64,000 bases of DNA from Natronosalvus amylolyticus (GTDB taxonomy: Archaea; Halobacteriota; Halobacteria; Halobacteriales; Natrialbaceae): NCBI RefSeq assembly GCF_024298845.1, contig NZ_CP101156.1, positions 1,116,001 through 1,180,000 on the forward strand, given 5' to 3'. The notes under the pieces were generated by a model, which saw nothing but the letters and a program-made list of their open reading frames with translations, was not told the origin of the DNA and ran no database searches. A program made the translations under genes and the position numbers. This document shows, piece after piece, positions 1-64,000 of this stretch (positions within the stretch are counted from its first letter, which is position 1; every line of letters starts with the position of its first letter).

Positions 1-206
1 CCGTAGTACTCGCCGTCGGTATCGACGATAAGGAGTGGGAACCCGGCCTCGAGCAGTTCCTCGGCGATGACCGACGCCGTGTTCGATTTCCCCGATCCGG
101 ATTTCCCGGTGACAAAACCGCGGCCGGTGAGCAGTTCGACGACCGGCAGCGTCACCTCGGAACCGTCTGCCAGTTCACCCACCACGACTTCGCGCGTTTC
201 ACTCAC
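1..206 (-). CDS. HerA/DUF87-like ATPase, N-terminal fragment
   Basis: Only the first 68 residues are inside the window; the rest lies beyond base 1. A Walker A loop (GKSGSGKSN, residues 34-42) is followed by DTDGEY at 62-67, a pairing typical of the HerA/FtsK-like DUF87 ATPases, which act as hexameric DNA or protein translocases. A short beta-rich segment precedes the P-loop, as in HerA-type proteins. The start chosen is GTG at 206, because a purine-rich GGCGGGGTGA stretch lies just upstream; a GTG eight codons earlier is an alternative. Family membership is clear from the motifs, but the cellular role cannot be given from this fragment. Confidence 0.8.
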   Translation of the reverse strand, partial: MSETREVVVGELADGSEVTLPVVELLTGRGFVTGKSGSGKSNTASVIAEELLEAGFPLLIVDTDGEYY

Positions 207-893
207 CGTTTCACCCCGCCTCGAGCGCACGGACAGTTCATTATGCACACACTGCCCACGGGATACCTTGAAGGTTCGCCTCGAGTGACACTCACGACCG
301 CCGGTATAGCAGGACGACTGGTCGAGGGACGGTTCCCAACACGGCCGCTGGCTGTAGGCGGTTCGAGGACCCGTACTCGCCCCGCCACTGTGTGTGAACA
401 AGTGACAATCCGGGGAAACGATTATGTAGGTCGCCAAATACGTATGCAGTAGCCGGTCGCCAGCAGGCGACCACTTCCACATGATCACCGTTCCGACCAC
501 ACCGACTGACGCACGCGCTGTCTCGAGCAGCGCTGGGCCAGTCGGTCCTGTCGGCGCCACCACCGTTATTTCTGGCGCCTGGCAGAATGACGTCACCGCC
601 GTCTCCGGACGGTATGGCGTCACGTTCGATGCCGGCAGTGCCGGACCGAACGGTCGTGGACGTGTGCTTCCAATGATTCCGTCGAAGCACCTCGCCGGAA
701 TCGCCGTCCGCGCCGCGTAGGTCCGTTCTCTCGGCCGGACGGTTCGTCGTTCTCATCCTGACACTGCCCGTCGATCCCGGTCAGTGTCTCGAGAATTTTC
801 GTCCGACCAGCAGATCGGACCGCGCGGTTTCCCCCGGTGTGGACACCGCGCGGGCTTCCCGCGCCCCTCGAGTTCGATTCTCGACGGGGGTCT
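207..893. other. Long intergenic stretch with hairpins, no convincing gene
   Basis: Open frames exist on both strands, but their products are arginine- and serine/threonine-rich and lack the acidic composition of the neighbours, so they look like shadows. A perfect 7-bp hairpin (GGTCGCC, loop AGCA, GGCGACC) lies at 455-472. Three GC-rich hairpins crowd 820-889, just before the next gene, and are listed separately. Confidence 0.5.
820..889 (+). promoter_or_regulatory. Cluster of overlapping hairpins before the gene at 894
   Basis: CCGCGCGGT (820-828) can pair with ACCGCGCGG (845-853). The same second arm can instead pair as GCGCGGG (848-854) with CCCGCGC (858-864), so the two hairpins exclude one another. 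A third stem, TCGAG (868-872) with CTCGA (880-884), extended by CCCC/GGGG with one bulged C, ends four bases before the ATG. The pairing is seen directly; any regulatory role is inference. Confidence 0.4.
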
Positions 894-1271
894 ATGGTAC
901 ATCCAGATTACCAGTTCGCCGTCACGGCGAGGGTAGCCGTTCGCGTACCCGTGCACGCGAACGGTGACCTCGTGAGTGCCGGCAGTCGAATCGTCGAACG
1001 AACGGACGCCGTCGACCAGGTCACCGAGGCCACCGTTCGCGGCCTCGAGCCCGGCCTGAACGATACGACCGTCACCCTGGACGTGCGGTTCGTCGCCGTG
1101 GGTGAACGGGGCGAAGACCTGGCCGTCCTGAGACGGGCCGTGGACGACGAAGTCGGCGTCAGCGTCGAAACAATGGCGGCCGTCGATGAGGACGCCGATA
1201 GCGAGTCGTCGACGCCGCTCGAGGAGACGGCACTCACTCGAGAGCGACCCACTGCGTCGCCACAGGTGTAG
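894..1271 (+). CDS. Conserved acidic haloarchaeal protein, unknown function
   Basis: A 125-residue acidic protein with no motif I recognise. The body (residues 1-90) alternates hydrophobic and polar residues in a way that suggests a small alpha/beta domain, and the C-terminus (about 95-125) is acidic and low in complexity. The start at ATG 894 is preferred because the frame upstream of it (from 837) translates the hairpin region into a proline/arginine-rich stretch unlike the rest. It stands alone, convergent with the helicase gene. The opposite-strand frame here is arginine- and glycine-rich and was judged a shadow. Confidence 0.6.
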   Translation: MVHPDYQFAVTARVAVRVPVHANGDLVSAGSRIVERTDAVDQVTEATVRGLEPGLNDTTVTLDVRFVAVGERGEDLAVLRRAVDDEVGVSVETMAAVDEDADSESSTPLEETALTRERPTASPQV

Positions 1272-1444
1272 CCGCTTCGATCCGTCATCGTCCCTTTTGG
1301 TAACAGCCGTTCCGAATGGTGGGTTACCAGGCGTTGGACCGACGTGGCTGCGCTTCAATTCACCTCGAGTTTTGCTATCTTCTCAAAACTAAATAGATAT
1401 CGATAATATAGTAAATTAGTAGTTCTTCACTACTGAATGATCGC

Positions 1445-3352
1445 TCACTCCTCGAGGTCGCGAGCAGCAGCCACCTCGTCGGAATCCGTGGCCTCCCCAT
1501 TCGGATCCCGATCGACCGTCTGCTCACGGACCGTGAGCCCCTGCCGACCCAGGTGCTGGAGTTGCCGTCGGGCGAAGTCCTCCTCTCGAGTCCCACGGGT
1601 CGCGAGGACGTACACGAGCGCCCCGCCGGCTGGTCGCATCGTCCGTCCCGCCCGCTGGGTCCCCTGTCGTCTCGAGCCACCCAGCCCCGAGGCGACGATT
1701 GCCAGGTCGGCACTGGGGAGATCGATTCCCTCGTCACCCACACGCGAGAGGACCAGCGTCTCGAGTTCGTCGTGTCGGAACGCCTCGAGAAGTCGTTGGC
1801 GCTCTGTGTGTGGCGTCTCGCCGCTGAGGAACGGCACGTCGAGTGCGGCCGCGATGTCGCGTCCCTGCTCGAGGTAGTCGACGAACACCAGCGCTCGAGC
1901 GTCGGGGTGGGCAGCCAGCAGGTATCGGACCTCGTCGACTTTCTCGGGATTCATCGCCGCCAGTTGGTAGCGTTCGCGGCCATCGGCCGACCCGTAGGCG
2001 TTCGCGTGCTCGTCGTCGGCCCAGGGGACGTACCGAATCTCGAGTTCTGGTTCGGCGACGAACCCGGCTTCGAACAATGCCTCCCAGTCGGTGCCGATTG
2101 GCGGCCCGATCAGGGTGAAAATCTCTGCTGCACGGTCGTCTTCGCGCAACGGTGAGGCGGAGAGTCCGAGTCGGTGACGCGACTGGAGGTGTGTACTGCG
2201 CCGGTACACGTCCGAGGGGACGTGCTGGCACTCGTCGAAGACGACCAGCCCCCACTCGCGGTCGTCGAATAGCGAACGATGGCGGTCCATTCCGGCGATC
2301 TGGTAGGTCGCGATGGTTACCGGACGAATCTCTTTTTGCCCGCCGTGATACTGGCCCACGTCTGCCGGACCGAGCGTGGTCACGTCAGCATCGACCAGCG
2401 TCTCCGCCCACTGACGCGCGAGGTCGCGACTCGGGACGAGGACGAGCGTTTCTCCGCCCACGCGTTCCATCGTGGCGATGGCGGCGATGGTCTTGCCACT
2501 GCCCGGCGGGCCGACGTACACGCCTTCCCCGCTCTCGAGAAACCGGTCGACCCATGTCTCTTGATACGAGCGAAGGGATACCTGCAACTCGAACTCGAGC
2601 GGGTCACCCGAGGCCAGGTCGCGGTCGTCCTGTACTGGATAGCCCGCCTCGTACAGCGTCCGTTTGATCGCCGCTTCCGCGCCCTCGCGGACCCAGTCTT
2701 CGGTATCAGAGATGGGTGCGTGGACGTGACTCTCGTCGAGTTTCTGTCGGGCCACGTTGCCCATTACCTCGGCTGATTCCCCCTCGAGAACGGTGTAACC
2801 CTCGGGGTGGGTCGTCAGGCGGAACTGGTGTGCTCGTCGCCACTGGCTTTCGATCCAGGACTCGAGGGGCGGGACGGTCTGACCCAGCGCCTGTCGGATC
2901 GTTCGCTGGAGGGCCTCGAATGTGTCGTGCGGTGCCTGCCAGACGTCCGCCGGTCTGACGACGTATCGATAGCCGCCATCGCCGTTGGTGTCCTCGAGAT
3001 TGGCGAACTGTGTCAGTTGGGCGCGAGTGAACTGGTCGGGTCGGTCGACGATGATCTCCCGTCGTTTCGGAAAGACCACGACGCGCTCGCGCTCGGTCAG
3101 GTCCTCGAGTTCGCTCGGAAACCAGACGACCGGGTCTCGAGAGACCGACAGTCGCTTGAGCGCCCCCGAAGCAGCCAGCGACTCGAGGTCGTCGAACACT
3201 GCACGCTGTGGTCGCTCGAGCGCTCGAGCGAGTTCGGACGCGGTGAGGACGGGCCGACCCGCCTCCTGACAGGCGTCGTGGAACGTCGACAGTGAGAGTC
3301 CTGGCGACGCTGACTCGAGTGGCTCAGTCCCCTCGTCTGAATGTTCTGTCAC
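1445..3352 (-). CDS. XPB/Rad25-like superfamily 2 DNA helicase
   Basis: This 635-residue protein carries the SF2 helicase set: Walker A GPPGSGKT (281-288), motif II DECQ (373-376), LSASP as motif III (397-401), DEGIDLP in motif V (540-546) and QRAGRTMRP in motif VI (566-574). The order and spacing match archaeal XPB-type repair helicases, which unwind DNA in nucleotide excision repair or transcription-linked repair. The first 90 residues look like a winged-helix domain (TASELARAL followed by a wing), an extension before the usual damage-recognition region. Motif II reads DECQ, not the DEVH or DEAH typical of XPB. It is a single gene convergent with the one at 894. The helicase family is firm; the XPB subgroup is likely. 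Confidence 0.85.
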   Translation of the reverse strand: MTEHSDEGTEPLESASPGLSLSTFHDACQEAGRPVLTASELARALERPQRAVFDDLESLAASGALKRLSVSRDPVVWFPSELEDLTERERVVVFPKRREIIVDRPDQFTRAQLTQFANLEDTNGDGGYRYVVRPADVWQAPHDTFEALQRTIRQALGQTVPPLESWIESQWRRAHQFRLTTHPEGYTVLEGESAEVMGNVARQKLDESHVHAPISDTEDWVREGAEAAIKRTLYEAGYPVQDDRDLASGDPLEFELQVSLRSYQETWVDRFLESGEGVYVGPPGSGKTIAAIATMERVGGETLVLVPSRDLARQWAETLVDADVTTLGPADVGQYHGGQKEIRPVTIATYQIAGMDRHRSLFDDREWGLVVFDECQHVPSDVYRRSTHLQSRHRLGLSASPLREDDRAAEIFTLIGPPIGTDWEALFEAGFVAEPELEIRYVPWADDEHANAYGSADGRERYQLAAMNPEKVDEVRYLLAAHPDARALVFVDYLEQGRDIAAALDVPFLSGETPHTERQRLLEAFRHDELETLVLSRVGDEGIDLPSADLAIVASGLGGSRRQGTQRAGRTMRPAGGALVYVLATRGTREEDFARRQLQHLGRQGLTVREQTVDRDPNGEATDSDEVAAARDLEE

Positions 3353-3556
3353 TGCCTGTCCCTATCGTGTTCGCGGCTAAACCGATTTCGTCTGGATATG
3401 TGATCTGATTCCCCCTATCCCTTCGCCTGGCTCGGCGTCCTGCGTCGGTGCTCTCGGGGGACGATTACTCACAAAATCGGCTGGACAAACAGCCGGGCGC
3501 ACAGCGGTAGGTGGTGGTGTTGGTGGTATGCGCCGTGTGTGAATGGGTATCACTGC

Positions 3557-3564
3557 GATAAATC
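3557..3564 (+). promoter_or_regulatory. Candidate TATA box for the gene at 3587
   Basis: GATAAATC lies about 26 bases before the ATG at 3587, the spacing expected for a leaderless haloarchaeal transcript. Confidence 0.35.
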
Positions 3565-3586
3565 ACTTGTGATAGTGTCAGTGTAC

Positions 3587-3805
3587 ATGAGCCAAAGTCC
3601 TATGCCGCTCGCCGGCATATCAACAGGTATGTACCGAGCCATATTACCAGAAGGACAGATCCTCTGTGACCGGTACGAACACGTCGAAACGGGACTCGAA
3701 CTGTACGACGAGAGCGATCAATTCATCGCGTTCGTCCCGTACTCGAACCTCCACGCGTTGCTCGACGAAGACGTCTACACTAGCGACGAGCGCTCTATCA
3801 TGTGA
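3587..3805 (+). CDS. Small acidic conserved protein, unknown function
   Basis: A 72-residue product whose last 58 residues (starting MYRAILPEGQ) form a compact acidic domain rich in Tyr, Glu and Leu. I recognise no functional motif. The start is uncertain: ATG 3587 is favoured by a TATA-like element 26 bases upstream, which would give a leaderless message, but ATGs at 3602 and 3629 are also possible, the last giving only the compact domain. It lies between a helicase and a convergent TFB gene. The amino acid composition and the sharp contrast with the other frames support coding. Confidence 0.6.
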   Translation: MSQSPMPLAGISTGMYRAILPEGQILCDRYEHVETGLELYDESDQFIAFVPYSNLHALLDEDVYTSDERSIM

Positions 3806-3879
3806 GAGCAGTTAAAAATCCCCGCGCAGGCTTGGGATTATCGGGACGAGTCGATACAACCTGCCGACTGCTTGTAGGC

Positions 3880-4827
3880 CTACACTTCCTGGTCGATCGC
3901 CTCGAGTTGTTCTCGGTACCGGTTTCGAACGGTGACGACAGTGGTCTGTGCGGTTTCGGCTACCGCTCGTTGTGGAATCGTTTCGTCACACAGTAAGCCC
4001 GCGGCATAGATGGCAGCGGCGGCGAATCCCGTCGGTGATTTCCCCGAGTGCAGTCCCTGTTCGGTCGTCGCGTCGATGATCTCGATCGCTGTCGTTTCTA
4101 CGTCCTTGCACACATCGAGTTCCGAACAGAAACGCGGCACGAACTGCCGAGGGTTGGTCGGCTCGAGATTGATATCCAGTTCGTCGGCGATATAGCGGTA
4201 GGTCCGTCCGATTTCCCGCTGGTCGACGCGGGAGACGGCCGTCACCTCCTCGAGGCTCCGGGGAATCCCCTCCTCACGACAGGCCGTATAGAGGGTGCTC
4301 GTGGCGACCCCCTCGATGGATCGCCCTCGAATGAGATCTTGCTCGAGTGCCCGTCGGTAGATGACGCTCGCCGTTTCTTTCACGGAGTTTGGCAACCCGA
4401 GTGCGCTGACCATGCGATCGATCTCTGAGAGTGCGTACTTCAGGTTTCGTTCGCCGGCGTTTTTCGTTCGTATCCGCTCTTGCCAGACGCGAAGCCGATG
4501 GAGTTGGCCGTGTTTGTCGGCCGACATCGTGTGGCCGTTCGCGTCGCGATTGCGCCAGTCGATGGTCGTGGTGAGGCCTCTATCGTGCATCGACTCGGTT
4601 AGCGGCGCGCCCACGCGAGAGAGTTGATCGTGTTCGTTTGCGTTGAACGCTCGCCATTCGGGTCCGTAGTCGATCGGATCTTCGCCCAGAACGAGTCCGC
4701 ACTCGCGACAGATCTTTTCTCCCCGGTCGGGATCGCTAACGACGGTATCCGTCTCACAATCCGGACACCGATTGGTATTCGTTTCCTGTGTCTCGTGCCG
4801 TGTGTGTTCGATGACGGACCGCGTCAT
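3880..4827 (-). CDS. tfb: Transcription initiation factor IIB (TFB)
   Basis: A 315-residue TFB, the archaeal TFIIB homologue that bridges TATA-bound TBP, the BRE and RNA polymerase. A zinc ribbon uses C21, C24, C40 and C43. The B-reader/linker follows (GPEWRAF, then SRVGAPLTESMHD), and two cyclin folds occupy about 115-205 and 210-305. The start is placed at ATG 4827 because the in-frame upstream extension is arginine-rich and because TTACAAAG, a TATA-like element, lies about 30 bases before this ATG. Haloarchaea carry several TFB paralogues with different promoter preferences; which one this is cannot be told here. The cyclin folds end close to the C-terminus without extra domains. Confidence 0.93.
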   Translation of the reverse strand: MTRSVIEHTRHETQETNTNRCPDCETDTVVSDPDRGEKICRECGLVLGEDPIDYGPEWRAFNANEHDQLSRVGAPLTESMHDRGLTTTIDWRNRDANGHTMSADKHGQLHRLRVWQERIRTKNAGERNLKYALSEIDRMVSALGLPNSVKETASVIYRRALEQDLIRGRSIEGVATSTLYTACREEGIPRSLEEVTAVSRVDQREIGRTYRYIADELDINLEPTNPRQFVPRFCSELDVCKDVETTAIEIIDATTEQGLHSGKSPTGFAAAAIYAAGLLCDETIPQRAVAETAQTTVVTVRNRYREQLEAIDQEV

Positions 4828-5529
4828 TAGTAGGCGGTGAGACCCGCGGCGCCTTTGTAAGGGGCTCACATGGTTTCGCGAGTAACATCGACTTTCCATC
4901 GTTCAGTGACGGCGAACGAACCGCAACTTGTCGATTCGATACGTTTGATATGACGAGTAACAACCCGATTTCGAGCGTCGGAAGGCGATTTAGAACAGCC
5001 TCTCGAGTCTTTCCCACGACGGGCCGTCCACTGGGCTATGTTCCGAAACGAGATTTGTTGGTCCGCCAGTGTTTGCGACGAAAGTGGTCCGTGGTAACCT
5101 CGTGCTATGGATGCCAATACCGGCTTGGAGGTGACAAACTGTCCTGCGACGTTATGACTGCCTCCGAACTGGTTGATGTATGCCTCCCGTACGAAATCGA
5201 AAACGGATGATTCCGATATCGAGTGCGCCTCCTGATTGGAGTGAGCGTCGCATTCGACTGATCGATACTAGCTACTCGCTCAGCCGTTCGTTCCGCTGGC
5301 GATGATTGCGTTTCGCCAATTGTTGGACCAGCCGGTGAGGGTGGCCGGAAATACCGAGCTACGGCACTCGAGCAACCGATTCCTTCGGCGGGGTTACCCC
5401 CAGAGTCATCTACTCGAAACAGCTGCCGCTTCGACCGCTGGTAGCGGACGAATACCGGCTTTGCAACCGATGCAAAACGTGGCCGCGTTTAAGACCATTA
5501 CCGTTGGGGTACAACCTGGTGTGTTACAC
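4828..5529. other. Gene-poor stretch upstream of tfb
   Basis: It holds a TATA-like element for tfb (minus strand, near 4852-4861) and a TTTAAG element at 5488-5493 that could serve the small frame at 5530. The open frames seen on both strands have unbiased, basic composition and no recognisable motif, so I call no gene. Confidence 0.45.
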
Positions 5530-5670
5530 GTGAGTTTCGACCCGCAAACTAGCTCTCCAGATACGGTGGTGGTGGAGCAGTCGACGGCAGTATCGAGTAC
5601 GACGAAATTACTTGGGGAACCACTCGAGGGACGACAAGATGTCCACAATTCGTTTGATGGGGGTCAGTAA
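5530..5670 (+). CDS. Possible 46-residue coupled small protein
   Basis: A GTG-initiated frame encodes 46 residues rich in Ser, Thr, Val and acidic residues, and its TAA overlaps the next ATG (TAATG), the arrangement used for coupled translation. TTTAAG at 5488-5493 could be its TATA box. No family is recognised. The evidence is position, composition and overlap only; it could equally be untranslated leader. Confidence 0.3.
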   Translation: MSFDPQTSSPDTVVVEQSTAVSSTTKLLGEPLEGRQDVHNSFDGGQ

Positions 5671-6266
5671 TGTCTTCTATCGATACCTCCCTCCCGGAAG
5701 AGATCACGTCAGTAACGGCGGACAAATCCGACGAAACGCTCTCGAAAGACGTTATTTTCGAGCTCCTCAAAAATCGTCGACGACGAGAGGTGTTGCAGTA
5801 CCTGCTCGATGCCGAAGGTACCGTGACACTTGGCGAGCTCGCCGAACAGATCGCTGCCTGGGAGAACGATACCGAGGTCACTGCACTGAGTTCCGATCAG
5901 CGAAAACGCGTTTACGTTGCCCTCTATCAGACCCATCTACCCAAGATGGATGACGCAGGCATCGTCGATTACGACCAGGACCGTGGACTGATTTCGCTCG
6001 CGGATAACGCCGATTTGCTCGTGCTGTACCTCGATACGGACACGCATCGTCAGGATAGATGGGACCGCTGGTATGCGGGCGTGAGCGTTCTCGGCGGTGC
6101 ACTGCTCGTCGGCGCTATGCTCGGCGTTCCCGGACTGGGTACGCTCTCACTCGGCGTGCTTGCAGGGGTCGTTATCGGCGCATTCGTGGTTATCTCGAGC
6201 GCCCACTGCCTGGTCAATTATCGGGTCCAGCAAGTCGTCGAAGACAAACTCTCTCGAATCAATTAG
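5670..6266 (+). CDS. DUF7344-type winged-helix membrane protein
   Basis: A 198-residue protein whose first half is a haloarchaeal winged-helix domain of the DUF7344 type: LLKNRRRREVLQYL, then TLGELAEQIA, then a YVALYQTHLPKMDDAGIV recognition/wing segment (about residues 30-100). The second half has two hydrophobic helices (about 138-155 and 157-177), ending in a short basic tail. The layout suggests a membrane-tethered DNA-binding regulator; its targets are unknown. The start ATG overlaps the stop of a possible upstream small frame. The domain call rests on motif recognition and is firm; the regulatory role is inferred. Confidence 0.8.
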   Translation: MSSIDTSLPEEITSVTADKSDETLSKDVIFELLKNRRRREVLQYLLDAEGTVTLGELAEQIAAWENDTEVTALSSDQRKRVYVALYQTHLPKMDDAGIVDYDQDRGLISLADNADLLVLYLDTDTHRQDRWDRWYAGVSVLGGALLVGAMLGVPGLGTLSLGVLAGVVIGAFVVISSAHCLVNYRVQQVVEDKLSRIN

Positions 6267-6512
6267 TGGATTCCCGGACCCGTACTCGAGAGCAAATCAT
6301 GCCACGGGATTCGAGCCCACGCCGATAGCGAGAGATATTCAGCGGCGTATTACTTTCTATTACGGTCACGTCAGGAAGGACTTTTATCGCTCGAGGAACT
6401 AGTCCAATCTGGCTCCCGACGACTGTCATCCAGTACCGGAGCAGTTCGCGTGCCAGCAATCTGTTTCCGACGCGGGGGCCACCTCTCTACCTTTATGAGC
6501 CCTCGGTCTCCT

Positions 6513-6578
6513 GTTCGATTTTACCAAATCCACGGCTCGAGGACCGTTCGTTTTTACCAGATCCACCGCTCGAGTACC
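6513..6578. repeat. Imperfect 33-base tandem repeat, two units
   Basis: Units 6513-6545 and 6546-6578 both start GTTCG, share TTTTACCA and GCTCGAG, and match at 29 of 33 positions. The origin is unknown. Confidence 0.75.
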
Positions 6579-6609
6579 CAGTTGGTTTGTCAGCGTTTCG
6601 TGGCTTGAA

Positions 6610-6685
6610 ACGGTTTGCTGTGGCCTCTAACCGGTGATTGACGACCGGTATAGGCAATCGGCTCTAAAAAGTTACAGCAAACCGT
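6610..6685. terminator. 12-bp inverted repeat after trkA
   Basis: ACGGTTTGCTGT (6610-6621) is the exact reverse complement of ACAGCAAACCGT (6674-6685). The 52-base interior contains two ACCGGT palindromes. It lies just past the trkA stop codon and could be an RNA stem affecting termination or stability; the role is inferred. Confidence 0.4.
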
Positions 6686-6694
6686 ATCAACGTT

Positions 6695-8029
6695 TTACAC
6701 CACATCGAGGACCTCCTCGAGAACGTTCGCATCGACGAACATCACGACGTGGTCGCCAGGTCGCAAGACGGTACTCCCGCGGGGAGTGATCAACGAGCCG
6801 CCGCGGGAGATTGCACCGATGACGACGCCGTCGGGAAGTCGTTCCATCGAGTCCATAATCGCGTTGCCTGTGAGCGCGCTCTCGGGACCGACCTCGATTT
6901 CGATGACTTCTGCCCGATCGTGTTCGAGCATCGCCACCTTCTCCGCGCGGTTCGACCTGGTGAAGCGGACGATCTCTTCTGCCGTCTCCTCCCGTGGATT
7001 GATCGCGACGTCAACACCGACGGTCTCGAACAGATCGGCGTACTCGAGGTTCTCGATGACGGCGACGGTTCGGTCGACGCCGAGTCGACGGGCTAAAAGC
7101 GAGACGAGCAGATTCTTTTCGTCGCTGCCGAGCGCGGCAATCACGATGTCCGCTTCGTCGACGTGTTCCCGGTCGAGAAATTCGATATCGGTTGCATCGC
7201 TCTCCATGACGAGCGTGTTCGGTAATGCTTCAGCGACCTCTCTGGCCCGGCCGTGGTCCTGTTCGATCAATCGCGGTTTGTAGCCGTGCTCTTCGAACTC
7301 GCGGGCGGTCTGATAGCCGATTTCGCTCGCGCCGACGATGACCACTTCGTCGCGGTTTTCGTCACAGACGGTAACGACGTCGTTCGCGAAGCCACGCACC
7401 GAATCGGGACTGCCGATAACGACGACCCGATCGCCGGGCAATATTTCGGTATCTCCGCGGGCGACGGTCATTTCGTTATCCCGAAATAGCCCGGCGAATG
7501 TTAGCGAATCGTATCTGTCTGCCTCACTAACCGTTTGCCTTGCGATTGAGCTCTTCGGTTCGACTTCGAACTCAGCCATTCTGACCAGGCCACCGGCGAA
7601 CATATCGACGTCCTGGGCGGCGGGCAGTCCAGAGATTCGAAAGATGGCCTGTGCAGTCAACAGATCAGTACAGACCATGAAATCGACGCCGAAGGCACCC
7701 TGTGATCCTTCCCAGGTCTCGAGCAACGTCCGCCGTCGAACTCTGGCGATAGTGAACGCATCGCTGAGGGTCCTGGCCGCCCCACAGATGACGAGATTGA
7801 CTTCGTCGTCGTCAGTGCAGGCGATGACGAGACTCGCCTCGTCTGCGCTAGCTTCTTTCAGGGCCCGTATCTCGGTCCCATCGCCCTCGACAGCGAGCAC
7901 GTCGAGCGAGTAGGTCAACTCCTCGATGACGTCAGGGTCCTGATCGATGACGACCACGTCGTGAGAGGACTCGAGATTTTTGGCAATCGCTGTACCGACC
8001 TCGCCGGCGCCGACCACTACAACGTGCAT
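6695..8029 (-). CDS. trkA: Trk K+ uptake regulatory subunit TrkA
   Basis: A 444-residue TrkA with the full double layout RCK_N-RCK_C-RCK_N-RCK_C. The first Rossmann fold has GAGEVG (residues 7-12) and an acidic VVVIDQD end; the second begins near residue 228 with VVIVGASEIG. TrkA binds NAD(H) or ATP on the cytoplasmic face and gates the TrkH channel. The start at ATG 8029 puts MHVVVVGAGEVG at the N-terminus, as is normal for the family; the frame continues upstream without family resemblance. trkH lies at 10986 on the other strand, with an APC-Usp transporter between them. In the second Rossmann loop one glycine is changed (GASEIG), common in tandem TrkA proteins. Confidence 0.93.
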   Translation of the reverse strand: MHVVVVGAGEVGTAIAKNLESSHDVVVIDQDPDVIEELTYSLDVLAVEGDGTEIRALKEASADEASLVIACTDDDEVNLVICGAARTLSDAFTIARVRRRTLLETWEGSQGAFGVDFMVCTDLLTAQAIFRISGLPAAQDVDMFAGGLVRMAEFEVEPKSSIARQTVSEADRYDSLTFAGLFRDNEMTVARGDTEILPGDRVVVIGSPDSVRGFANDVVTVCDENRDEVVIVGASEIGYQTAREFEEHGYKPRLIEQDHGRAREVAEALPNTLVMESDATDIEFLDREHVDEADIVIAALGSDEKNLLVSLLARRLGVDRTVAVIENLEYADLFETVGVDVAINPREETAEEIVRFTRSNRAEKVAMLEHDRAEVIEIEVGPESALTGNAIMDSMERLPDGVVIGAISRGGSLITPRGSTVLRPGDHVVMFVDANVLEEVLDVV

Positions 8030-8367
8030 GATCGTTCCCCGGTTACCTTCATTGGTACAAGCGTTTTCTACCGACTGGTATAGGTATTTCGTCACCGTAC
8101 AATTCGTATGTGTAGTAGCCAGTGAAACGAGTTACACACCGACCGCGATGCACGCTTGCGAGAGGGTGTGCACTGACTTTCAGGGGGCTACTATAGGAAT
8201 CGGCGAATGGGTTGATCAATGATTACTGATTCGGTAACGAGATGGCGACTCAGTGCTGAAACGAAAGACAGACACCGTTAGTTTATATGCTATCGATAGT
8301 AAGGCCCTGATATGAATCAGTACGCGCGAGCAAACCAACGGCGATGTATTCCTCGAGGTGGCTCTGG
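8030..8367. other. Divergent intergenic region with repeat element A
   Basis: It separates trkA from the APC-Usp gene. The 81-base palindromic element at 8113-8193 takes up the middle, and the remainder presumably carries the two divergent promoters. Confidence 0.55.
8113..8193. repeat. Palindromic 80-base element, copy A
   Basis: Begins TAGTAGCCAGTGAAA and ends GGGGGCTACTA; the arms of about 30 bases are imperfect inverted repeats around a GC-rich core. The inner arm parts ACACACC and GGTGTG also pair. Two further copies lie at 10750 and 22018. No coding capacity is seen. Confidence 0.75.
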
Positions 8368-10710
8368 ATGAGCGACGAGGAACTCGCCAAAGACCTCGGT
8401 CTCGTCTCGGCGATGACGATCGGTATCGGGACGATGATTGGTGCAGGTATTTTCGTCTTACCTGGCGTCGCTGCTCAAGAAACGGGCCCGATCGTCGTTC
8501 TCTCATTTATTATTGGGGGTGCCATCGCGATGGTCAACGCCCTCTCGGTCTCCGAACTGGGAACAGCGATGCCGAAAGCCGGTGGCGCGTACTATTACGT
8601 CAACCGGGCACTTGGCCCGCTTGCGGGTTCGATTTCGGGCCTCGGCGACTGGCTCGGACTCGCGTTCGCTTCAGCGTTCTATACCATCGGTTTCGGCCGA
8701 TATCTTGGTGAACTCCTCACACTTCCGTCAATTGGTTTCCTCAACAGCGTGCAGGTCGGTGCCATCCTCGCCGGTGTCGTTTTCGTCGGCGTAAACTACA
8801 TCGGAGCGAAAGAAACCGGTGGGATTCAGACGGTAATCGTTACGATCTTGCTCGCAATTTTGACCCTGTTTGCCATCGCCGGCTGGTTCGCCTTCGACTG
8901 GGCCACTGTCGCACCCGATGGCGAGTGGGCACCGCTTGGCACCGCCGAACTCCTTCCTGCAACGGGACTCGTGTTCGTCTCGTATCTGGGCTATGCAAAG
9001 ATCGCAACTGTCGGCGAGGAAATGAAAAACCCCGGCAGAAACCTCCCAATCGCCATCGTCGGAAGCGTCGCCATCGTGACGGTCCTGTACGGAATCCTCG
9101 TCACGATAATGCTCGGAGTAGTTCCATGGCAGGAGCTCGATCTCGAAGCACCAGTTGCACAGGCTGCTCGTGTCGCGTTCCCCGGTGGGTTGGCGGGTGC
9201 AGCGGCGACGATTATGACGCTCGGTGCACTGTTGGCAACGGCCTCTTCGGCCAACGCCTCGATTCTCGCCTCGGCACGGATCAATTTCGCTATGGGCCGC
9301 GATAAGATCGTCAACGAGTGGCTGAACCAGATTCACCCACGCTTTGCAACCCCGTACCGATCAATCGTCGTCACCGGCCTCCTGATCATCGGCTTCGTCG
9401 TCTTCATGGGCCGAGACATCGCAGTCCTGGCAGAAGCGGCGAGCGTGTTGCACCTGATCGTCTACGCAATGTTGAACCTCGCCCTGATCGTGTTTCGGGA
9501 AACCGATCATCCCGATTACGACCCAGACTTCACCGTGCCACTGTATCCGATCGTACCGATACTCGGCTTTTCGCTTTCACTGGGGCTGATCTACTTCATG
9601 GACACGACGTCACAGATTCTGGCTGTCGTGTTCGTCGTCGGTGCAGTGCTGTGGTATCTGTTGTACGCCAGGTACGAAACGCCCATCGAGGGCGTCCTCG
9701 GCGAGTACGTTCGTGAACGGCCGGACGAAATGCCGGACATTGCCGTGTCCGCTGCGGAAGCCGCCTCACCTGAGAGTGCTGCACCCTACAACGTGATGGT
9801 CCCGATCTCGAATCCGCAAACAGAAAACGAACTCGTCTCGCTCGGTTGTACGATGGCGAAACAGAACGACGGTGTCGTCCACGCCGTTCACGTCGTCCAG
9901 GTCCCCGATCAGACGTCACTCGAGTACGTTTCCGGACAACTCGAGGACCTCGACCGAGATTCGACGCAGTTACTCGATAACGCCCTCGAGATCGCCGACG
10001 AGTACGATGCGGAGATGGAAACGCACACGATCGTCTCTCACCGATCGATCGAAGAGGTGTTCGACTCGGCTGAACGCCTCGATGCGGACACGGTCGTCAT
10101 GGGGTGGAGCCCTCGTCGACCGTGGACGGCCGGACGGACAGGCACCGCGCTCGAGGAACTCACGAGTAACCTCCCGTGTGATTTCCTCGTGTTCAAAGAC
10201 CGTGGCTTCGATCCGTCACGGATTCTGCTGCCGACCGCTGGCGGACCGGACTCCGACCTGAGTGCAGAGGCGGCCAAGGCGTTCCGCGATATCCACGGAG
10301 CCGAAGTGTCCGTCTTGCACGTTGTAGACGAGGATACCGAACGGGCCAAGGCGATGAGCTTTATCGGTGGCTGGGCCGACGAACACGGGCTTGGCGACGC
10401 TAACTTGCTGGTCGAAACCGACGGCGACATCGAGGGGGCGATCAGACGAGCGAGCGAAGACCACTCGATGATACTCATCGGCGCCACTGGTCGGGGCTTG
10501 CTCACCCGTTTGCTCGGCGACTCGCTGGTGTTCGACGTCATCGACGAGGTCGATTGCTCTGTCGTCCTCTCCGAACGGCCGTCCAAACGGTCACTCCGCC
10601 AACGGCTATTCGGCCGCTCCGGTAGTGAAGGGACAAAAGCAGCGACCAGCGACGATGAACAGCAGGAAGCCGAACCGCTCGCTGACGAATCGGCCGCCGA
10701 AGGGAGCTAA
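8368..10710 (+). CDS. APC-family permease fused to tandem Usp domains
   Basis: A 780-residue protein. Residues about 1-430 form a 12-helix APC-superfamily permease opening with GIGTMIGAGIFVLPG, the substrate-backbone motif of amino acid/polyamine permeases. After a short linker, two universal stress protein domains follow (about 470-605 and 610-740); the second has a G-2X-G-9X-G-like nucleotide loop (GATGRG, then GDS). The tail is charged. ATG 8368 gives the usual N-terminus; ATG 8344 is an alternative. The gene sits between trkA and trkH and is flanked by two palindromic elements. It probably moves an amino acid or cation across the membrane, with Usp domains sensing nucleotides; the substrate is unknown. 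Confidence 0.88.
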   Translation: MSDEELAKDLGLVSAMTIGIGTMIGAGIFVLPGVAAQETGPIVVLSFIIGGAIAMVNALSVSELGTAMPKAGGAYYYVNRALGPLAGSISGLGDWLGLAFASAFYTIGFGRYLGELLTLPSIGFLNSVQVGAILAGVVFVGVNYIGAKETGGIQTVIVTILLAILTLFAIAGWFAFDWATVAPDGEWAPLGTAELLPATGLVFVSYLGYAKIATVGEEMKNPGRNLPIAIVGSVAIVTVLYGILVTIMLGVVPWQELDLEAPVAQAARVAFPGGLAGAAATIMTLGALLATASSANASILASARINFAMGRDKIVNEWLNQIHPRFATPYRSIVVTGLLIIGFVVFMGRDIAVLAEAASVLHLIVYAMLNLALIVFRETDHPDYDPDFTVPLYPIVPILGFSLSLGLIYFMDTTSQILAVVFVVGAVLWYLLYARYETPIEGVLGEYVRERPDEMPDIAVSAAEAASPESAAPYNVMVPISNPQTENELVSLGCTMAKQNDGVVHAVHVVQVPDQTSLEYVSGQLEDLDRDSTQLLDNALEIADEYDAEMETHTIVSHRSIEEVFDSAERLDADTVVMGWSPRRPWTAGRTGTALEELTSNLPCDFLVFKDRGFDPSRILLPTAGGPDSDLSAEAAKAFRDIHGAEVSVLHVVDEDTERAKAMSFIGGWADEHGLGDANLLVETDGDIEGAIRRASEDHSMILIGATGRGLLTRLLGDSLVFDVIDEVDCSVVLSERPSKRSLRQRLFGRSGSEGTKAATSDDEQQEAEPLADESAAEGS

Positions 10711-10985
10711 ACACCCCAAATACCGACTGCGGCTACACTCGTGTGGCAATAGTGGCCAGTGAACGTCAGTGTACACCCGCACCCAATCGGGCGTCGCGGT
10801 CGGTGTGTCAATCGTTTCGCTGGCTACTACAGGTGCCCACCAGTCGATATTCTGATGGACTCTCCGAGTGATTTTTACCGTTCGGTGACCCTCGGACACC
10901 GCAAAAAGCCCACGAGTTACGACTGCTGGCCGATTCACCACATCGAATCCATTAAATCAGTACGCTTCCCACGTAGGCCCGTTCG
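10711..10985. other. Intergenic region with repeat element B
   Basis: Between the APC-Usp gene and trkH. It holds the palindromic element at 10750-10829 and an ATTAAATC stretch near 10950 that could be the trkH TATA box. Confidence 0.5.
10750..10829. repeat. Palindromic 80-base element, copy B
   Basis: Begins TAGTGGCCAGTGAACGTCAG and ends TTTCGCTGGCTACTA. The arms match copies A and C; the core differs except for a GCGTCGCGGT stretch close to GCGACGCGGT in copy C. Confidence 0.75.
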
Positions 10986-12560
10986 ATGAGGATTCGTGTT
11001 GACTGGCGCTCGAGCGTAAGCCTGACGGGGACAGTCCTCAAGTGGCTTGCCGTTCCGTTGATTGGGCCGTTGTTATTGGCCCTCTACGACGGGACCGATA
11101 TCGTTCCGTTCATCGTCACAATCGTCATCACCGCCCTGGTTGGGACGTTCCTCGAGCGACTGAGCGACGAGCGAGACCTTCGCCAGCGTGAGGCGTTTTT
11201 AATGGTGGCCCTGACGTGGCTCGGCGTTGCGGTGGCCGGGTCAATCCCCTTCTTTCTGACCGGCATCACCGCCGATCCAGCGTCGTCGTTCTATAACCCG
11301 CTCTTCGACGTATCCAGTGGAGGTCTCGCTACACTGGCGCTCGTCGTGAGTGCGCTCGTCGATTCGCTGTTCGAGAGTATGAGCGGGTTGACGACTACTG
11401 GAGCGACCATCATGAGTGGCTGGGATTTCGCGAATCAGTCACGGGCGATCTTGTTCTGGCGGCAACTACTACAGTGGCTCGGAGGCCTGGGCATCCTGGT
11501 CGTCGCCATTGGACTACTCTCGAACCTGATGGTCGGTGGAGCACAGTTGATGGAGACCGAAACGCAGACGCGAAACGTGACGAAGCTCACACCCGAAATC
11601 GAGAGCACGGCTCGGCTCATCTGGGGGCTGTACGTCGGATTGACGCTCGCTGCCGTCGCCGTATTTTATGCCCTCCATCTGATCGGACTCGCACCAAATA
11701 TGGATCTCTTCAACGCGGTTTCGCATGCCTTTACCAGTGTGGCAACCGCAGGCTTCTCGCCCGAGGCCGGGAGCGTCGGGGCGTTCGAACCCATCGTCCA
11801 GTGGGCGGTGATGCCGTTCATGATCCTCGGGGCGACAAACTTCGTTTTGCTCTACTATCTGGTCCAGGGAAACTTCGAGCGCCCCTTCAAATCCGAGGAA
11901 CTCCGCTTTTATCTCAGTATCATCGCCATTTTCGCCGCTATCGTCTCTGTCATTCTCGCGCTGGACCCGGACGTGAACACCGGCCTCGAGGAAACCGTTC
12001 GTCACAGCCTGTTCAACGTCGTTTCCATCGTTACGACGACGGGTTACGCGTCGATGGACTTTAACACCTGGTCGCCGGGAGCAAAACACATCCTCTTTCT
12101 CTCGATGTTCGTCGGCGGGATGGCCGGGAGTACCACCTGTTCGATTAAAACCGTCCGATGGCTCGTTATCTTCAAAAGTCTGTACCGGAACCTGTTCGTC
12201 TCCGTGCACCCACAGGCAGTTCGGCCCGTCAGATTGGGCGATTCCGTGGTCGACGAGGACACGATTAACGACATCTTCGCGTACGTCTTGCTCGCAATCA
12301 TGCTGTTCTTCGCGCTGACCGTGCTGGTCGTCGTCGACGCCGCTCGAGTAGGGACCGCTGTCAGCGAGTTCGAAGCGCTAGGTGCCTCTGCCTCTATCTT
12401 CCTGAATATCGGCCCAGCGTTCGGCATGGCCGGCCCCATGGACAACTACGCCGGTTTCCCGGTAACGACGCGAGCAGTCATGGTGATCATGATGTGGATT
12501 GGCCGAATCGAGATCATCCCCGTACTGATCCTGTTGATTCCGGCCTACTGGGAATCCTGA
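10986..12560 (+). CDS. trkH: TrkH-family K+ channel subunit
   Basis: A 524-residue TrkH/KtrB-type protein, the membrane pore partner of TrkA. All four pore-loop segments can be seen: LTTTGAT, FTSVATAGFSPE, IVTTTGYASMD and FGMAGPMDNYAG, each with the selectivity-filter glycine or its equivalent. Between them run paired helices, as expected for the 4 x (M1-P-M2) fold, preceded by two extra N-terminal helices. The length is normal for the family. It is read away from trkA, with an APC-Usp transporter in between, and is followed by methylglyoxal synthase. Likely function: K+ uptake to balance high external salt. Confidence 0.93.
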   Translation: MRIRVDWRSSVSLTGTVLKWLAVPLIGPLLLALYDGTDIVPFIVTIVITALVGTFLERLSDERDLRQREAFLMVALTWLGVAVAGSIPFFLTGITADPASSFYNPLFDVSSGGLATLALVVSALVDSLFESMSGLTTTGATIMSGWDFANQSRAILFWRQLLQWLGGLGILVVAIGLLSNLMVGGAQLMETETQTRNVTKLTPEIESTARLIWGLYVGLTLAAVAVFYALHLIGLAPNMDLFNAVSHAFTSVATAGFSPEAGSVGAFEPIVQWAVMPFMILGATNFVLLYYLVQGNFERPFKSEELRFYLSIIAIFAAIVSVILALDPDVNTGLEETVRHSLFNVVSIVTTTGYASMDFNTWSPGAKHILFLSMFVGGMAGSTTCSIKTVRWLVIFKSLYRNLFVSVHPQAVRPVRLGDSVVDEDTINDIFAYVLLAIMLFFALTVLVVVDAARVGTAVSEFEALGASASIFLNIGPAFGMAGPMDNYAGFPVTTRAVMVIMMWIGRIEIIPVLILLIPAYWES

Positions 12561-12723
12561 CTGGGTTCGTCTGATAGGATTATCGTCGGCGTTCATCGGT
12601 ACCGACGAAGAACCGAGGCACAGCGTCGACAGCCGTGCTTCGAACCCGCCGGCTGGCTACGATAACCCCTAGAATTGCCACGGTCAGGTACAGTTATCGG
12701 TTGGGAGATGAACCAATACCGCA

Positions 12724-13104
12724 ATGACTCGAGTTGCGCTCATCGCCCACGACGAGAAAAAGGCCGATCTCATCGATTTCGTCCAGCAACACGAAGCCCA
12801 GTTAACCGACTACGAACTCATCGGCACCGGAACGACGGGGAAGCGGTTGATGGAGGCAACCGACCTCGAGGTCGACAGACAGGCTTCCGGCCCGCTCGGG
12901 GGCGATCTGATGATCGGCGGACAGATCGCCGAAGGCCGACTCGATGGCCTCATTTTCCTTCGTGACCCCTTGACGGCCCAACCACACGAACCGGACGTTT
13001 CCGCGCTGTTGCGTATCTGTGACGTCCACGATACGCCGCTCGCGACGAACCTCTCGAGTGCGGCATTTCTACTCGAGGGACTGAAACGGAAAGGCGAATC
13101 CTGA
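12724..13104 (+). CDS. mgsA: Methylglyoxal synthase
   Basis: A 126-residue protein matching methylglyoxal synthase over its full length; the enzyme converts dihydroxyacetone phosphate to methylglyoxal and phosphate in the cytoplasm. The phosphate loop TGTTGK (35-40), the catalytic Asp in SGPLGGD (D61), and D81, H88 and D91 in RDPLTAQPHEPD are all present. The C-terminus is slightly shorter than in the bacterial enzyme. It lies between trkH and two K+/Na+:H+ antiporter genes, all on the same strand, which recalls the bacterial link between methylglyoxal stress and Kef potassium efflux. Confidence 0.92.
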   Translation: MTRVALIAHDEKKADLIDFVQQHEAQLTDYELIGTGTTGKRLMEATDLEVDRQASGPLGGDLMIGGQIAEGRLDGLIFLRDPLTAQPHEPDVSALLRICDVHDTPLATNLSSAAFLLEGLKRKGES

Positions 13105-13172
13105 AACCGGTCGCTCGTGACACGAAAGCCAATGCATAAAAGGCAGATACCCGAAGCGTGGACAGGTATTGA

Positions 13173-14906
13173 TTGATGAGTGAGATCGCCCTCGCCGCCG
13201 ACTTTGCCATTATCATCGTCGTCGCAACGGCTGTGGGGATACTCGTGCGTCAACTCGGTCAGCCGACGATTATCGCGTATATCTTTACCGGAGTGATTCT
13301 CGGACCGGTGTTGTTCGACATCGTCACCGACGATGGCCTGGTCTATCTCATGGCGGAACTCGGGCTGGGGTTTTTGCTCTTTTTACTGGGGATGAAAATG
13401 CGCTTTTCCGATATTCGCGACATCCTTCGGCCGATCACGAACGTCGCCATCGGACAAACGGTGTTACAGACGGCGCTGGCGTTTCTCGTCGCGCTCGCAC
13501 TTGGGTTTGGGACCAGAGAGGTCCTCGTTATCTCGCTCGCGACGGTGTTCGGAGCGACCCCAATCATCGTCAAAGTACTCTCGGATAAAGACGAGATTAC
13601 ATCGCTTCCTGGAAAAATTGACGTTGGTGTACTCATCGTTCAGGACATCTATCTAGTCGTCGTTCTCGCGATGTTCAGTGCCGACTCACTCGAGAACACC
13701 GGCGAAATCGCTCAAACGCTGGCTATAATTTTCGTCATGATGGCGTTTATCGGGTTGTTTTCGTTTGCCTCCTCGCGCTATCTCCTGCCGCGAATTTTCA
13801 GACGCGTCGCCAGCAACAAAGACGTCTTCCTGGTGATTGCCATCGCGTGGGCCTTCCTGTTCATCGCCGTTGCAGGCACCCAGTTCGACGGCGGTATCGA
13901 AATCGGTGCCTTCCTCGCCGGCATCAGCCTTGCTCAGTTACCTTACAGCAAGGAACTCGAGGACCGAATCACGCCGATTACCGACTTTTTCATCCTCGTA
14001 TTCTTTGTCAGCATCGGTCTCCAGATAGAAGGTGGTGCACCGAGCCTGTTTGCCTACTGGCAAGAAGCACTTATCGCATCGGCGGTTCTCATGGTCGGGA
14101 ATTTCTGGATCATGTTTTATCTCATCGATCGAGAAGGGTTCGGGGTCGAGCCGACGTTTCTCGCCTCGATCAACATGGTGCAGGTGAGCGAGTTCTCCCT
14201 GATCGTTGGGGCATTGGCACTCCAGCAGGGCTATATCGACGCAGAAATCCTCGGCTATCTCACCCTGATGGCGCTGGTGACGATGACGCTGTCGACGTAC
14301 ATCGTTGCCAACAATCACGCTATCTACGAACGTCTCGAGCCCTGGTTTCGTCGGTTCGAATCGGACACAGACCGAGATGCCGACCTTAAGACCTACAGCA
14401 ACCATGCCATTGCCATCGGCTATGACGAGATTACGGCCAGCGTGTTACCGCTGCTCGAAGCGAACTACGACGATGTCGTGATAATCGATCGGAAAAGCGA
14501 ACACATCGATGCAATCGACGAGGGGCCATACGACTACGTTTTCGGTGACTTTCGTCACAACGAAATCCGCAAAGAGGCAAACCTCTCCGATGCCAGCTTC
14601 GTACTGAGTTCCAGTGTCGAACGTGACGTGAACGAAGCACTGCTCGAGGAAGTCGGGGACGATGCACTCGTCTTCGTCGAGGCCGAGCGAATCGACGATG
14701 CGCGTTCGCTCTATGCGAAGGGCGCAACGTACGTGGTGATGAGTACGCACCTGGCAGCCGAGAGGCTGAGCGAGTACGTCGCACAGTATCTCACCGACAG
14801 GTCGTCGTTCGATTCGGTGACTACCTCTGATATCGAACGGCTTCGAGCCACCGTTCGCCCATCAGGTCGCGGCGGGTTCGTTTCCCGAGGTGAGGAAGAT
14901 GGCTGA
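13173..14906 (+). CDS. CPA2 cation:proton antiporter with degenerate TrkA_N tail
   Basis: A 577-residue protein. Residues about 8-385 are a Kef/RosB-type CPA2 transporter with about 12 helices. The segment from about 405 to 545 resembles a TrkA_N domain, but the first loop reads IGYDEIT where a GxGxxG would be expected, so nucleotide binding may be lost. Such proteins exchange K+ or Na+ for protons. The next antiporter gene starts inside its last codons (ATGGCTGA overlap), so the two are probably translated together. Start is ATG 13173 or the following ATG 13176. Ion specificity cannot be read from the sequence. Confidence 0.88.
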   Translation: MMSEIALAADFAIIIVVATAVGILVRQLGQPTIIAYIFTGVILGPVLFDIVTDDGLVYLMAELGLGFLLFLLGMKMRFSDIRDILRPITNVAIGQTVLQTALAFLVALALGFGTREVLVISLATVFGATPIIVKVLSDKDEITSLPGKIDVGVLIVQDIYLVVVLAMFSADSLENTGEIAQTLAIIFVMMAFIGLFSFASSRYLLPRIFRRVASNKDVFLVIAIAWAFLFIAVAGTQFDGGIEIGAFLAGISLAQLPYSKELEDRITPITDFFILVFFVSIGLQIEGGAPSLFAYWQEALIASAVLMVGNFWIMFYLIDREGFGVEPTFLASINMVQVSEFSLIVGALALQQGYIDAEILGYLTLMALVTMTLSTYIVANNHAIYERLEPWFRRFESDTDRDADLKTYSNHAIAIGYDEITASVLPLLEANYDDVVIIDRKSEHIDAIDEGPYDYVFGDFRHNEIRKEANLSDASFVLSSSVERDVNEALLEEVGDDALVFVEAERIDDARSLYAKGATYVVMSTHLAAERLSEYVAQYLTDRSSFDSVTTSDIERLRATVRPSGRGGFVSRGEEDG

Positions 14907-16602
14907 AGCTCTCATCCTGGATCTCGCCGTGATGTTCGTCGCAGCAGGCTTCCTGTTGCTGGTCACCAATCACCTCGATCTGTCACCGGTGCCAATTTAT
15001 CTCATTGCTGGCGTTCTGGTGGGAACGTTCATCGATCAACCGGACCTTATCGTGCTGGCTCAGTGGGGTATCGCGTTCCTTGTTTTCGTCTTCGGCATCC
15101 GGGTCGACCTGGGTGACCTGCAATCAGTTCTCAGAGATGGTGAAATCGCGGCGATCACCCAACTGCTCGTCGTCGCCCCCCTCGCGTTTGCCATCGGCTA
15201 TCTCGCCGGCGATTTCTTTGGCTTCGATGATCCGGCAAGAAATGCCATCTATTTCAGTATCGCCGTAACCTTGAGTTCGACCATCGTAGGTGCTGGATTA
15301 CTCGAGACGGAGATCCGAGACAACCTCGTGTATGGCCGCCTCGCCTCATCGATCCACTTCTTCGATGATATGGTTGCTATCGTCTTACTGCTGGTGTTGA
15401 GTAGCGAGGTGCTCACCGCGGATGCAATCGCCGCGAAGATCGGTTACGGTGTCATGCTTCTGGCCGCAGGGCTGTTCGTCTACCGGCACGGGTTCTCGCT
15501 TCTCGTTCGATTTGCCGACGGGTCGGACGAACTCGTGTTGATGGGCAGCATCTCGTTACTGATTGCCTTTCTGGCAGCCGCCGAGTACCTCGGTATTTCC
15601 ATCGTTATCGGTGCCTTTGCTGCCGGCATCGCGATCAGAAACGACGAAACTCAAGGGCTTGCCGTTCACAACGGTATCGACTCGATTCGTGAGTTTTTCG
15701 TCACGATATTCTTCGTCACTGTGGGCGCGCTGGTCTCATTTCCGTCACTCGAGATGGGGGTCCTTGCAGTCGCGATGATCGCCCTCGTGGCCTGTGTCAA
15801 CCCGGTCGTCCTCTTTCTCGCGTTCGTTTACGAAGGGTACGACACGCGGACTGCTTTCCTGGCCAGTTCAGGACTCAATCAGGTGAGTGAGTTTTCCCTC
15901 ATTCTGGCGATCCAGGCGACGTTGCTCGGGACCATCACCGACACGATGTTCGATGCGATTATTCTCGCTGCGGCCGTGACGATGCTCCTGACGTCGCTCG
16001 TTCGTCGTCACGAACAAACCGTCTATTCGTCGGTCGTCTCACGGCTATTTACGACGACGCAATCCCGATCGGTCGATGAAATGAGTCGGGTCGACTCGTC
16101 GCTCGAAAATCACGTCATCGTTCTCGGCTACGGTCGGCAGGGCCGACGTATTGTGCGGCGACTGGAGGAACTGGATCACCCATATGTCGTCATGGAAAAC
16201 GACCCGACACTCCACAGCCGACTCGAGGTCGAGGCTCAACAGTACGTCTTCGGTGACGCAATCTCGGAATATCCCTGGGAAAAAGCGAGACTCGAGACAG
16301 CGACACTCATCATTTCGACGGTCGATTATCGACCCGTATCCGATGCCTTGCTCGACCTCGAACTGGCTGAGGAGACTGACGTCGTGTTACGTTCTACCGG
16401 TGGTCCGGAAGCACAAGAGTTCCTCCAACGCGGCGCCACGTACGTGAGCGTGCCGGATATTCTCGCAGGTCAAAAATTACAGTCTGTCGTGGAACGTATA
16501 CTCGAGCATGAGGTCTCTGGTGAGGAGATACAAAATGAACATCTCGAGACACTTGCCGAACTGGAGCGATACGGATTTGCGAGCCAGAGTGAACGGTTTT
16601 GA
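14899..16602 (+). CDS. CPA2 cation:proton antiporter with TrkA_N domain
   Basis: A 567-residue Kef-type antiporter. The N-terminal two thirds are hydrophobic with about 12 helices, including the NQVSEFSLIL stretch typical of CPA2 transporters. A TrkA_N domain follows with an intact LGYGRQGRR loop and the acidic VVMEND end of the second strand, which predicts NAD(H) binding. ATG 14899 overlaps the preceding stop codon and is preferred over ATG 14890. Together with the gene before it, it may form a two-subunit antiporter in which only this partner senses nucleotides; that is inference. Confidence 0.88.
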   Translation: MAEALILDLAVMFVAAGFLLLVTNHLDLSPVPIYLIAGVLVGTFIDQPDLIVLAQWGIAFLVFVFGIRVDLGDLQSVLRDGEIAAITQLLVVAPLAFAIGYLAGDFFGFDDPARNAIYFSIAVTLSSTIVGAGLLETEIRDNLVYGRLASSIHFFDDMVAIVLLLVLSSEVLTADAIAAKIGYGVMLLAAGLFVYRHGFSLLVRFADGSDELVLMGSISLLIAFLAAAEYLGISIVIGAFAAGIAIRNDETQGLAVHNGIDSIREFFVTIFFVTVGALVSFPSLEMGVLAVAMIALVACVNPVVLFLAFVYEGYDTRTAFLASSGLNQVSEFSLILAIQATLLGTITDTMFDAIILAAAVTMLLTSLVRRHEQTVYSSVVSRLFTTTQSRSVDEMSRVDSSLENHVIVLGYGRQGRRIVRRLEELDHPYVVMENDPTLHSRLEVEAQQYVFGDAISEYPWEKARLETATLIISTVDYRPVSDALLDLELAEETDVVLRSTGGPEAQEFLQRGATYVSVPDILAGQKLQSVVERILEHEVSGEEIQNEHLETLAELERYGFASQSERF

Positions 16603-16725
16603 GGTCACTCAATAGAAAAGAGAGGAGTCAGAGACGTGGTCTGACCCATTGTACCCGGTGGTTGCGGATATCTAATCAGTTGGAGCCGGTGACAGACTCC
16701 GCATTATTTTTGATACGACGCGGTA

Positions 16726-16920
16726 TCAAAACGGACCATCAAAGTATTCGTGGACGAGCAACACGAGACCAATACCGATACTAAATACAAGCATGGCAAC
16801 CGACGTCGAGAGGTCGAGAACGTCGACTAGTCCCAACGCGCCAACAATGGCGAGTCCGACGCCTATGGTGTAGATTCCGAGATTGCGTCCGCGAACCCCA
16901 AGGTCCCGTAACACGACCAT
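16726..16920 (-). CDS. Small two-helix membrane protein
   Basis: A 64-residue product with two hydrophobic helices (about 15-35 and 40-58), an arginine-containing N-terminus and the ending HEYFDGPF. No family is recognised. It lies on the minus strand between antiporter genes, and its start is about 90 bases from the divergent start of the KhtT-like gene. Its composition fits a genuine membrane microprotein; a role with the antiporters is possible but unsupported. Confidence 0.55.
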   Translation of the reverse strand: MVVLRDLGVRGRNLGIYTIGVGLAIVGALGLVDVLDLSTSVAMLVFSIGIGLVLLVHEYFDGPF

Positions 16921-17007
16921 TACCTGTTCGTCAGGCTAGTTCTCGAAAAGGCCATCGATATTTCCAGAGCGACGTGATTTATTACCGACCGGCCACGACG
17001 GACAGGC

Positions 17008-17499
17008 ATGACGATTTACGAGAGTGACCTGCCGGGCGTGGGAAAGAAATACGAGATCGAACTCGAGAGTGACGAACGACTCGTGATTGTAACCCACAAC
17101 ACCGGGAAGCGAGAGATTTTCAAAAAAGATATGCAGGGGGCTGATAGCGAGAAGATATTCGAGTTGCCGGACAGACTCGCTCGAAAAGTGGGGACAATCC
17201 TCGAGGGTGCGTACTTTCAGCCGGTCCAATCCAAACGTGTCGAGACGATGTTGGCCGACGAGACGTTTATCGAGTGGTACTCGCTCTCACCGGAGTCGAC
17301 ACTCGTCGGGAAGCCACTGAAAGAGTCAAACGTTCGGGAAGAGACCGGCGTCTCGATCGTCGCGATACAGCGGGAGGGCGAACTCGTATCGGCACCGGGT
17401 CCGGATACGGTTCTAGAAGGTGGCGATACGCTCGTCGTCGTCGGTGACCGTGACGATTGTCGGGCATTCGAAAGCCTCGTCAGCGGCACCAACGAGTGA
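17008..17499 (+). CDS. KhtT-like regulatory subunit of a cation antiporter
   Basis: A 163-residue soluble protein with the two-part layout of KhtT: an N-terminal domain (about 1-70, starting YESDLPGVGKKYEIEL) and a C-terminal RCK_C/TrkA_C domain (about 85-160, with STLVGKPLKESNVREETG and LEGGDTLVVVGDRDD). In Bacillus, KhtT controls the K+/H+ antiporter KhtU. Here the next gene, 33 bases downstream, encodes a CPA2 antiporter, so the pair is very likely a KhtTU-type system. Confidence 0.88.
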   Translation: MTIYESDLPGVGKKYEIELESDERLVIVTHNTGKREIFKKDMQGADSEKIFELPDRLARKVGTILEGAYFQPVQSKRVETMLADETFIEWYSLSPESTLVGKPLKESNVREETGVSIVAIQREGELVSAPGPDTVLEGGDTLVVVGDRDDCRAFESLVSGTNE

Positions 17500-17532
17500 T
17501 CAGTATGGTTTGCCACATAGAGGTGACCGAGG

Positions 17533-18810
17533 GTGGCAGCTGAAACCGCACTCATCGATGTCGGGATCCTGTTTGCAGCGGTTGCGCTGGCTGGACTGAT
17601 AGCCGCACGTATCAACCAGTCAGTTATTCCGTTCTATATCGTCGTCGGGATGCTATTGAGTCCGTACGTACTCGGAACGGTCGACTTCCCGGCACTCCTT
17701 GGCGTCGATCTCATTCCACACGGTTCGGCGCTGGCACTCAACGGCGAATCGGAGTTCATCCATCTCGGGGCTGAACTGGGAATCGTCTTCCTGTTGTTCT
17801 TCCTCGGCCTCGAGTTCAACCTCGACCGGTTGCTGGCGGCGAAACACCGTATTGGAAAAGCCGGAACCATCGATCTCGTGATCAACTTCGGGATCGGGTT
17901 GGTGCTCGGTTGGATTCTGTTCGGTGATTTTCTCGCAGCGTTCATCCTCGCCGGCATCGTCTACATCTCCTCGAGTGCTATCATCACCAAATCTCTGATC
18001 GATATGGGTTGGATCGCCAACGACGAAGCGAACCCCATGCTGGGCACGCTCGTCTACGAGGACCTCTTTATTGCGGTGTATCTCGCCGTTCTGTCGGCAC
18101 TTATCATCGGTGGTGGCGACATCAGCGAGGCGCTCGGCTCGATCAGCATCGCGATGGCATTTATCCTGGTGTTGCTGTTGGTCGTTTACTTCGGAACGGC
18201 CTGGTTCCAGCGGAGTCTCGAGACGGACTCGAACGAGTTTATCGTATTGCGGGCGCTCGGCATCCTCGTCCTGATTTCGGGCGCTGCCCTCGCACTCGGG
18301 GTCAGTGAAGCCGTGGCGGCTTTCTTCGTCGGGATGGCGTTTTCGTCGACCGACCACGTTCACGACCTGGAGCAATTGCTCGAACCGGTCCGGGACACAT
18401 TCGCGGCGGTGTTTTTCTTCTGGATCGGGCTCGAGACGAACCCGCAGCTGTTCATCGACGTCGCCTTGCTGATCGCTATCGCGGTAGTCCTTACTGGCCC
18501 GGCGAAGCTCATCAGTGGGTACTGGGGTGGGCGCGTCTACCGACTCGACGAGCGTCGCTCGCTTCGGGTTGGGCTTGGAATGACGACCCGTGGTGAGTTC
18601 TCACTCATTATCGCGAGTATCGCCATGCTGGGCGCTGGAACGACGCTTGCCGAAGGGACGGCAAATCAGTTGTATGCTTTCTCAGTCGGCTACGTGCTGT
18701 TTATGAGCATCCTCGGAACCACGCTCATGCAGTACTCCAGTCAAATCGAATCGGTCGTGGTTCCACGCCTCGAGGGGAAGTCGACGTCGCCACAACCAAG
18801 CGACGACTAG
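17533..18810 (+). CDS. CPA2 cation:proton antiporter, KhtU-like
   Basis: A 425-residue membrane protein, almost entirely helical, with 12-13 predicted segments and no cytoplasmic TrkA domain, matching KhtU. Motifs include LFFLGLEFNLD, VYISSSAIITKSLID and GLGMTTRGEFSLIIASIAML. The start is GTG 17533, with GAGGTGA about 10 bases upstream; it lies shortly after the KhtT-like gene. The regulatory role missing from this chain is supplied by that neighbour. Likely function is K+ (or Na+) efflux in exchange for protons. Confidence 0.9.
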   Translation: MAAETALIDVGILFAAVALAGLIAARINQSVIPFYIVVGMLLSPYVLGTVDFPALLGVDLIPHGSALALNGESEFIHLGAELGIVFLLFFLGLEFNLDRLLAAKHRIGKAGTIDLVINFGIGLVLGWILFGDFLAAFILAGIVYISSSAIITKSLIDMGWIANDEANPMLGTLVYEDLFIAVYLAVLSALIIGGGDISEALGSISIAMAFILVLLLVVYFGTAWFQRSLETDSNEFIVLRALGILVLISGAALALGVSEAVAAFFVGMAFSSTDHVHDLEQLLEPVRDTFAAVFFFWIGLETNPQLFIDVALLIAIAVVLTGPAKLISGYWGGRVYRLDERRSLRVGLGMTTRGEFSLIIASIAMLGAGTTLAEGTANQLYAFSVGYVLFMSILGTTLMQYSSQIESVVVPRLEGKSTSPQPSDD

Positions 18811-18838
18811 TCCACGCGTCGCCCTTCGAGTCGAACTA

Positions 18839-21019
18839 TCACGTCGCCCGCAGCAAGGTAATCGAAATTCGGTTCCCGCCGGCATCTCGAGGCCGATGTG
18901 AAATGACGCCGCCGGACATCGTGACGAGCCAGTTCACCAGCCAGAGACCGAGGCCGGAGCCGTGATGAATCGGCGATTCGTCTTTGCCGAGCAACCGCGT
19001 CACGTTCAGATCGGAGATACGGTCGTTCGAGTCGTCGATATGGATCGTTACGACGGCTTCTTTTTCGCCCTTTGGTGGGAATGCGATCGTTTCCGTCTCG
19101 GCACTGACCGAGAGCGGTACAGGCGTCTCACTCGAGTGTTTGACCGCGTTATCGAACAGTTCCTTGAACGCGACGGCGATGGTCTCGGGCGCGAGGATAT
19201 CACACGTTGGATCGACCGATAGCTCGATATCGAGGTCCCGGTCCGTCCCTCGAACCGTCTCGAGTTCGCCATCGAGGATCGACTCGAGCGATAGCGTCTG
19301 CGGCTCGAACGATGCCGAGGCGAGGAGTGACTCGATTCGGTGTGCCTGCTCGCTCAACTCGAGCAAGCGGACGGCCGGTGATCGAATGGACTCGACGGTG
19401 TCGAAATCGAGTGTCGGTGCCGACTCGAGGCCATCAGGACCAAGCGCCAGTTCCGACTCGAGGGTGTCGAGGGTCCCGAGCAGGACGTTCATGTTGTTCC
19501 GAATGTTGTGCTGGATAACCCTGTGTAGGACGGCGATCCGTCGCTCGTGAGCGACCCGAGTCGTCACGTTGTTTTGGAACCCAATGAAATGGGTTAGCTC
19601 CCCGCTGTCGTCGCGGATCGGTTTCAGGTGCAGGTCGTTCCAGAACGGTGTGCTATCCTTACGGTAGTTGAGGATGTCGACGTTGACCGGCTCCTCGTAC
19701 TCGATGGCATGCCGAATCTCCTCGAGCGCGCTCTCGTTGGTCAGTGGCCCCTGGAGGAACCGACAGTTCTCTCCGAGAGCCTCGGTTCGTTCGTACCCGG
19801 TTAGCGCCGTGAAGTGGTCGTTGACGTACGTTATCGGGAGGTCCGGTTGGTTGGGATCGGCGATCACGACGCCAACCGGTGCTTCGTCGATCGCTTTCGT
19901 CTTCCACTCGAGTTCTTCTTCACGCTCCTTACGGGACGTGATGTCAGTAATTAATCCTTCGAGTGCCTCGACATCCCCGTTCTGATCGAAAATCCCGCGG
20001 CCACGCTCGAGCAGCCATTTGACGTTGCCGTCGGCGTCGTAGACACGGTACGTGAGTTCGAACGTCCCGGACGTCTCGAGTTCGTCCTGAATAGTATCCC
20101 AGAGGCGTTGTTCGTCTTCGGGGTGGATTCGATCGCTCCAGGAGACATCTCCGGATTCGAACGCCTCGGCCGTGTATCCGAGGAACTCCGCGACGTTCCC
20201 CTGAACGCGCATCATCGGCCAGTCCGCATCGTTCTCCGCACGGTATACCATTCCGCGGATGTTGTTCAACAGCGTCTCGAACTGTCGCTGACGTTCGACC
20301 CGATCGGAGATATCCCGAACGACACAGACGTGGCCGCCATCCTCGAGTTGGGTCAGCGAGAGGCGTTCGGGGAACAGTTCGCCGGTGGCCCGTTGTCCGT
20401 AACTTTCACCCTTCCAGGAACCCTGTGATTCCAACTTCGGCAGAATCCGTTCTTCGAAGCGCCGGACCTCGTCATCAGGATACAGTTTCTCCCAGTGTGT
20501 GCCGATGAGTTCGTTTCGGTCGTAGCCATAGAGGGCGGCATAGGCCTTATTCAGGTAGATGTAGCGGTTTGATTCGTCGATCAGTCCAATCCCTTCGGTC
20601 GCTGTTTCGAGTGCTTGATAGACATTTTGCTGTTCTCGGCGCGAACGATGGGTTCCGACGGTGTGCTCGATTCGTCCCCGTAGGAGCGCTTTCGACTGGC
20701 TTTTTTCGAGGCAGTCGGTCACACCCGCATCGAACGCTTCGTGAACGGTCCTAGCGTCTCCTTCCTCGAGGCAGAGAAAAAACGGAACGTCGTTGGGTTC
20801 CTCCCGGACCGTGGTGAGAACGTCCAGCCATTCCGTTTCGGGCAGGTGGCGCTCACACAGGATCCCGTCAACCGTGGTGGCAGGGTCGCCCAGCCGTTCC
20901 AGTCCGTCACTGGCTACCGGTTCCTTAATAATCGAAAACACTTCGTCCGTACGTGAGTCGAGTAGCGAGGCGAGAAATCTCTCGTCATCGCCAATATAGA
21001 GCAACGAGAGACGATACAT
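18839..21019 (-). CDS. LOV/PAS sensor histidine kinase with degenerate receiver
   Basis: A 726-residue soluble kinase. Residues 1-115 resemble a response-regulator receiver, but the acceptor position appears to be Glu56 in ILCERHLP. PAS domains follow at about 130-240 and 245-362. A third, at 372-488, is LOV-like: GENCRFLQG with the flavin-reactive Cys419, NYRKDSTPFWN (451-461) and FIGFQ with Q482. The H-box has H504 (VIQHNIRNNM), and the ATPase domain shows FKELFDNAVKHS and GSGLGLWLVNWL. It probably senses blue light through FMN and signals to an unlinked regulator. No response regulator is adjacent. Confidence 0.88.
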   Translation of the reverse strand: MYRLSLLYIGDDERFLASLLDSRTDEVFSIIKEPVASDGLERLGDPATTVDGILCERHLPETEWLDVLTTVREEPNDVPFFLCLEEGDARTVHEAFDAGVTDCLEKSQSKALLRGRIEHTVGTHRSRREQQNVYQALETATEGIGLIDESNRYIYLNKAYAALYGYDRNELIGTHWEKLYPDDEVRRFEERILPKLESQGSWKGESYGQRATGELFPERLSLTQLEDGGHVCVVRDISDRVERQRQFETLLNNIRGMVYRAENDADWPMMRVQGNVAEFLGYTAEAFESGDVSWSDRIHPEDEQRLWDTIQDELETSGTFELTYRVYDADGNVKWLLERGRGIFDQNGDVEALEGLITDITSRKEREEELEWKTKAIDEAPVGVVIADPNQPDLPITYVNDHFTALTGYERTEALGENCRFLQGPLTNESALEEIRHAIEYEEPVNVDILNYRKDSTPFWNDLHLKPIRDDSGELTHFIGFQNNVTTRVAHERRIAVLHRVIQHNIRNNMNVLLGTLDTLESELALGPDGLESAPTLDFDTVESIRSPAVRLLELSEQAHRIESLLASASFEPQTLSLESILDGELETVRGTDRDLDIELSVDPTCDILAPETIAVAFKELFDNAVKHSSETPVPLSVSAETETIAFPPKGEKEAVVTIHIDDSNDRISDLNVTRLLGKDESPIHHGSGLGLWLVNWLVTMSGGVISHRPRDAGGNRISITLLRAT

Positions 21020-21205
21020 AAGTACAGACTTGACTGTACCGATTGATAAGGGTTGCTGCCGATTCGAGGCGGGCCGAACGGGGTCGAAGGGCTGTACTTC
21101 GCCCGATCCCTGAATGGGGAACTGGTCGCTCGAGTGAGAGGTTCCAGCGTGAATCCCTGCCCGGAACAGACACCTTCAAATCCACCGGGGTCCTTGCTGA
21201 CACCT

Positions 21206-21853
21206 ATGCCAGAGGCGGTCGTCTTCGATCTCGATTACACCCTGGCGGTTCCCGAACGGGACCGCGAAACGATTCTCACCGAAGCGGCGGCCGCCGTCGG
21301 TGCACCACCGCTGTCTCGATCGGCCTATCTCGAGGCGCACCGACGAAATTTGACGCGTGAGTCTCGCGAACCGATCTTCGCGGAACTCCTGAACGACTAC
21401 GAGACGTCAGTCCAGCCCGAAGCGGTCGCGACCGCCTATCGAGAAACGATAGCCGACGCGTTGACTCCGATTCCTGGGGTCGAACGGATGCTCGAGTCAC
21501 TCAGGACCGAGTATCGGGTCGGACTGTTAACTAACGGCCCCGTTCGTGCCCAACGGGACAAACTCGAGACGCTGGGGTGGGAGAATCGGTTCGATGCTGC
21601 CCTCGTGACCGGTGAACTCGAGGCCGGCAAACCGGATCCGCGAGCGTTTCAGGCGATTCTCGACGAACTCGATGTCAGGCCCGAACACGCCATCTACGTC
21701 GGTGATGAAGTCGAAGCCGATATCGCTGGGGCGACGAACGCAGGGATGGATGCAATCCAGGTACTCTTCGATGGCGGTCCGGACCCTGACCCTCGAGCGT
21801 TAGCGACGGTCGAACAGCCCCGTATAGCCGATGAACTGCCCCCATTGTTGTGA
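21206..21853 (+). CDS. HAD-superfamily hydrolase
   Basis: A 215-residue haloacid dehalogenase-like phosphatase. Motif I is DLDYT (D8 nucleophile, D10), motif II LLTNG, motif III includes K in GKPDP, and motif IV is GDEVEADI. A four-helix cap lies between motifs I and II, as in subfamily I. Probable activity is hydrolysis of a small phosphate ester; the substrate is unknown. ATG 21206 begins MPEAVVFDLD, normal for the family; the longer upstream frame is basic and unlikely. It stands alone between the divergent kinase gene and the dehydrogenase gene. Confidence 0.88.
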   Translation: MPEAVVFDLDYTLAVPERDRETILTEAAAAVGAPPLSRSAYLEAHRRNLTRESREPIFAELLNDYETSVQPEAVATAYRETIADALTPIPGVERMLESLRTEYRVGLLTNGPVRAQRDKLETLGWENRFDAALVTGELEAGKPDPRAFQAILDELDVRPEHAIYVGDEVEADIAGATNAGMDAIQVLFDGGPDPDPRALATVEQPRIADELPPLL

Positions 21854-22017
21854 TCGGCTCACAGATACCGTCGTGCTTGTCGGCCGACTCGTACGGTTTA
21901 CTGTCGACTCTTCCCGGTGCCGACAACAGTGGTGGGCGATATGACTGACATTTATAAACGAATACGCATCAAGCGAACCTGGAACGCCAGTTTGTGCGTT
22001 CTGATCCGAATAAAGTA

Positions 22018-22097
22018 TAGTAGCCAGTGAAAGTCAGTGCACACCCGCTCGCAAGACGGCGACGCGGTAGGTGTGGAAATCGTTTCACTGGCTACGA
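22018..22097. repeat. Palindromic 80-base element, copy C
   Basis: The clearest copy: TAGTAGCCAGTGAAAGTCAG at the left and GTTTCACTGGCTACGA at the right. The arms are near-perfect inverted repeats at the ends, with CACACCC and GGTGTGG pairing further in. Confidence 0.78.
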
Positions 22098-22267
22098 TAA
22101 ATCGACTTGCCAACAACAGATACCGAGTCGGCAGCTAACGGTAAGAAGGTACACCAGACCGTATCACCAAGACCGAAACCGCGATCTCGAGACTGTGATT
22201 CGGTATCGGCCACGTCCAAATCTCGTCCATGACATATATTCCCTCACACACGGTGTGGCGTAACCGA

Positions 22268-22277
22268 CTATTTTAAT
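22268..22277 (+). promoter_or_regulatory. TATA box of the dehydrogenase gene
   Basis: CTATTTTAAT is centred about 30 bases before ATG 22303, which supports that start and a nearly leaderless transcript. Confidence 0.5.
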
Positions 22278-22302
22278 TGTGTGGTTACCGCAATTATTGG
22301 AT

Positions 22303-23358
22303 ATGGTGCACTCGGCAATGCGTTCGTTCGGCCACGAACAGGTAACACACTTCGTCGACGACGAGACGGGACTCGAGGCTATCGTCGCGATTCACGACAC
22401 GACGCTGGGGCCGTCACTCGGTGGTACGCGACTGCTCCCGTATGAGTCCCACGACGAAGCGCTGGAGGACGTCATGCGCCTCTCTCGAGCGATGACGTTC
22501 AAAGCCGCGGCAACCGACCTCGATCTCGGCGGTGGGAAAGCTGTCATCGTTGCCGACCCCGAAATGAAAGACGAGGCCATGATGCGTGCGTACGGACGAA
22601 TGATCGACCGACTCGGCGGATACTACATCACCTCCGTCGACGTCAACACCGGCGTCGACGACATGGACACCGTGGCCGAGGAAACCGATCACGTCGTCGG
22701 AACGAGTGCCGGACTAGGCGATCCGTCTCCGATCACTGCACGCGGCGTGTTCGAAGGTCTCCGGGCGTCCGTCGAAGCGACGTACGGAACGGCGGACCTC
22801 ACTGATCTCGAGGTCGTCATCCAGGGTGTCGGCAAGGTCGGAAGTGGACTCGCGGAACTGCTCGTCGAACACGATGCGGCGGTGACCGTCAGCGATATGA
22901 ACGAGGACGCGATGGAGACCCTCGCACGCGATCTCGGCCTCGAGACGGTCGACCCAGGTGCGGTCTACAGCCATCCGTGTGACGTGTTCGCCCCGTGTGC
23001 CGTCGGGGGCGTCATCAACGACGAAACGATACCCCAACTCGAGTGTGACGTCGTCGCAGGCGGTGCCAACAACATTCTCGCCGAGCGTCGCCACGCGCAG
23101 GTGCTCCACGATGCTGGTGTCCTCTACGCTCCGGATTACGTCATCAACGCAGGTGGTCTCATTACGGTCGCCGCCGAACACACCGGCAAGAGCCGTGAGG
23201 AAGCTCGAAGGGATGCGATCGCTATCGGTGACCGAATGCGCTCGCTCATCTCGCGTGCTGAACGCGAGGGGACCACGGTCCTCGAGGCTGCCGACCGATA
23301 CGCGCTCGACCGGATCGAGGGCACCGATGATGAGCCGATGAGCCAGGTGGCCAACTGA
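22303..23358 (+). CDS. Leu/Phe/Val/Glu dehydrogenase family protein
   Basis: A 351-residue NAD(P)-dependent amino acid dehydrogenase. The substrate domain has LGPSLGGTR, FKAA (K67) and the catalytic K79 in LDLGGGKAVI; the dinucleotide domain has IQGVGKVGSGLA near residue 175 and a matching acidic VTVSDMN. Size and spacing are closer to leucine dehydrogenase than to hexameric glutamate dehydrogenase (about 420 residues). The reaction is reversible oxidative deamination of a branched-chain or similar amino acid. ATG 22303 is chosen because a TATA box sits about 30 bases upstream. Substrate choice is uncertain. Confidence 0.88.
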   Translation: MVHSAMRSFGHEQVTHFVDDETGLEAIVAIHDTTLGPSLGGTRLLPYESHDEALEDVMRLSRAMTFKAAATDLDLGGGKAVIVADPEMKDEAMMRAYGRMIDRLGGYYITSVDVNTGVDDMDTVAEETDHVVGTSAGLGDPSPITARGVFEGLRASVEATYGTADLTDLEVVIQGVGKVGSGLAELLVEHDAAVTVSDMNEDAMETLARDLGLETVDPGAVYSHPCDVFAPCAVGGVINDETIPQLECDVVAGGANNILAERRHAQVLHDAGVLYAPDYVINAGGLITVAAEHTGKSREEARRDAIAIGDRMRSLISRAEREGTTVLEAADRYALDRIEGTDDEPMSQVAN

Positions 23359-23512
23359 GTGGTTCGTCAAGACTGGAATTTGCGTCGAACCGATAGCCTC
23401 CGTCGGGTTCGACTCGCACGTCAACGGTTGTCGAAGTACTGACGGTGAAATGGGAAGGTGGCTCGGCGGGCGCAGGTATGACCAGCGCCACACTCTCCTC
23501 GAGTGAACGTAT

Positions 23513-23908
23513 CTATGGTTCGGTCCGAGCGACTTTGCTTGCCGCTTGGACCACGCTAACACCGCGTTTGACTGCCCCACCGCTCTCGAGAAAGACTAGC
23601 GTTTTCGGCGGCGAGCCTGCTTTCGGCCGCGTTCTCAGGCCGTTTTCACTCGCGATCTCTGCTGCAATGTCCCGTCCGCGATCGAACTCGAGGTGGGCGC
23701 GTTCGGGGTGGATGAATACGCGAGCGAGTCGTTGTTCGTCGTCGTCAATCGTAATATCGAACGCGCGAGTCCCGCCGACAGCGGGCGTTGCCGAGCGATC
23801 GGCGTTTGTCACCTGTAAAAATTCGAGTTCGTCATCATCGCGCCCATCGATTTCGGACGCGAGCAACTCGGCGATCCGTCTCCCGTCTGTAACCCGATCT
23901 TCGACCAT
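23513..23908 (-). CDS. Conserved haloarchaeal protein, unknown function
   Basis: A 131-residue acidic protein. The N-terminus (VTDGRRIAELLASEIDG) is helical; the middle has FDITIDDDEQRLARVFIHPERAHLEF, a beta-rich stretch, and the C-terminus reads PPKTLVFLESGGAVKRGV. It resembles a haloarchaeal DUF family whose number I cannot give with certainty. It is the last gene of a minus-strand operon after RNase HI and the DUF2240 protein, 25 bases behind the latter. No function can be stated. Confidence 0.7.
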   Translation of the reverse strand: MVEDRVTDGRRIAELLASEIDGRDDDELEFLQVTNADRSATPAVGGTRAFDITIDDDEQRLARVFIHPERAHLEFDRGRDIAAEIASENGLRTRPKAGSPPKTLVFLESGGAVKRGVSVVQAASKVARTEP

Positions 23909-23933
23909 TGCTACTGTGTTTTGCGTGTGGCCG

Positions 23934-24386
23934 TTAACGCTCTTCGGTCACCGCCGTCCGAGCCAGTGGAGCCAGTTGGTCCACGTCGATACCTTCTTGA
24001 CGGGCGTAGACGACCGCAGCAGCTTCGATCGAGATTGCATACTCCTGCTGGAGCGTATTTATCGCACCCACAGCCTCGTGTTTTTCTAATCCTTCGGCGA
24101 CGAGCGCATCCAGCACACGCTCGAAGACTGACCGTTCCCGGAGCAAGTCGTCCTCGGGGACGAACTCCTCGGGGATCGTTACTTCGCCCGGGTCGAACGT
24201 CGGTCGCAAATCCGGTCCCACTCGCTCGAGGACGCCTTCGCCGGTCGCGATGTCGATTAGCCGCTGGGACTGATCCGGCGAGAACCAATCTCTGTCCAGT
24301 GAGAGCGCGACGACGAACTCGTTTTCCCGGAGCTGATCCGTCCCGTGTTGTTTGAACGGGGCGGCAACGGCCAGACGAAGACTCAT
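23934..24386 (-). CDS. DUF2240 family protein
   Basis: A 150-residue protein with the layout of archaeal DUF2240: an N-terminal LRLAVAAPFKQHG segment, a middle winged-helix-like region (FSPDQSQRLIDIATGEGVL) and a helical C-terminus (ERVLDALVAEGLEKHEAVGAIN then EAAAVVYARQ). The function is unknown; the fold hints at nucleic acid binding. It sits between the RNase HI gene and another conserved gene on the same strand, so a role in nucleic acid metabolism is a reasonable guess. Confidence 0.8.
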   Translation of the reverse strand: MSLRLAVAAPFKQHGTDQLRENEFVVALSLDRDWFSPDQSQRLIDIATGEGVLERVGPDLRPTFDPGEVTIPEEFVPEDDLLRERSVFERVLDALVAEGLEKHEAVGAINTLQQEYAISIEAAAVVYARQEGIDVDQLAPLARTAVTEER

Positions 24387-24467
24387 CGAAGACGACTCGC
24401 TTCAGCGAGTGAATAAGCGTGGCGATTCGATGCGTGCTCGAAGACGTTCAGCGCACGCTGTAGCCAA

Positions 24468-25112
24468 TCAGTCCGATGCCCGGCCACCCGAGTGTCGATT
24501 TGCTCGAGACGGCGGAGGGACCTGTGTTGTCTCCGAACGTATGGGTTCCGGTGGTTCCGGGAGCACACATCGGTCGAGTTCGTCCGTCACGTGTGTGTAC
24601 TGTTCGGGCGTGTTCGCAAGCGTGTGGGCAGGGTTGTCGCGACTGTCGATTCGTGCCGCGCGGACCTCGCCAAAGCGGTTGAGTCGGGCGGTGATGCCGC
24701 GCCAGTGAAAGCCCGTTCGCTCCGGAACCGTATACGGTCGGGGAGGTTTCCGGTCGGGATGACTCGCTGCCAGGATTGCCCGGTTGACGTTACTCGCCAG
24801 ACCGTCGTGGTCGACCAGAATACCGACCCGTGCGTCGGGTGGTGCCCTGGCGGCGAGTACGTCGAGTCCGAGGTGCAGTGCTCGGTACTCTGCCACGTTG
24901 TTGTTCGGTGGTGTATCGAGGTTGGCAATGCGACCGACACGCGTGCCATCACGCGTTTCGATGACGGCACCGAGGCCACCGCCGGCTCGTCGGTATGACC
25001 CGTCGGTGGCGATGTAAAAGTCTCGGTGATGGGTACGCGGGGGGTGTGCAATATGCGGCGTCGGTGACTCGTCGAACAGGTCCCGAAGTGCGGGGCGGCC
25101 ATATACGGCCAT
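24468..25112 (-). CDS. rnhA: Ribonuclease HI family protein
   Basis: A 214-residue protein with an RNase H fold at about 28-180: TDGSYRRAGGGLGAVI carries the first metal-binding Asp, NNVAEYRALHLGLD the Glu, VDHDGLASNVN the third acid and DSRDNPAHTLA the last. The enzyme cleaves RNA in RNA-DNA hybrids. About 25 residues precede the domain and about 30 follow, the latter proline- and arginine-rich. Between the third and fourth acids the chain shows YTVPERTGFHWRGIT, consistent with an archaeal RNase HI. It is the first gene of an operon with DUF2240. Confidence 0.85.
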   Translation of the reverse strand: MAVYGRPALRDLFDESPTPHIAHPPRTHHRDFYIATDGSYRRAGGGLGAVIETRDGTRVGRIANLDTPPNNNVAEYRALHLGLDVLAARAPPDARVGILVDHDGLASNVNRAILAASHPDRKPPRPYTVPERTGFHWRGITARLNRFGEVRAARIDSRDNPAHTLANTPEQYTHVTDELDRCVLPEPPEPIRSETTQVPPPSRANRHSGGRASD

Positions 25113-25222
25113 GAAGAATGATAGTTCGGAGAACTATTTAACATCTTGGTTGGTAATCCCCCCATTCTGAGCTTTACAAATTCAAAAGTTATATACGCTG
25201 GATGGTTGTCGTTTAGCGATGT

Positions 25223-26872
25223 ATGAAGGGTGCAAACAATTATACAACGAACCGCCGCAACGTGCTGCGGTACACTGCAGGTGCGTCAACGATCGGTCTC
25301 GCGTCACTCGCCGGGTGTATCGGCGATGCTGACGACGATGAAGGTAATGGCAACGGCAACGGAAACGGCAACGGCAACGGAAATGGAAACGGAGTCGATG
25401 CCGACGAACTGACGATAACGCTGTCGCAGTTCCCGGATACGATCGATCCACTCGATCACATTACCGGCGACTACTTCGACATTTACGACCACATTTACGA
25501 GCCGCTGTTCGACTTCGTTCCGGGCGAAGGAATCTTCCCACGCGTCGCCGAAGATTGGGAACCACAGGACAACGGCACGACCGAGGTTTACCTCCGGGAA
25601 GGTGTTAGCTTCCACAACGGCGACACCCTCACGGCCGAGGACGTCGCGTGGACGATCAACCGGACGGTCGACCCGGACATCGGAGTCCAGAGTCCGATCG
25701 GTACATTCGGTCTCGGGTCGATTACCGGTGCTGATGCCGTCGACGACACGACGGTGGCGATCAACTACAACGCCTCCGCTGGCCTCGCCGAATTCGAGTT
25801 CGGGAACTACGCCCGTGCAATGAACCGCCAGTGGGCGATCGACAACTACGACGCCGAAAACGAGGCTATCTCGGGTGCCGACCCCGAAGACTTCAACGGA
25901 ACGGGCCCATACCAGGTCGTCGACTTCGTCTCCGGTGAGGAAATCGTCGTCGAGGCGTTCGACGACTACTGGGGTGACGAGCCACCGTTCGAGACGGTGA
26001 CGTTCAACGCCTCCGGCGAATCGAGCAGCCGTGTCGCCGCGCTGGAAACCGGCGAAGCCGACGTGACGATGAACATCCTGCCAGAAGACGTGAACACGGT
26101 ACAGGAAGCCGAGGGCGTCGATATCCGGAATATTACGAGCTTCCGCACGATCTTCTGTCCGATGAAAAACACGGTCGCCCCGTTCGACAGTCAGGACTTC
26201 CGACAGGCGATGAACTACGCGGTCGACAACGATGCAATCGTCAACGAAATTCTGAGCGGCTTCGGCGAACCGACCAGCCAGCCAGTCGCTCCGGGTATCA
26301 ACGGCTACAACCCCGACCTCGAGCCATACGAGCAAGACATCGGCCGTGCCGAGAGTCTGGTCGAAGACAGTGGCTACGGCGGCGCCGAGATCACGCTCAC
26401 CGCGCCACAGGGCCGGTATCTCAACGACGCTGCCATCGGCGAGCGCGTCGCGGACATGATCGACCAGCTCGACAACGTCAGCTGTGAGGTCGACATCGTC
26501 GACTTCCCGGTCGTCTCCGACGCAAACCAGGCGGGTGTCGACCCCGACGAGTTCGACATCCCGTTCTACATGATCGGTTGGGGTACCATTACGGGTGACA
26601 CCGACTACGGTGTGCAGGGCTTCTTCACGATTCCGGACAACCCAGCACGAACGTTCGACGACGAAGAACTCAGCGACGCTATCCTCGAGACCCAGCAGAT
26701 CGACGACGTCGAGGAACGAACCGCTGCGCTACAGGACGTCAACGCGATGGCTCGAGAGAAGGCGCCGTTCGTCTTCCTCCACACGCAAGAGAGCATTTAC
26801 GGTGCCGAGAGCTCGCTCGAGTGGGAGCCACGAGAAGACGAAACTATCTACGTCTGGGAAATGTCGCGATAA
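25223..26872 (+). CDS. Dpp/Opp-type ABC transporter substrate-binding lipoprotein
   Basis: A 549-residue solute-binding protein of family 5 (peptide/nickel type). The N-terminus has a Tat motif NRRNVLRY (10-17) and lipobox LAGC with lipidated C32, then a Gly-Asn linker (about 41-57) encoded by a hexanucleotide-like repeat, as in many haloarchaeal lipoproteins. The body shows the family pattern DPLDHITGDYFDIYDHIYEPL and GVSFHNGDTLTAEDVAWTINR. It delivers the substrate to the permease pair encoded downstream. The gap to the permease gene holds a small hairpin and a second possible TATA box. Substrate: a peptide or other small molecule, not determined. Confidence 0.9.
   Translation: MKGANNYTTNRRNVLRYTAGASTIGLASLAGCIGDADDDEGNGNGNGNGNGNGNGNGVDADELTITLSQFPDTIDPLDHITGDYFDIYDHIYEPLFDFVPGEGIFPRVAEDWEPQDNGTTEVYLREGVSFHNGDTLTAEDVAWTINRTVDPDIGVQSPIGTFGLGSITGADAVDDTTVAINYNASAGLAEFEFGNYARAMNRQWAIDNYDAENEAISGADPEDFNGTGPYQVVDFVSGEEIVVEAFDDYWGDEPPFETVTFNASGESSSRVAALETGEADVTMNILPEDVNTVQEAEGVDIRNITSFRTIFCPMKNTVAPFDSQDFRQAMNYAVDNDAIVNEILSGFGEPTSQPVAPGINGYNPDLEPYEQDIGRAESLVEDSGYGGAEITLTAPQGRYLNDAAIGERVADMIDQLDNVSCEVDIVDFPVVSDANQAGVDPDEFDIPFYMIGWGTITGDTDYGVQGFFTIPDNPARTFDDEELSDAILETQQIDDVEERTAALQDVNAMAREKAPFVFLHTQESIYGAESSLEWEPREDETIYVWEMSR
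25342..25398 (+). repeat. GGNAAC hexanucleotide repeat encoding a Gly-Asn linker
   Basis: About nine in-frame GGNAAY units lie within the lipoprotein gene and encode alternating Gly and Asn. Such tracts can change length by slippage. Confidence 0.8.
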
Positions 26873-26969
26873 CCCGCGGACCGTCCCAGATGGATTCGTC
26901 GGCGGATGTGCGGCATTCGCCGATCGCTATTTAATGTGTGCTCGAGTGATAACCTTCTTTATTAAAACC

Positions 26970-27001
26970 GTCGGTAACCGGCAAAGACCGACAGTATAAT
27001 T
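26970..27001 (+). promoter_or_regulatory. Hairpin and candidate promoter before the permease genes
   Basis: GTCGGT (26970-26975) can pair with ACCGAC (26987-26992), and GTATAATT (26994-27001) follows about 34 bases before ATG 27032. Together they may let the lipoprotein gene be expressed more strongly than the permeases. Inference from position. Confidence 0.35.
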
Positions 27002-27031
27002 ACTGTTCGTGGATTCTGTGGACCCAATTCG

Positions 27032-28108
27032 ATGGCAATGAGGCAATTTCTGGTCAGACGGCTCTTACAGGGCATTCTCGTCATCTGGGGTGTGGTGACG
27101 GTCCTGTTTGGACTCCGGGCAGTGTCGCCGGGCGATCCCGCGACCTTGATGCTCGGGGAAGGTGCAAACCGCGAACTCGTCGAGCGAGTACGCGAAGAGG
27201 AGGGGTTGAACGAACCCATTTACGTCCAGTACCTCGACTACGTCGGTGGACTGTTACAGGGTGATCTGGGGTACTCCTGGCAGTCAAACCGTGACGTGAC
27301 GGCGATGGTTATCGAGCGGATTCCCGCTACCATCGAGTTGACGATTGCAGCGACGATCGTGGCTATCGTTATCGCAATTCCGCTGGGTGTCGTTTCGGCC
27401 ACCCGTCGGAACGAGCCGTCAGATTACGGGGCGACGCTGTTTTCCCTGCTCGGAATCAGTACACCGAACTTCTGGCTCGGACTGATGTTGATCCTCGTAA
27501 TGAGCGTCTGGTTCGGCATTCCGTATCCGACGATGAGTACGGCGACGGTCCCTGTGGGGGCGGTTCGAATCCCGTATCCGAGCTATATTGGCTACGACTT
27601 CTATGGGTTCCCAACGGGACGACGGGGTGTCGGATTCCCCGATGCCATGCGCGCACTGGTGTTCGATCAGTCAGCGTCTGAACTCGGTGCCTGGCTGCGG
27701 TACATCACGCTGCCGGCACTGACGCTTGGAACCTACTTCACGGCGCTCATCACGCGCCTGACTCGGAGTGGAATGATCGACGAACTCGGGAAGCCCTACG
27801 TGACAGCGACGAAAGCCAAGGGGCTGCCGAACCCGCTGATCCGGTACAAACACGTCCTCCGTAACACGATGATTCCGATTATTACCGTGCTAGGCCTCCA
27901 GATGGGGACGCTCATGGGTGGCGCCGTCATTACCGAAACCGTGTTCAACTGGCCCGGACTCGGACTGCGCCTCGTCGATGCCTTGCGAATCCGTGACTGG
28001 CCGTTGATGCAGGGTATCATCATCTTCATCGCCCTCGCGTTTATCGTTATCAACATCGTCGTCGATGCGCTGTATACCAAACTCAACCCACAGGTGAGCG
28101 CCGAATGA
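27032..28108 (+). CDS. ABC transporter permease, DppB type
   Basis: A 358-residue inner-membrane permease with six predicted helices. The N-terminal signature helix (FLVRRLLQGILVIWGVVTVLFGL) is typical of DppB/OppB, and the EAA-like cytoplasmic loop reads YVTATKAKGLPNPLIRYKHV. It forms a heterodimeric channel with the next gene product. A long external loop lies at about 165-215. The stop overlaps the next start by four bases (ATGA). Confidence 0.92.
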   Translation: MAMRQFLVRRLLQGILVIWGVVTVLFGLRAVSPGDPATLMLGEGANRELVERVREEEGLNEPIYVQYLDYVGGLLQGDLGYSWQSNRDVTAMVIERIPATIELTIAATIVAIVIAIPLGVVSATRRNEPSDYGATLFSLLGISTPNFWLGLMLILVMSVWFGIPYPTMSTATVPVGAVRIPYPSYIGYDFYGFPTGRRGVGFPDAMRALVFDQSASELGAWLRYITLPALTLGTYFTALITRLTRSGMIDELGKPYVTATKAKGLPNPLIRYKHVLRNTMIPIITVLGLQMGTLMGGAVITETVFNWPGLGLRLVDALRIRDWPLMQGIIIFIALAFIVINIVVDALYTKLNPQVSAE

Positions 28109-29106
28109 TTTCCGACCGAATGACGTCGAATCTCAAGCAGACGTTCAAAGAGAGCTTTTTGCCCAAAATTGGACTGGTGTTGCTGCTCGCAATTATCCTG
28201 ATGGCGATCTTTGCCCCACTCCTGGCGACACACGATCCAACGCGAACGGGCCACTACGCCGATACGGGGTCACCATATCCACCGATGGGCCACAGCTACG
28301 AAACACAGATCGCACAAGACGGCGACATCGTCGACATCGAAGTACATCCGACCAGCGAGCACATTCTCGGTACGAACAACGTCGGACAGGACGTGTTCTC
28401 GCGGTTCGTCTACGGAGCTCGCGTCTCGCTCCTGGTGGCTCTCCTGGGAACCGCGCTCGCGCTCGTCATCGGTGTCCCAGTCGGGCTGGTAGCCGGATAC
28501 TATGGCGGGCGTATCGACGACACGTTGATGCGGTCTGCCGACATCATGTTGGCGTTCCCTGGTCTGGTGTTAGCGATGGCGCTGGTGGGCGTCTTCGGCT
28601 CGACACCGATACAGGTGCCCGACCCCATCGTTATGGCAGGATTTGCCGAAGGGATGCCCGAATCGATTCCGATACCGGGTTCGGTGACCGTCGTCGCCGG
28701 ACTCGTTATCTGGGTGTGGTTCGCCCGGGTTGCCCGCGGTGAGGCACTCTCACTTCGTAACCAGGAGTACGTCAAAGCCAGCAAAAGCTTCGGGATGCCC
28801 AACCGGCGAATTCTGACCAAACACATCCTGCCGAACAGTCTGACCCCGATTATCGTCCTCGCGACGATTCAGGTGGCGGCCGTCATCTTGCTCGAGGCCT
28901 CCCTGGCGTATCTCGGCTTCTCCGGGACGACCCTGTCGTGGGGGTACGAAATCGAACGAGGCCAGGACCTGCTGCGAACCCGGCCGTGGATTTCGATGTT
29001 CCCCGGTATCGGGATCATGTTGACGGTGATCGCCGTCAACTTGCTCGGCGACTGGTTCCGTGACGCATTAGATCCGAATATCGAAGGCGACGAACGAGGT
29101 GTCTAA
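28105..29106 (+). CDS. ABC transporter permease, DppC type
   Basis: A 333-residue permease of the DppC/OppC family. It has one N-terminal helix (residues about 20-40), a large external insertion (about 45-95) and five further helices. The EAA loop reads YVKASKSFGMPNRRILTKHI. The sequence ILGTNNVGQDVFSRFVYGAR is a family hallmark. It starts within the last codon of the dppB-like gene, and the ATPase gene begins right after it, so the four transporter genes downstream of the lipoprotein form one unit. Confidence 0.92.
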   Translation: MISDRMTSNLKQTFKESFLPKIGLVLLLAIILMAIFAPLLATHDPTRTGHYADTGSPYPPMGHSYETQIAQDGDIVDIEVHPTSEHILGTNNVGQDVFSRFVYGARVSLLVALLGTALALVIGVPVGLVAGYYGGRIDDTLMRSADIMLAFPGLVLAMALVGVFGSTPIQVPDPIVMAGFAEGMPESIPIPGSVTVVAGLVIWVWFARVARGEALSLRNQEYVKASKSFGMPNRRILTKHILPNSLTPIIVLATIQVAAVILLEASLAYLGFSGTTLSWGYEIERGQDLLRTRPWISMFPGIGIMLTVIAVNLLGDWFRDALDPNIEGDERGV

Positions 29107-29107
29107 G

Positions 29108-30319
29108 ATGAGTGAAACCATACTCCAGATCGACGATCTTTCGACCCAGTTTTTCACCAGCGAGGGGAAGGTAAATGCGGTCCACGGGTTCGATCTCGAA
29201 CTCGAGCGTGGAGAAGTGTTCGGCATCGTCGGAGAGAGCGGCAGTGGCAAGAGTGTCACAGCCCTCTCATTGATGGACCTGGTCGAATCGCCCGGCCGGA
29301 TTACGAGTGGATCGATCGGCTATCGAAACTCGTCGTTCGCCGAGAATATGCGAACGAGGTATCCCGACGCTGTCGACGGTGACCGTGTCGACCTCCGAGC
29401 GATACCAGAGGAGGCCCGCCGCTCGCTTCGTGGCACCGCCTTCAGTATGATCTTCCAGGATCCCGAAAGCAGTTTCAATCCCAGTCTAACAGTTGGGGAA
29501 CAGATCGCCGAAGCGGTCGAGGTCCAACAACGAGCGACGGCGATTCCACGCTCCGGCCGGGCCAAAACGCGGGGACCGGAGTACTCGCTTGGCTCGTACA
29601 TCACGTCGATGGTGCTCCCATCGAAACGGTACGTGAGTGAATCGAGCAAGGAACGAGCAATCGAACTGCTCGAGACGGTGGGCATTCCGGATCCTGCCCA
29701 GCGAGCCGACGAGTATCCACACGAGTACTCCGGTGGGATGCTCCAGCGGGCGATGATCGCCCAGGCCCTCGCAAGCGAGCCTGACGTATTGATCGCCGAC
29801 GAGCCGACGACCGCACTCGACGTCACGATTCAGGCTCAGATTCTCGACCTGTTGAGCGAACTCCAGGCCGAAACCGGCATGACGATTCTGCTCATCACCC
29901 ACAACCTGGGTGTCGTCGCCCGGATGTGCGACCGTGTCGGCGTCATGTACGCCGGCGAGATCGTCGAGCGGGGCACGCTCGAGGACGTGTTCGACGACAC
30001 GGTACATCCCTACACCAAAGGGCTCCTCGGCAGCGTGCCCGACCTCGAGGGAACTGGCGACAGATTGCAGGCGATTGCAGGGAACGTTCCTAGCCTGCTC
30101 GATCACGAGATGGGGGATCGGTGTTACTTCGCCGATCGGTGTCCGAAGGCGATGGATACCTGTCTCGAGAAACCCCCGGCGTTCGACGTCGATGCGAACG
30201 GGAGACACTCGGTCACGTGTTATCTGGCCGAAGAGGACTACGATCCGGACCGAGCGCTCGAGGAAGGGAGATTTGCGACCGAGCAAGCGGCAAGCGATGT
30301 CGGAGGTGGCTCCCAATGA
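29108..30319 (+). CDS. ABC transporter ATPase, DppD type
   Basis: A 403-residue ATPase with Walker A GESGSGKS (about 41-48), signature YSGGMLQRA, Walker B VLIADEPTTALDV and the switch His in LLITHNLG. The C-terminal oligopeptide-transporter segment keeps the cysteine pattern CYFADRCPKAMDTC. An insert of about 60 residues between Walker A and the signature (SGRAKTRGPEYSLGSY region) makes it longer than bacterial DppD. ATG 29108 is chosen; GTG 29099 would overlap the previous gene. Its own stop overlaps the next start (ATGA). Confidence 0.9.
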   Translation: MSETILQIDDLSTQFFTSEGKVNAVHGFDLELERGEVFGIVGESGSGKSVTALSLMDLVESPGRITSGSIGYRNSSFAENMRTRYPDAVDGDRVDLRAIPEEARRSLRGTAFSMIFQDPESSFNPSLTVGEQIAEAVEVQQRATAIPRSGRAKTRGPEYSLGSYITSMVLPSKRYVSESSKERAIELLETVGIPDPAQRADEYPHEYSGGMLQRAMIAQALASEPDVLIADEPTTALDVTIQAQILDLLSELQAETGMTILLITHNLGVVARMCDRVGVMYAGEIVERGTLEDVFDDTVHPYTKGLLGSVPDLEGTGDRLQAIAGNVPSLLDHEMGDRCYFADRCPKAMDTCLEKPPAFDVDANGRHSVTCYLAEEDYDPDRALEEGRFATEQAASDVGGGSQ

Positions 30320-31650
30320 GTTTCGACCAGGTGAGCGAGGAGACCGCAGAGCAACAGACACGAACCGGTCAGACTGACCACCAGCCACTCGTCCGCGTCG
30401 AAGGCTTACGCAAGTACTTCTATGAGAAGGATTCGCTGCTGGACCGATTGCTGGGGAACGAACCGGTTGCCGTTCGGGCCGTCGACGGCCTGCGTTTCGA
30501 CGTTCGCCCCGGCGAAACACTCGGCTTGGTCGGCGAGTCCGGCTGTGGCAAGTCGACCACCGGTGAAACCCTGTTGCATCTCCAGGAGCCGACCGAGGGC
30601 GTCGTCGAGTTCCAGGGCGAGAACGTATACGAACTCGAGGGGGCGGACAAAAACGCGTTCAGACGGAACGCGCAGGTGGTCTTTCAGGACCCGTTCTCGA
30701 GTCTTGACCCCCGGATGACCATCGGAAATACGATTCAACAACCGCTCGAGGTACATAACGTCGGGACGGCGAAAGAACGACGAGAGAAAGCCCAGGAACT
30801 CCTCGAGCGTGTCGGGCTCTCGGCCGATCAGATCGATCGGTATCCACACGAGTTCTCGGGCGGGCAGCGCCAGCGAATCGGGATAGCGCGTGCGCTCGCC
30901 CTCGAACCGGAGTTCGTCGTGCTCGACGAACCGACCAGTGCGCTGGACGTGAGCGTCCAGGCGCAGGTGTTGAACCTCCTCGAGGATCTGCAAGACGATT
31001 TCGGCCTGACGTATCTACTCATCAGCCACGACCTATCCGTGATTCGTCACATCTGTGATCGAGTCGCCGTGATGTACCTGGGCGAAATCGTCGAAATCGG
31101 TCCCGTCGAGGAGATTTTCCAGAACCCGACTCACCCGTACACCGAGGCGCTGCTCGCGAGCGTACCGCGAGCGTCGACTGACGAGCGGGATCGAGAGCGG
31201 CAAACGCTCTCGGGTGACGTTCCATCACCACGTGACCCGCCAAGCGGTTGTCGCTTCCGAACCCGGTGCCCGCAGGTGATCCCACCGGACGACCTCGACC
31301 TCGAACAGCCGGTGTACCGAGACGTTATGAACCTCCGGGAACTCGTCGAACGCGAAACTATCAGCCTCGAGGTCGTGAGTTCCCACGCCGAAGCGACGGA
31401 CGAAGGGCCGCTCGTCGACGAGACACGGATCGACGAATTCGTCGAGGACATCAAAGCCGCGGTCCTCGAGACCACGTTGCCACCACGAGAGGAGGCAGTC
31501 ATCGACGAGGCACTGGGTCATCTGGCAACCGAAGACTGGGACGGGGCAGCCGAGATTCTCAAAGATCGATACGAAAGTCTCTGTGAACGTGAGTCCCCGT
31601 CGTTGGGCGAGGGACCACATCCGGCCGCCTGCCACCTGTACGACGATTGA
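30316..31650 (+). CDS. ABC transporter ATPase, DppF type, with C-terminal insertion
   Basis: A 444-residue ATPase with Walker [10 protein letters not shown], signature [15 protein letters not shown], Walker [14 protein letters not shown] and LLISHDLS. The usual C-terminal motif is split: CRFRTRCPQ is separated from the closing CERESPSL and HPAACHL by about 100 acidic, helical residues, where ordinary DppF proteins have only a few. Start ATG 30316 overlaps the dppD-like stop. It pairs with the preceding ATPase to drive import. Confidence 0.9.
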
Positions 31651-31676
31651 TCTTCGGAACCGACGACGAACTGCGG

Positions 31677-32360
31677 TCAGTTTTCCTCGTCTCGAAGCGA
31701 TTTACTTGCTTCACGCACTTCGCGCATCACACTCGAGATGCGTTCTTCGGCCTCGAGTTCGTCTTCGACGGCCAGGTCGACGCCTTCGACCTCGAGCAGG
31801 AACTTCGCAACCTCGGTCGCCTCGTACATCACGTCGTCGAGTTCCTCGGCGGTGAAGAAATCACACATCGCGCCGTAGAGGAAGGTCGCCCCAGCGGTCC
31901 GAACCTTGTCCTCGAACGACGACCGGGCCTGGTTGACCGCCTGCGGGGTGTAGGTGTCGGTCATAAAGGGCACGAGTTCGGGGAGGTTCTCGCCGATTTT
32001 GGTCATCTCGACGCCCGTCTCGGTTCGGAAATCGGCACACAGTCGTGCAATCGCCCACTCTCGAGCAGTGATGTAGGTCCGGTCGCGGAGGAACTCGTTG
32101 ACCCGGTCGTACTGGGCCCCGTCCATCTTTTTGAACCGGGCGTACTTCTGGACGTCTTTCGGGACTGCACTGTCTTCCTCGAGGTCGGTTTCGTCGGGCA
32201 CGCCGGGCATCGCACCCGACCCATCCGAAGCGTTGCTGGCTTTCTCGTCTGTGGACGGCGACCCACGTGTGTTTTCACTGTCAGTTACTGACTGTTCGTT
32301 CGCTGTCTCTCGTGTCGTCGATTGCCCTCGGTTTTGTCCTGACTCGGGGTCCTCGTCCAT
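31677..32360 (-). CDS. DUF5806-type protein
   Basis: A 227-residue protein. The first 60 residues are low-complexity and acidic; the rest (about 65-225) is a conserved helical domain with YARFKKMDGAQYDRVNEFL, FLYGAMCDFFTAEELDDV and LDDVMYEATEVAKFLLEVEG. I recognise the haloarchaeal DUF5806 pattern but no function. The gene is convergent with the ABC operon, with only 26 bases between, and divergent from the thiolase gene. Confidence 0.75.
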   Translation of the reverse strand: MDEDPESGQNRGQSTTRETANEQSVTDSENTRGSPSTDEKASNASDGSGAMPGVPDETDLEEDSAVPKDVQKYARFKKMDGAQYDRVNEFLRDRTYITAREWAIARLCADFRTETGVEMTKIGENLPELVPFMTDTYTPQAVNQARSSFEDKVRTAGATFLYGAMCDFFTAEELDDVMYEATEVAKFLLEVEGVDLAVEDELEAEERISSVMREVREASKSLRDEEN

Positions 32361-32482
32361 GGACGGTCATTCCGAGACGGTTACAATAAGGATTGTCGTC
32401 GCCGTATGACTGTCGGTAAACTCCACTCGAGTCACCGCCAGTTCTACCGGCATTTAAGTTCGTGAAGGACGTTGCAGGCGGT

Positions 32483-33619
32483 ATGTCACAGACGCCAGTA
32501 ATCGTGCAGGCCGTGCGGACACCACAGGGCAAAGACGACGGCGCTTTCGCCGACGTTCGGAGTGAGGACCTCTCGATTCCGTTGGTCAACGAGATGCTCG
32601 CAGAAACTGGCCTTTCGGGCGAGGACGTCGACGACCTGATGTGGGGGTGTGCCCAGCAGCGCGACGAGCAGGACAACAACATGGCTCGAGTCATCGCGCT
32701 CCTGTCGGACCTGGGCGAGTCCGTCCCGGCGACGACGATCAACCGCTGGTGTGCCTCCTCGATGCAGGCGCTTATCTCCGCGTCGGACGCGATTCGGGCC
32801 GGCCAGCGCGACTGTATCATCGCCGGTGGCGTCGAGAATATGTCACGCGTTCCGATGGGAGACAGCTACGCGACCTTGCACCCGACGCTCGCGACGGAGT
32901 ACAACGTCGGCGAACTCCAGATGGGGATGACCGCGGAGAAAGTCGCCGAGACGTACGACGTCGACCGCGAGACACAGGACGAGTACGCCCTCCAGAGTCA
33001 CCAGCGCGCCCACGCAGCGACCGAGGAGGGTCGCTTCGACGCGCAGATCGTTCCCATCGAGACTGACGAGGGTTCCGTCAGCGAAGACGAGGGAATCCGC
33101 CCGGATACCGACCTCGAGACGCTTGCTGGGTTGCCGACCGTGTTCAAAGGCGACGGAACTGTTACGCCCGGTAACGCCTCACAGATTTCCGACGGTGCGG
33201 CTGGTCTCATGGTCACGAGTGAGGCCTTCGCCGAGGAACACGACCTCGAGGTGTTGGCGACGGTCGGCTCGAACAACGTCGCCGGTGTCGACCCGACGGT
33301 GATGGGAATTGGTCCGGTCCCGGCGACGGAGGGCCTGCTCGAGCGAACCGGTCGCGACATCGACGAGTACGACCTGGTGGAACTCAACGAGGCGTTCGCG
33401 AGTCAGGCGGTCTACTGCCGTGACGAACTGGGTATCGACAACGAGCGCTTCAACGTCAACGGTGGCGCGATTGCCGTCGGGCACCCACTCGGGGCCTCCG
33501 GCGCTCGCCTGCCAGTTACCCTGATTCACGAGTTGCTCGAGCGCGGCGGCGGTCGAGGGTTGGCAACGTTGTGTGTTGGCTTTGGCCAAGGAGCGGCTAT
33601 CGAGTTCGAAGTCGAGTAA
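32483..33619 (+). CDS. Thiolase (acetyl-CoA acetyltransferase family)
   Basis: A 378-residue thiolase. The nucleophile is C90 in NRWCASSMQAL; GHPLGASGAR supplies the catalytic His and LCVGFGQGAA the second Cys. The enzyme either condenses two acyl-CoA units or cleaves a 3-ketoacyl-CoA in beta-oxidation or polyhydroxyalkanoate pathways. Both cysteines and the histidine are present, so this is a catalytic thiolase and not the SCP2-type homologue that often pairs with a DUF35 protein; no DUF35 gene is adjacent. ATG 32483 gives the normal N-terminus (MSQTPVIVQAVRTP). Confidence 0.92.
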   Translation: MSQTPVIVQAVRTPQGKDDGAFADVRSEDLSIPLVNEMLAETGLSGEDVDDLMWGCAQQRDEQDNNMARVIALLSDLGESVPATTINRWCASSMQALISASDAIRAGQRDCIIAGGVENMSRVPMGDSYATLHPTLATEYNVGELQMGMTAEKVAETYDVDRETQDEYALQSHQRAHAATEEGRFDAQIVPIETDEGSVSEDEGIRPDTDLETLAGLPTVFKGDGTVTPGNASQISDGAAGLMVTSEAFAEEHDLEVLATVGSNNVAGVDPTVMGIGPVPATEGLLERTGRDIDEYDLVELNEAFASQAVYCRDELGIDNERFNVNGGAIAVGHPLGASGARLPVTLIHELLERGGGRGLATLCVGFGQGAAIEFEVE

Positions 33620-33647
33620 CGAGACCTATTTTGGGCTTTTGGGTCCA

Positions 33648-33825
33648 TTTTTGGTCCAGATTTTGCGAGCGAGGCGCAAGCCGAGCGAGACAAATGGTGG
33701 GCAGGACAAAAGCTGATTGGTTCAGAGAGCGACCACGTTAGTCGAGGACTGAGCGAACACTTTTTGGTCCAGATTTTGCGAGCGAGGCGCAAGCCGAGCG
33801 AGACAAAAGGTGGGCGGGACAAAAG
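33648..33825. repeat. 65-base direct repeat, two copies
   Basis: Copies at 33648-33712 and 33761-33825 both begin TTTTTGGTCCAGATTTTGCG and end GGACAAAAG, differing at about two positions. Each contains GCGAGCGAGGCGCAAGCC. They lie 48 bases apart downstream of the thiolase gene. No terminal inverted repeats or coding capacity are seen. Confidence 0.85.
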
Positions 33826-33910
33826 GTGGGTGTATAACGTGCCATAGATACTCACTCTCGAGTAATAATCTGTGTAGTTAAGTGATGGGCCGTCGCTTAC
33901 TCGAGTAAGA

Positions 33911-34882
33911 ATGGTCTATTACGCGGGCGTCGACCTCGGCGCAACCAACGTTCGGGCCATCGTTGGTGACGAAAGTGGCCGGTCGCTGGCCTCGAGTCGG
34001 AACGCAACCCCCCGTGGGCCAACCGGGATCGACGTGACCGAGCAGGTCCTCGAGACGCTTCGGGAAGCCTGTGGGACGGCAGGCATCGAACCGGCGCAGG
34101 TCGATGCCGTCGGCATCGGCTCAATCGGTCCCTTCGACCTGGCTGAGGGTGCGGTTATCGATCCGGCGAACCTTCCGGACACGATCGACCGAATTCCATT
34201 GACGGGACCCATTTCGAAACTCGTCGACTCCGATTCCGTCTACCTCCACAACGACACGAACGCGGGGGTGATCGGCGAACGTTTCCACTCCGACCGAAAC
34301 CCCGACGATATGGTGTACGTGACTATCTCCTCGGGGATCGGGGCGGGCGTCTGCTGTGACGGCGGGATTATCGACGGCTGGGACGGCAACGCCGGCGAGG
34401 TTGGCCACTGCGTTGTCGACCCGCGAGGACGACTCACCTGTGGCTGTGGCATCGACGGCCACTGGGAGGCCTACTGCTCGGGGAACAACATCCCCGAATA
34501 CACTCGGCTTCTCGCCGAGGACGACCCGACCATCGAGACTGACCTGCCGCTCGAGGACCCGGATTTCACGGCCAAGGACGTCTTCGATCTCGCGGGCGTC
34601 GACGAACTGGCCGATCACACCATCGAGCAGGTGGCTCACTGGAACGCGATCGGAATTTCGAACATCGTCCACTCTTACGCCCCCCTGGTCGTCTCCCTTG
34701 GGGGTGCCGTCGTCTTACACAATGAGGAACTCGTCGCTGACCCGATCCGCGAGCGGGTGCCCGATATGGTCATGTCGAACGTTCCCGAAATCACCGTCAC
34801 CGATCTTGGTGATGACGTGGTGCTCGAGGGAGCGCTCGCGAGTGCGATGACCGATGGTACCGGAGACCGACGCCGGTTGTAA
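33911..34882 (+). CDS. ROK-family sugar kinase (probable glucokinase)
   Basis: A 323-residue ROK kinase. The phosphate loop is DLGATNVR (8-15), the catalytic Asp lies in HNDTNAG, and the zinc-binding region reads GEVGHCVVD followed by TCGCGIDGHWEAY, with the CxCG of ROK proteins. The fold transfers phosphate from ATP to a hexose such as glucose. The ROK zinc motif usually ends GCxE; here it is GHWE, a common archaeal variant. It stands alone after the direct repeats. Sugar specificity is inferred. Confidence 0.88.
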   Translation: MVYYAGVDLGATNVRAIVGDESGRSLASSRNATPRGPTGIDVTEQVLETLREACGTAGIEPAQVDAVGIGSIGPFDLAEGAVIDPANLPDTIDRIPLTGPISKLVDSDSVYLHNDTNAGVIGERFHSDRNPDDMVYVTISSGIGAGVCCDGGIIDGWDGNAGEVGHCVVDPRGRLTCGCGIDGHWEAYCSGNNIPEYTRLLAEDDPTIETDLPLEDPDFTAKDVFDLAGVDELADHTIEQVAHWNAIGISNIVHSYAPLVVSLGGAVVLHNEELVADPIRERVPDMVMSNVPEITVTDLGDDVVLEGALASAMTDGTGDRRRL

Positions 34883-34977
34883 CACTTACTTCGATTTCTA
34901 TAGCACCTTCGTACGAAGTTCGTATCGTTGCTCGAGGCGGCCCGTTGAATTTTATACCCAGCAGTCAAGGTGAGCGT

Positions 34978-36525
34978 ATGCAACGACGGTCGCTTCTCCG
35001 TTCGATGGGAGTCGCCACGACGGTCGTGGGAACGGGTATCGGGGGTCTTAGAACCGGAATATCACGTACTCGCGCGACAGTGAATTCCTCGTACGAACCG
35101 CTCGGAACGGTACCAGTCGCTGGTGCCTGTGAAGCGGTAGTCGGTGACGACGGTCAGACGGTGTATCTCGCCACCGTCGAAGGGTTTGCGACGGTCGATA
35201 TTTCTGACCCGACGGAGCCGACGGTGCTCGTTGAGGAACACGACTTGCTCGAGGGCGACCGCGAACTAACCGATATTCTGGACGTCAAAGTGAGCGAGGA
35301 GCGACTGGTCGTTCCCGGTCCAGCGAACCCGGCTCCCGGCCAGTTTAACGGGTTCGTCTGCTACGACGTGAGCGACCCTGCCGACCCCGTCAAACTGGGT
35401 GCGCCCTACGAAACCGACTACCACATCCACAACTGTTTTCTCGAGGGCGATCGCCTCTATCTCGTCGCGAACGATCTCGAGGGAAACCCGCTGACGATTT
35501 TCGACCTGGGTGACGATGAACCCGAGGAGATCGGTCGGTGGTCACTGCTCGATTTCGAACCCGGATGGGGTGACGTCGATCCGTACCTGTACTACTTACA
35601 CGACGTCTACGTTCACGACGAGGTTGCCTACCTTGCCTACTGGAACGCCGGCACGTATCTGGTAGACGTGAGCGACCCAACCGAACCCGAATACATCTCA
35701 CACGTCGCCGAGACGACGCTCGAGGAACAACGTGAAATCCCGGAGGGAGAGATCAACGATTACTACATCGGATTGCCCGGAAACGACCACTACTCGGCGG
35801 TCGACGAGACGGGAACGATCATGGCCGTGGGCCGGGAGGCCTGGGCGACCGGTGCCCCGGAAGCCGACCGGCCGGGCGGCATCGATATCTACGACGTCAG
35901 CGACCCGACGGAGCCGACGAAGACGGCGTCGATAGAGCCGCCCGAAACGCCTGACGCAACCTATCGAAGCGGGCAGTGGACCACAGCGCATAATTTCGAG
36001 CTGCGGGACGGCTGGCTCTATGCCTCGTGGTATCGCGGTGGGGTGTCGATTCACGACCTCACGGACCTCGAGCAACCCGAAGAGATAACTGCGTGGCGGG
36101 ATCCCTCCGTGGCCGCCTTCTGGACCGCTCGAGTGGCTCAACCGGGCGACACTTTCGTGGCGAGCAGTACCCCGATAATACCGACGGCGAATACCGAAGG
36201 CGCACTCTACGTCTTCTCGAGCGAACCGGGTTTCCAGTCGGACCCACCCACGTTCGAAACGGCAGAAGACACGGATGGGACTGTCGACGATGGCACCGAC
36301 GGGGTAACCGACGACCAGGATACCAACGGAACCGGCGCTGGAACCGACGACGAATCGTCCGATGCTGACAGAGCAACGGCGGCCGACGACGAAAGTGACG
36401 GTGATAGTGACGACGCCGAAGACCCAATACCCGGATTTACCGGCCTGGCCGCCGCTGGTGCCATTGCAGGGGGTGCGCTCGCACTCGAGCGTCGGCGTCA
36501 GTCCGAGGACGGGAACGCACGCTGA
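34978..36525 (+). CDS. LVIVD-type beta-propeller surface protein with PGF-CTERM-like tail
   Basis: A 515-residue exported protein. The N-terminus has a Tat-like QRRSLLRSMG followed by a hydrophobic core. Repeats such as VDISDPTEPTVL, YDVSDPADPVKL and VDVSDPTEPEYI recur about every 50-60 residues, the pattern of LVIVD beta-propeller proteins. An acidic Thr/Asp/Gly-rich stalk (about 425-485) leads to PIPGFTGLAAAGAIAGG and an RRR end, the archaeosortase sorting signal, so the protein is probably lipid-anchored to the cell surface. ATG 34978 is preferred over 34945 because it places the Tat motif at the start. Function unknown. Confidence 0.85.
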   Translation: MQRRSLLRSMGVATTVVGTGIGGLRTGISRTRATVNSSYEPLGTVPVAGACEAVVGDDGQTVYLATVEGFATVDISDPTEPTVLVEEHDLLEGDRELTDILDVKVSEERLVVPGPANPAPGQFNGFVCYDVSDPADPVKLGAPYETDYHIHNCFLEGDRLYLVANDLEGNPLTIFDLGDDEPEEIGRWSLLDFEPGWGDVDPYLYYLHDVYVHDEVAYLAYWNAGTYLVDVSDPTEPEYISHVAETTLEEQREIPEGEINDYYIGLPGNDHYSAVDETGTIMAVGREAWATGAPEADRPGGIDIYDVSDPTEPTKTASIEPPETPDATYRSGQWTTAHNFELRDGWLYASWYRGGVSIHDLTDLEQPEEITAWRDPSVAAFWTARVAQPGDTFVASSTPIIPTANTEGALYVFSSEPGFQSDPPTFETAEDTDGTVDDGTDGVTDDQDTNGTGAGTDDESSDADRATAADDESDGDSDDAEDPIPGFTGLAAAGAIAGGALALERRRQSEDGNAR

Positions 36526-36687
36526 GTGACCGCCACCAGTGAGGAACGATATCGTGGATGCTGAATTCAATGACTCGGCGGACGATGGCCGATTCCACTC
36601 GATGGCGAGTCGCGTCGTCAGTTTCTGACGGAAAGATCCGTTGGCACAAACCAAACGTTTTCACTTCCTGATTCCCTAGCAGTCTCA

Positions 36688-37053
36688 ATGACTGGTTCCG
36701 AGGACGATGTACCCCTGAAAGAGCGCGTCGAGAAGTTCCTCACTCGAGAAATGCCGATCATCCAGATGCACGGCGGAACGAGTGCTGTGCGGAAAGCGGA
36801 TCCGGAAACTGGCGAGGTGGTCATCGAACTCGGTGGGGGCTGTAGCGGCTGCGATGTCGCCGATATCACGACGGGAAATATCGAAGCCGAACTCCTCACC
36901 TGGCCCGAAATTGAGGAGATAACCGTCCGAGTTCCCAATCCCCGAGACACCCTGGGTGGTCCAGAACAGGCCGAGTCGATCATGGGTATCGATCGAACGG
37001 AAGGTGGGCGTGGCGATTGGGGCTCTTCGAACCCCGGCAGCGATCACCTGTAA
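36688..37053 (+). CDS. NifU-like iron-sulfur scaffold domain protein
   Basis: A 121-residue protein consisting of one NifU C-terminal domain with the CxxC pair C52 and C55 in GGGCSGCDVADIT. Such proteins carry a labile [4Fe-4S] cluster between subunits and hand it to apo-enzymes in the cytoplasm. The C-terminal 20 residues are Gly/Ser-rich. It is a single gene. The Fe-S role is known for the family; the client here is unknown. Confidence 0.9.
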   Translation: MTGSEDDVPLKERVEKFLTREMPIIQMHGGTSAVRKADPETGEVVIELGGGCSGCDVADITTGNIEAELLTWPEIEEITVRVPNPRDTLGGPEQAESIMGIDRTEGGRGDWGSSNPGSDHL

Positions 37054-37158
37054 GGGACTGGAAGGCGACCCATCTGCGGACTCACTCGAGGCGTCCCAGT
37101 CCGCACGAGGCGTCGTGTCGAATGCTCACACGGCCGGTCAGTTTTGGCGGTGCCTATA

Positions 37159-37168
37159 CGTTTTTACA
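37159..37168 (+). promoter_or_regulatory. TATA-like element of the ACT-hom operon
   Basis: CGTTTTTACA lies about 27 bases before the ATG at 37191, so transcription probably starts near that codon and not at the ACT gene's own ATG. Confidence 0.4.
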
Positions 37169-37190
37169 GCCTGGATGCACAGACGTAGCC

Positions 37191-37235
37191 ATGACGACGT
37201 GTGGACGCCCACCGGGAGGTATCGTCTATGAGTGA
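37191..37235 (+). CDS. Possible 14-residue leader peptide
   Basis: The frame MTTCGRPPGGIVYE starts where a leaderless transcript is predicted to start, contains the GGGAGGT ribosome-binding sequence of the ACT gene, and ends eight bases inside that gene. Its residues include Thr-Thr and Ile-Val, products of the pathway. The role is speculative; chance is possible. Confidence 0.25.
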   Translation: MTTCGRPPGGIVYE

Positions 37236-37830
37236 CGAGTACGCTTCCGGAGGGTCGACAGCGGACGCGACCGTCGACGCACCCGCGGAGGAGGCGTCCG
37301 CCACCGAAGCCGATGGCGGGCTGAGTGCGTACACGGTTCGCCTCGAGTTAGTCGACGAACCCGGCGAATTGCTCCGCGCGCTCGAGCCGATCAGCGCAAA
37401 CGGTGGCAACCTTCTGAGTATTCACCACGAGCGCGGAAACATTACGCCACGCGGGCACATTCCAGTCGAGGTCGACCTCGAGAGCGCGCCCGGACGGTTC
37501 GACGGCATCGTCGATGCGTTGCGAGACGCTGGCATCAACGTGATTCAGGCCGGGCCGGAACGCTACGGAGAGGAACTGACCGTGTTACTCGTCGGCCACC
37601 TGGTCGAAACCGACCTTTCGGATACGCTTTCGACCATCAGCCGGGACGAGAATGCCTCGGTTCTCGACCTTTCACTGACCGCACCGGACGGAATGGAAGA
37701 CGTCTCGAGTGCACGCATACGATTGGCTGTGGATTCGGGGAACGCCGAATCGGTTCTCGAAAACCTGCGGACACTGGCCGACGGCAAGGGTCTCCGTCTT
37801 GTCGAACCGCTCACGGGAGGTGAGGCCTGA
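37228..37830 (+). CDS. ACT domain regulatory protein
   Basis: A 200-residue protein. After an Ala/Glu-rich N-terminal 33 residues comes an ACT domain (TVRLELVDEPGELLRALEPI, then ANGGNLLSIHHERG), followed by a second ACT-like half. ACT domains bind amino acids and regulate biosynthetic enzymes. The stop codon overlaps the start of homoserine dehydrogenase (TGATG), and the partner enzyme lacks its own ACT domain, so this protein probably provides feedback control in trans. GGGAGGT lies 7 bases before ATG 37228, supporting this start. Confidence 0.87.
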   Translation: MSDEYASGGSTADATVDAPAEEASATEADGGLSAYTVRLELVDEPGELLRALEPISANGGNLLSIHHERGNITPRGHIPVEVDLESAPGRFDGIVDALRDAGINVIQAGPERYGEELTVLLVGHLVETDLSDTLSTISRDENASVLDLSLTAPDGMEDVSSARIRLAVDSGNAESVLENLRTLADGKGLRLVEPLTGGEA

Positions 37831-38777
37831 TGCGACTGGCGATTCTCGGAGCCGGTGCCGTCGGCGCGTCAGTGGCCGACCTCGCCGGCGAGTACGGACA
37901 CCAGGTGGTCGGACTGGCCGACTCGAGCACGGCAGCGGTCGCCGACGCTGGCGATGAAATCGACGTCCCCGGCGCACTCGAGCGCAAAGCGGGCAACGAA
38001 CCGATCGGTGAGTCGAGCCTGGAGGACGTTTTCGAAACGGACTACGATGTCCTCATCGAGGCCACACCAACCACGCTCGGTGAGGCCGAACCCGGGTTCT
38101 CTCACTGCCAGCGGGCTCTCGAGGCCGACAGGCACGTGGTCCTGGCAAACAAGGGTCCGGTTGCCGAACGCTACGACGAGTTGCGCGAACTCGAGCGAGC
38201 CAGCGCTGGATCGATCCGCTTCGAGGCCGCCGTCGGCGGTGCAATCCCCGTCCTCTCGACCATCGAAGACTGCACACCAGCGGCAGTCACCGCGGTTCGG
38301 GGTGTCCTCAACGGCACGGCGAACTTCATCCTCACGCGAATGGCTGCCGAGGGTCTCGATTACGAACACGTCCTCGCTGAGGCACAGGACCTGGGCGTAG
38401 CCGAAGCTGACCCGACGTTCGACGTCGACGGGACCGACGCCGCTCTGAAGTGTGTTATCCTCGCAAACGTACTCAGCGACGGCGGCTTTTCGCTCGCCGA
38501 CGCCGACGTGGCGGGCATTCAGGACATCCCACCGAGTGCACTCGAGCTAGCGGCCGAAGACGGGGAAACCATCCGTCTCGTGGGCGAAGCGACGCGCGAT
38601 GGTATCCGTGTCGGACCACGACTCGTGCCCGAAAACGGAGCGATGGCCGTCTCGGGAACACAGAACATCGTTCAGATTGAGACTCGACACGCCGGCGATC
38701 TGTACTCGAGCGGCCGTGGCGCGGGTGGCCCGGAGACGGCAACGGCTGTGTTGTCTGACGTGGGCCGACTGCCGTAA
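37830..38777 (+). CDS. hom: Homoserine dehydrogenase
   Basis: A 315-residue NAD(P)-dependent enzyme that reduces aspartate semialdehyde to homoserine on the way to Thr, Ile and Met. The dinucleotide loop is GAGAVG (7-12); the catalytic region shows ANKGPVA, AAVGGAIPV, LNGTANFIL and EADPTFDVDGTDAALK. It lacks the C-terminal ACT domain of bacterial enzymes, and the upstream gene encodes a separate ACT protein. Translation is coupled to that gene (TGATG). Confidence 0.92.
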   Translation: MRLAILGAGAVGASVADLAGEYGHQVVGLADSSTAAVADAGDEIDVPGALERKAGNEPIGESSLEDVFETDYDVLIEATPTTLGEAEPGFSHCQRALEADRHVVLANKGPVAERYDELRELERASAGSIRFEAAVGGAIPVLSTIEDCTPAAVTAVRGVLNGTANFILTRMAAEGLDYEHVLAEAQDLGVAEADPTFDVDGTDAALKCVILANVLSDGGFSLADADVAGIQDIPPSALELAAEDGETIRLVGEATRDGIRVGPRLVPENGAMAVSGTQNIVQIETRHAGDLYSSGRGAGGPETATAVLSDVGRLP

Positions 38778-39107
38778 CACGTCCCGCTCTGAGAGGTACA
38801 CGGCACGCTCGAGCACTGTCTGATTCTCCTTCGCGCGCCAGCACTATCGCCTGCGTAGGACCGCAGCTGTCGAAGGCTAACCGGTGGTCCGATACCACAC
38901 CAGGCACCGGCAAATGCGGGTAAGGAGCGGACCCTTGGGACACCGGTCGCGATGACAGATCATCTACTGATCTGGACTGTCTGTGCGTGTGCAACACTCA
39001 CAAACCGCAAGCAGGAGACGGGGTGGCTCGAATACACTTTCGAAATGGTTTTAACCGCATCGGGCAAAAGAGACCGATATAAGCGCCTTTGCGCGTGAGC
39101 TATAACA
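38778..39107. other. Intergenic region upstream of EF-1 alpha
   Basis: No gene is seen. The last 60 bases hold two TATA-like elements (GGTTTTAACC near 39048 and GATATAAG at 39076-39083). Confidence 0.5.
39076..39083 (+). promoter_or_regulatory. TATA box of the EF-1 alpha gene
   Basis: GATATAAG is centred about 29 bases before ATG 39108, predicting a transcript with almost no leader. Confidence 0.5.
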
Positions 39108-40373
39108 ATGAGCGACAAACCACACCAGAACTTGGCCATTATCGGCCACGTCGACCACGGAAAGAGTACGCTGGTCGGACGCCTCCTGTTCGAGACAGGA
39201 AGCGTACCGGAGCACGTTATCGAACAGCACCGACAGGAAGCCGAAGAGAAAGGCAAAGGCGGATTCGAGTTCGCCTACGTCATGGACAATCTCGCCGAAG
39301 AGCGAGAGCGCGGTGTCACCATCGACATCGCCCACCAGGAGTTCGACACGGACAAATACTACTTCACCATCGTCGACTGTCCTGGTCACCGTGACTTCGT
39401 CAAGAACATGATCACGGGCGCATCCCAGGCGGACAACGCCGTCCTCGTCGTCGCCGCAGACGACGGTGTCGCGCCCCAGACCCAGGAGCACGTTTTCCTG
39501 GCCCGAACGCTCGGTATCAACGAGCTGCTCATCGGCGTTAACAAGATGGACGTCGTCGACTACTCCGAGGACACCTACAAGGAAGTCGTCGAAGAGGTCA
39601 ACCAGCTCCTCAACCAGGTCCAGTTCCAGGTTTCGGACGACTCGTTCATCCCGATTTCGGCTTTCGAGGGCGACAACATCGCCGAAGCCTCCGACAACAC
39701 GCCGTGGTACGACGGCCGTACCCTGCTCGAGTCCCTGAACGACCTGCCAGAGACCGAGGAGCCATCCGACGCGCCCCTCCGTCTCCCCATTCAGGACGTT
39801 TACACCATCTCCGGTATCGGTACCGTCCCCGTTGGACGCCTCGAGACCGGAACGATGAACGTCGGCGACAACGTCTCCTTCCAGCCCAGCGACGTGGGCG
39901 GCGAAGTGAAGACGATCGAGATGCACCACGAAGAGGTCCCAAGCGCCGGCCCCGGTGACAACGTTGGTTTCAACGTCCGTGGCATCGGCAAAGACGACAT
40001 CCGCCGCGGTGACGTCTGTGGCCCAGCCGACGACCCACCAAGCGTCGCCGAGACGTTCCAGGCTCAGATCATCGTCATGCAGCACCCATCGGTCATCACC
40101 GCTGGCTACACGCCGGTCTTCCACGCTCACACGAGCCAGGTTGCCTGTACGATCGAATCCATCGACAAGAAGATGGACCCCTCGAGCGGCGAAGTCGCCG
40201 AGGAGAACCCCGACTTCATCCAGTCGGGTGACGCTGCTGTGGTCACCATCCGCCCACAGAAGCCACTCAGCATCGAGCCAGCAAGCGAGATCCCAGAACT
40301 CGGGAGCTTCGCCATCCGTGACATGGGCCAGACCATCGCGGCAGGCAAAGTCCTGAGCGTCGACGAGAAATAA
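39108..40373 (+). CDS. tef1: Translation elongation factor EF-1 alpha
   Basis: A 421-residue GTPase that brings aminoacyl-tRNA to the ribosome. G1 is GHVDHGKST (13-21), G3 DCPGH and G4 NKMD, followed by the two beta-barrel domains. Length and sequence match archaeal aEF-1A. The gene for ribosomal protein S10 follows immediately (stop TAA then ATG), the usual archaeal arrangement. A 573-residue open frame on the other strand is a composition shadow. Confidence 0.97.
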
Positions 40374-40682
40374 ATGCAGCAGGCACGCGTTCGACTCGCG
40401 GGCACCAACCCCAACGATCTGGACGACATCTGTGCGGACGTCCGCGAGATTGCGAACAACACCGGCGTCAACCTCAGCGGTCCGATTCCGCTGCCAACCA
40501 AGACGCTCGAGGTGCCAGCGCGAAAATCTCCAGACGGCGAAGGTACCGCCACGTGGGAGCACTGGGAAATGCGCGTCCACAAGCGCCTGATCGATCTGGA
40601 CGCCGACGAACGCGCACTCCGACAGCTCATGCGTATCCAGGTGCCAAACGACGTGTCGATCGAGATCGTCCTCGAAGACTGA
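40374..40682 (+). CDS. rpsJ: 30S ribosomal protein S10
   Basis: A 102-residue ribosomal protein S10 (uS10), starting [20 protein letters not shown]. It binds 16S rRNA in the head of the small subunit. The loop [19 protein letters not shown] and [12 protein letters not shown] are diagnostic. The ATG directly follows the EF-1 alpha stop, so the two are one transcript. Confidence 0.97.
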
Positions 40683-40912
40683 AACGGACCGTTTTCTCGC
40701 TTTCCAAACGGTATGCCAGAGCGGCCACCGTTGGAGAGCGTATAACTGGCCCGTTGAGGACGTGACTGACATCGTTTCGGTACATTTTCACGACGCCAAG
40801 ACCGTGAGCGACACGCTTCTCGAGTAAGTCGGCTCGATACAACTGTCTCGATACAGCCGTCTCGCGTGCACCCACGATACAGACTTTAGTGTTCGCTCGC
40901 CAAGGGTGACAT

Positions 40913-41542
40913 ATGGGTACAGATTCGCCCAGCCCGCTGCTCGAGACCCTCGGGCTGTTCGCGATCGTTTTCGTTCTCCAGCAAGTAGCCGCACTGTTCA
41001 GCCTGGCACTTATGGCTGGCCTGTTCGTGCTTGCACCCCCCCTCGAGTCCAATCCGTGGACGATCGTGACCAGCGTCTACGCACACGGCAACCTCGGGCA
41101 TCTGCTTTCGAACAGTTTCGGACTCCTCCTCTTCGGCTGGCCGATCGCACGGGCGACGACTCGAGGCCGATTCCACGTATTTTTCGTACTCACCGGTTCA
41201 CTGGCCGGCATCTCGCAGGTGCTTGTCACCGGTGCCATGGCCTCGTTGACCGGCGGCTCCGGATCAGCCGTGTTGGGTGCCAGTGGAGCGGTCTTCGCGT
41301 TGATGGGGTATCTCATCGCCGGGAACCGTGTTTCTGACGGACTCGCCGCTCGAGTCGACGTGCCGCTCTGGCTCACGCTGGTCGTTTTCGTGGTATTGGC
41401 GGCCGCGATTACGATTGCGACAGGTTCCCCTGGGGTTGCCCTGATAGCGCACTTTACCGGCTTCTTGCTCGGGTTGCTTGCCGGACGGCTAGGCGTGCTC
41501 GAGCCCAGGGCTACGGCGCGTCCCCGCCAGTCTGCGGTTTGA
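40913..41542 (+). CDS. Rhomboid-family intramembrane serine protease
   Basis: A 209-residue membrane protein with six predicted helices. The catalytic Ser is S124 in LGASGAVFAL and the His is H180 in IAHFTGFLLG; HGNLGHLLSN (58-67) supplies the oxyanion-side residues. These proteases cut transmembrane segments of other proteins. The length is at the short end for the family, with no extra soluble domain. The gene stands alone between rpsJ and the tRNA gene. Confidence 0.92.
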   Translation: MGTDSPSPLLETLGLFAIVFVLQQVAALFSLALMAGLFVLAPPLESNPWTIVTSVYAHGNLGHLLSNSFGLLLFGWPIARATTRGRFHVFFVLTGSLAGISQVLVTGAMASLTGGSGSAVLGASGAVFALMGYLIAGNRVSDGLAARVDVPLWLTLVVFVVLAAAITIATGSPGVALIAHFTGFLLGLLAGRLGVLEPRATARPRQSAV

Positions 41543-41666
41543 TACGGATAGGTTTCGATGGGACCCCACAGTGCAACGGTTCTCGCGTGTCAACGGACTG
41601 GTTCGGTACTCGATTTCCGCTTCGAAACACAAGACACAAGTACAAACCACGGATAGATTTCCTCGA

Positions 41667-41738
41667 GGGCTCGTAGATCAGTGGCAGATCGCTTCCTTCG
41701 CAAGGAAGAGGCCCCGGGTTCAAATCCCGGCGAGTCCA
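41667..41738 (+). tRNA. tRNA-Ala (anticodon CGC)
   Basis: A complete 72-base cloverleaf. The acceptor stem GGGCTCG/CGAGTCC carries the G3-U70 pair that identifies alanine tRNA; the D stem is GATC/GATC, the anticodon stem CTTCC/GGAAG with loop TTCGCAA, and the T arm CCGGG/CCCGG with loop TTCAAAT. The discriminator base is A, no intron is present, and CCA is not encoded. It reads GCG codons. Confidence 0.96.
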
Positions 41739-41845
41739 CTATTTTGCAGCGCGAACAAATCCGTGAGCGATGCACATAGTCGTCGAAGGCGGGATTTTAG
41801 CCCTGGAAGTCGCAGCGTGAGCGGAGCGAACGACCGTCTTCCTCT

Positions 41846-41870
41846 GGGTTCAAATCCCGGCGAGTCCACT
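41846..41870 (+). other. Duplicated tRNA-Ala 3' end (att-like site)
   Basis: These 25 bases are identical to 41716-41740, the T arm, acceptor strand and two following bases of tRNA-Ala. A third, 11-base match (CCCGGCGAGTC) lies at 41941-41951. Such duplications are the usual mark of integration by a tyrosine recombinase at a tRNA gene; no integrase gene remains here. Confidence 0.8.
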
Positions 41871-42280
41871 TCCCTTCTCTCGCTTGGCTCGAGTCAGTCA
41901 GTGAACTCGCCGAACATCGCAAACCTCCGGTTTGCTCAACCCCGGCGAGTCATTACGATTCCGATAGTTTTCGAAGTATCCCGTTAGTCGCTTCCGTAGC
42001 GACTCATTTCCCAGTATGCGTTCGGAAAACAGGTGTGATTTTCCAGCGATTTGAGACGAGTGATACCCGCGCAGGTCTCGCCTCGACGCTGTACGCCGAT
42101 TCGAACGAAGGAAAATGGGGGTGGTCGCTGTGGCAGTGAGTCACTGATCGCCCTCGAGTGGCTCGAGGTGTCTCCACTGTGAAGCCCACGTCAGCGACCG
42201 ATTCGTCGGATGTTCGTGAGCCAGCGATGATGCGCTCGAGAGTGTTCCGATTCGGGGGATCGACGCCCTCGAGTGCTCCG

Positions 42281-42526
42281 CTACCGACTCTTCGAGCGAC
42301 TCGACCAGTACATCGGGATCAACAGCACCAGAAAGACTGTCCCCATCGCAGCGATAGCAATCCAGATGGTCGCGATAATCCGTTCGTCGAGATAGCCGGC
42401 GACCTCGAGGACCCACATGAGGCTATAGAGGCTGACGACGACCACAACCGTGATGTACACCCTGAATAAGAGGCCGGTAAGGTGGTACAGAAGCGTTTTC
42501 GACGGAATGAACTGTTCGTATCTCAT
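42281..42526 (-). CDS. Two-helix membrane protein, unknown function
   Basis: An 81-residue protein with two hydrophobic segments (about 18-44 and 49-73), a short N-terminus MRYEQFIPSKT and a basic C-terminus ending SRSKSR. No family is recognised. Its ATG overlaps the stop of a 43-residue one-helix gene (ATGA), so the two are probably made together. Partners in a small membrane complex are possible, for example accessory subunits of a respiratory enzyme, but nothing in the sequence shows which. Confidence 0.65.
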   Translation of the reverse strand: MRYEQFIPSKTLLYHLTGLLFRVYITVVVVVSLYSLMWVLEVAGYLDERIIATIWIAIAAMGTVFLVLLIPMYWSSRSKSR

Positions 42527-42654
42527 TGATAAAACGTGAAGTCGGCAGTTATCAGGACGGTTCCAACGACCGAAATGAGGACGATAATCGTGGCCAGGAC
42601 GACGATCAACCAGGCCACCGGGGATAACTCAGTACTGACGGTCGAGAAACTCAT
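42523..42654 (-). CDS. Single-helix membrane microprotein, 43 residues
   Basis: ATG 42654 starts MSFSTVSTELSPVAW, followed by an uninterrupted hydrophobic helix of about 22 residues and ITADFTFYQ. Its TGA overlaps the ATG of the 81-residue membrane protein gene. The helix, acidic-neutral flanks and overlap favour a real gene, although it is very short. Confidence 0.6.
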   Translation of the reverse strand: MSFSTVSTELSPVAWLIVVLATIIVLISVVGTVLITADFTFYQ

Positions 42655-42778
42655 GTCGGCCTACGTAATAGATACTGGCCAGTGTCAGCTAATAAATCCA
42701 GTGGTCGATTCGACTACAAACCGTGGCTATTCCGTCTCTGCCACGGCTATTTGACCCCCGATACCCAACTGTCGAAGT

Positions 42779-42940
42779 ATGACCACGAGTTACACCTGCG
42801 TGTGTGGGGCAACACTGACCTACCGACAGGACCTCGAGCGCGAGGACAGAGGCACGTCACAGCAGTGGTTCTGTGGGGCTTGCCGGACACCGGTCCCCGG
42901 AATCGTCGCGGAGCGAATTAGCCATCAGCATCCGTCCTGA
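42779..42940 (+). CDS. Zinc-finger microprotein, 53 residues
   Basis: The product starts MTTSYTCVCGATLTYR and contains CVCG at 7-10 and CGAC at 32-35, a spacing typical of the small zinc-ribbon 'mu-proteins' of haloarchaea. The four cysteines could hold one zinc. It lies 93 bases upstream of the RqcH gene on the same strand. Known relatives are regulators or have unknown roles; none is assigned here. Confidence 0.65.
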   Translation: MTTSYTCVCGATLTYRQDLEREDRGTSQQWFCGACRTPVPGIVAERISHQHPS

Positions 42941-43033
42941 ACGTCGTTGGCTACACACGATCCTCGAGATGCGGAGCGTGGGCGTGCGTTCCAGAGCGAC
43001 ACGTCTTTCCCACCGGGGACGGCAGTGTGTGAT

Positions 43034-45208
43034 ATGAGTGGCGAGCCCAAAACGGAACTGACGAGCGTCGATCTCGCCGCCTTCGTCACGGAGTTTGGAA
43101 CCTACGAAGGTGCGAAAGTCGACAAAGCCTATCTGTATGGCGATGACCTGCTGCGACTGAAGATGCGCGATTTCGACCGCGGCCGACTCGAGTTGATCCT
43201 CGAAGTCGGCGAGAAAAAGCGGGCACACACGTTGTCACCCGAACGGGTGCCCGACGCACCGGGTCGGCCACCGCAGTTCGCGATGATGTTGCGAAACCGA
43301 CTGTCCGGCGCGGATTTCGTCGGCGTCGAACAGTACGAGTTCGACCGCATCCTCGAGTTCGCGTTCGATCGTGACGACGGGGTGACGCGGATTATCGTCG
43401 AGTTGTTCGGGCAGGGCAACGTCGCGGTGACCGATGCCGAGTACGAGGTCATCGACTGCCTCGAGACGGTTCGGTTGAAATCCAGAACTGTCGTACCGGG
43501 GTCGCGATACGAGTTCCCCGAGTCGCGTCTCAACCCGTTGACGGTCACACGGGAGGCGTTCGAGCACCAGATGAACGATTCGGATACGGACGTCGTTCGG
43601 ACCCTGGCGACCCAGTTGAACTTCGGCGGGTTGTACGCCGAAGAGCTGTGTACGCGAGCCGGCGTGGAGAAAACCCTTGCAATCGAGGACGCGGACGAAA
43701 CCGTCTACAGTCGTCTGTACGAAGCGATCGAGCGGTTGGCACTCGATATTCGGAACGGGAATTTCGAACCGCGGGTGTACCTCGAGGACGATGAGAATAA
43801 TTCGGAGTCAGAGGACGAGGGGGACGAAAGCGCCACAGCGGGCCAAACGGAGACGGACCGAGTCATCGACGTCACCCCGTTCCCACTCGAGGAACACGTC
43901 GAACTGGCGGGTGAGCCTTACGAGTCGTTCCTCGAAGCGCTCGAGGAGTACTTCTTCCGGCTGGAACTGGACGCCGACGAGCCGGATCCCCGGGAGCAGC
44001 GTCCCGATTTTGAAGCACAGATCGCCAAACACCAGCGAATCATCGACCAGCAGGAGGGAGCGATTTCGGGATTCGACGAGCAGGCACAGGCCGAACGTGA
44101 GAAGGCCGAGTTGCTGTACGCGAATTATGGCACCGTCGACGAACTCCTGTCGACGGTTCGGTCGGCTCGCGAGGACGGTGTCCCCTGGGGAGAGATTGCC
44201 GGTCGACTGGAGGAGGCAAAAGAATCCGGACTCGACGCGGCCAAGCCGTTTGTCGATATCAACGGCAAGGAAGGGACGGTGACGATTCGCCTCGAGGGAG
44301 AGCCGATCACGCTGGTCGTCGATGACGGGGTCGAGAAGAACGCTGACCGCCTGTACACCGAAGCGAAACGTATCGCGGAAAAAAAGGAGGGAGCACTCGC
44401 GGCGATCGAAGATACACGAGAGCAACTCGAGGAAATCAAACGGCGTCGGGACGCGTGGGAAGCCGATGGTGGCGACGACGATGCCGACGGTGAGGAAGAC
44501 GAGGACGAACCGCGTGATTGGCTGGCGGAGCCGTCAGTTCCCGTTCGAAAGAACGAGCAGTGGTACGAGCGATTCCGCTGGTTCCGGACGAGCGACGACT
44601 ATCTCGTCATCGGCGGTCGTAACGCCGATCAGAACGAGGAACTCGTCAAGAAGTACCTCGAACGAGGCGACCGCGTGCTCCACACACAGGCCCACGGTGG
44701 TCCGGTCACGGTGCTCAAGGCGACGGACCCGAGCGAAGCGTCCTCGAGCGATATCGAAATTCCCGACTCGAGCGTCGAGGAAGCGGCACAGTTTGCGGTC
44801 TCGTATTCGTCCGTCTGGAAGGACGGCCGCTATGCTGGTGACGTCTACATGGTGGACTCCGACCAGGTATCGAAAACGCCCGAAAGCGGCGAGTACCTCG
44901 AGAAGGGTGGGTTCGCCGTTCGCGGTGATCGGCGCTATCTCGACGACACCCCGGTCGGCGTCACCGTCGGGATTCAGTGTGAGCCGTATACGCGAGTCAT
45001 CGGTGGGCCACCGTCAGCTATCGAGGACCGGGCGGTGACGACGATTCGCGTCGAGCCGGGCCGTTTTGCCCAGGCTGACGCCGCAAAACGGATCTATCGG
45101 GAGTTACGCCAGCGCTTTGCCGACGAGTCGTTCGTCCGGAAAATCGCCAGCCCCGATCAGATCGCTCACTTCCTGCCGCCGGGTGGGAGCCGTTTGGTCG
45201 AGGAGTAA
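43034..45208 (+). CDS. rqcH: Ribosome rescue factor RqcH (NFACT family)
   Basis: A 724-residue NFACT protein. The N-terminal NFACT-N domain includes QFAMMLRNRLSGA and the D104-R105 pair (YEFDRILEF), which contacts tRNA in RqcH/NEMF. Coiled-coil arms (about 310-500) follow, then the NFACT-R domain (about 515-625: WFRTSDDYLVIGGRNADQNE, HTQAHGGPV) and a C-terminal domain. RqcH binds stalled large ribosomal subunits and adds C-terminal alanine tails that mark the nascent chain for degradation. ATG 43034 is chosen because the upstream in-frame extension is unlike the family. A poly-acidic insert (about 260-275) looks like a loop. Confidence 0.93.
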   Translation: MSGEPKTELTSVDLAAFVTEFGTYEGAKVDKAYLYGDDLLRLKMRDFDRGRLELILEVGEKKRAHTLSPERVPDAPGRPPQFAMMLRNRLSGADFVGVEQYEFDRILEFAFDRDDGVTRIIVELFGQGNVAVTDAEYEVIDCLETVRLKSRTVVPGSRYEFPESRLNPLTVTREAFEHQMNDSDTDVVRTLATQLNFGGLYAEELCTRAGVEKTLAIEDADETVYSRLYEAIERLALDIRNGNFEPRVYLEDDENNSESEDEGDESATAGQTETDRVIDVTPFPLEEHVELAGEPYESFLEALEEYFFRLELDADEPDPREQRPDFEAQIAKHQRIIDQQEGAISGFDEQAQAEREKAELLYANYGTVDELLSTVRSAREDGVPWGEIAGRLEEAKESGLDAAKPFVDINGKEGTVTIRLEGEPITLVVDDGVEKNADRLYTEAKRIAEKKEGALAAIEDTREQLEEIKRRRDAWEADGGDDDADGEEDEDEPRDWLAEPSVPVRKNEQWYERFRWFRTSDDYLVIGGRNADQNEELVKKYLERGDRVLHTQAHGGPVTVLKATDPSEASSSDIEIPDSSVEEAAQFAVSYSSVWKDGRYAGDVYMVDSDQVSKTPESGEYLEKGGFAVRGDRRYLDDTPVGVTVGIQCEPYTRVIGGPPSAIEDRAVTTIRVEPGRFAQADAAKRIYRELRQRFADESFVRKIASPDQIAHFLPPGGSRLVEE

Positions 45209-45393
45209 CGCTCGAGAACTCGACCATTTTGGAAGACAGAGGGGATCGATACTCCCCCGTGTCATACCCGAGGCCGTCGATACCACGGAACAGTGTACCG
45301 AAACCGTTCTCCGGCGATTCCCTCGACCATTGGCAAGCATCGACTAGGAAGAAGCGAACACTAATACGGGATTGTACGTAATTTGCTACCAGT

Positions 45394-45609
45394 ATGCAAG
45401 CCACCGCTGCTCTCGAGGCATCCGGACTCCCCGCCCCTGAGATGGTACCGGAACAGACGTTCACACAGCTGTCACCGAACGCCATGGTTGCCATCGCACT
45501 GCTGGTTACCGTAGCGTTGGTCGTGATTATCGCTATCTTGCTGTATTTCTCATTTGCCGTCGAACAGGATGTCGGTCCGGAGGAGCCACTCGAGGAGTCC
45601 GAACACTGA
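45394..45609 (+). CDS. Single-helix membrane protein, 71 residues
   Basis: One hydrophobic helix (about 30-53) sits between a short N-terminal segment and an acidic cytoplasmic or external tail (QDVGPEEPLEESEH). No family is recognised. It lies between RqcH and pelota on the same strand. Composition supports coding; function is unknown. Confidence 0.55.
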   Translation: MQATAALEASGLPAPEMVPEQTFTQLSPNAMVAIALLVTVALVVIIAILLYFSFAVEQDVGPEEPLEESEH

Positions 45610-45875
45610 TACAGTCGGTTGGGACTCTCTCCCGATGATCGGCCACCCGGTATAGCGATCACCGGGGAGAAACGATAACCGACCGTCTGAGAGCCGCGTC
45701 AAACGTTGAGTTGGCAGCCGAATCGATAGGTTCGGCTCACCTGTCGACGGATGTGCGGTACTGGGTTGGAGACGTTCCGAACCATGTCACGGGTGTGCCC
45801 CAAAAGCCCAGATCGACCGCGCTCGGTGACGAGCGATTCGTCACGCACTTACCAGCCCCGACCGATGTTGCAGCC

Positions 45876-46943
45876 ATGCAGATTACAGACCGGGAGCAAC
45901 TCGAGGGCGGGCGCGAACGCGTCACGCTCGTCCCCGAGAGCGTTGACGACCTCTGGCACCTCCAGTACGTCCTCGAGCCCGGCGACCGCGTTGCGGGTGA
46001 CACCACGCGTCGCATTCAGCGCAACGACGAACAGATGCGTGATACGGGGGGCGAACGGGAACACATGTGGGTCGCCATCGCCGTGGACGACGTCGAGTTC
46101 CACAAGTTTGCCAACCGGTTACGAGTCGGGGGCGAGATCGTCGCCTGCTCGCGGGAAGACCAACTCGGCTTTCATCACACCCTTAACGTCGAGGTTCGCG
46201 AGGAGATTTCGATCGACAAACGATTCAAACCCGATCAGAACGCGCGCCTCGAGGAAGCCGTCGAGTCGACGGAGAATCCGGACGTCGCCATCGCGACGGT
46301 CGAGGAAGGGGAGGCACACGTCCACACCGTCGCCCAGTACGGCACCGAATCGCGGGCGACGATCACCGGCCCGACCGGCAAAGGCGAGTACGCACAGGAC
46401 CGCTCTGAACTGTTCGCCGACCTCGGGGCCGTCCTCTCGCGTCTCGAAGTGGACGCGATCATCCTCGCTGGTCCCGGCTTCACCAAACAAGACGCGCTGA
46501 AGTACCTCGAGCGGAACTATCCCGACGTTGCCTCCCTGGTAACGATGGTCGATACCGCGAGTGTCGGTGATCGAGGCGTCCACGAAGTGCTCAAACGCGG
46601 TGCGGTCGCCGACGTACAAGAGCGGACTCGCATCGAGTCCGAAGCCGAGTACATCGATGAACTCACCAGGCGTATTGCTGCGGGTGCAAAGGCGGCCTAC
46701 GGCCCCAAAGACGTCGCGCAGGCAGCCGAGTACGGAGCCATCGAGCGGTTACTCGTTCTGGACGAAACCCTCCGTCAGGAACGCGGCCCGGACCGAGAGT
46801 GGTCGATCGACGTCGACGACGTGGTCCGAACGACCGAACAGAAAGGTGGCGACGTGACAGTTTTCTCGAGTGAGTTTCCGCCCGGCGAGCAGCTGTCGAA
46901 CCTGGGTGGGATTGCGGCGTTGTTGCGATATCGTCTCGAGTAG
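45876..46943 (+). CDS. pelA: mRNA surveillance protein pelota
   Basis: A 355-residue pelota (Dom34): an N-terminal Sm-like domain ([23 protein letters not shown]), a central domain without the GGQ of release factors ([21 protein letters not shown] falls in it), and a C-terminal domain ([24 protein letters not shown]). Pelota splits ribosomes stalled on broken or empty messages. ATG 45876 begins MQITDREQ, as expected; the longer frame upstream is not pelota-like. It lies about 670 bases downstream of rqcH on the same strand. Confidence 0.93.
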
Positions 46944-46953
46944 CGGGCCCGCG

Positions 46954-47811
46954 CTACATATACTCGCTGATGCCCACCGTGTACTCGGCGATGGCTACGA
47001 GTACGAGCGTGCCGACCATCAGCAGGGTTCCGATTGCAGCGATTTGTTGCGGTGGCGTGTTAAAAAAGAGGTTGAACAGCCGCAACGGGAGAGTTTGGCT
47101 CTGGGGGCCGGCCAGAAAGAGCGAAACGATATACTGGTTGAACGATAGCACAAACGCGAACATCGCGCCACTGACCAGTCCCGGTTTCACTAGTGGCAGC
47201 GTAATGTATCGGAACGTTTCGACTTCGGTTGCACCCAGATCCTGTGCGGCTTCCTCAAGCGTGTGATCGAAGTTCTGGAGGCTTGCAGTCGTCGTCCGGA
47301 TCGTAAACGGCAGCGTGATGATCACGTGACCGAGTAATAGTGTCCAGAAGGACAGTGGAATCTGAACCCCGAGATCCGTCCGGATGCGGCCGATGACGAG
47401 CAAGATAGCGAAACCGACGAGCATCCACGGATAGATCAGCGGCGACAGAAAGAGAGTTTCAAGCGTCGCCGACGACTCAAGGTCGGATCGAACGAGCCCG
47501 AACGCTGCGAGCCCGCCGATGGCTGTCGCGATGATAGCCGTTGCAATTGCAACCTGGAGGCTGGTCGTCAGCGCGTCTCCTAGGCCCAGATAGCCGACCG
47601 CTTCGGGGATTTCGGTATACCACTCGAGCGAGTACTGTTCCGGGGGCCAACCGCCGTATGGCGTCTCCTGAAACGAGATGACGACGACGATCAGCAGCGG
47701 CGCGAGCAAGAACGCGATGATGCTGTAGACTAGAGCTCGGTAACAAACTGTAGCAACCTGTGACCCGATGGTCGTAAGCCGGTCCCAGTGAGGGCGAACA
47801 TCGGTACTCAT
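46954..47811 (-). CDS. ABC transporter permease, PotC type
   Basis: A 285-residue permease with six helices and an EAA loop LEEAAQDLGATEVETFRYI. It resembles PotC of spermidine/putrescine importers and forms a channel with the PotB-type protein. Its start overlaps the stop of that gene by four bases. It is the last gene of a minus-strand operon and is convergent with pelA, 10 bases away. Confidence 0.88.
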   Translation of the reverse strand: MSTDVRPHWDRLTTIGSQVATVCYRALVYSIIAFLLAPLLIVVVISFQETPYGGWPPEQYSLEWYTEIPEAVGYLGLGDALTTSLQVAIATAIIATAIGGLAAFGLVRSDLESSATLETLFLSPLIYPWMLVGFAILLVIGRIRTDLGVQIPLSFWTLLLGHVIITLPFTIRTTTASLQNFDHTLEEAAQDLGATEVETFRYITLPLVKPGLVSGAMFAFVLSFNQYIVSLFLAGPQSQTLPLRLFNLFFNTPPQQIAAIGTLLMVGTLVLVAIAEYTVGISEYM

Positions 47812-48722
47812 GCGACGCCCTCCACGATGTGTTTACGGACGTGATGGTAAGCGACGATGATGACGATAGCGACAACGATCAAGATGATCGACAGCGCGCT
47901 CGCAAACGGCCAATTGTTTGAGCCGGTGATGAGCGAGGTAATGATCGTCGGAAGCACTTCGATTCGGCCACCGAGGATCGCGGGGGTGACGTACGCGGCC
48001 ATCGTGAGTAAAAACGCCATAAGTAAGCCTGCTGCAATTCCTGGGAGTGCAAGCGGGAAGATGATCGTTCGGAAGACGGTTAGACGGTTTGCGCCGAGAT
48101 CGCGGGCGGCCTCTTCGAGTGAAGGTGGAATCGTGTGTAACACATTGACAATAGGGAAGACGACGAACGGGAGGATTACGTGAGTCATGCCGATGATTAT
48201 CGAGAGTTCGTTGTAGAGCAGTTGCGGGGCCGTTTCTTCGGTGAACAGCGGCGTGGCAACCAGCGCTGACTGGACAAGTCCGCCGGTCGACAAGAGGGCA
48301 TACCAGCCGAACGATCGAATCACGAGATCGATCGTCAGCGGTGCGAATGCACTCAAGACGATTATGCGGCCGAGGAGTCCACCCTTCCTGACGGCCGTGT
48401 ACGCGAGCGGAAACGCGAGGAGAAACGAGAACACCGTAACGGCGACGGCGATCCGGACGGTTCGAATCGTTACGTTCAGATACAGCGAAATAGAGCCGAT
48501 TCGCCGGTAATTGTCGAGCGTGAATCCGTTGCCGATAGCGCCGTCTTCGAACGGAAGGAAGCTGTAACGGATCAACAATAGTGCCGGAACGACCATCAGC
48601 AAAAACACGGTGAGGAGCGCAGGCCCGAGCATAAGTGTCGAGCCAAGGCGCGTCTCGCCGTGTGTTCTGATGAACGACGAGAGTCGATCAGACAGCGTCG
48701 AAAGCAGTGAGTTTGCAGTCAT
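47808..48722 (-). CDS. ABC transporter permease, PotB type
   Basis: A 304-residue permease with six helices; the EAA loop is LEEAARDLGANRLTVFRTI. It pairs with the PotC-type permease. ATG 48722 is preferred because the in-frame extension (to 48761) is cysteine/arginine-rich and overlaps the ATPase gene. It is separated from the ATPase stop by two bases. Confidence 0.88.
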   Translation of the reverse strand: MTANSLLSTLSDRLSSFIRTHGETRLGSTLMLGPALLTVFLLMVVPALLLIRYSFLPFEDGAIGNGFTLDNYRRIGSISLYLNVTIRTVRIAVAVTVFSFLLAFPLAYTAVRKGGLLGRIIVLSAFAPLTIDLVIRSFGWYALLSTGGLVQSALVATPLFTEETAPQLLYNELSIIIGMTHVILPFVVFPIVNVLHTIPPSLEEAARDLGANRLTVFRTIIFPLALPGIAAGLLMAFLLTMAAYVTPAILGGRIEVLPTIITSLITGSNNWPFASALSIILIVVAIVIIVAYHHVRKHIVEGVA

Positions 48723-48724
48723 GG

Positions 48725-49786
48725 TCAGGCGTCGACGACACGGGTGTTTGCTGCACTCCAACTCATGGTAACGCGGTCACCAGTCTCGTACCTACTATCG
48801 GTCGAATTCGTTTCGACGATGTACTCCGTATCGTCCACGGTAACGAAGTACCGTATCATCGAACCGACGAAGTGAACCTGAGAGACCGTCGCCTCGAGGG
48901 TGTTTTCGCCCGTCACATTGCCCGGTTCGGAAATAGCAATGTTCTCCGGTCGCACGAACGCGGTACTGTTCGTTCCAGGAAGCGATGCGACGTCGGTCCC
49001 GAAAGTCTGTCCGTGTGCCTCGAGGAAGACGCTCCCGTTACGGGACGTGAACGTGCCGTCGATAAAGTTCGTATCGCCGATAAAATCCGCAACGAATCGC
49101 GTTTTTGGTCGGTCATACAGCGCTTCAGGCGGACCCAGTTGTTCGATTTCCCCGTTGTTCATCACGGCGACTCGGTCAGCCATGGTAAGCGCCTCGTCCT
49201 GGTTGTGTGTGACGTACAGCGTGGTGATCCCAAGTTCACGCTGGAGACGGGAGAAATCGACTTTAATCCGGTCGCGCAGCTTTTTATCGAGCGCTCCGAG
49301 CGGTTCGTCCATCAGGAGGACTTTCGGTTCCGGTGCGAGCGCACGGGCAGTCGCGACTCGTTGTTGTTGGCCGCCCGAGAGCGTTGCCGTGTTTCGATCT
49401 CTAAGTCCACCGAGATCGACGAGATCTAGTACCTCGTCGATACGACTATCTATCGCGTCGGCGCTATCGCCGCGACGTTTGAGGCCGAACGCGATGTTTT
49501 CGCCGACAGTCATGTGCGGAAAGAGCGCATAGTCCTGAAAAACCATCGTCGTATCCCGTTTGTGCGGCGGGACATCGTTGAGTGACCGGCCATCCAGGGT
49601 GATACGGCCAGTCGTAGGGGTATCGAACCCCGCGAGCATCCGGAGTGTGGTTGATTTGCCCGATCCCGACGGTCCGACAAGGGCGAGAAATTCACCGTCA
49701 GCTATCGAAAACGATACGTCGTCGACGGCCCTCGTATCACCATACGTTTTCGTGATATTTTGAAATTGAATCAGGTCGGAAGACAT
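48725..49786 (-). CDS. ABC transporter ATPase, PotA type
   Basis: A 353-residue ATPase with Walker A GPSGSGKST, signature LSGGQQQRVATARAL, Walker B LLMDEPLGALD, the switch His in YVTHNQ and a C-terminal TOBE-like regulatory domain (about 245-350). It drives the PotB/PotC permeases. Start ATG 49786 (MSSDLIQF) is normal; the upstream extension is not PotA-like. Divergent from the lipoprotein gene at 49956, so the two share a promoter region. Confidence 0.9.
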   Translation of the reverse strand: MSSDLIQFQNITKTYGDTRAVDDVSFSIADGEFLALVGPSGSGKSTTLRMLAGFDTPTTGRITLDGRSLNDVPPHKRDTTMVFQDYALFPHMTVGENIAFGLKRRGDSADAIDSRIDEVLDLVDLGGLRDRNTATLSGGQQQRVATARALAPEPKVLLMDEPLGALDKKLRDRIKVDFSRLQRELGITTLYVTHNQDEALTMADRVAVMNNGEIEQLGPPEALYDRPKTRFVADFIGDTNFIDGTFTSRNGSVFLEAHGQTFGTDVASLPGTNSTAFVRPENIAISEPGNVTGENTLEATVSQVHFVGSMIRYFVTVDDTEYIVETNSTDSRYETGDRVTMSWSAANTRVVDA

Positions 49787-49955
49787 ATTTCGTCGATTGA
49801 GTCGAATTGGCCATCCCGTCGTAATAAGTATATCGGCATTGTCGGACTGTAGGCCAAAATAATGCTTTTGCTTGAACTGTATCCGTAACAATATAGTTTT
49901 ACTGAACCACAACCAGAATATCTATATAGGTTGGAATATGATTGAGCTGTAGAGT
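49787..49955. promoter_or_regulatory. Divergent promoter region of the Pot-like importer
   Basis: This AT-rich region separates the ATPase operon from the lipoprotein gene. TCTATATAG (49921-49929) lies about 31 bases before the lipoprotein ATG, and AATAAGTATAT (49823-49833) could serve the other strand. A regulator such as the Lrp-family protein nearby might act here (inference). Confidence 0.45.
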
Positions 49956-51122
49956 ATGGCAGACGATACCAGAATGCAACGTCGAACGGTGCTGCGTGCA
50001 GCTGGTGGCATGGCCACTGCCGGCATGGTCGGCGTCTCTGGCTGTCTCGGTGGCAGCGACGACGACGACGGAAATGGAAACGGCAACGGGAATGGTGACG
50101 GAAACGGAAGCGGAAACGGTGACGACCTACCCGATTTTGGCGGCGAATCGCTTCACGTAATGCTTAATGCGGGTGCGCTGGCCGAGCATCAACGACAGAA
50201 CGTGATTCCTCGGGTTGAAGAAAAATACAACCTGGAGATCAACGACGAACAGTCGACGACGGGGGCGATGATCACGGCTATTCAGTCGAATCCCGAAAAC
50301 CCACCGGACGTCATCGACGTTAACGTGAACGGCATCTTTCAGGCCCACCGCAACGACTGGCTGGCCTCGTTTGCCGACCACACGGATATTCTCACCAATT
50401 ACGAACACATCTACGACGAGGCGAAGTATTACGACGACCACGGCGTAAGCTGGTACTTCGGCGAGTTATCACCGGTCATCAACACCGATCACTGGGATGA
50501 GATTCCGACCTCCTGGGAGGAGGTCATCGAGCGTGCAGACAACATCGCGATGGCACCGTTCGCCTGGACGCAGGGTGAGTTTCTCTTGCTGGCGAGTTCA
50601 ATCGCAACGGGTGAACCGTACGACGCCGCCGAACCGGACGTTGACGCCGGATTCGAGTGGATGGAAGAACACATCAAGCCCAAGCACACTCACACCATCG
50701 AAGGCATCGCGCAGGCGAATCAACTGCTGACCAGCGGGGAAGCCGACGTATTGCTTCCGGCGTGGGACATCTGGGTCACCGACCTCTACCTCCGTGGGAC
50801 GCCGATTCGTCCCGTTCGTCGACCCGATCCCGTGGGAATCGCTGCCCACCAGGGCGTCGCGGTTCCTGAAGCCGGGAACGTCGAGCCGGCGATGGCTTAC
50901 GTCAACGAACTGCTCTCGCTCGAGTCCCAGGAAGAACATCCGGGAATCGTCGGTACGGGGCAGACCCATCGAGACGCCACGCTTCCCGAGGATATTCAGG
51001 AGTTCGGCGCGCCAACCATCGACGACGTTCGCGATGGAAGCCTGAAAATCCCGAACTACGAGTTCATGTGGCAAAACCAGGACGGCTGGAGCGAACAGTG
51101 GAATCAGATCTTCGCCGAATAA
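49956..51122 (+). CDS. Pot-type substrate-binding lipoprotein
   Basis: A 388-residue solute-binding protein of the spermidine/putrescine (PotD/family 1) type. Tat motif QRRTVLRA, lipobox VSGC with C30, then a Gly/Asn linker (about 39-54) encoded by a GGNAAC-like repeat. The body has SWYFGELSPVINTDHW and a closing PNYEFMWQNQDGWSEQWNQI. It supplies the permeases encoded on the other strand. Polyamine, amino acid or related amine is plausible; unproven. Confidence 0.88.
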   Translation: MADDTRMQRRTVLRAAGGMATAGMVGVSGCLGGSDDDDGNGNGNGNGDGNGSGNGDDLPDFGGESLHVMLNAGALAEHQRQNVIPRVEEKYNLEINDEQSTTGAMITAIQSNPENPPDVIDVNVNGIFQAHRNDWLASFADHTDILTNYEHIYDEAKYYDDHGVSWYFGELSPVINTDHWDEIPTSWEEVIERADNIAMAPFAWTQGEFLLLASSIATGEPYDAAEPDVDAGFEWMEEHIKPKHTHTIEGIAQANQLLTSGEADVLLPAWDIWVTDLYLRGTPIRPVRRPDPVGIAAHQGVAVPEAGNVEPAMAYVNELLSLESQEEHPGIVGTGQTHRDATLPEDIQEFGAPTIDDVRDGSLKIPNYEFMWQNQDGWSEQWNQIFAE

Positions 51123-51337
51123 GACCTGACTGACGGCTGCTGTTTTTACTGTCGACTTGTTTTTCGTGTTGCTCAAGGAGTCTGTTGCTCAGGCAGTCGT
51201 GTTACTCGAGTAGTTATTGCTTGAGAATTCCTCTCCAGAACGAGCGTATTACATCTCGAGCGAAAAATCCGATCCGAAGTTGGCGAAGGGTGTGTATCCG
51301 TCCAGCGAGAGATGAGGAAACTCGTTTTGTCGGACAG

Positions 51338-51829
51338 TTACGTATCCGGTAACAGTGCCGACGCAATGGTTTCGATATCGAAATCGCGGATCGGTCGCGA
51401 TTCGTTTTTGACGGTCGTGATAACGAACTGCGAACTCGTGCGCTGAATTTCTTCGATCGCTTCGTAGGACTCGATGAGCGACTCGACCATCTCTCGGGAG
51501 GCCAGATGGGCGATGACAATAAAGTCGGTATCCCCCATCGTAAAGTATACCTGGTTAACCCCCTCCACGTCGGCGAGTTGTTCGCCGACGCGATGGTGGT
51601 ACTCCTCTTCGAATTCCGCGAGAACCTCGGTGATGACTGTAATGTTGAGTCCGATAGCCTCGAGATCGAGTTCGTAGAGATCGTTTTTCACGACGCCGCT
51701 GTCTTTGAGCTTCTCGAGGCGATAGTGGACCGTCGATTTGGGGATGTCCGTCTGTGCTTCGATCACGTCGGGGCTCCCAGTACCGTGTTCGGCAATCGCG
51801 GCCAATATTTGAAGGTCTTTCTTATCCAT
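51338..51829 (-). CDS. Lrp/AsnC-family transcriptional regulator
   Basis: A 163-residue regulator. The N-terminal helix-turn-helix (DKKDLQILAAIAEHG, DIPKSTVHYRLEKLKDSG) is followed by an Lrp effector domain (about 62-145: VTEVLAEFEEEYHHRVGEQL and VYFTMGDTDFIVIAHLASRE). Lrp proteins sense amino acids. It follows the aminotransferase gene by 91 bases on the same strand and probably controls this cluster, including the transporter; that is inference from location. Confidence 0.9.
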   Translation of the reverse strand: MDKKDLQILAAIAEHGTGSPDVIEAQTDIPKSTVHYRLEKLKDSGVVKNDLYELDLEAIGLNITVITEVLAEFEEEYHHRVGEQLADVEGVNQVYFTMGDTDFIVIAHLASREMVESLIESYEAIEEIQRTSSQFVITTVKNESRPIRDFDIETIASALLPDT

Positions 51830-51920
51830 GTGTCTCAGTGGTTGACGGAGCGATGTTGCTCCAATGCCATCGTTGGTACGGCCGTACCCACGGAAACCGT
51901 ATTATACTGTCGGATGTGCG

Positions 51921-53306
51921 TCATAGCTGGTTTGGGCCCGCTGTTGCGTGGTTTCGAATCGCTTCGGCCAGGATGTTCATACTGGTCTCCGCTTGTTCGT
52001 GGGTTATCACCAGCGGCGGGATGATACGGAGGACGTTTCCGTGCCTGCCCGCTGTCCAGACGATGACGCCGTTCTCGAGGCACGTCCGTTGGACGACATT
52101 GACGAGATCGGTTTGTGGCTCGCCCGTCGAGTCCAAGAATTCGACGCCAGTGAACAGACCGCGACCGCGAACGTCCACGCGGCCGGGAAGGTCGTCGACT
52201 GCCGACAGAATGCGTTGACGCATCTCCTTGCCGACCGAACGCGCGTGAGCGAGCAGGTCGTGATCCCGAATAAATTCGATCGCTCGTAAGCCGGCGACCA
52301 TTGCTGGCACGTGACCGCGATAGGTGCCGATGTGGCCGCCGGGTCCCCAGGTGTCGAGGGACTCGTGGTAGACTGTCGCCGAAAGCGGCAGGCCGATCCC
52401 GCCGAGCGCCTTCGCGATCGGCATCACGTCCGGTGTCACGCCGTCCCAATCGCTCGCAAACCACTCGCCGGTGCGACCGAATCCGGTCTGGATTTCGTCA
52501 ACGATGAGTGGAATGTCGTGTTCGTTTGCAATCGCCTGTACCTCCGTGAGAAACCCTTTCGGGGGGACGGTGATGCCGCCTTCACCCTGAATCGGTTCGA
52601 TCCAGATACCGGCCGGATTCGTGAAGCCGCTGTACGGATCTTCGAGGAGTTCGGTGAGGTTCTCGATCGACCGCCGTGCGGCCGTTTCGGGCGAACACTC
52701 CTGCTGGAACGGGTACGGATACGGAACGTGGGTTACGTTCGGCAACAACGGGCTGTAATCACGCTTGTACTTGCGACCGGCCGTGAGACTGAGTGCGCCC
52801 GCGCTGGCACCGTGGTAGGCACCACGGAACGCAATGAGGCCATCGCCGCCAGTGTTGTATTTCGCGAGTTTGATTGATGTTTCGACAGCATCGCTTCCAG
52901 TCGGGCCCCCGAAGACGATCCGATTTTCTCCCTGCAACCCGCCGGGGACAATATCGTCAAGCGCCTCAATGAGATCCAGTCGGGCCTCCGTCGGAAAATC
53001 GAGAGTGTGAACGAGATCATCGAGTTGCTCGTGGGTCCCTTCGAGAACGTACGGGTTGGAGTGTCCCACGTTCAAGACGCCAACGCCGGCGAAGAGATCG
53101 ATATAGGTGTTGCCATCGAGATCCCGAACGGTCGCGCCTTTGCCCGATTCGAGGGCAATCGGGACGGCGTTCGGGTAGGCAACGGTTGCCCCCTCGTGGG
53201 CCGCCTGTCGCTCAAGCAGTTGCTGTGAGCGCGGGCCGGGAATTGCCGTATCGACCCGTGGCGCGTCGGAATAATGGAGATCGTTGAGTGGATCGTCTAC
53301 TGCCAT
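51921..53306 (-). CDS. Class III pyridoxal-phosphate aminotransferase
   Basis: A 461-residue class III aminotransferase (GabT/ArgD-like). Motifs include GPTGSDA (134-140), VDEIQTGFGRTG (269-280) and K299 in PIAKALGGIGLP, the pyridoxal-phosphate lysine. The enzyme transfers an amino group from an omega-amine or omega-amino acid to 2-oxoglutarate or pyruvate, yielding an aldehyde or oxo-acid. ATG 53306 has ATATTTATC 27 bases upstream, so the message is probably leaderless. It sits beside a Pot-like importer and an aldehyde oxidoreductase. Confidence 0.88.
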   Translation of the reverse strand: MAVDDPLNDLHYSDAPRVDTAIPGPRSQQLLERQAAHEGATVAYPNAVPIALESGKGATVRDLDGNTYIDLFAGVGVLNVGHSNPYVLEGTHEQLDDLVHTLDFPTEARLDLIEALDDIVPGGLQGENRIVFGGPTGSDAVETSIKLAKYNTGGDGLIAFRGAYHGASAGALSLTAGRKYKRDYSPLLPNVTHVPYPYPFQQECSPETAARRSIENLTELLEDPYSGFTNPAGIWIEPIQGEGGITVPPKGFLTEVQAIANEHDIPLIVDEIQTGFGRTGEWFASDWDGVTPDVMPIAKALGGIGLPLSATVYHESLDTWGPGGHIGTYRGHVPAMVAGLRAIEFIRDHDLLAHARSVGKEMRQRILSAVDDLPGRVDVRGRGLFTGVEFLDSTGEPQTDLVNVVQRTCLENGVIVWTAGRHGNVLRIIPPLVITHEQAETSMNILAEAIRNHATAGPNQL

Positions 53307-53458
53307 ATGTGGCGTATGTTTTAACACAGATAAATATCTTGCTTATGAGCCAGCTATAATGGACATATTTGAATCTTGTTTAATATACTTCCCCATTATC
53401 GAACTACATCTACGGCTTACCGGAACGTTATTGATGGTTGCGTCGAAACCTATCCAGC
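53307..53458. promoter_or_regulatory. Divergent promoter region, aminotransferase and VOC genes
   Basis: On the minus strand ATATTTATC (53329-53337) lies 27 bases before the aminotransferase start. On the plus strand TTTAATATA lies near 53379, before the VOC gene. Confidence 0.45.
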
Positions 53459-54328
53459 ATGCACACACGAAAAGATACAGGCGCAGTGACGCTGGATCAC
53501 GCCGTGATCGTCGCCTCCGATCTGGAGAAGATGACCGACGCGTTTGCCGATCTCGGAATGGAACCCGCTTACGCCGGTCCGCTGGCCAACGATATCAATC
53601 ACCTCTCACAGGTTGCATTTCCTGACGGTTCCTACATCGAACTGCTGTCAGTGATGGAGGAGGGAGACGAGTCACCGTGGTGGGACGACCACGTGCAGGC
53701 TGACGGTGGCCCCTGTGCGTTCGCCCTCGAGTGTGCGGATATCGAAGCCGACGCTGAGAGGGCTGGAGAGTCGGCCATCCCCGTCGAGGGCCCCACTCGG
53801 TACGGACGAGAACGACCCGACGGAACGTACTTCGATTACGAACTCGCTATCGTTGGTGAAGGGGGTCTCGCGACGAAATACCCGTTTTTGATCAGCGATC
53901 ACACGCCGCGTTCGAAACGGGTTTCCTGGCCAACCGATGGACTTGAAGACGGCGAGCTGACCGGCCTCGCGTTCGTCGTCGTCGCCGTCTCCGATCTCGA
54001 GTCCGAAATCGAGGCCTATCGAGAAGCCTACGGACTGGCCGAACCGACCGTCGAGTCGGTCGACTCGTGGGGAAGTGAGGTCGCACGTTTTCCGGAGTCG
54101 CCGATCATCCTCGCCAGCCCGGTCAACGACGGCTGGGTCACTGATCGCCTCGAGACGTTCGGTGAACGGCCTGCGGCGTACCTCTTCGGCAGCGATGACG
54201 TCGACGCGTCGTCGGATCGGTTCGATCTGTCGTCGCCGACCTCTCTGTTCGACTACGATGTCCAGTGGATTGAAAACGACAAACTGGACGCGATCAATAC
54301 TAGACTCGGCGTCGTTTCGGACGCCTGA
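53459..54328 (+). CDS. VOC/glyoxalase-like domain protein
   Basis: A 289-residue protein with two VOC-type halves: LDHAVIVASDLEKMTDAFADLG at 12-33, with later FPDGSYIELLSV, and a second half from about 155 (LTGLAFVVVAVSDLESEIEAYRE). VOC enzymes bind metal and act on small carbonyl or aromatic compounds. The first half fits the Glyoxalase_3-type family. The AOR gene follows after 5 bases, so it is translated with it; the role may be to process the same carbonyl compound. Confidence 0.82.
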   Translation: MHTRKDTGAVTLDHAVIVASDLEKMTDAFADLGMEPAYAGPLANDINHLSQVAFPDGSYIELLSVMEEGDESPWWDDHVQADGGPCAFALECADIEADAERAGESAIPVEGPTRYGRERPDGTYFDYELAIVGEGGLATKYPFLISDHTPRSKRVSWPTDGLEDGELTGLAFVVVAVSDLESEIEAYREAYGLAEPTVESVDSWGSEVARFPESPIILASPVNDGWVTDRLETFGERPAAYLFGSDDVDASSDRFDLSSPTSLFDYDVQWIENDKLDAINTRLGVVSDA

Positions 54329-54333
54329 TCGCC

Positions 54334-56022
54334 GTGACGAAGGTCCACGCAACCGGCCCGATGCTTTCGATCGACGTGGGTGAGCGGACGGCGAGGACAG
54401 AATCGATCGACGACGTCCTCGAGGTGTTCATCGGCGGGCGCGGGGTCGGTACGAAACTGTCTCACGATCGGATTCCCTACGACGCAGACCCATTCGGTCC
54501 AGACAACCGGCTCACGTTCGCTACGGGGCCCCTCCAGCACGCGACGATGAGCTTTACCGGACGCCTATCGGCGACGGCCGTCTCGCCGCTGACGGATGGT
54601 CTCCTCTCGTCGAACGCCGGCGGCTTTCTTTCGCGAAACTTCATCGCAACCGGGTACGCAGCCGTCGAAATCGCCGGGGAAAGCGATGATCTCATCGCGA
54701 TCCACGTCACGGACGAAGGTGTCGAGTTCGAATCCGTTCCCGATCTTGAGGGGGCGACCGTCTCCGAAGTTGGCGCTTCCCTCAAGCATCGGCGCGGACT
54801 CGGGCCCGAACACGTCGCCTGTATCGGCCCAGCAGGGGAAAACCAGGTCCGCTTTGCATCGATCATGACCAGCGAAAGCCGAGCATTCGGCCGCGGCGGA
54901 CTCGGTGCGGTTCTGGGATCGAAACGAGTCAAGGCGATAACCTTCGACGGAAATGCGACACCCGACGTTGAACTCGATCCGATACAGATAGACGTCCACC
55001 GCGAGGCGGCAACGTCGGACAGTATCATGAAATCACAGGGAACCGCTAGCGTGACGGCTCTAGCGAACGAACTCGAGGCCTTGCCCACGCGGTACTTTTC
55101 GGAACTGTCTTTCGAGGGCGCTGACGGCATCGACGGCGACGCTGTCGCATCAAAAAAGTATCAGAAAGGAACCTGTTCGGCCTGTGCGTTCGCCTGTAAA
55201 CTACCGACTCGCGATGAAGAGACGGGGCTCGAGACCGAAGGCCCCGAATTCGAGACGGTGATGTCGTTCGGCTCGAACGTCGGAGTTGAGGACATCGTCG
55301 ACGTGATGCAGTCGAACGAACTGTGTGACGAACTGGGTTTGGACACGATTTCCGCAGGAGACGTCATCTCGGCGTACCTAGCCAGCGAGGACGCGTTCGG
55401 CGACGTAGACTTGATCCACGACCTTGTCGAAAAAATCGCCCACAGAGATGCCGTCGGCGACATGCTTGCCGAGGGTATTGACCGATTCCACAACGAGTTG
55501 GGGGTCGAAAACTGGAGTTCCAAAGGCATGGAGTTCCCCGGACACGACGGTCGGGCGCTCAACGGGCAGGGGTTAGCGTTTGCCACTTCCAATCGTGGGG
55601 CCGATCACATGTACGCCGAGATGTACGACTACGAGTACCCGCTCGTCGACGCTGAAGACGCCCTCGACCCGATCGGCCTCGAGGGAAAGCCCTCGGTCGT
55701 CGTCGAAAGCGAGAACGCGAACGCCCTGAAAGACAGTGCTATCGCCTGCAAGTTTTCAGGCAGTTTTCTGACGGCCGACCGGTTTGAAACCTTGCTCGCG
55801 ACGCCTTACGAGACGTTACTCGCGGTCGGTGGACGAATAGTCGACCTCGAGCGTCACTTCAACAATCATCGAGGATTCGATCGACGAGATGATACGCTAC
55901 CATACGATCTGCCAGGCTTCGAGGACGCTCTCTCGAGGTACTATGCCGTCCGAGGATGGAACGACGACGGAACAGTGCCGGAGGACCGCCTCGAAGGGCC
56001 TGTTATCGCCGAAAGTACGTAA
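54334..56022 (+). CDS. Aldehyde:ferredoxin oxidoreductase family protein
   Basis: A 562-residue tungsten/molybdopterin enzyme. C281, C284 and C288 in CSACAFACK, and a fourth Cys in the late IACKF segment, would hold the [4Fe-4S] cluster; GGRGVGTKL near the N-terminus and GPEFETVMSFGSNVG and CDELGLDTIS match the AOR family. It oxidises an aldehyde to the acid and passes electrons to ferredoxin. GTG 54334 is the start, five bases after the VOC gene. Substrate unknown. Confidence 0.9.
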   Translation: MTKVHATGPMLSIDVGERTARTESIDDVLEVFIGGRGVGTKLSHDRIPYDADPFGPDNRLTFATGPLQHATMSFTGRLSATAVSPLTDGLLSSNAGGFLSRNFIATGYAAVEIAGESDDLIAIHVTDEGVEFESVPDLEGATVSEVGASLKHRRGLGPEHVACIGPAGENQVRFASIMTSESRAFGRGGLGAVLGSKRVKAITFDGNATPDVELDPIQIDVHREAATSDSIMKSQGTASVTALANELEALPTRYFSELSFEGADGIDGDAVASKKYQKGTCSACAFACKLPTRDEETGLETEGPEFETVMSFGSNVGVEDIVDVMQSNELCDELGLDTISAGDVISAYLASEDAFGDVDLIHDLVEKIAHRDAVGDMLAEGIDRFHNELGVENWSSKGMEFPGHDGRALNGQGLAFATSNRGADHMYAEMYDYEYPLVDAEDALDPIGLEGKPSVVVESENANALKDSAIACKFSGSFLTADRFETLLATPYETLLAVGGRIVDLERHFNNHRGFDRRDDTLPYDLPGFEDALSRYYAVRGWNDDGTVPEDRLEGPVIAEST

Positions 56023-56057
56023 AAAAGGCAACAGGAGCCCTCTACTCTGATACCCGG

Positions 56058-56684
56058 TCAGTATCCGCAGTACTCGGCAAAATTGTCGAGAACGCGGGGA
56101 GCGTTTGAGTCCGCAAACGTGAACGCTCCGTCGTCCCAATCGCTCGGGTTGTCGCGGACGCGCTCGGTGAACTCTGGGTGAAACTGAACCGTCCACAGGG
56201 GCTTTTCGTCGTGAACCGTGCAAAAGTGCTCGTCGTACGTTGTCTTTCCGACGGCAGACAAACCTGTACCTAGTTCGGTGACTCGGTCAGCATGGAGTGC
56301 TGGGACCGGTGGGAACACCCCCTCGAGAACGCCACAGTCGTCGTGTGTACATTCGACGAAGGTTGCTCGTCGTTCGTCGGCTTCGACGGTTCCGCCAAGA
56401 GCGACGTTCGCTAGCTGGTGACCAAAACAGATACCCAGTATCGGAATTGATTCTTCGAGACAACGGTGGACTAGATCACATTGCGCGTCGACCCACGCCT
56501 CGTGTTCAGAGTCGTACACGCTCGCCGTACTTCCACCGAGGACAACACCATCAACCCCCTTGAGTGACTGAACAGTGGGGTCATCGACAAACACGTGTCG
56601 TTTGGCATCCGGGAGTAGCCGTGTTATTTCGGGCGCCAGGTATCGATAATCGGGTCGGACTTCGTTATCGAGAACCAGAATCAT
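56058..56684 (-). CDS. Class I glutamine amidotransferase-like protein
   Basis: A 208-residue type 1 amidotransferase domain with nucleophile C86 in GICFGHQL, H169 and E171 in QFHPEF. The complete triad argues for a real hydrolase/amidotransferase, resembling stand-alone GMP-synthase-like domains. It could release ammonia from glutamine or cut a gamma-glutamyl compound, but no synthetase partner is adjacent. Convergent with the AOR gene. Confidence 0.88.
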   Translation of the reverse strand: MILVLDNEVRPDYRYLAPEITRLLPDAKRHVFVDDPTVQSLKGVDGVVLGGSTASVYDSEHEAWVDAQCDLVHRCLEESIPILGICFGHQLANVALGGTVEADERRATFVECTHDDCGVLEGVFPPVPALHADRVTELGTGLSAVGKTTYDEHFCTVHDEKPLWTVQFHPEFTERVRDNPSDWDDGAFTFADSNAPRVLDNFAEYCGY

Positions 56685-56775
56685 ACTCGTTATCGAACGT
56701 TATCTAATGTATACGTTTTGGATCCACCCCAGTTCAAAAAGAGAGGGATAAATCAAGACTCTCGTTCAAAAACAT

Positions 56776-57543
56776 TTACTCTGATTTTGATACAGGCGCT
56801 TGGTTACTCGCTTCGATCAACTCGATCAGGACCGACGCAAAGAGCGACCCAGCACTCCAGATGGCGGTTTCGCTGCCGTCGTCGTCCACGACGCTCAACA
56901 GGATCGTGTCGTCGTCAGCGATGACGATCCGCCCCGAGCGCTCGTCTTCGGCGCGGTGGTCGGGCGGGGTGAACGCCGTCACGCCCTCGAGCGAACCGAG
57001 CCGGTTTCGGACTTCGGGTTCTCGGCTGACGACGGCGACCTCGAGTCCCTCACGTGCTTTGGTAGCGAGCAGTTGTTCGACATCGTCAGTCACCAGCGGG
57101 GGCAACCTGGTGCCAAAGATGAGTCGGTCGGTCGCCTGTGAACAGAGATCGGTCACTCGTTCATCGATCTGCGGGCGACCGCGAACGGTCCAGATATCTT
57201 CCTGTTCTTCTTCGCCTGCCGGCTCGGTTCGGACGCGTTCAACGTAGTCGAAGGCTCGTTCTTGTTCGCTTTCGAACCGCGAGCGTAACACGGACTGGGC
57301 TTCGTCGACGCTGACCGGTCGGTATCGGATCGGACTGGATTGCTGGACCTCGAGTAAGCCACGGCCCTCGAGGCTTTCGGCGACGCTGTAGACCTGTGAA
57401 CGAGGAACGTCGGCGATGCTGGCTACGTCACGGGCCGTCCCCGAGCCCAGTTGCTGCAGCGCGATGAAGACCCGTGCTTCGTAGCTGGTGAGGCCGAGGC
57501 GTTCGAAGGCCTCGATCGCGTCGGTTTCACCGGGCTTGCTCAT
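56776..57543 (-). CDS. TrmB-family transcriptional regulator
   Basis: A 255-residue TrmB-type protein: a winged helix (LGLTSYEARVFIALQQLG, then VPRSQVYSVAESLEGRGLLEV) and a C-terminal PLD-like effector domain (about 115-250). TrmB proteins often sense sugars or related ligands. Its ATG overlaps the stop of the upstream MMPL gene (ATGA), so the two are co-expressed; autoregulation is a natural guess. Confidence 0.88.
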   Translation of the reverse strand: MSKPGETDAIEAFERLGLTSYEARVFIALQQLGSGTARDVASIADVPRSQVYSVAESLEGRGLLEVQQSSPIRYRPVSVDEAQSVLRSRFESEQERAFDYVERVRTEPAGEEEQEDIWTVRGRPQIDERVTDLCSQATDRLIFGTRLPPLVTDDVEQLLATKAREGLEVAVVSREPEVRNRLGSLEGVTAFTPPDHRAEDERSGRIVIADDDTILLSVVDDDGSETAIWSAGSLFASVLIELIEASNQAPVSKSE

Positions 57544-60500
57544 CTGTCATCACCGCCGTCACGCTGGTCAGTGTCGACACCATCCCCGAGTGTATCGTGT
57601 CCGCCGTCACTCGCTGCAGTCGGTGACCCTGCAGGCGACCCGCTTTCGATGAGTTCCGGTCTGGCATACTTGGTCCACAGGACCAGGAGCGTGGGTAAGA
57701 CGATCACGCTCGCGAGGAACGCATAGATGATCGTGAGCCCCGTGATAATACCGAACTGTTGTAACACCGGGAGGATGGCGAACGTGAGCACGCCGAAGCC
57801 GCCGACTGTCGTGGCGGCACTCCCAAGGAGTGCGCCCCCGGTCCCGGTGACTGTCGTCTCCATCGCCTCCCACATGTTACCCTCGCGCTCGAGTTCGAGC
57901 GTGTACCGGGAACTGATGTGAATGCTGTAGGCGATGCCGAGCCCGATAGTGAGGCTGGTTATCATACCGGTGAGGACGTTAAACGGCATCCCGAGGAGAT
58001 ACATCGTTCCGAGAATCCAGCTGACGGCAAGGGCAACCGGAAGCAGCGTGACGATGCCCAACAGTGCACCTTTCCCCGTCAGCCAGTACGCTATCGAGAG
58101 GAAGAGGACGACCGCGACGAGCGTAATCATGAGACTGTCGAGGACCGTGTCCATCAGATCGCTCTCGACGACGTAGTTGACGATCGGGTCGCCCGTCGCG
58201 GTTGCCGTCCATCGCGAATCGGCACCGCCGTCGTCGATACCGGCTGCGATCGTCCGCATCTCGTCAGTGACGTCCCCGAAGGCGGCGTCACCCTGTACGG
58301 CGATGACGAGTCGTGTCGCCTCGTACTCGCCGTTATCCGTGCGGTAGATGTACTCGGCTGCAGCTGGTTCTGCCTCGAGTAACTCATCGTACACCGTCTC
58401 GAGATTCTGATTTGGTACGGAGTCGGGGCCACCACCAGCGGCGGTGAACGTCTCGTTGAACGATTCGTTTTCGGCGGCCACGTCTCGCATCAACGAAACC
58501 GGACCGTCGATATCGGTGTTGCCGTTTGGCAAGGTGTAGACGGTATCTGCGTTCGCAGCATCGTTCTCAGCCGCATCGAGCCGTTCGAGGGTTTCGTCGT
58601 CAGTGATGTCTCCTTGGATAAGGATCTGGGCCCTGATGTCCTGGCGCTGGAAATTTTCGTTGACGAAGTCGAGGTTAGATTTGGCCTGGTACTCTCCCGG
58701 ACTCAGCGGACCGAGGTTCTGTGTCCACTCGGGCGGGCTGTCGGCGAGGAAGTCTTCTTCGTCGAACGAGGTGTCGACCTGACTGGCACCGTAGACACCG
58801 CCTGCGGTAAGGACTAAGACGACGAGAACGATCACGAGCGGTGCGCGTCGGGCCGCAGTGGACCCCAGCGTGAGGAACCCGCCGAAGCGGCTTTCCCCGG
58901 TTCCGAACGCCCGTTTGTGCCGGTCGATACCCCGGTTCTCGAGGAAGCCGTCGAGTTCGACTTTGGCTGCAGGGACGAGCGCGCCGAAGATAAGCAGGGC
59001 AGCGAGGATACCGACCGAACTAACGACACCGAACTCCTGAATCGGGCCGATCGGACTGATCAGGTTCGAGAGGAAGCCGATGACAGTGGTTGCAGTCACC
59101 CAGACGAGGGCGACGCCGACACCGGCTAACGCGACCCGCATCGATCCCCGTACCATCCCGTCGGGGCGTGGGTCTGCGGTCTCTTTTGGAAGTGCCTCGC
59201 GTTGCTCGCGATGGCGCATGAAGACGTGTATCGCGTAGTCGATAGAGAGCCCTATCAGTAACACCGGGACGGCGACGAACATCTGGTTGAACGCGATACC
59301 AGCCCATCCCATGAACCCGAACGTCCAGACGAGTACGAGGAGGATACCGACGACGCCCAGGATGATATCGAGAATGTCACGGTAGGCGATAAAGAGGGCG
59401 ACGACGACGAAAAACAGCGCCATCGGTCCGACGATTGCTAGACTGTCGGCCATCGAACGATCGATTTCGTCCGAGATGATACCGAATCCAAAGATGATGT
59501 ACTCGTTGCCGGTCTGTTCCATCGCCAGCTCCTGCAACACGAGTTGGGCGTGCATGGCATCGCCGCTGAAATCGCCCATTTCAGGTGCGCCAGTACCATC
59601 GGTCGACTGGGTGACGAACGTCATGCGGGCGTCGGCCTGGGTCGACCCCTGTTCGTAGGACGAAGCCATGAACGCCAGCGCGGGTGACTCGTCGTCACCC
59701 AGTACATCGCTGACCAAGGTCTCGTACTCCTCTTCGTCCAGTGCCTCGAGCGCTTCGATCTGTTCCTCGAGCGTTGGCGTCGGTGCACTCGCGAGGGCCT
59801 GCTGGTCTTCTTGCAGTTGCTCGCTGTCCGCTTCGAGCTGTTCGAACTCGTCAGCAAGGACGCCCGACGTCCCCTGGACGAACAGGTCCTCACGCTGGTC
59901 GGCGAGTTCTGACGCCTGCTCGTCGTACTCCGCCTGGGTAATCTCTCCATCCTCGAGTTGTTGCTCGAGAGCGACTTCCTGAGAGACCACCGTGCGAAGA
60001 TCACTCACGGTCGCTTCGAACGTCGCCGTCTGCTCGGCATCCAGGTCGGCCGTCGCTCCAACGATTTCGTCTTCGATGTCGGTCTCGAGGTCACCAGCCC
60101 GTTGTTCGTACTCTTCTTCACTAATCTCGCCTGCCTCGTAGGAAGCGTTCAAGGTCGCGTACTCTCGCTCGAGGCCGACGATGGCCCCGAGGCTGTTGTT
60201 GAGTTGTTGGCTCGTTTGATTGAGTTCCTCGCTCCGGGCCTCGATGGCTTCACCGCGCTCGGCCAGTTCCGCAGCCTCTTCGCCACGGATCTGATTGATG
60301 GCGACGATGTTTTCGACGCCGGTTATAGCATCGTCTTCAACGAGCGTGGCGTTTATCGATTCGTTCGCTCGTATCTCCTGTTGGAACTCGAGTGAGTCTA
60401 TCAGAGACGTCTGGTTCAGGACGTTATCACCTCTAACGATGACTTGTACCGTCGTCACGTTTTCCCGTTCGTCGACGGTGAAGTTCTCTGCGATGTACTC

Positions 60501-60665
60501 CGAAGCTGCCAGCTCCGGAGAGTCACTTTCGAACTGGTCGAGCGATGAATCGTTGTCCACCATCGTCGCACCAGACCCGATCACGAGGGTCAACACCAGC
60601 ATAACAGCGATAACTGCCTTACTGTGGGTTGTAACTGTCCTGGCTAACCGGTCAGGGACGCTCAC
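57540..60665 (-). CDS. MMPL/RND-family transporter with coiled-coil domain
   Basis: A 1041-residue membrane protein of the MMPL/RND family (HpnN-like). The first helix is about 17-35, a large external domain (36-395) is largely coiled coil, then five helices with GLSIDYAIHVFMRH (472-485), a second external domain (about 640-850) and a final helix bundle with a second copy of the core pattern (TIGLGIAYSIHISSRYTLELE). Such pumps export lipids or hydrophobic compounds using the proton gradient. GTG 60665 is the start, with GGGGAGGT 8 bases upstream. Two SHOCT-like motifs occur in the coiled coil. Confidence 0.92.
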   Translation of the reverse strand: MSVPDRLARTVTTHSKAVIAVMLVLTLVIGSGATMVDNDSSLDQFESDSPELAASEYIAENFTVDERENVTTVQVIVRGDNVLNQTSLIDSLEFQQEIRANESINATLVEDDAITGVENIVAINQIRGEEAAELAERGEAIEARSEELNQTSQQLNNSLGAIVGLEREYATLNASYEAGEISEEEYEQRAGDLETDIEDEIVGATADLDAEQTATFEATVSDLRTVVSQEVALEQQLEDGEITQAEYDEQASELADQREDLFVQGTSGVLADEFEQLEADSEQLQEDQQALASAPTPTLEEQIEALEALDEEEYETLVSDVLGDDESPALAFMASSYEQGSTQADARMTFVTQSTDGTGAPEMGDFSGDAMHAQLVLQELAMEQTGNEYIIFGFGIISDEIDRSMADSLAIVGPMALFFVVVALFIAYRDILDIILGVVGILLVLVWTFGFMGWAGIAFNQMFVAVPVLLIGLSIDYAIHVFMRHREQREALPKETADPRPDGMVRGSMRVALAGVGVALVWVTATTVIGFLSNLISPIGPIQEFGVVSSVGILAALLIFGALVPAAKVELDGFLENRGIDRHKRAFGTGESRFGGFLTLGSTAARRAPLVIVLVVLVLTAGGVYGASQVDTSFDEEDFLADSPPEWTQNLGPLSPGEYQAKSNLDFVNENFQRQDIRAQILIQGDITDDETLERLDAAENDAANADTVYTLPNGNTDIDGPVSLMRDVAAENESFNETFTAAGGGPDSVPNQNLETVYDELLEAEPAAAEYIYRTDNGEYEATRLVIAVQGDAAFGDVTDEMRTIAAGIDDGGADSRWTATATGDPIVNYVVESDLMDTVLDSLMITLVAVVLFLSIAYWLTGKGALLGIVTLLPVALAVSWILGTMYLLGMPFNVLTGMITSLTIGLGIAYSIHISSRYTLELEREGNMWEAMETTVTGTGGALLGSAATTVGGFGVLTFAILPVLQQFGIITGLTIIYAFLASVIVLPTLLVLWTKYARPELIESGSPAGSPTAASDGGHDTLGDGVDTDQRDGGDDR

Positions 60666-60967
60666 GTGCTGATACCTCCCCTGATTCTTCTTCCTGCAGG
60701 AAACATTCTGTTGTTATCTTCCTACTAAACCCACCCATAAATACTCGTTGTTATTCGAATACTAACAGCAACATCTGCAGGGAACGATGGGATAATAACC
60801 AACCTAAATCCCGTGCGTAGGGAAACCCAAAATTCGGCACAATAGCCCACCTGAGACGTGATTTCACCGGCGTTATCGCCGGGGCACTCGAGTGTCGCTC
60901 ATAGGGGCCGTTGTCGTCACGAGCACTCGAGCGCTCGCTCCTTTCGACCAGCCCACGTGGAATACGT
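60666..60967. promoter_or_regulatory. Promoter region between the two MMPL genes
   Basis: It contains the ribosome-binding sequence (GGGGAGGT, minus strand, 60674-60681), a TATA element (GTATTTATG, minus strand, near 60736-60744) and, just before it, a 20-base palindrome at 60747-60766. No gene is seen in the rest. Confidence 0.65.
60747..60766. promoter_or_regulatory. 20-base palindrome, candidate operator
   Basis: GTT-NN-TATTCGAATA-NN-AAC is an exact palindrome except at the two central-arm spacer positions, and it ends three bases before the TATA element of the MMPL-TrmB operon. The TrmB-type protein encoded downstream may bind here (inference). Confidence 0.5.
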
Positions 60968-63900
60968 CTATAGATCGGTTGTTTTGCGAGCCCAGATGTA
61001 CAACAGGGTTGGCAATGCAAGTACGCTAGCCAGAAACGCATATCCGATGGTAAGCGCGGTCACGAAGCCGAACTGCTGGAGCAACGGAACGGTTGCCACG
61101 GTCAGGACGCCGAACCCGAGAATTGTCGTCACAGCACTCCCAGTGAGGGCACCGCCTGTCGTTCGAAGGGTCCGATCGAGCGCCCGATAGACCGGGTTTT
61201 CGACACCGCTCGTTGCATCATCGCCAGCGCCGTCGTCCGTCGTGTGGACGCTCTCGAGTTCCTGCGCGAATCGGGAACTGAGGTGAACGCTGTAGGCGAT
61301 GCCCAGCCCGATGGTGAGGCTTGCAACCATCCCCGTCAGCACGTTGAACGGGATGCCGAGGAGTGCCATCGTGGCGAGCGTCGCACCGAGTGCACCGATG
61401 ACAGGAACGACGGTAACGAAACCGAGTAACGCACCGTGTCCCTGTCGATGATAAACACCCATCAAAAATACCGTGACGGCCACCAGTGCGACGAGTAATC
61501 CCTGGATGATACTCTCGAACAGCGCCCGTTCGTAGACGTACGTAAGTACGGGCTCACCGGTCGCAATTACCTCGAGTCGGCTGGCTCCGTCGTTCGAATC
61601 GGCGTCGGCCCCACTCGAGACGCTTCCGGACCAGGTTGCCCCATCAACTGCCGCGGCTATTGCTCGCATCTCAGCTGCGATTTCGGCGCTGGTGAGCCCG
61701 GTGTCAGTACCGATAACGAGCCTCACCGCTTCGTACTCTCCAGCTTCCGTGCGATAAATCACCTGACTCGCGGCATCCGGATTCGCTTCGAAGAGGCCGT
61801 CGTACAATCCCACCATGTTCTGGTCGGGAACGTCGTCGTCCGTCCGGTCGGCGAGACGAAACGTCGCGTTGAAGGACTCGCTGTCGTCGGCAGTTGCCTC
61901 CATCACCGACAGCGGCGACTGTATATCTGGGTTCCCCCCGGGCAAGACGTAGACAGCATCGCTCTCGCTCGCCCGTCGCTCGGCACGTGCGACCCGTTGC
62001 ATCGTTTCACCGTCAGTTATGTCGCCTGCAATCAGGATCTGAGCTTGTCCACCTTCGCGCTGGAAGTGCTCGTTGAGGTACGCCAACGACGCCTGCATTC
62101 GATACTCCCCAGGTTCGAGTGGCCCGAGATAGGCCGTCCACGAAGCAGTGTCGTCCGTGAGGAACGCGCGCTCGTCGAACGTCGTATCCACCTGTGTCGC
62201 ACCGACAGCACCGCCTGCAGTGACGAGAAACAGACACAGGAGGACGACGAGCGGTGCCCGGCGAGCGAGCGTCGCCCCGCTCGAGAGGATGCGTCCACCC
62301 TCCCCGGTTCCAATAGCGCGTTTATTACGATCGTAGCCACGATCCTCGAGGAAACCGTCCACCTGTACCTTCACCGCAGGAATCAACGCCCCAAAGACGA
62401 CGAACGAGGAGACGATTCCCAGGGCGCTCACGACCCCGAACTCGCGAACGGGACCGACCGGACTGACGAGGTTCGCCAGAAATCCGATTGCCGCGGTCGC
62501 CGTCACCAGGATCAGTGCCACGGCGATTCCACCGAGGGCTCCGACCATCGCTCGTCCCGAGGTCGACTCGCTACCGTAATCCGCATCCGTCACCGCCCGT
62601 TGTAAGGACTTTTCAGGGCTCTCCGACCCCCCTTCCGCCTCGAGTGCGTAGTACTCTCGCTGGCGCATGAAGACGTGTATCGCGTAGTCGATAGAGAGCC
62701 CGATCAGTAACACGGGAATAGCGACGAACAGTTGCGTGAACGCAACGCTGGCCCATGCTGCGGCCCCAAACGTCCAGATGAGGACGACCAGCATACCGAC
62801 ACACCCCAACACGATATCGAGGGGGTCACGATAGGCAATGGTGAGTGTACCCACCACGAACAGCAGTGCCAGCGGACCAACGATCAACACGCTATCGAAC
62901 ACCGCCTGGTCGACCTCTGCCGCCACCAGTCCGAACCCGAAGACGATGGTGTTCGCCCGCCACTCGAGCGCATCCTCCTCGATCTCGTGTTGGGCCTCGA
63001 TGACGTCGTCCCCGAGCGCTCCTGGCGGACTGTCGCCCCGGTCGAGCGACTGGGTGATGAGCAACATGCGGTCGCTCGCCTGCGTCTCACCCGGCGTGTA
63101 CTCGGCCGGGAGCAAGCGTACGGCTCTGTCACTGCCGGGTCCCTCCGCCCCGAGGACGAATTCGATTGCCTCGTCGACGTCATCCTGATCTGCTGCTTCC
63201 AGCACTTCGATCTGCTCTTCGAGCGGTGGCTGTTCGATTCGCTCCAGTGCATCCCGGGTATCTTCGAGTCGTTCTCCTTCTCGCTGGAGGGCCTCGAGTT
63301 CGTCGAGATAGAGGCGACTAGAACCGTCAGTGATTGCCTGACCGCGTGCAGACTCGAGCCCGTTGCGTTGAACCTCGTACTCGTCGTCGGTCACGTTCTC
63401 GGCCGCTCGTTCGCGCTCTAGTTCGGCGATTTCGTGCTCGATCGAGCGGAGGGAGTCGACTGCAGCCTCGAAGTCTGCGGCTCGGTCGCTCTCGAGAGTC
63501 TCAGTGGCGTTTTCGATTACCGATTGGATGCGTGTTTCGTACGCGCTCGCCTGCTCGTCGTAGGTTTCGTCGTCGATATCGCCCGCCTCGTAGGAATCGT
63601 TCAGAGTTTCGTACTCTGCCTGGAGCGCTGCTATCTCCTCGAGTGAACCTTCGAGGGATCGAATCTGCGTCTCGACGGCCTCGAGTTCCCGCTCGAACTC
63701 GGTCGCTTCTTCCTCGATGAGGGCAGCTTCCTCGAGTCGGATAATTGCCGTTGCCAGCACGTTTTCTACGCCAACAGTCGGCGTCTCCTCGACAAGCGTC
63801 GGGCCGATCGTCTCGTCTTCGTGCAGGTCGCGCTGGAAGTACAGTCCCTCGAGTAAGGACTCTCGCGTCAGTGCATTGTCCGTTTGCCCGCCGATTGCTT

Positions 63901-64000
63901 CCCCTTCAGCTCGCCAGATGACCTGGACTGTCGTCGTGTTCTCGTCGCGTTCGTCGAAACTCCGTTCGGCGTACTCGAAGGCATCGCCCTCCGGTGCAGC
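60968..64000 (-). CDS. MMPL/RND-family transporter, 5' end outside window
   Basis: The visible 1010 residues continue in frame to base 64000; about 45 N-terminal residues, including the first helix, are missing. The order of domains follows the neighbour at 57540: coiled-coil external domain with SHOCT-like motifs, helix block with GLSIDYAIHVFMRQ, second external domain and a final block with TIGLGIAYSVHLSSRF. It is a paralogue, and at 62661-62713 it shares a nearly identical DNA tract with that gene. Likely exporter of hydrophobic compounds. Confidence 0.9.
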   Translation of the reverse strand, partial: AAPEGDAFEYAERSFDERDENTTTVQVIWRAEGEAIGGQTDNALTRESLLEGLYFQRDLHEDETIGPTLVEETPTVGVENVLATAIIRLEEAALIEEEATEFERELEAVETQIRSLEGSLEEIAALQAEYETLNDSYEAGDIDDETYDEQASAYETRIQSVIENATETLESDRAADFEAAVDSLRSIEHEIAELERERAAENVTDDEYEVQRNGLESARGQAITDGSSRLYLDELEALQREGERLEDTRDALERIEQPPLEEQIEVLEAADQDDVDEAIEFVLGAEGPGSDRAVRLLPAEYTPGETQASDRMLLITQSLDRGDSPPGALGDDVIEAQHEIEEDALEWRANTIVFGFGLVAAEVDQAVFDSVLIVGPLALLFVVGTLTIAYRDPLDIVLGCVGMLVVLIWTFGAAAWASVAFTQLFVAIPVLLIGLSIDYAIHVFMRQREYYALEAEGGSESPEKSLQRAVTDADYGSESTSGRAMVGALGGIAVALILVTATAAIGFLANLVSPVGPVREFGVVSALGIVSSFVVFGALIPAVKVQVDGFLEDRGYDRNKRAIGTGEGGRILSSGATLARRAPLVVLLCLFLVTAGGAVGATQVDTTFDERAFLTDDTASWTAYLGPLEPGEYRMQASLAYLNEHFQREGGQAQILIAGDITDGETMQRVARAERRASESDAVYVLPGGNPDIQSPLSVMEATADDSESFNATFRLADRTDDDVPDQNMVGLYDGLFEANPDAASQVIYRTEAGEYEAVRLVIGTDTGLTSAEIAAEMRAIAAAVDGATWSGSVSSGADADSNDGASRLEVIATGEPVLTYVYERALFESIIQGLLVALVAVTVFLMGVYHRQGHGALLGFVTVVPVIGALGATLATMALLGIPFNVLTGMVASLTIGLGIAYSVHLSSRFAQELESVHTTDDGAGDDATSGVENPVYRALDRTLRTTGGALTGSAVTTILGFGVLTVATVPLLQQFGFVTALTIGYAFLASVLALPTLLYIWARKTTDL

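Follow-up and report, generated by a model that had tools for sequence, protein, structure and literature searches.

An old rqcH–pelA gene pair in Natrialbaceae with a recurrent, predicted one-helix membrane protein and an incidental zinc-finger neighbour

The window, by which we mean the whole 64,000-nucleotide stretch of Natronosalvus amylolyticus DNA analysed here, carries four genes on the + strand, all of whose open reading frames were confirmed. A zinc-finger-like C4 microprotein of 53 aa with a CxCG...CxxC arrangement and the C-terminus HQHPS (42779..42940) is followed after 93 nt by rqcH, encoding a 724 aa member of the archaeal RqcH/NEMF family (43034..45208). A 71 aa one-helix membrane protein (45394..45609) lies 185 nt further on, and after another 266 nt comes pelA, encoding an archaeal pelota/Dom34 protein of 355 aa (45876..46943). 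The first-pass annotation had placed the two ribosome-rescue genes 670 bases apart on one strand, with the zinc-finger gene before rqcH and the one-helix gene between rqcH and pelA; this description holds, the measured rqcH–pelA spacer being 667 nt. The nearest named relative found for the window was Natronosalvus hydrolyticus (94% identity for RqcH).

Other genes flank these four. Upstream of the zinc-finger gene, the - strand carries two ORFs for small membrane proteins of 81 and 43 aa (42281-42654), which among 81 searched loci were present only in the window and N. hydrolyticus. Further upstream (39108-41542) are an EF-1-alpha-like ORF and a small ribosomal-protein-like ORF, both recognized by eye, and a rhomboid protease, the gene for which is about 6 kb from rqcH in N. 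hydrolyticus. An ABC transporter cluster follows pelA (46954-51122); it includes a PotC-like permease on the - strand, and visual inspection adds another permease, an ATPase and a substrate-binding protein.

Both rescue factors are full-length proteins that score above the curated cut-offs for archaeal RqcH and pelota and have the expected domains. RqcH reached 808.5 bits against NF041120 (equivalog cut-off 400) and contains PF05833 and PF05670, so that both NFACT-N and NFACT-R were found; its start is best placed at the ATG at 43034, the mechanically called ORF beginning at a TTG at 42947. When RqcH was aligned to solved NEMF, the FDRIL stretch paired with VDRIV, retaining the DR pair of the NFACT-N domain that has a role in tRNA binding. 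A further trait of the RqcH family is the extension of nascent chains on the large subunit by C-terminal tails. PelA, which is best started at the ATG at 45876, scored 294.8 bits against TIGR00111 (equivalog cut-off 177.65) and comprises three eRF1-type domains (PF03463, PF03464 and PF03465), with GGQ absent from its translation. By comparison with known RqcH and pelota the proteins are ordinary, and variation is limited to the spacing of the genes and the gene between them. In one otherwise near-complete genome (G057:C2:363827-365982) rqcH is broken into two open frames, by a frameshift or a sequencing error.

All three spacers contain a promoter-like element on the + strand. The element before rqcH (CGACACGTCTTT, 42997..43008) lies in the spacer after the zinc-finger gene and fits a pattern present in 30 of 33 rqcH upstream regions and in 0.35% of background stretches, and the pelA element (ACTTAC, 45847..45852) fits a pattern that 25 of 33 pelA upstream regions carry at -28 to -30, against 0.36% of background. 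Since these patterns were read off the very sequences counted, many of them closely related, the counts are only descriptive. The exception is the set of 13 held-out upstream regions for the one-helix gene, whose element (AACACTAAT, 45357..45365) belongs to a pattern seen in 20 of the 22 regions that defined it and 7 of the 13 held out, compared with approximately 1.4-1.9% of background. With rqcH, pelA and the helix gene each preceded by such an element, one four-gene transcript is unlikely, and the locus would be better described as a neighbourhood than as an operon. Separate promoters, which we infer from these patterns, would also explain how genes could enter the rqcH–pelA gap.

The pairing of rqcH with pelA is real and much older than the host lineage. 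A phylum sample of 156 genomes, in which the positions of both genes were classed by script, included 126 from outside the haloarchaeal families (f1-f6). In 59 of these 126, pelA follows rqcH on the same strand and the ends of the two profile matches are under 300 bp apart. The genes fall on different contigs in 41, and 12 genomes are missing from one gene table; of the 73 with both genes on one contig, 63 show linkage within 2 kb. The linkage was not seen in several families of the phylum sample (f10, f11 and f21). The literature that was accessible in our search yielded no report of an rqcH–pelA gene pair in archaea.

Within the 30 haloarchaeal genomes of this sample the two genes are within 300 bp of each other in five and within 10 kb in 14 more; in six they are widely separated or oppositely oriented, and in five they fall on different contigs. 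Among Natrialbaceae, 97 of 120 genomes have pelA within 20 kb after rqcH in the same orientation, across gaps of 72 bp to 17.6 kb. Only two Natronosalvus genomes, that of the window (G000) and G113, keep the pair together in one orientation: the genes are more than 60 kb apart in G111, G112, G114 and G117, lie 9.6 kb apart on opposite strands in G115, and rqcH was not found in G116, an incomplete genome. The variable gap, the loss of linkage in some species of the genus and the separate promoter-like elements of rqcH and pelA are what would be expected if haloarchaeal closeness were residual ancestral synteny without present function. We regard this explanation as tentative and rather less than even in probability, because in a 55-locus subset the families recurring near rqcH were led by pelA (34 loci, same-stranded in all 34) and an elp3-like gene (33 loci), far in excess of the next commonest family (16 loci).

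In 81 of 119 Natrialbaceae the elp3 gene (TIGR01211), of a tRNA wobble-modifying enzyme family, precedes rqcH at up to 20 kb in the same orientation; in the window genome it is detached and lies 326 kb from rqcH. This proximity hints at a possible connection of ribosome rescue with tRNA modification.

The zinc-finger microprotein is a conserved gene in its own right. It is 96% identical in N. hydrolyticus, its ORF looks coding, and relatives occur in 110 of 125 Natrialbaceae (111 with one weak match) as well as in other families of the order, with matches in 44 of 116 sampled genomes (17 of the 44 being Natrialbaceae). The protein fell below every Pfam and NCBIfam cut-off, and its cysteines C7, C9, C32 and C35 do not vary among 20 sequences. 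Modelled alone, it gave a two-strand hairpin (mean pLDDT 82); the best match of this model in the PDB was no lower than E=0.68, and a profile search of solved structures returned nothing under E=0.57. Haloarchaeal C(P)XCG zinc-finger micro-proteins are known from Haloferax volcanii (PMC11241148, PMC10716476 and PMC6562870), and the window protein resembles them, as they are described in the accessible parts of these papers, in being a single domain of <70 aa that combines a CxCG motif with a further pair of cysteines. It differs from them, on the same partial descriptions, in that CxxC and a following R stand in place of CPXCG at its second motif: its motifs are CVCG and CGACR, whereas the second pair is mostly CxxCG in its relatives.

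This gene adjoins rqcH in only three of the 107 genomes in which both could be placed (G000, G113 and G117), all within the Natronosalvus lineage; in the other comparable genomes the two are on different contigs (54) or far apart (50). Around 21 other copies there was no common neighbour and no context shared with rqcH or pelA. The commonest neighbour at these 21 loci was an ABC-ATPase-like family (nine loci, at varied distances and strands), followed by another family at five. Given the rarity of rqcH adjacency and the lack of a common neighbour, the zinc-finger gene is a stand-alone gene and an incidental neighbour of rqcH, outside any unit.

These data bear on the first-pass suggestion of a quality-control unit, of which the rqcH–pelA link stands and the four-gene version does not. 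The first-pass annotation had named a differing order or missing small genes in most relatives as grounds for refuting the unit, and a survey of the four-gene order detected it in just two of 125 genomes (G000 and G113). A dedicated operon for the zinc-finger protein, RqcH, the helix protein and PelA is consistent with the order shared by the window and N. hydrolyticus (L002), but we consider it exceedingly improbable, as the zinc finger is so seldom at rqcH, its other loci lack a rescue context, the helix gene is at the locus in a minority of genomes (see below), rqcH and pelA are separated or inverted in the other members of the genus where both could be placed, and promoter-like elements lie within all three spacers. 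A single operon was rejected on gene order and these promoter-bearing spacers.

The one-helix protein likewise fell below every Pfam and NCBIfam cut-off, and a plain BLAST search found it only in the window genome and G113. Its ORF looks coding when compared with the N. hydrolyticus counterpart (dN 0.19, dS 0.73). For this one genome pair, the helix segment (dN 0.03, dS 0.37, dN/dS ~0.09) is under strong purifying selection and the remainder evolves more freely (dN 0.31, dS 1.26); across the family the parts outside the helix are poorly conserved. The BLAST result suggested a Natronosalvus orphan, a reading overturned by an ORF scan, a family profile and a profile from which the genus was held out. 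Inspection of 20 other rqcH–pelA gaps revealed comparable one-helix ORFs at the corresponding position. When the region following rqcH was scanned systematically, 22 of 120 genomes had an ORF of this kind, and relaxed starts added two more (G009 and G010); as controls, the opposite strand gave 1 of 120 and shuffles gave 2 of 600. A 17-sequence profile built without Natronosalvus recovered the window protein at E=5.4e-6 among 9051 ORFs, and ranked the N. hydrolyticus counterpart and an ORF preceding pelA in G115 above all unrelated ORFs, the first clear stranger appearing at E=0.89. BLAST misses the family because of its fast divergence. A BLAST match in G099 (E=0.006, inside a 600-codon frame) was taken as chance, and the locus copy of that genome lies elsewhere. 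The ORF after rqcH in Natrinema hispanicum (L005:10208-10477) matched the family weakly (E=0.005), apparently via an acidic tail, and is possibly a decayed copy.

We searched 125 whole Natrialbaceae genomes with a profile from a 17-sequence alignment, counting as locus matches those that, in the same orientation, follow rqcH and/or precede pelA by up to 5 kb. The first-pass placement of a one-helix gene between rqcH and pelA proved recurrent: 34 of 125 genomes, from 13 of 29 genera, have the gene at the locus, and in most it is absent or unrecognized. At E<=1e-9 all 32 genome-wide matches were at the rqcH/pelA locus; at E<=1e-8 there were 34 at the locus and six elsewhere, 17 of the 34 being training sequences and, of the 17 outside the training set, five being closely related to trained sequences and 12 less closely. 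At E<=1e-4 there were 34 at the locus and 45 elsewhere, a relaxed comparison to be read knowing that short hydrophobic profiles may match through composition alone. In a sample of 116 genomes of the order only two matches fell outside Natrialbaceae, both at E ~8e-5, and no report on the family was found in the accessible literature. The helix protein is a recurrent occupant of the locus from a fast-diverging family hidden from BLAST.

Where rqcH and pelA have separated, the helix gene is found with pelA. It lies 120 bp before pelA in G122 although rqcH is 2.3 Mb distant, 212 bp before pelA in G115 and 59 bp before it in G116, and thus belongs more to the neighbourhood of pelA than to that of rqcH. 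This tight spacing (59-212 bp) could be mere hitch-hiking.

The profile matches elsewhere form a second, paralogous group, which sat in 19 of 20 fetched loci (L253-L272) beside a purC-like gene that we take from its translation to be PurC. These purC-adjacent proteins of Natrialbaceae share with the locus group the profile family, one helix, an acidic tail and a similar upstream element, and differ in their neighbour and in being a second copy in the same genome; the window genome carries one copy of each group, with the purC-side copy at G000:C1:1947826-1947978 (L267). The existence of this group indicates that ribosome rescue is not the sole business of the family, and argues against a family dedicated to the membrane-linked clearance of stalled chains with which the first-pass annotation had tentatively associated the locus.

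A role for the helix protein as a membrane-anchored rescue partner, recruiting PelA or RqcH to stalled ribosomes at the translocon or helping to clear stalled membrane-protein chains, would fit its position in the rqcH–pelA gap or immediately ahead of pelA, its persistence beside pelA after the rearrangements in G122, G115 and G116, and the strong constraint on its helix. We do not favour such a direct role and consider it unlikely, since paralogues are linked to purC and the gene is absent from or unrecognized at the locus in most genomes; its own promoter-like element and the poor conservation outside the helix also weigh against it. Because it is at the locus in just 34 of 125 genomes, any role would be dispensable. 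We think it reasonably probable instead, given the purC-side group, that this small membrane protein has its own function and moves together with pelA. A broader version of the rescue role, in which a haloarchaeal membrane-anchored family works with pelota at translocon-bound stalled ribosomes while its sister group tethers similarly beside purC, strikes us as speculative and quite improbable; if true, archaea would have a membrane-side branch of ribosome rescue.

Overall, we have good confidence in an account that combines an old rqcH–pelA pair, a separately promoted helix gene between its members and an incidental zinc finger. We infer the following order of events. An ancient pairing may have been loosened in haloarchaea by gene insertion, leaving between rqcH and pelA a separately promoted, fast-evolving one-helix membrane protein that would have been inherited at the locus across Natrialbaceae. 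The gene was presumably lost or became unrecognizable in most genomes, and seems to keep to pelA, not rqcH, once the pair separates.

In the rescue pathway as it is generally understood, ABCE1 and PelA separate the subunits of a stalled ribosome, after which RqcH takes over on the large subunit with its nascent chain still attached. The deep rqcH–pelA pairing suggests that both factors act in one archaeal pathway, in a domain where ribosome-associated quality control has been little studied. Our analysis also illustrates that an apparent orphan small protein can be assigned to a family by position where similarity search fails. Finally, the small membrane family at the rqcH–pelA locus offers a specific candidate accessory factor that could be deleted in haloarchaea amenable to culture.
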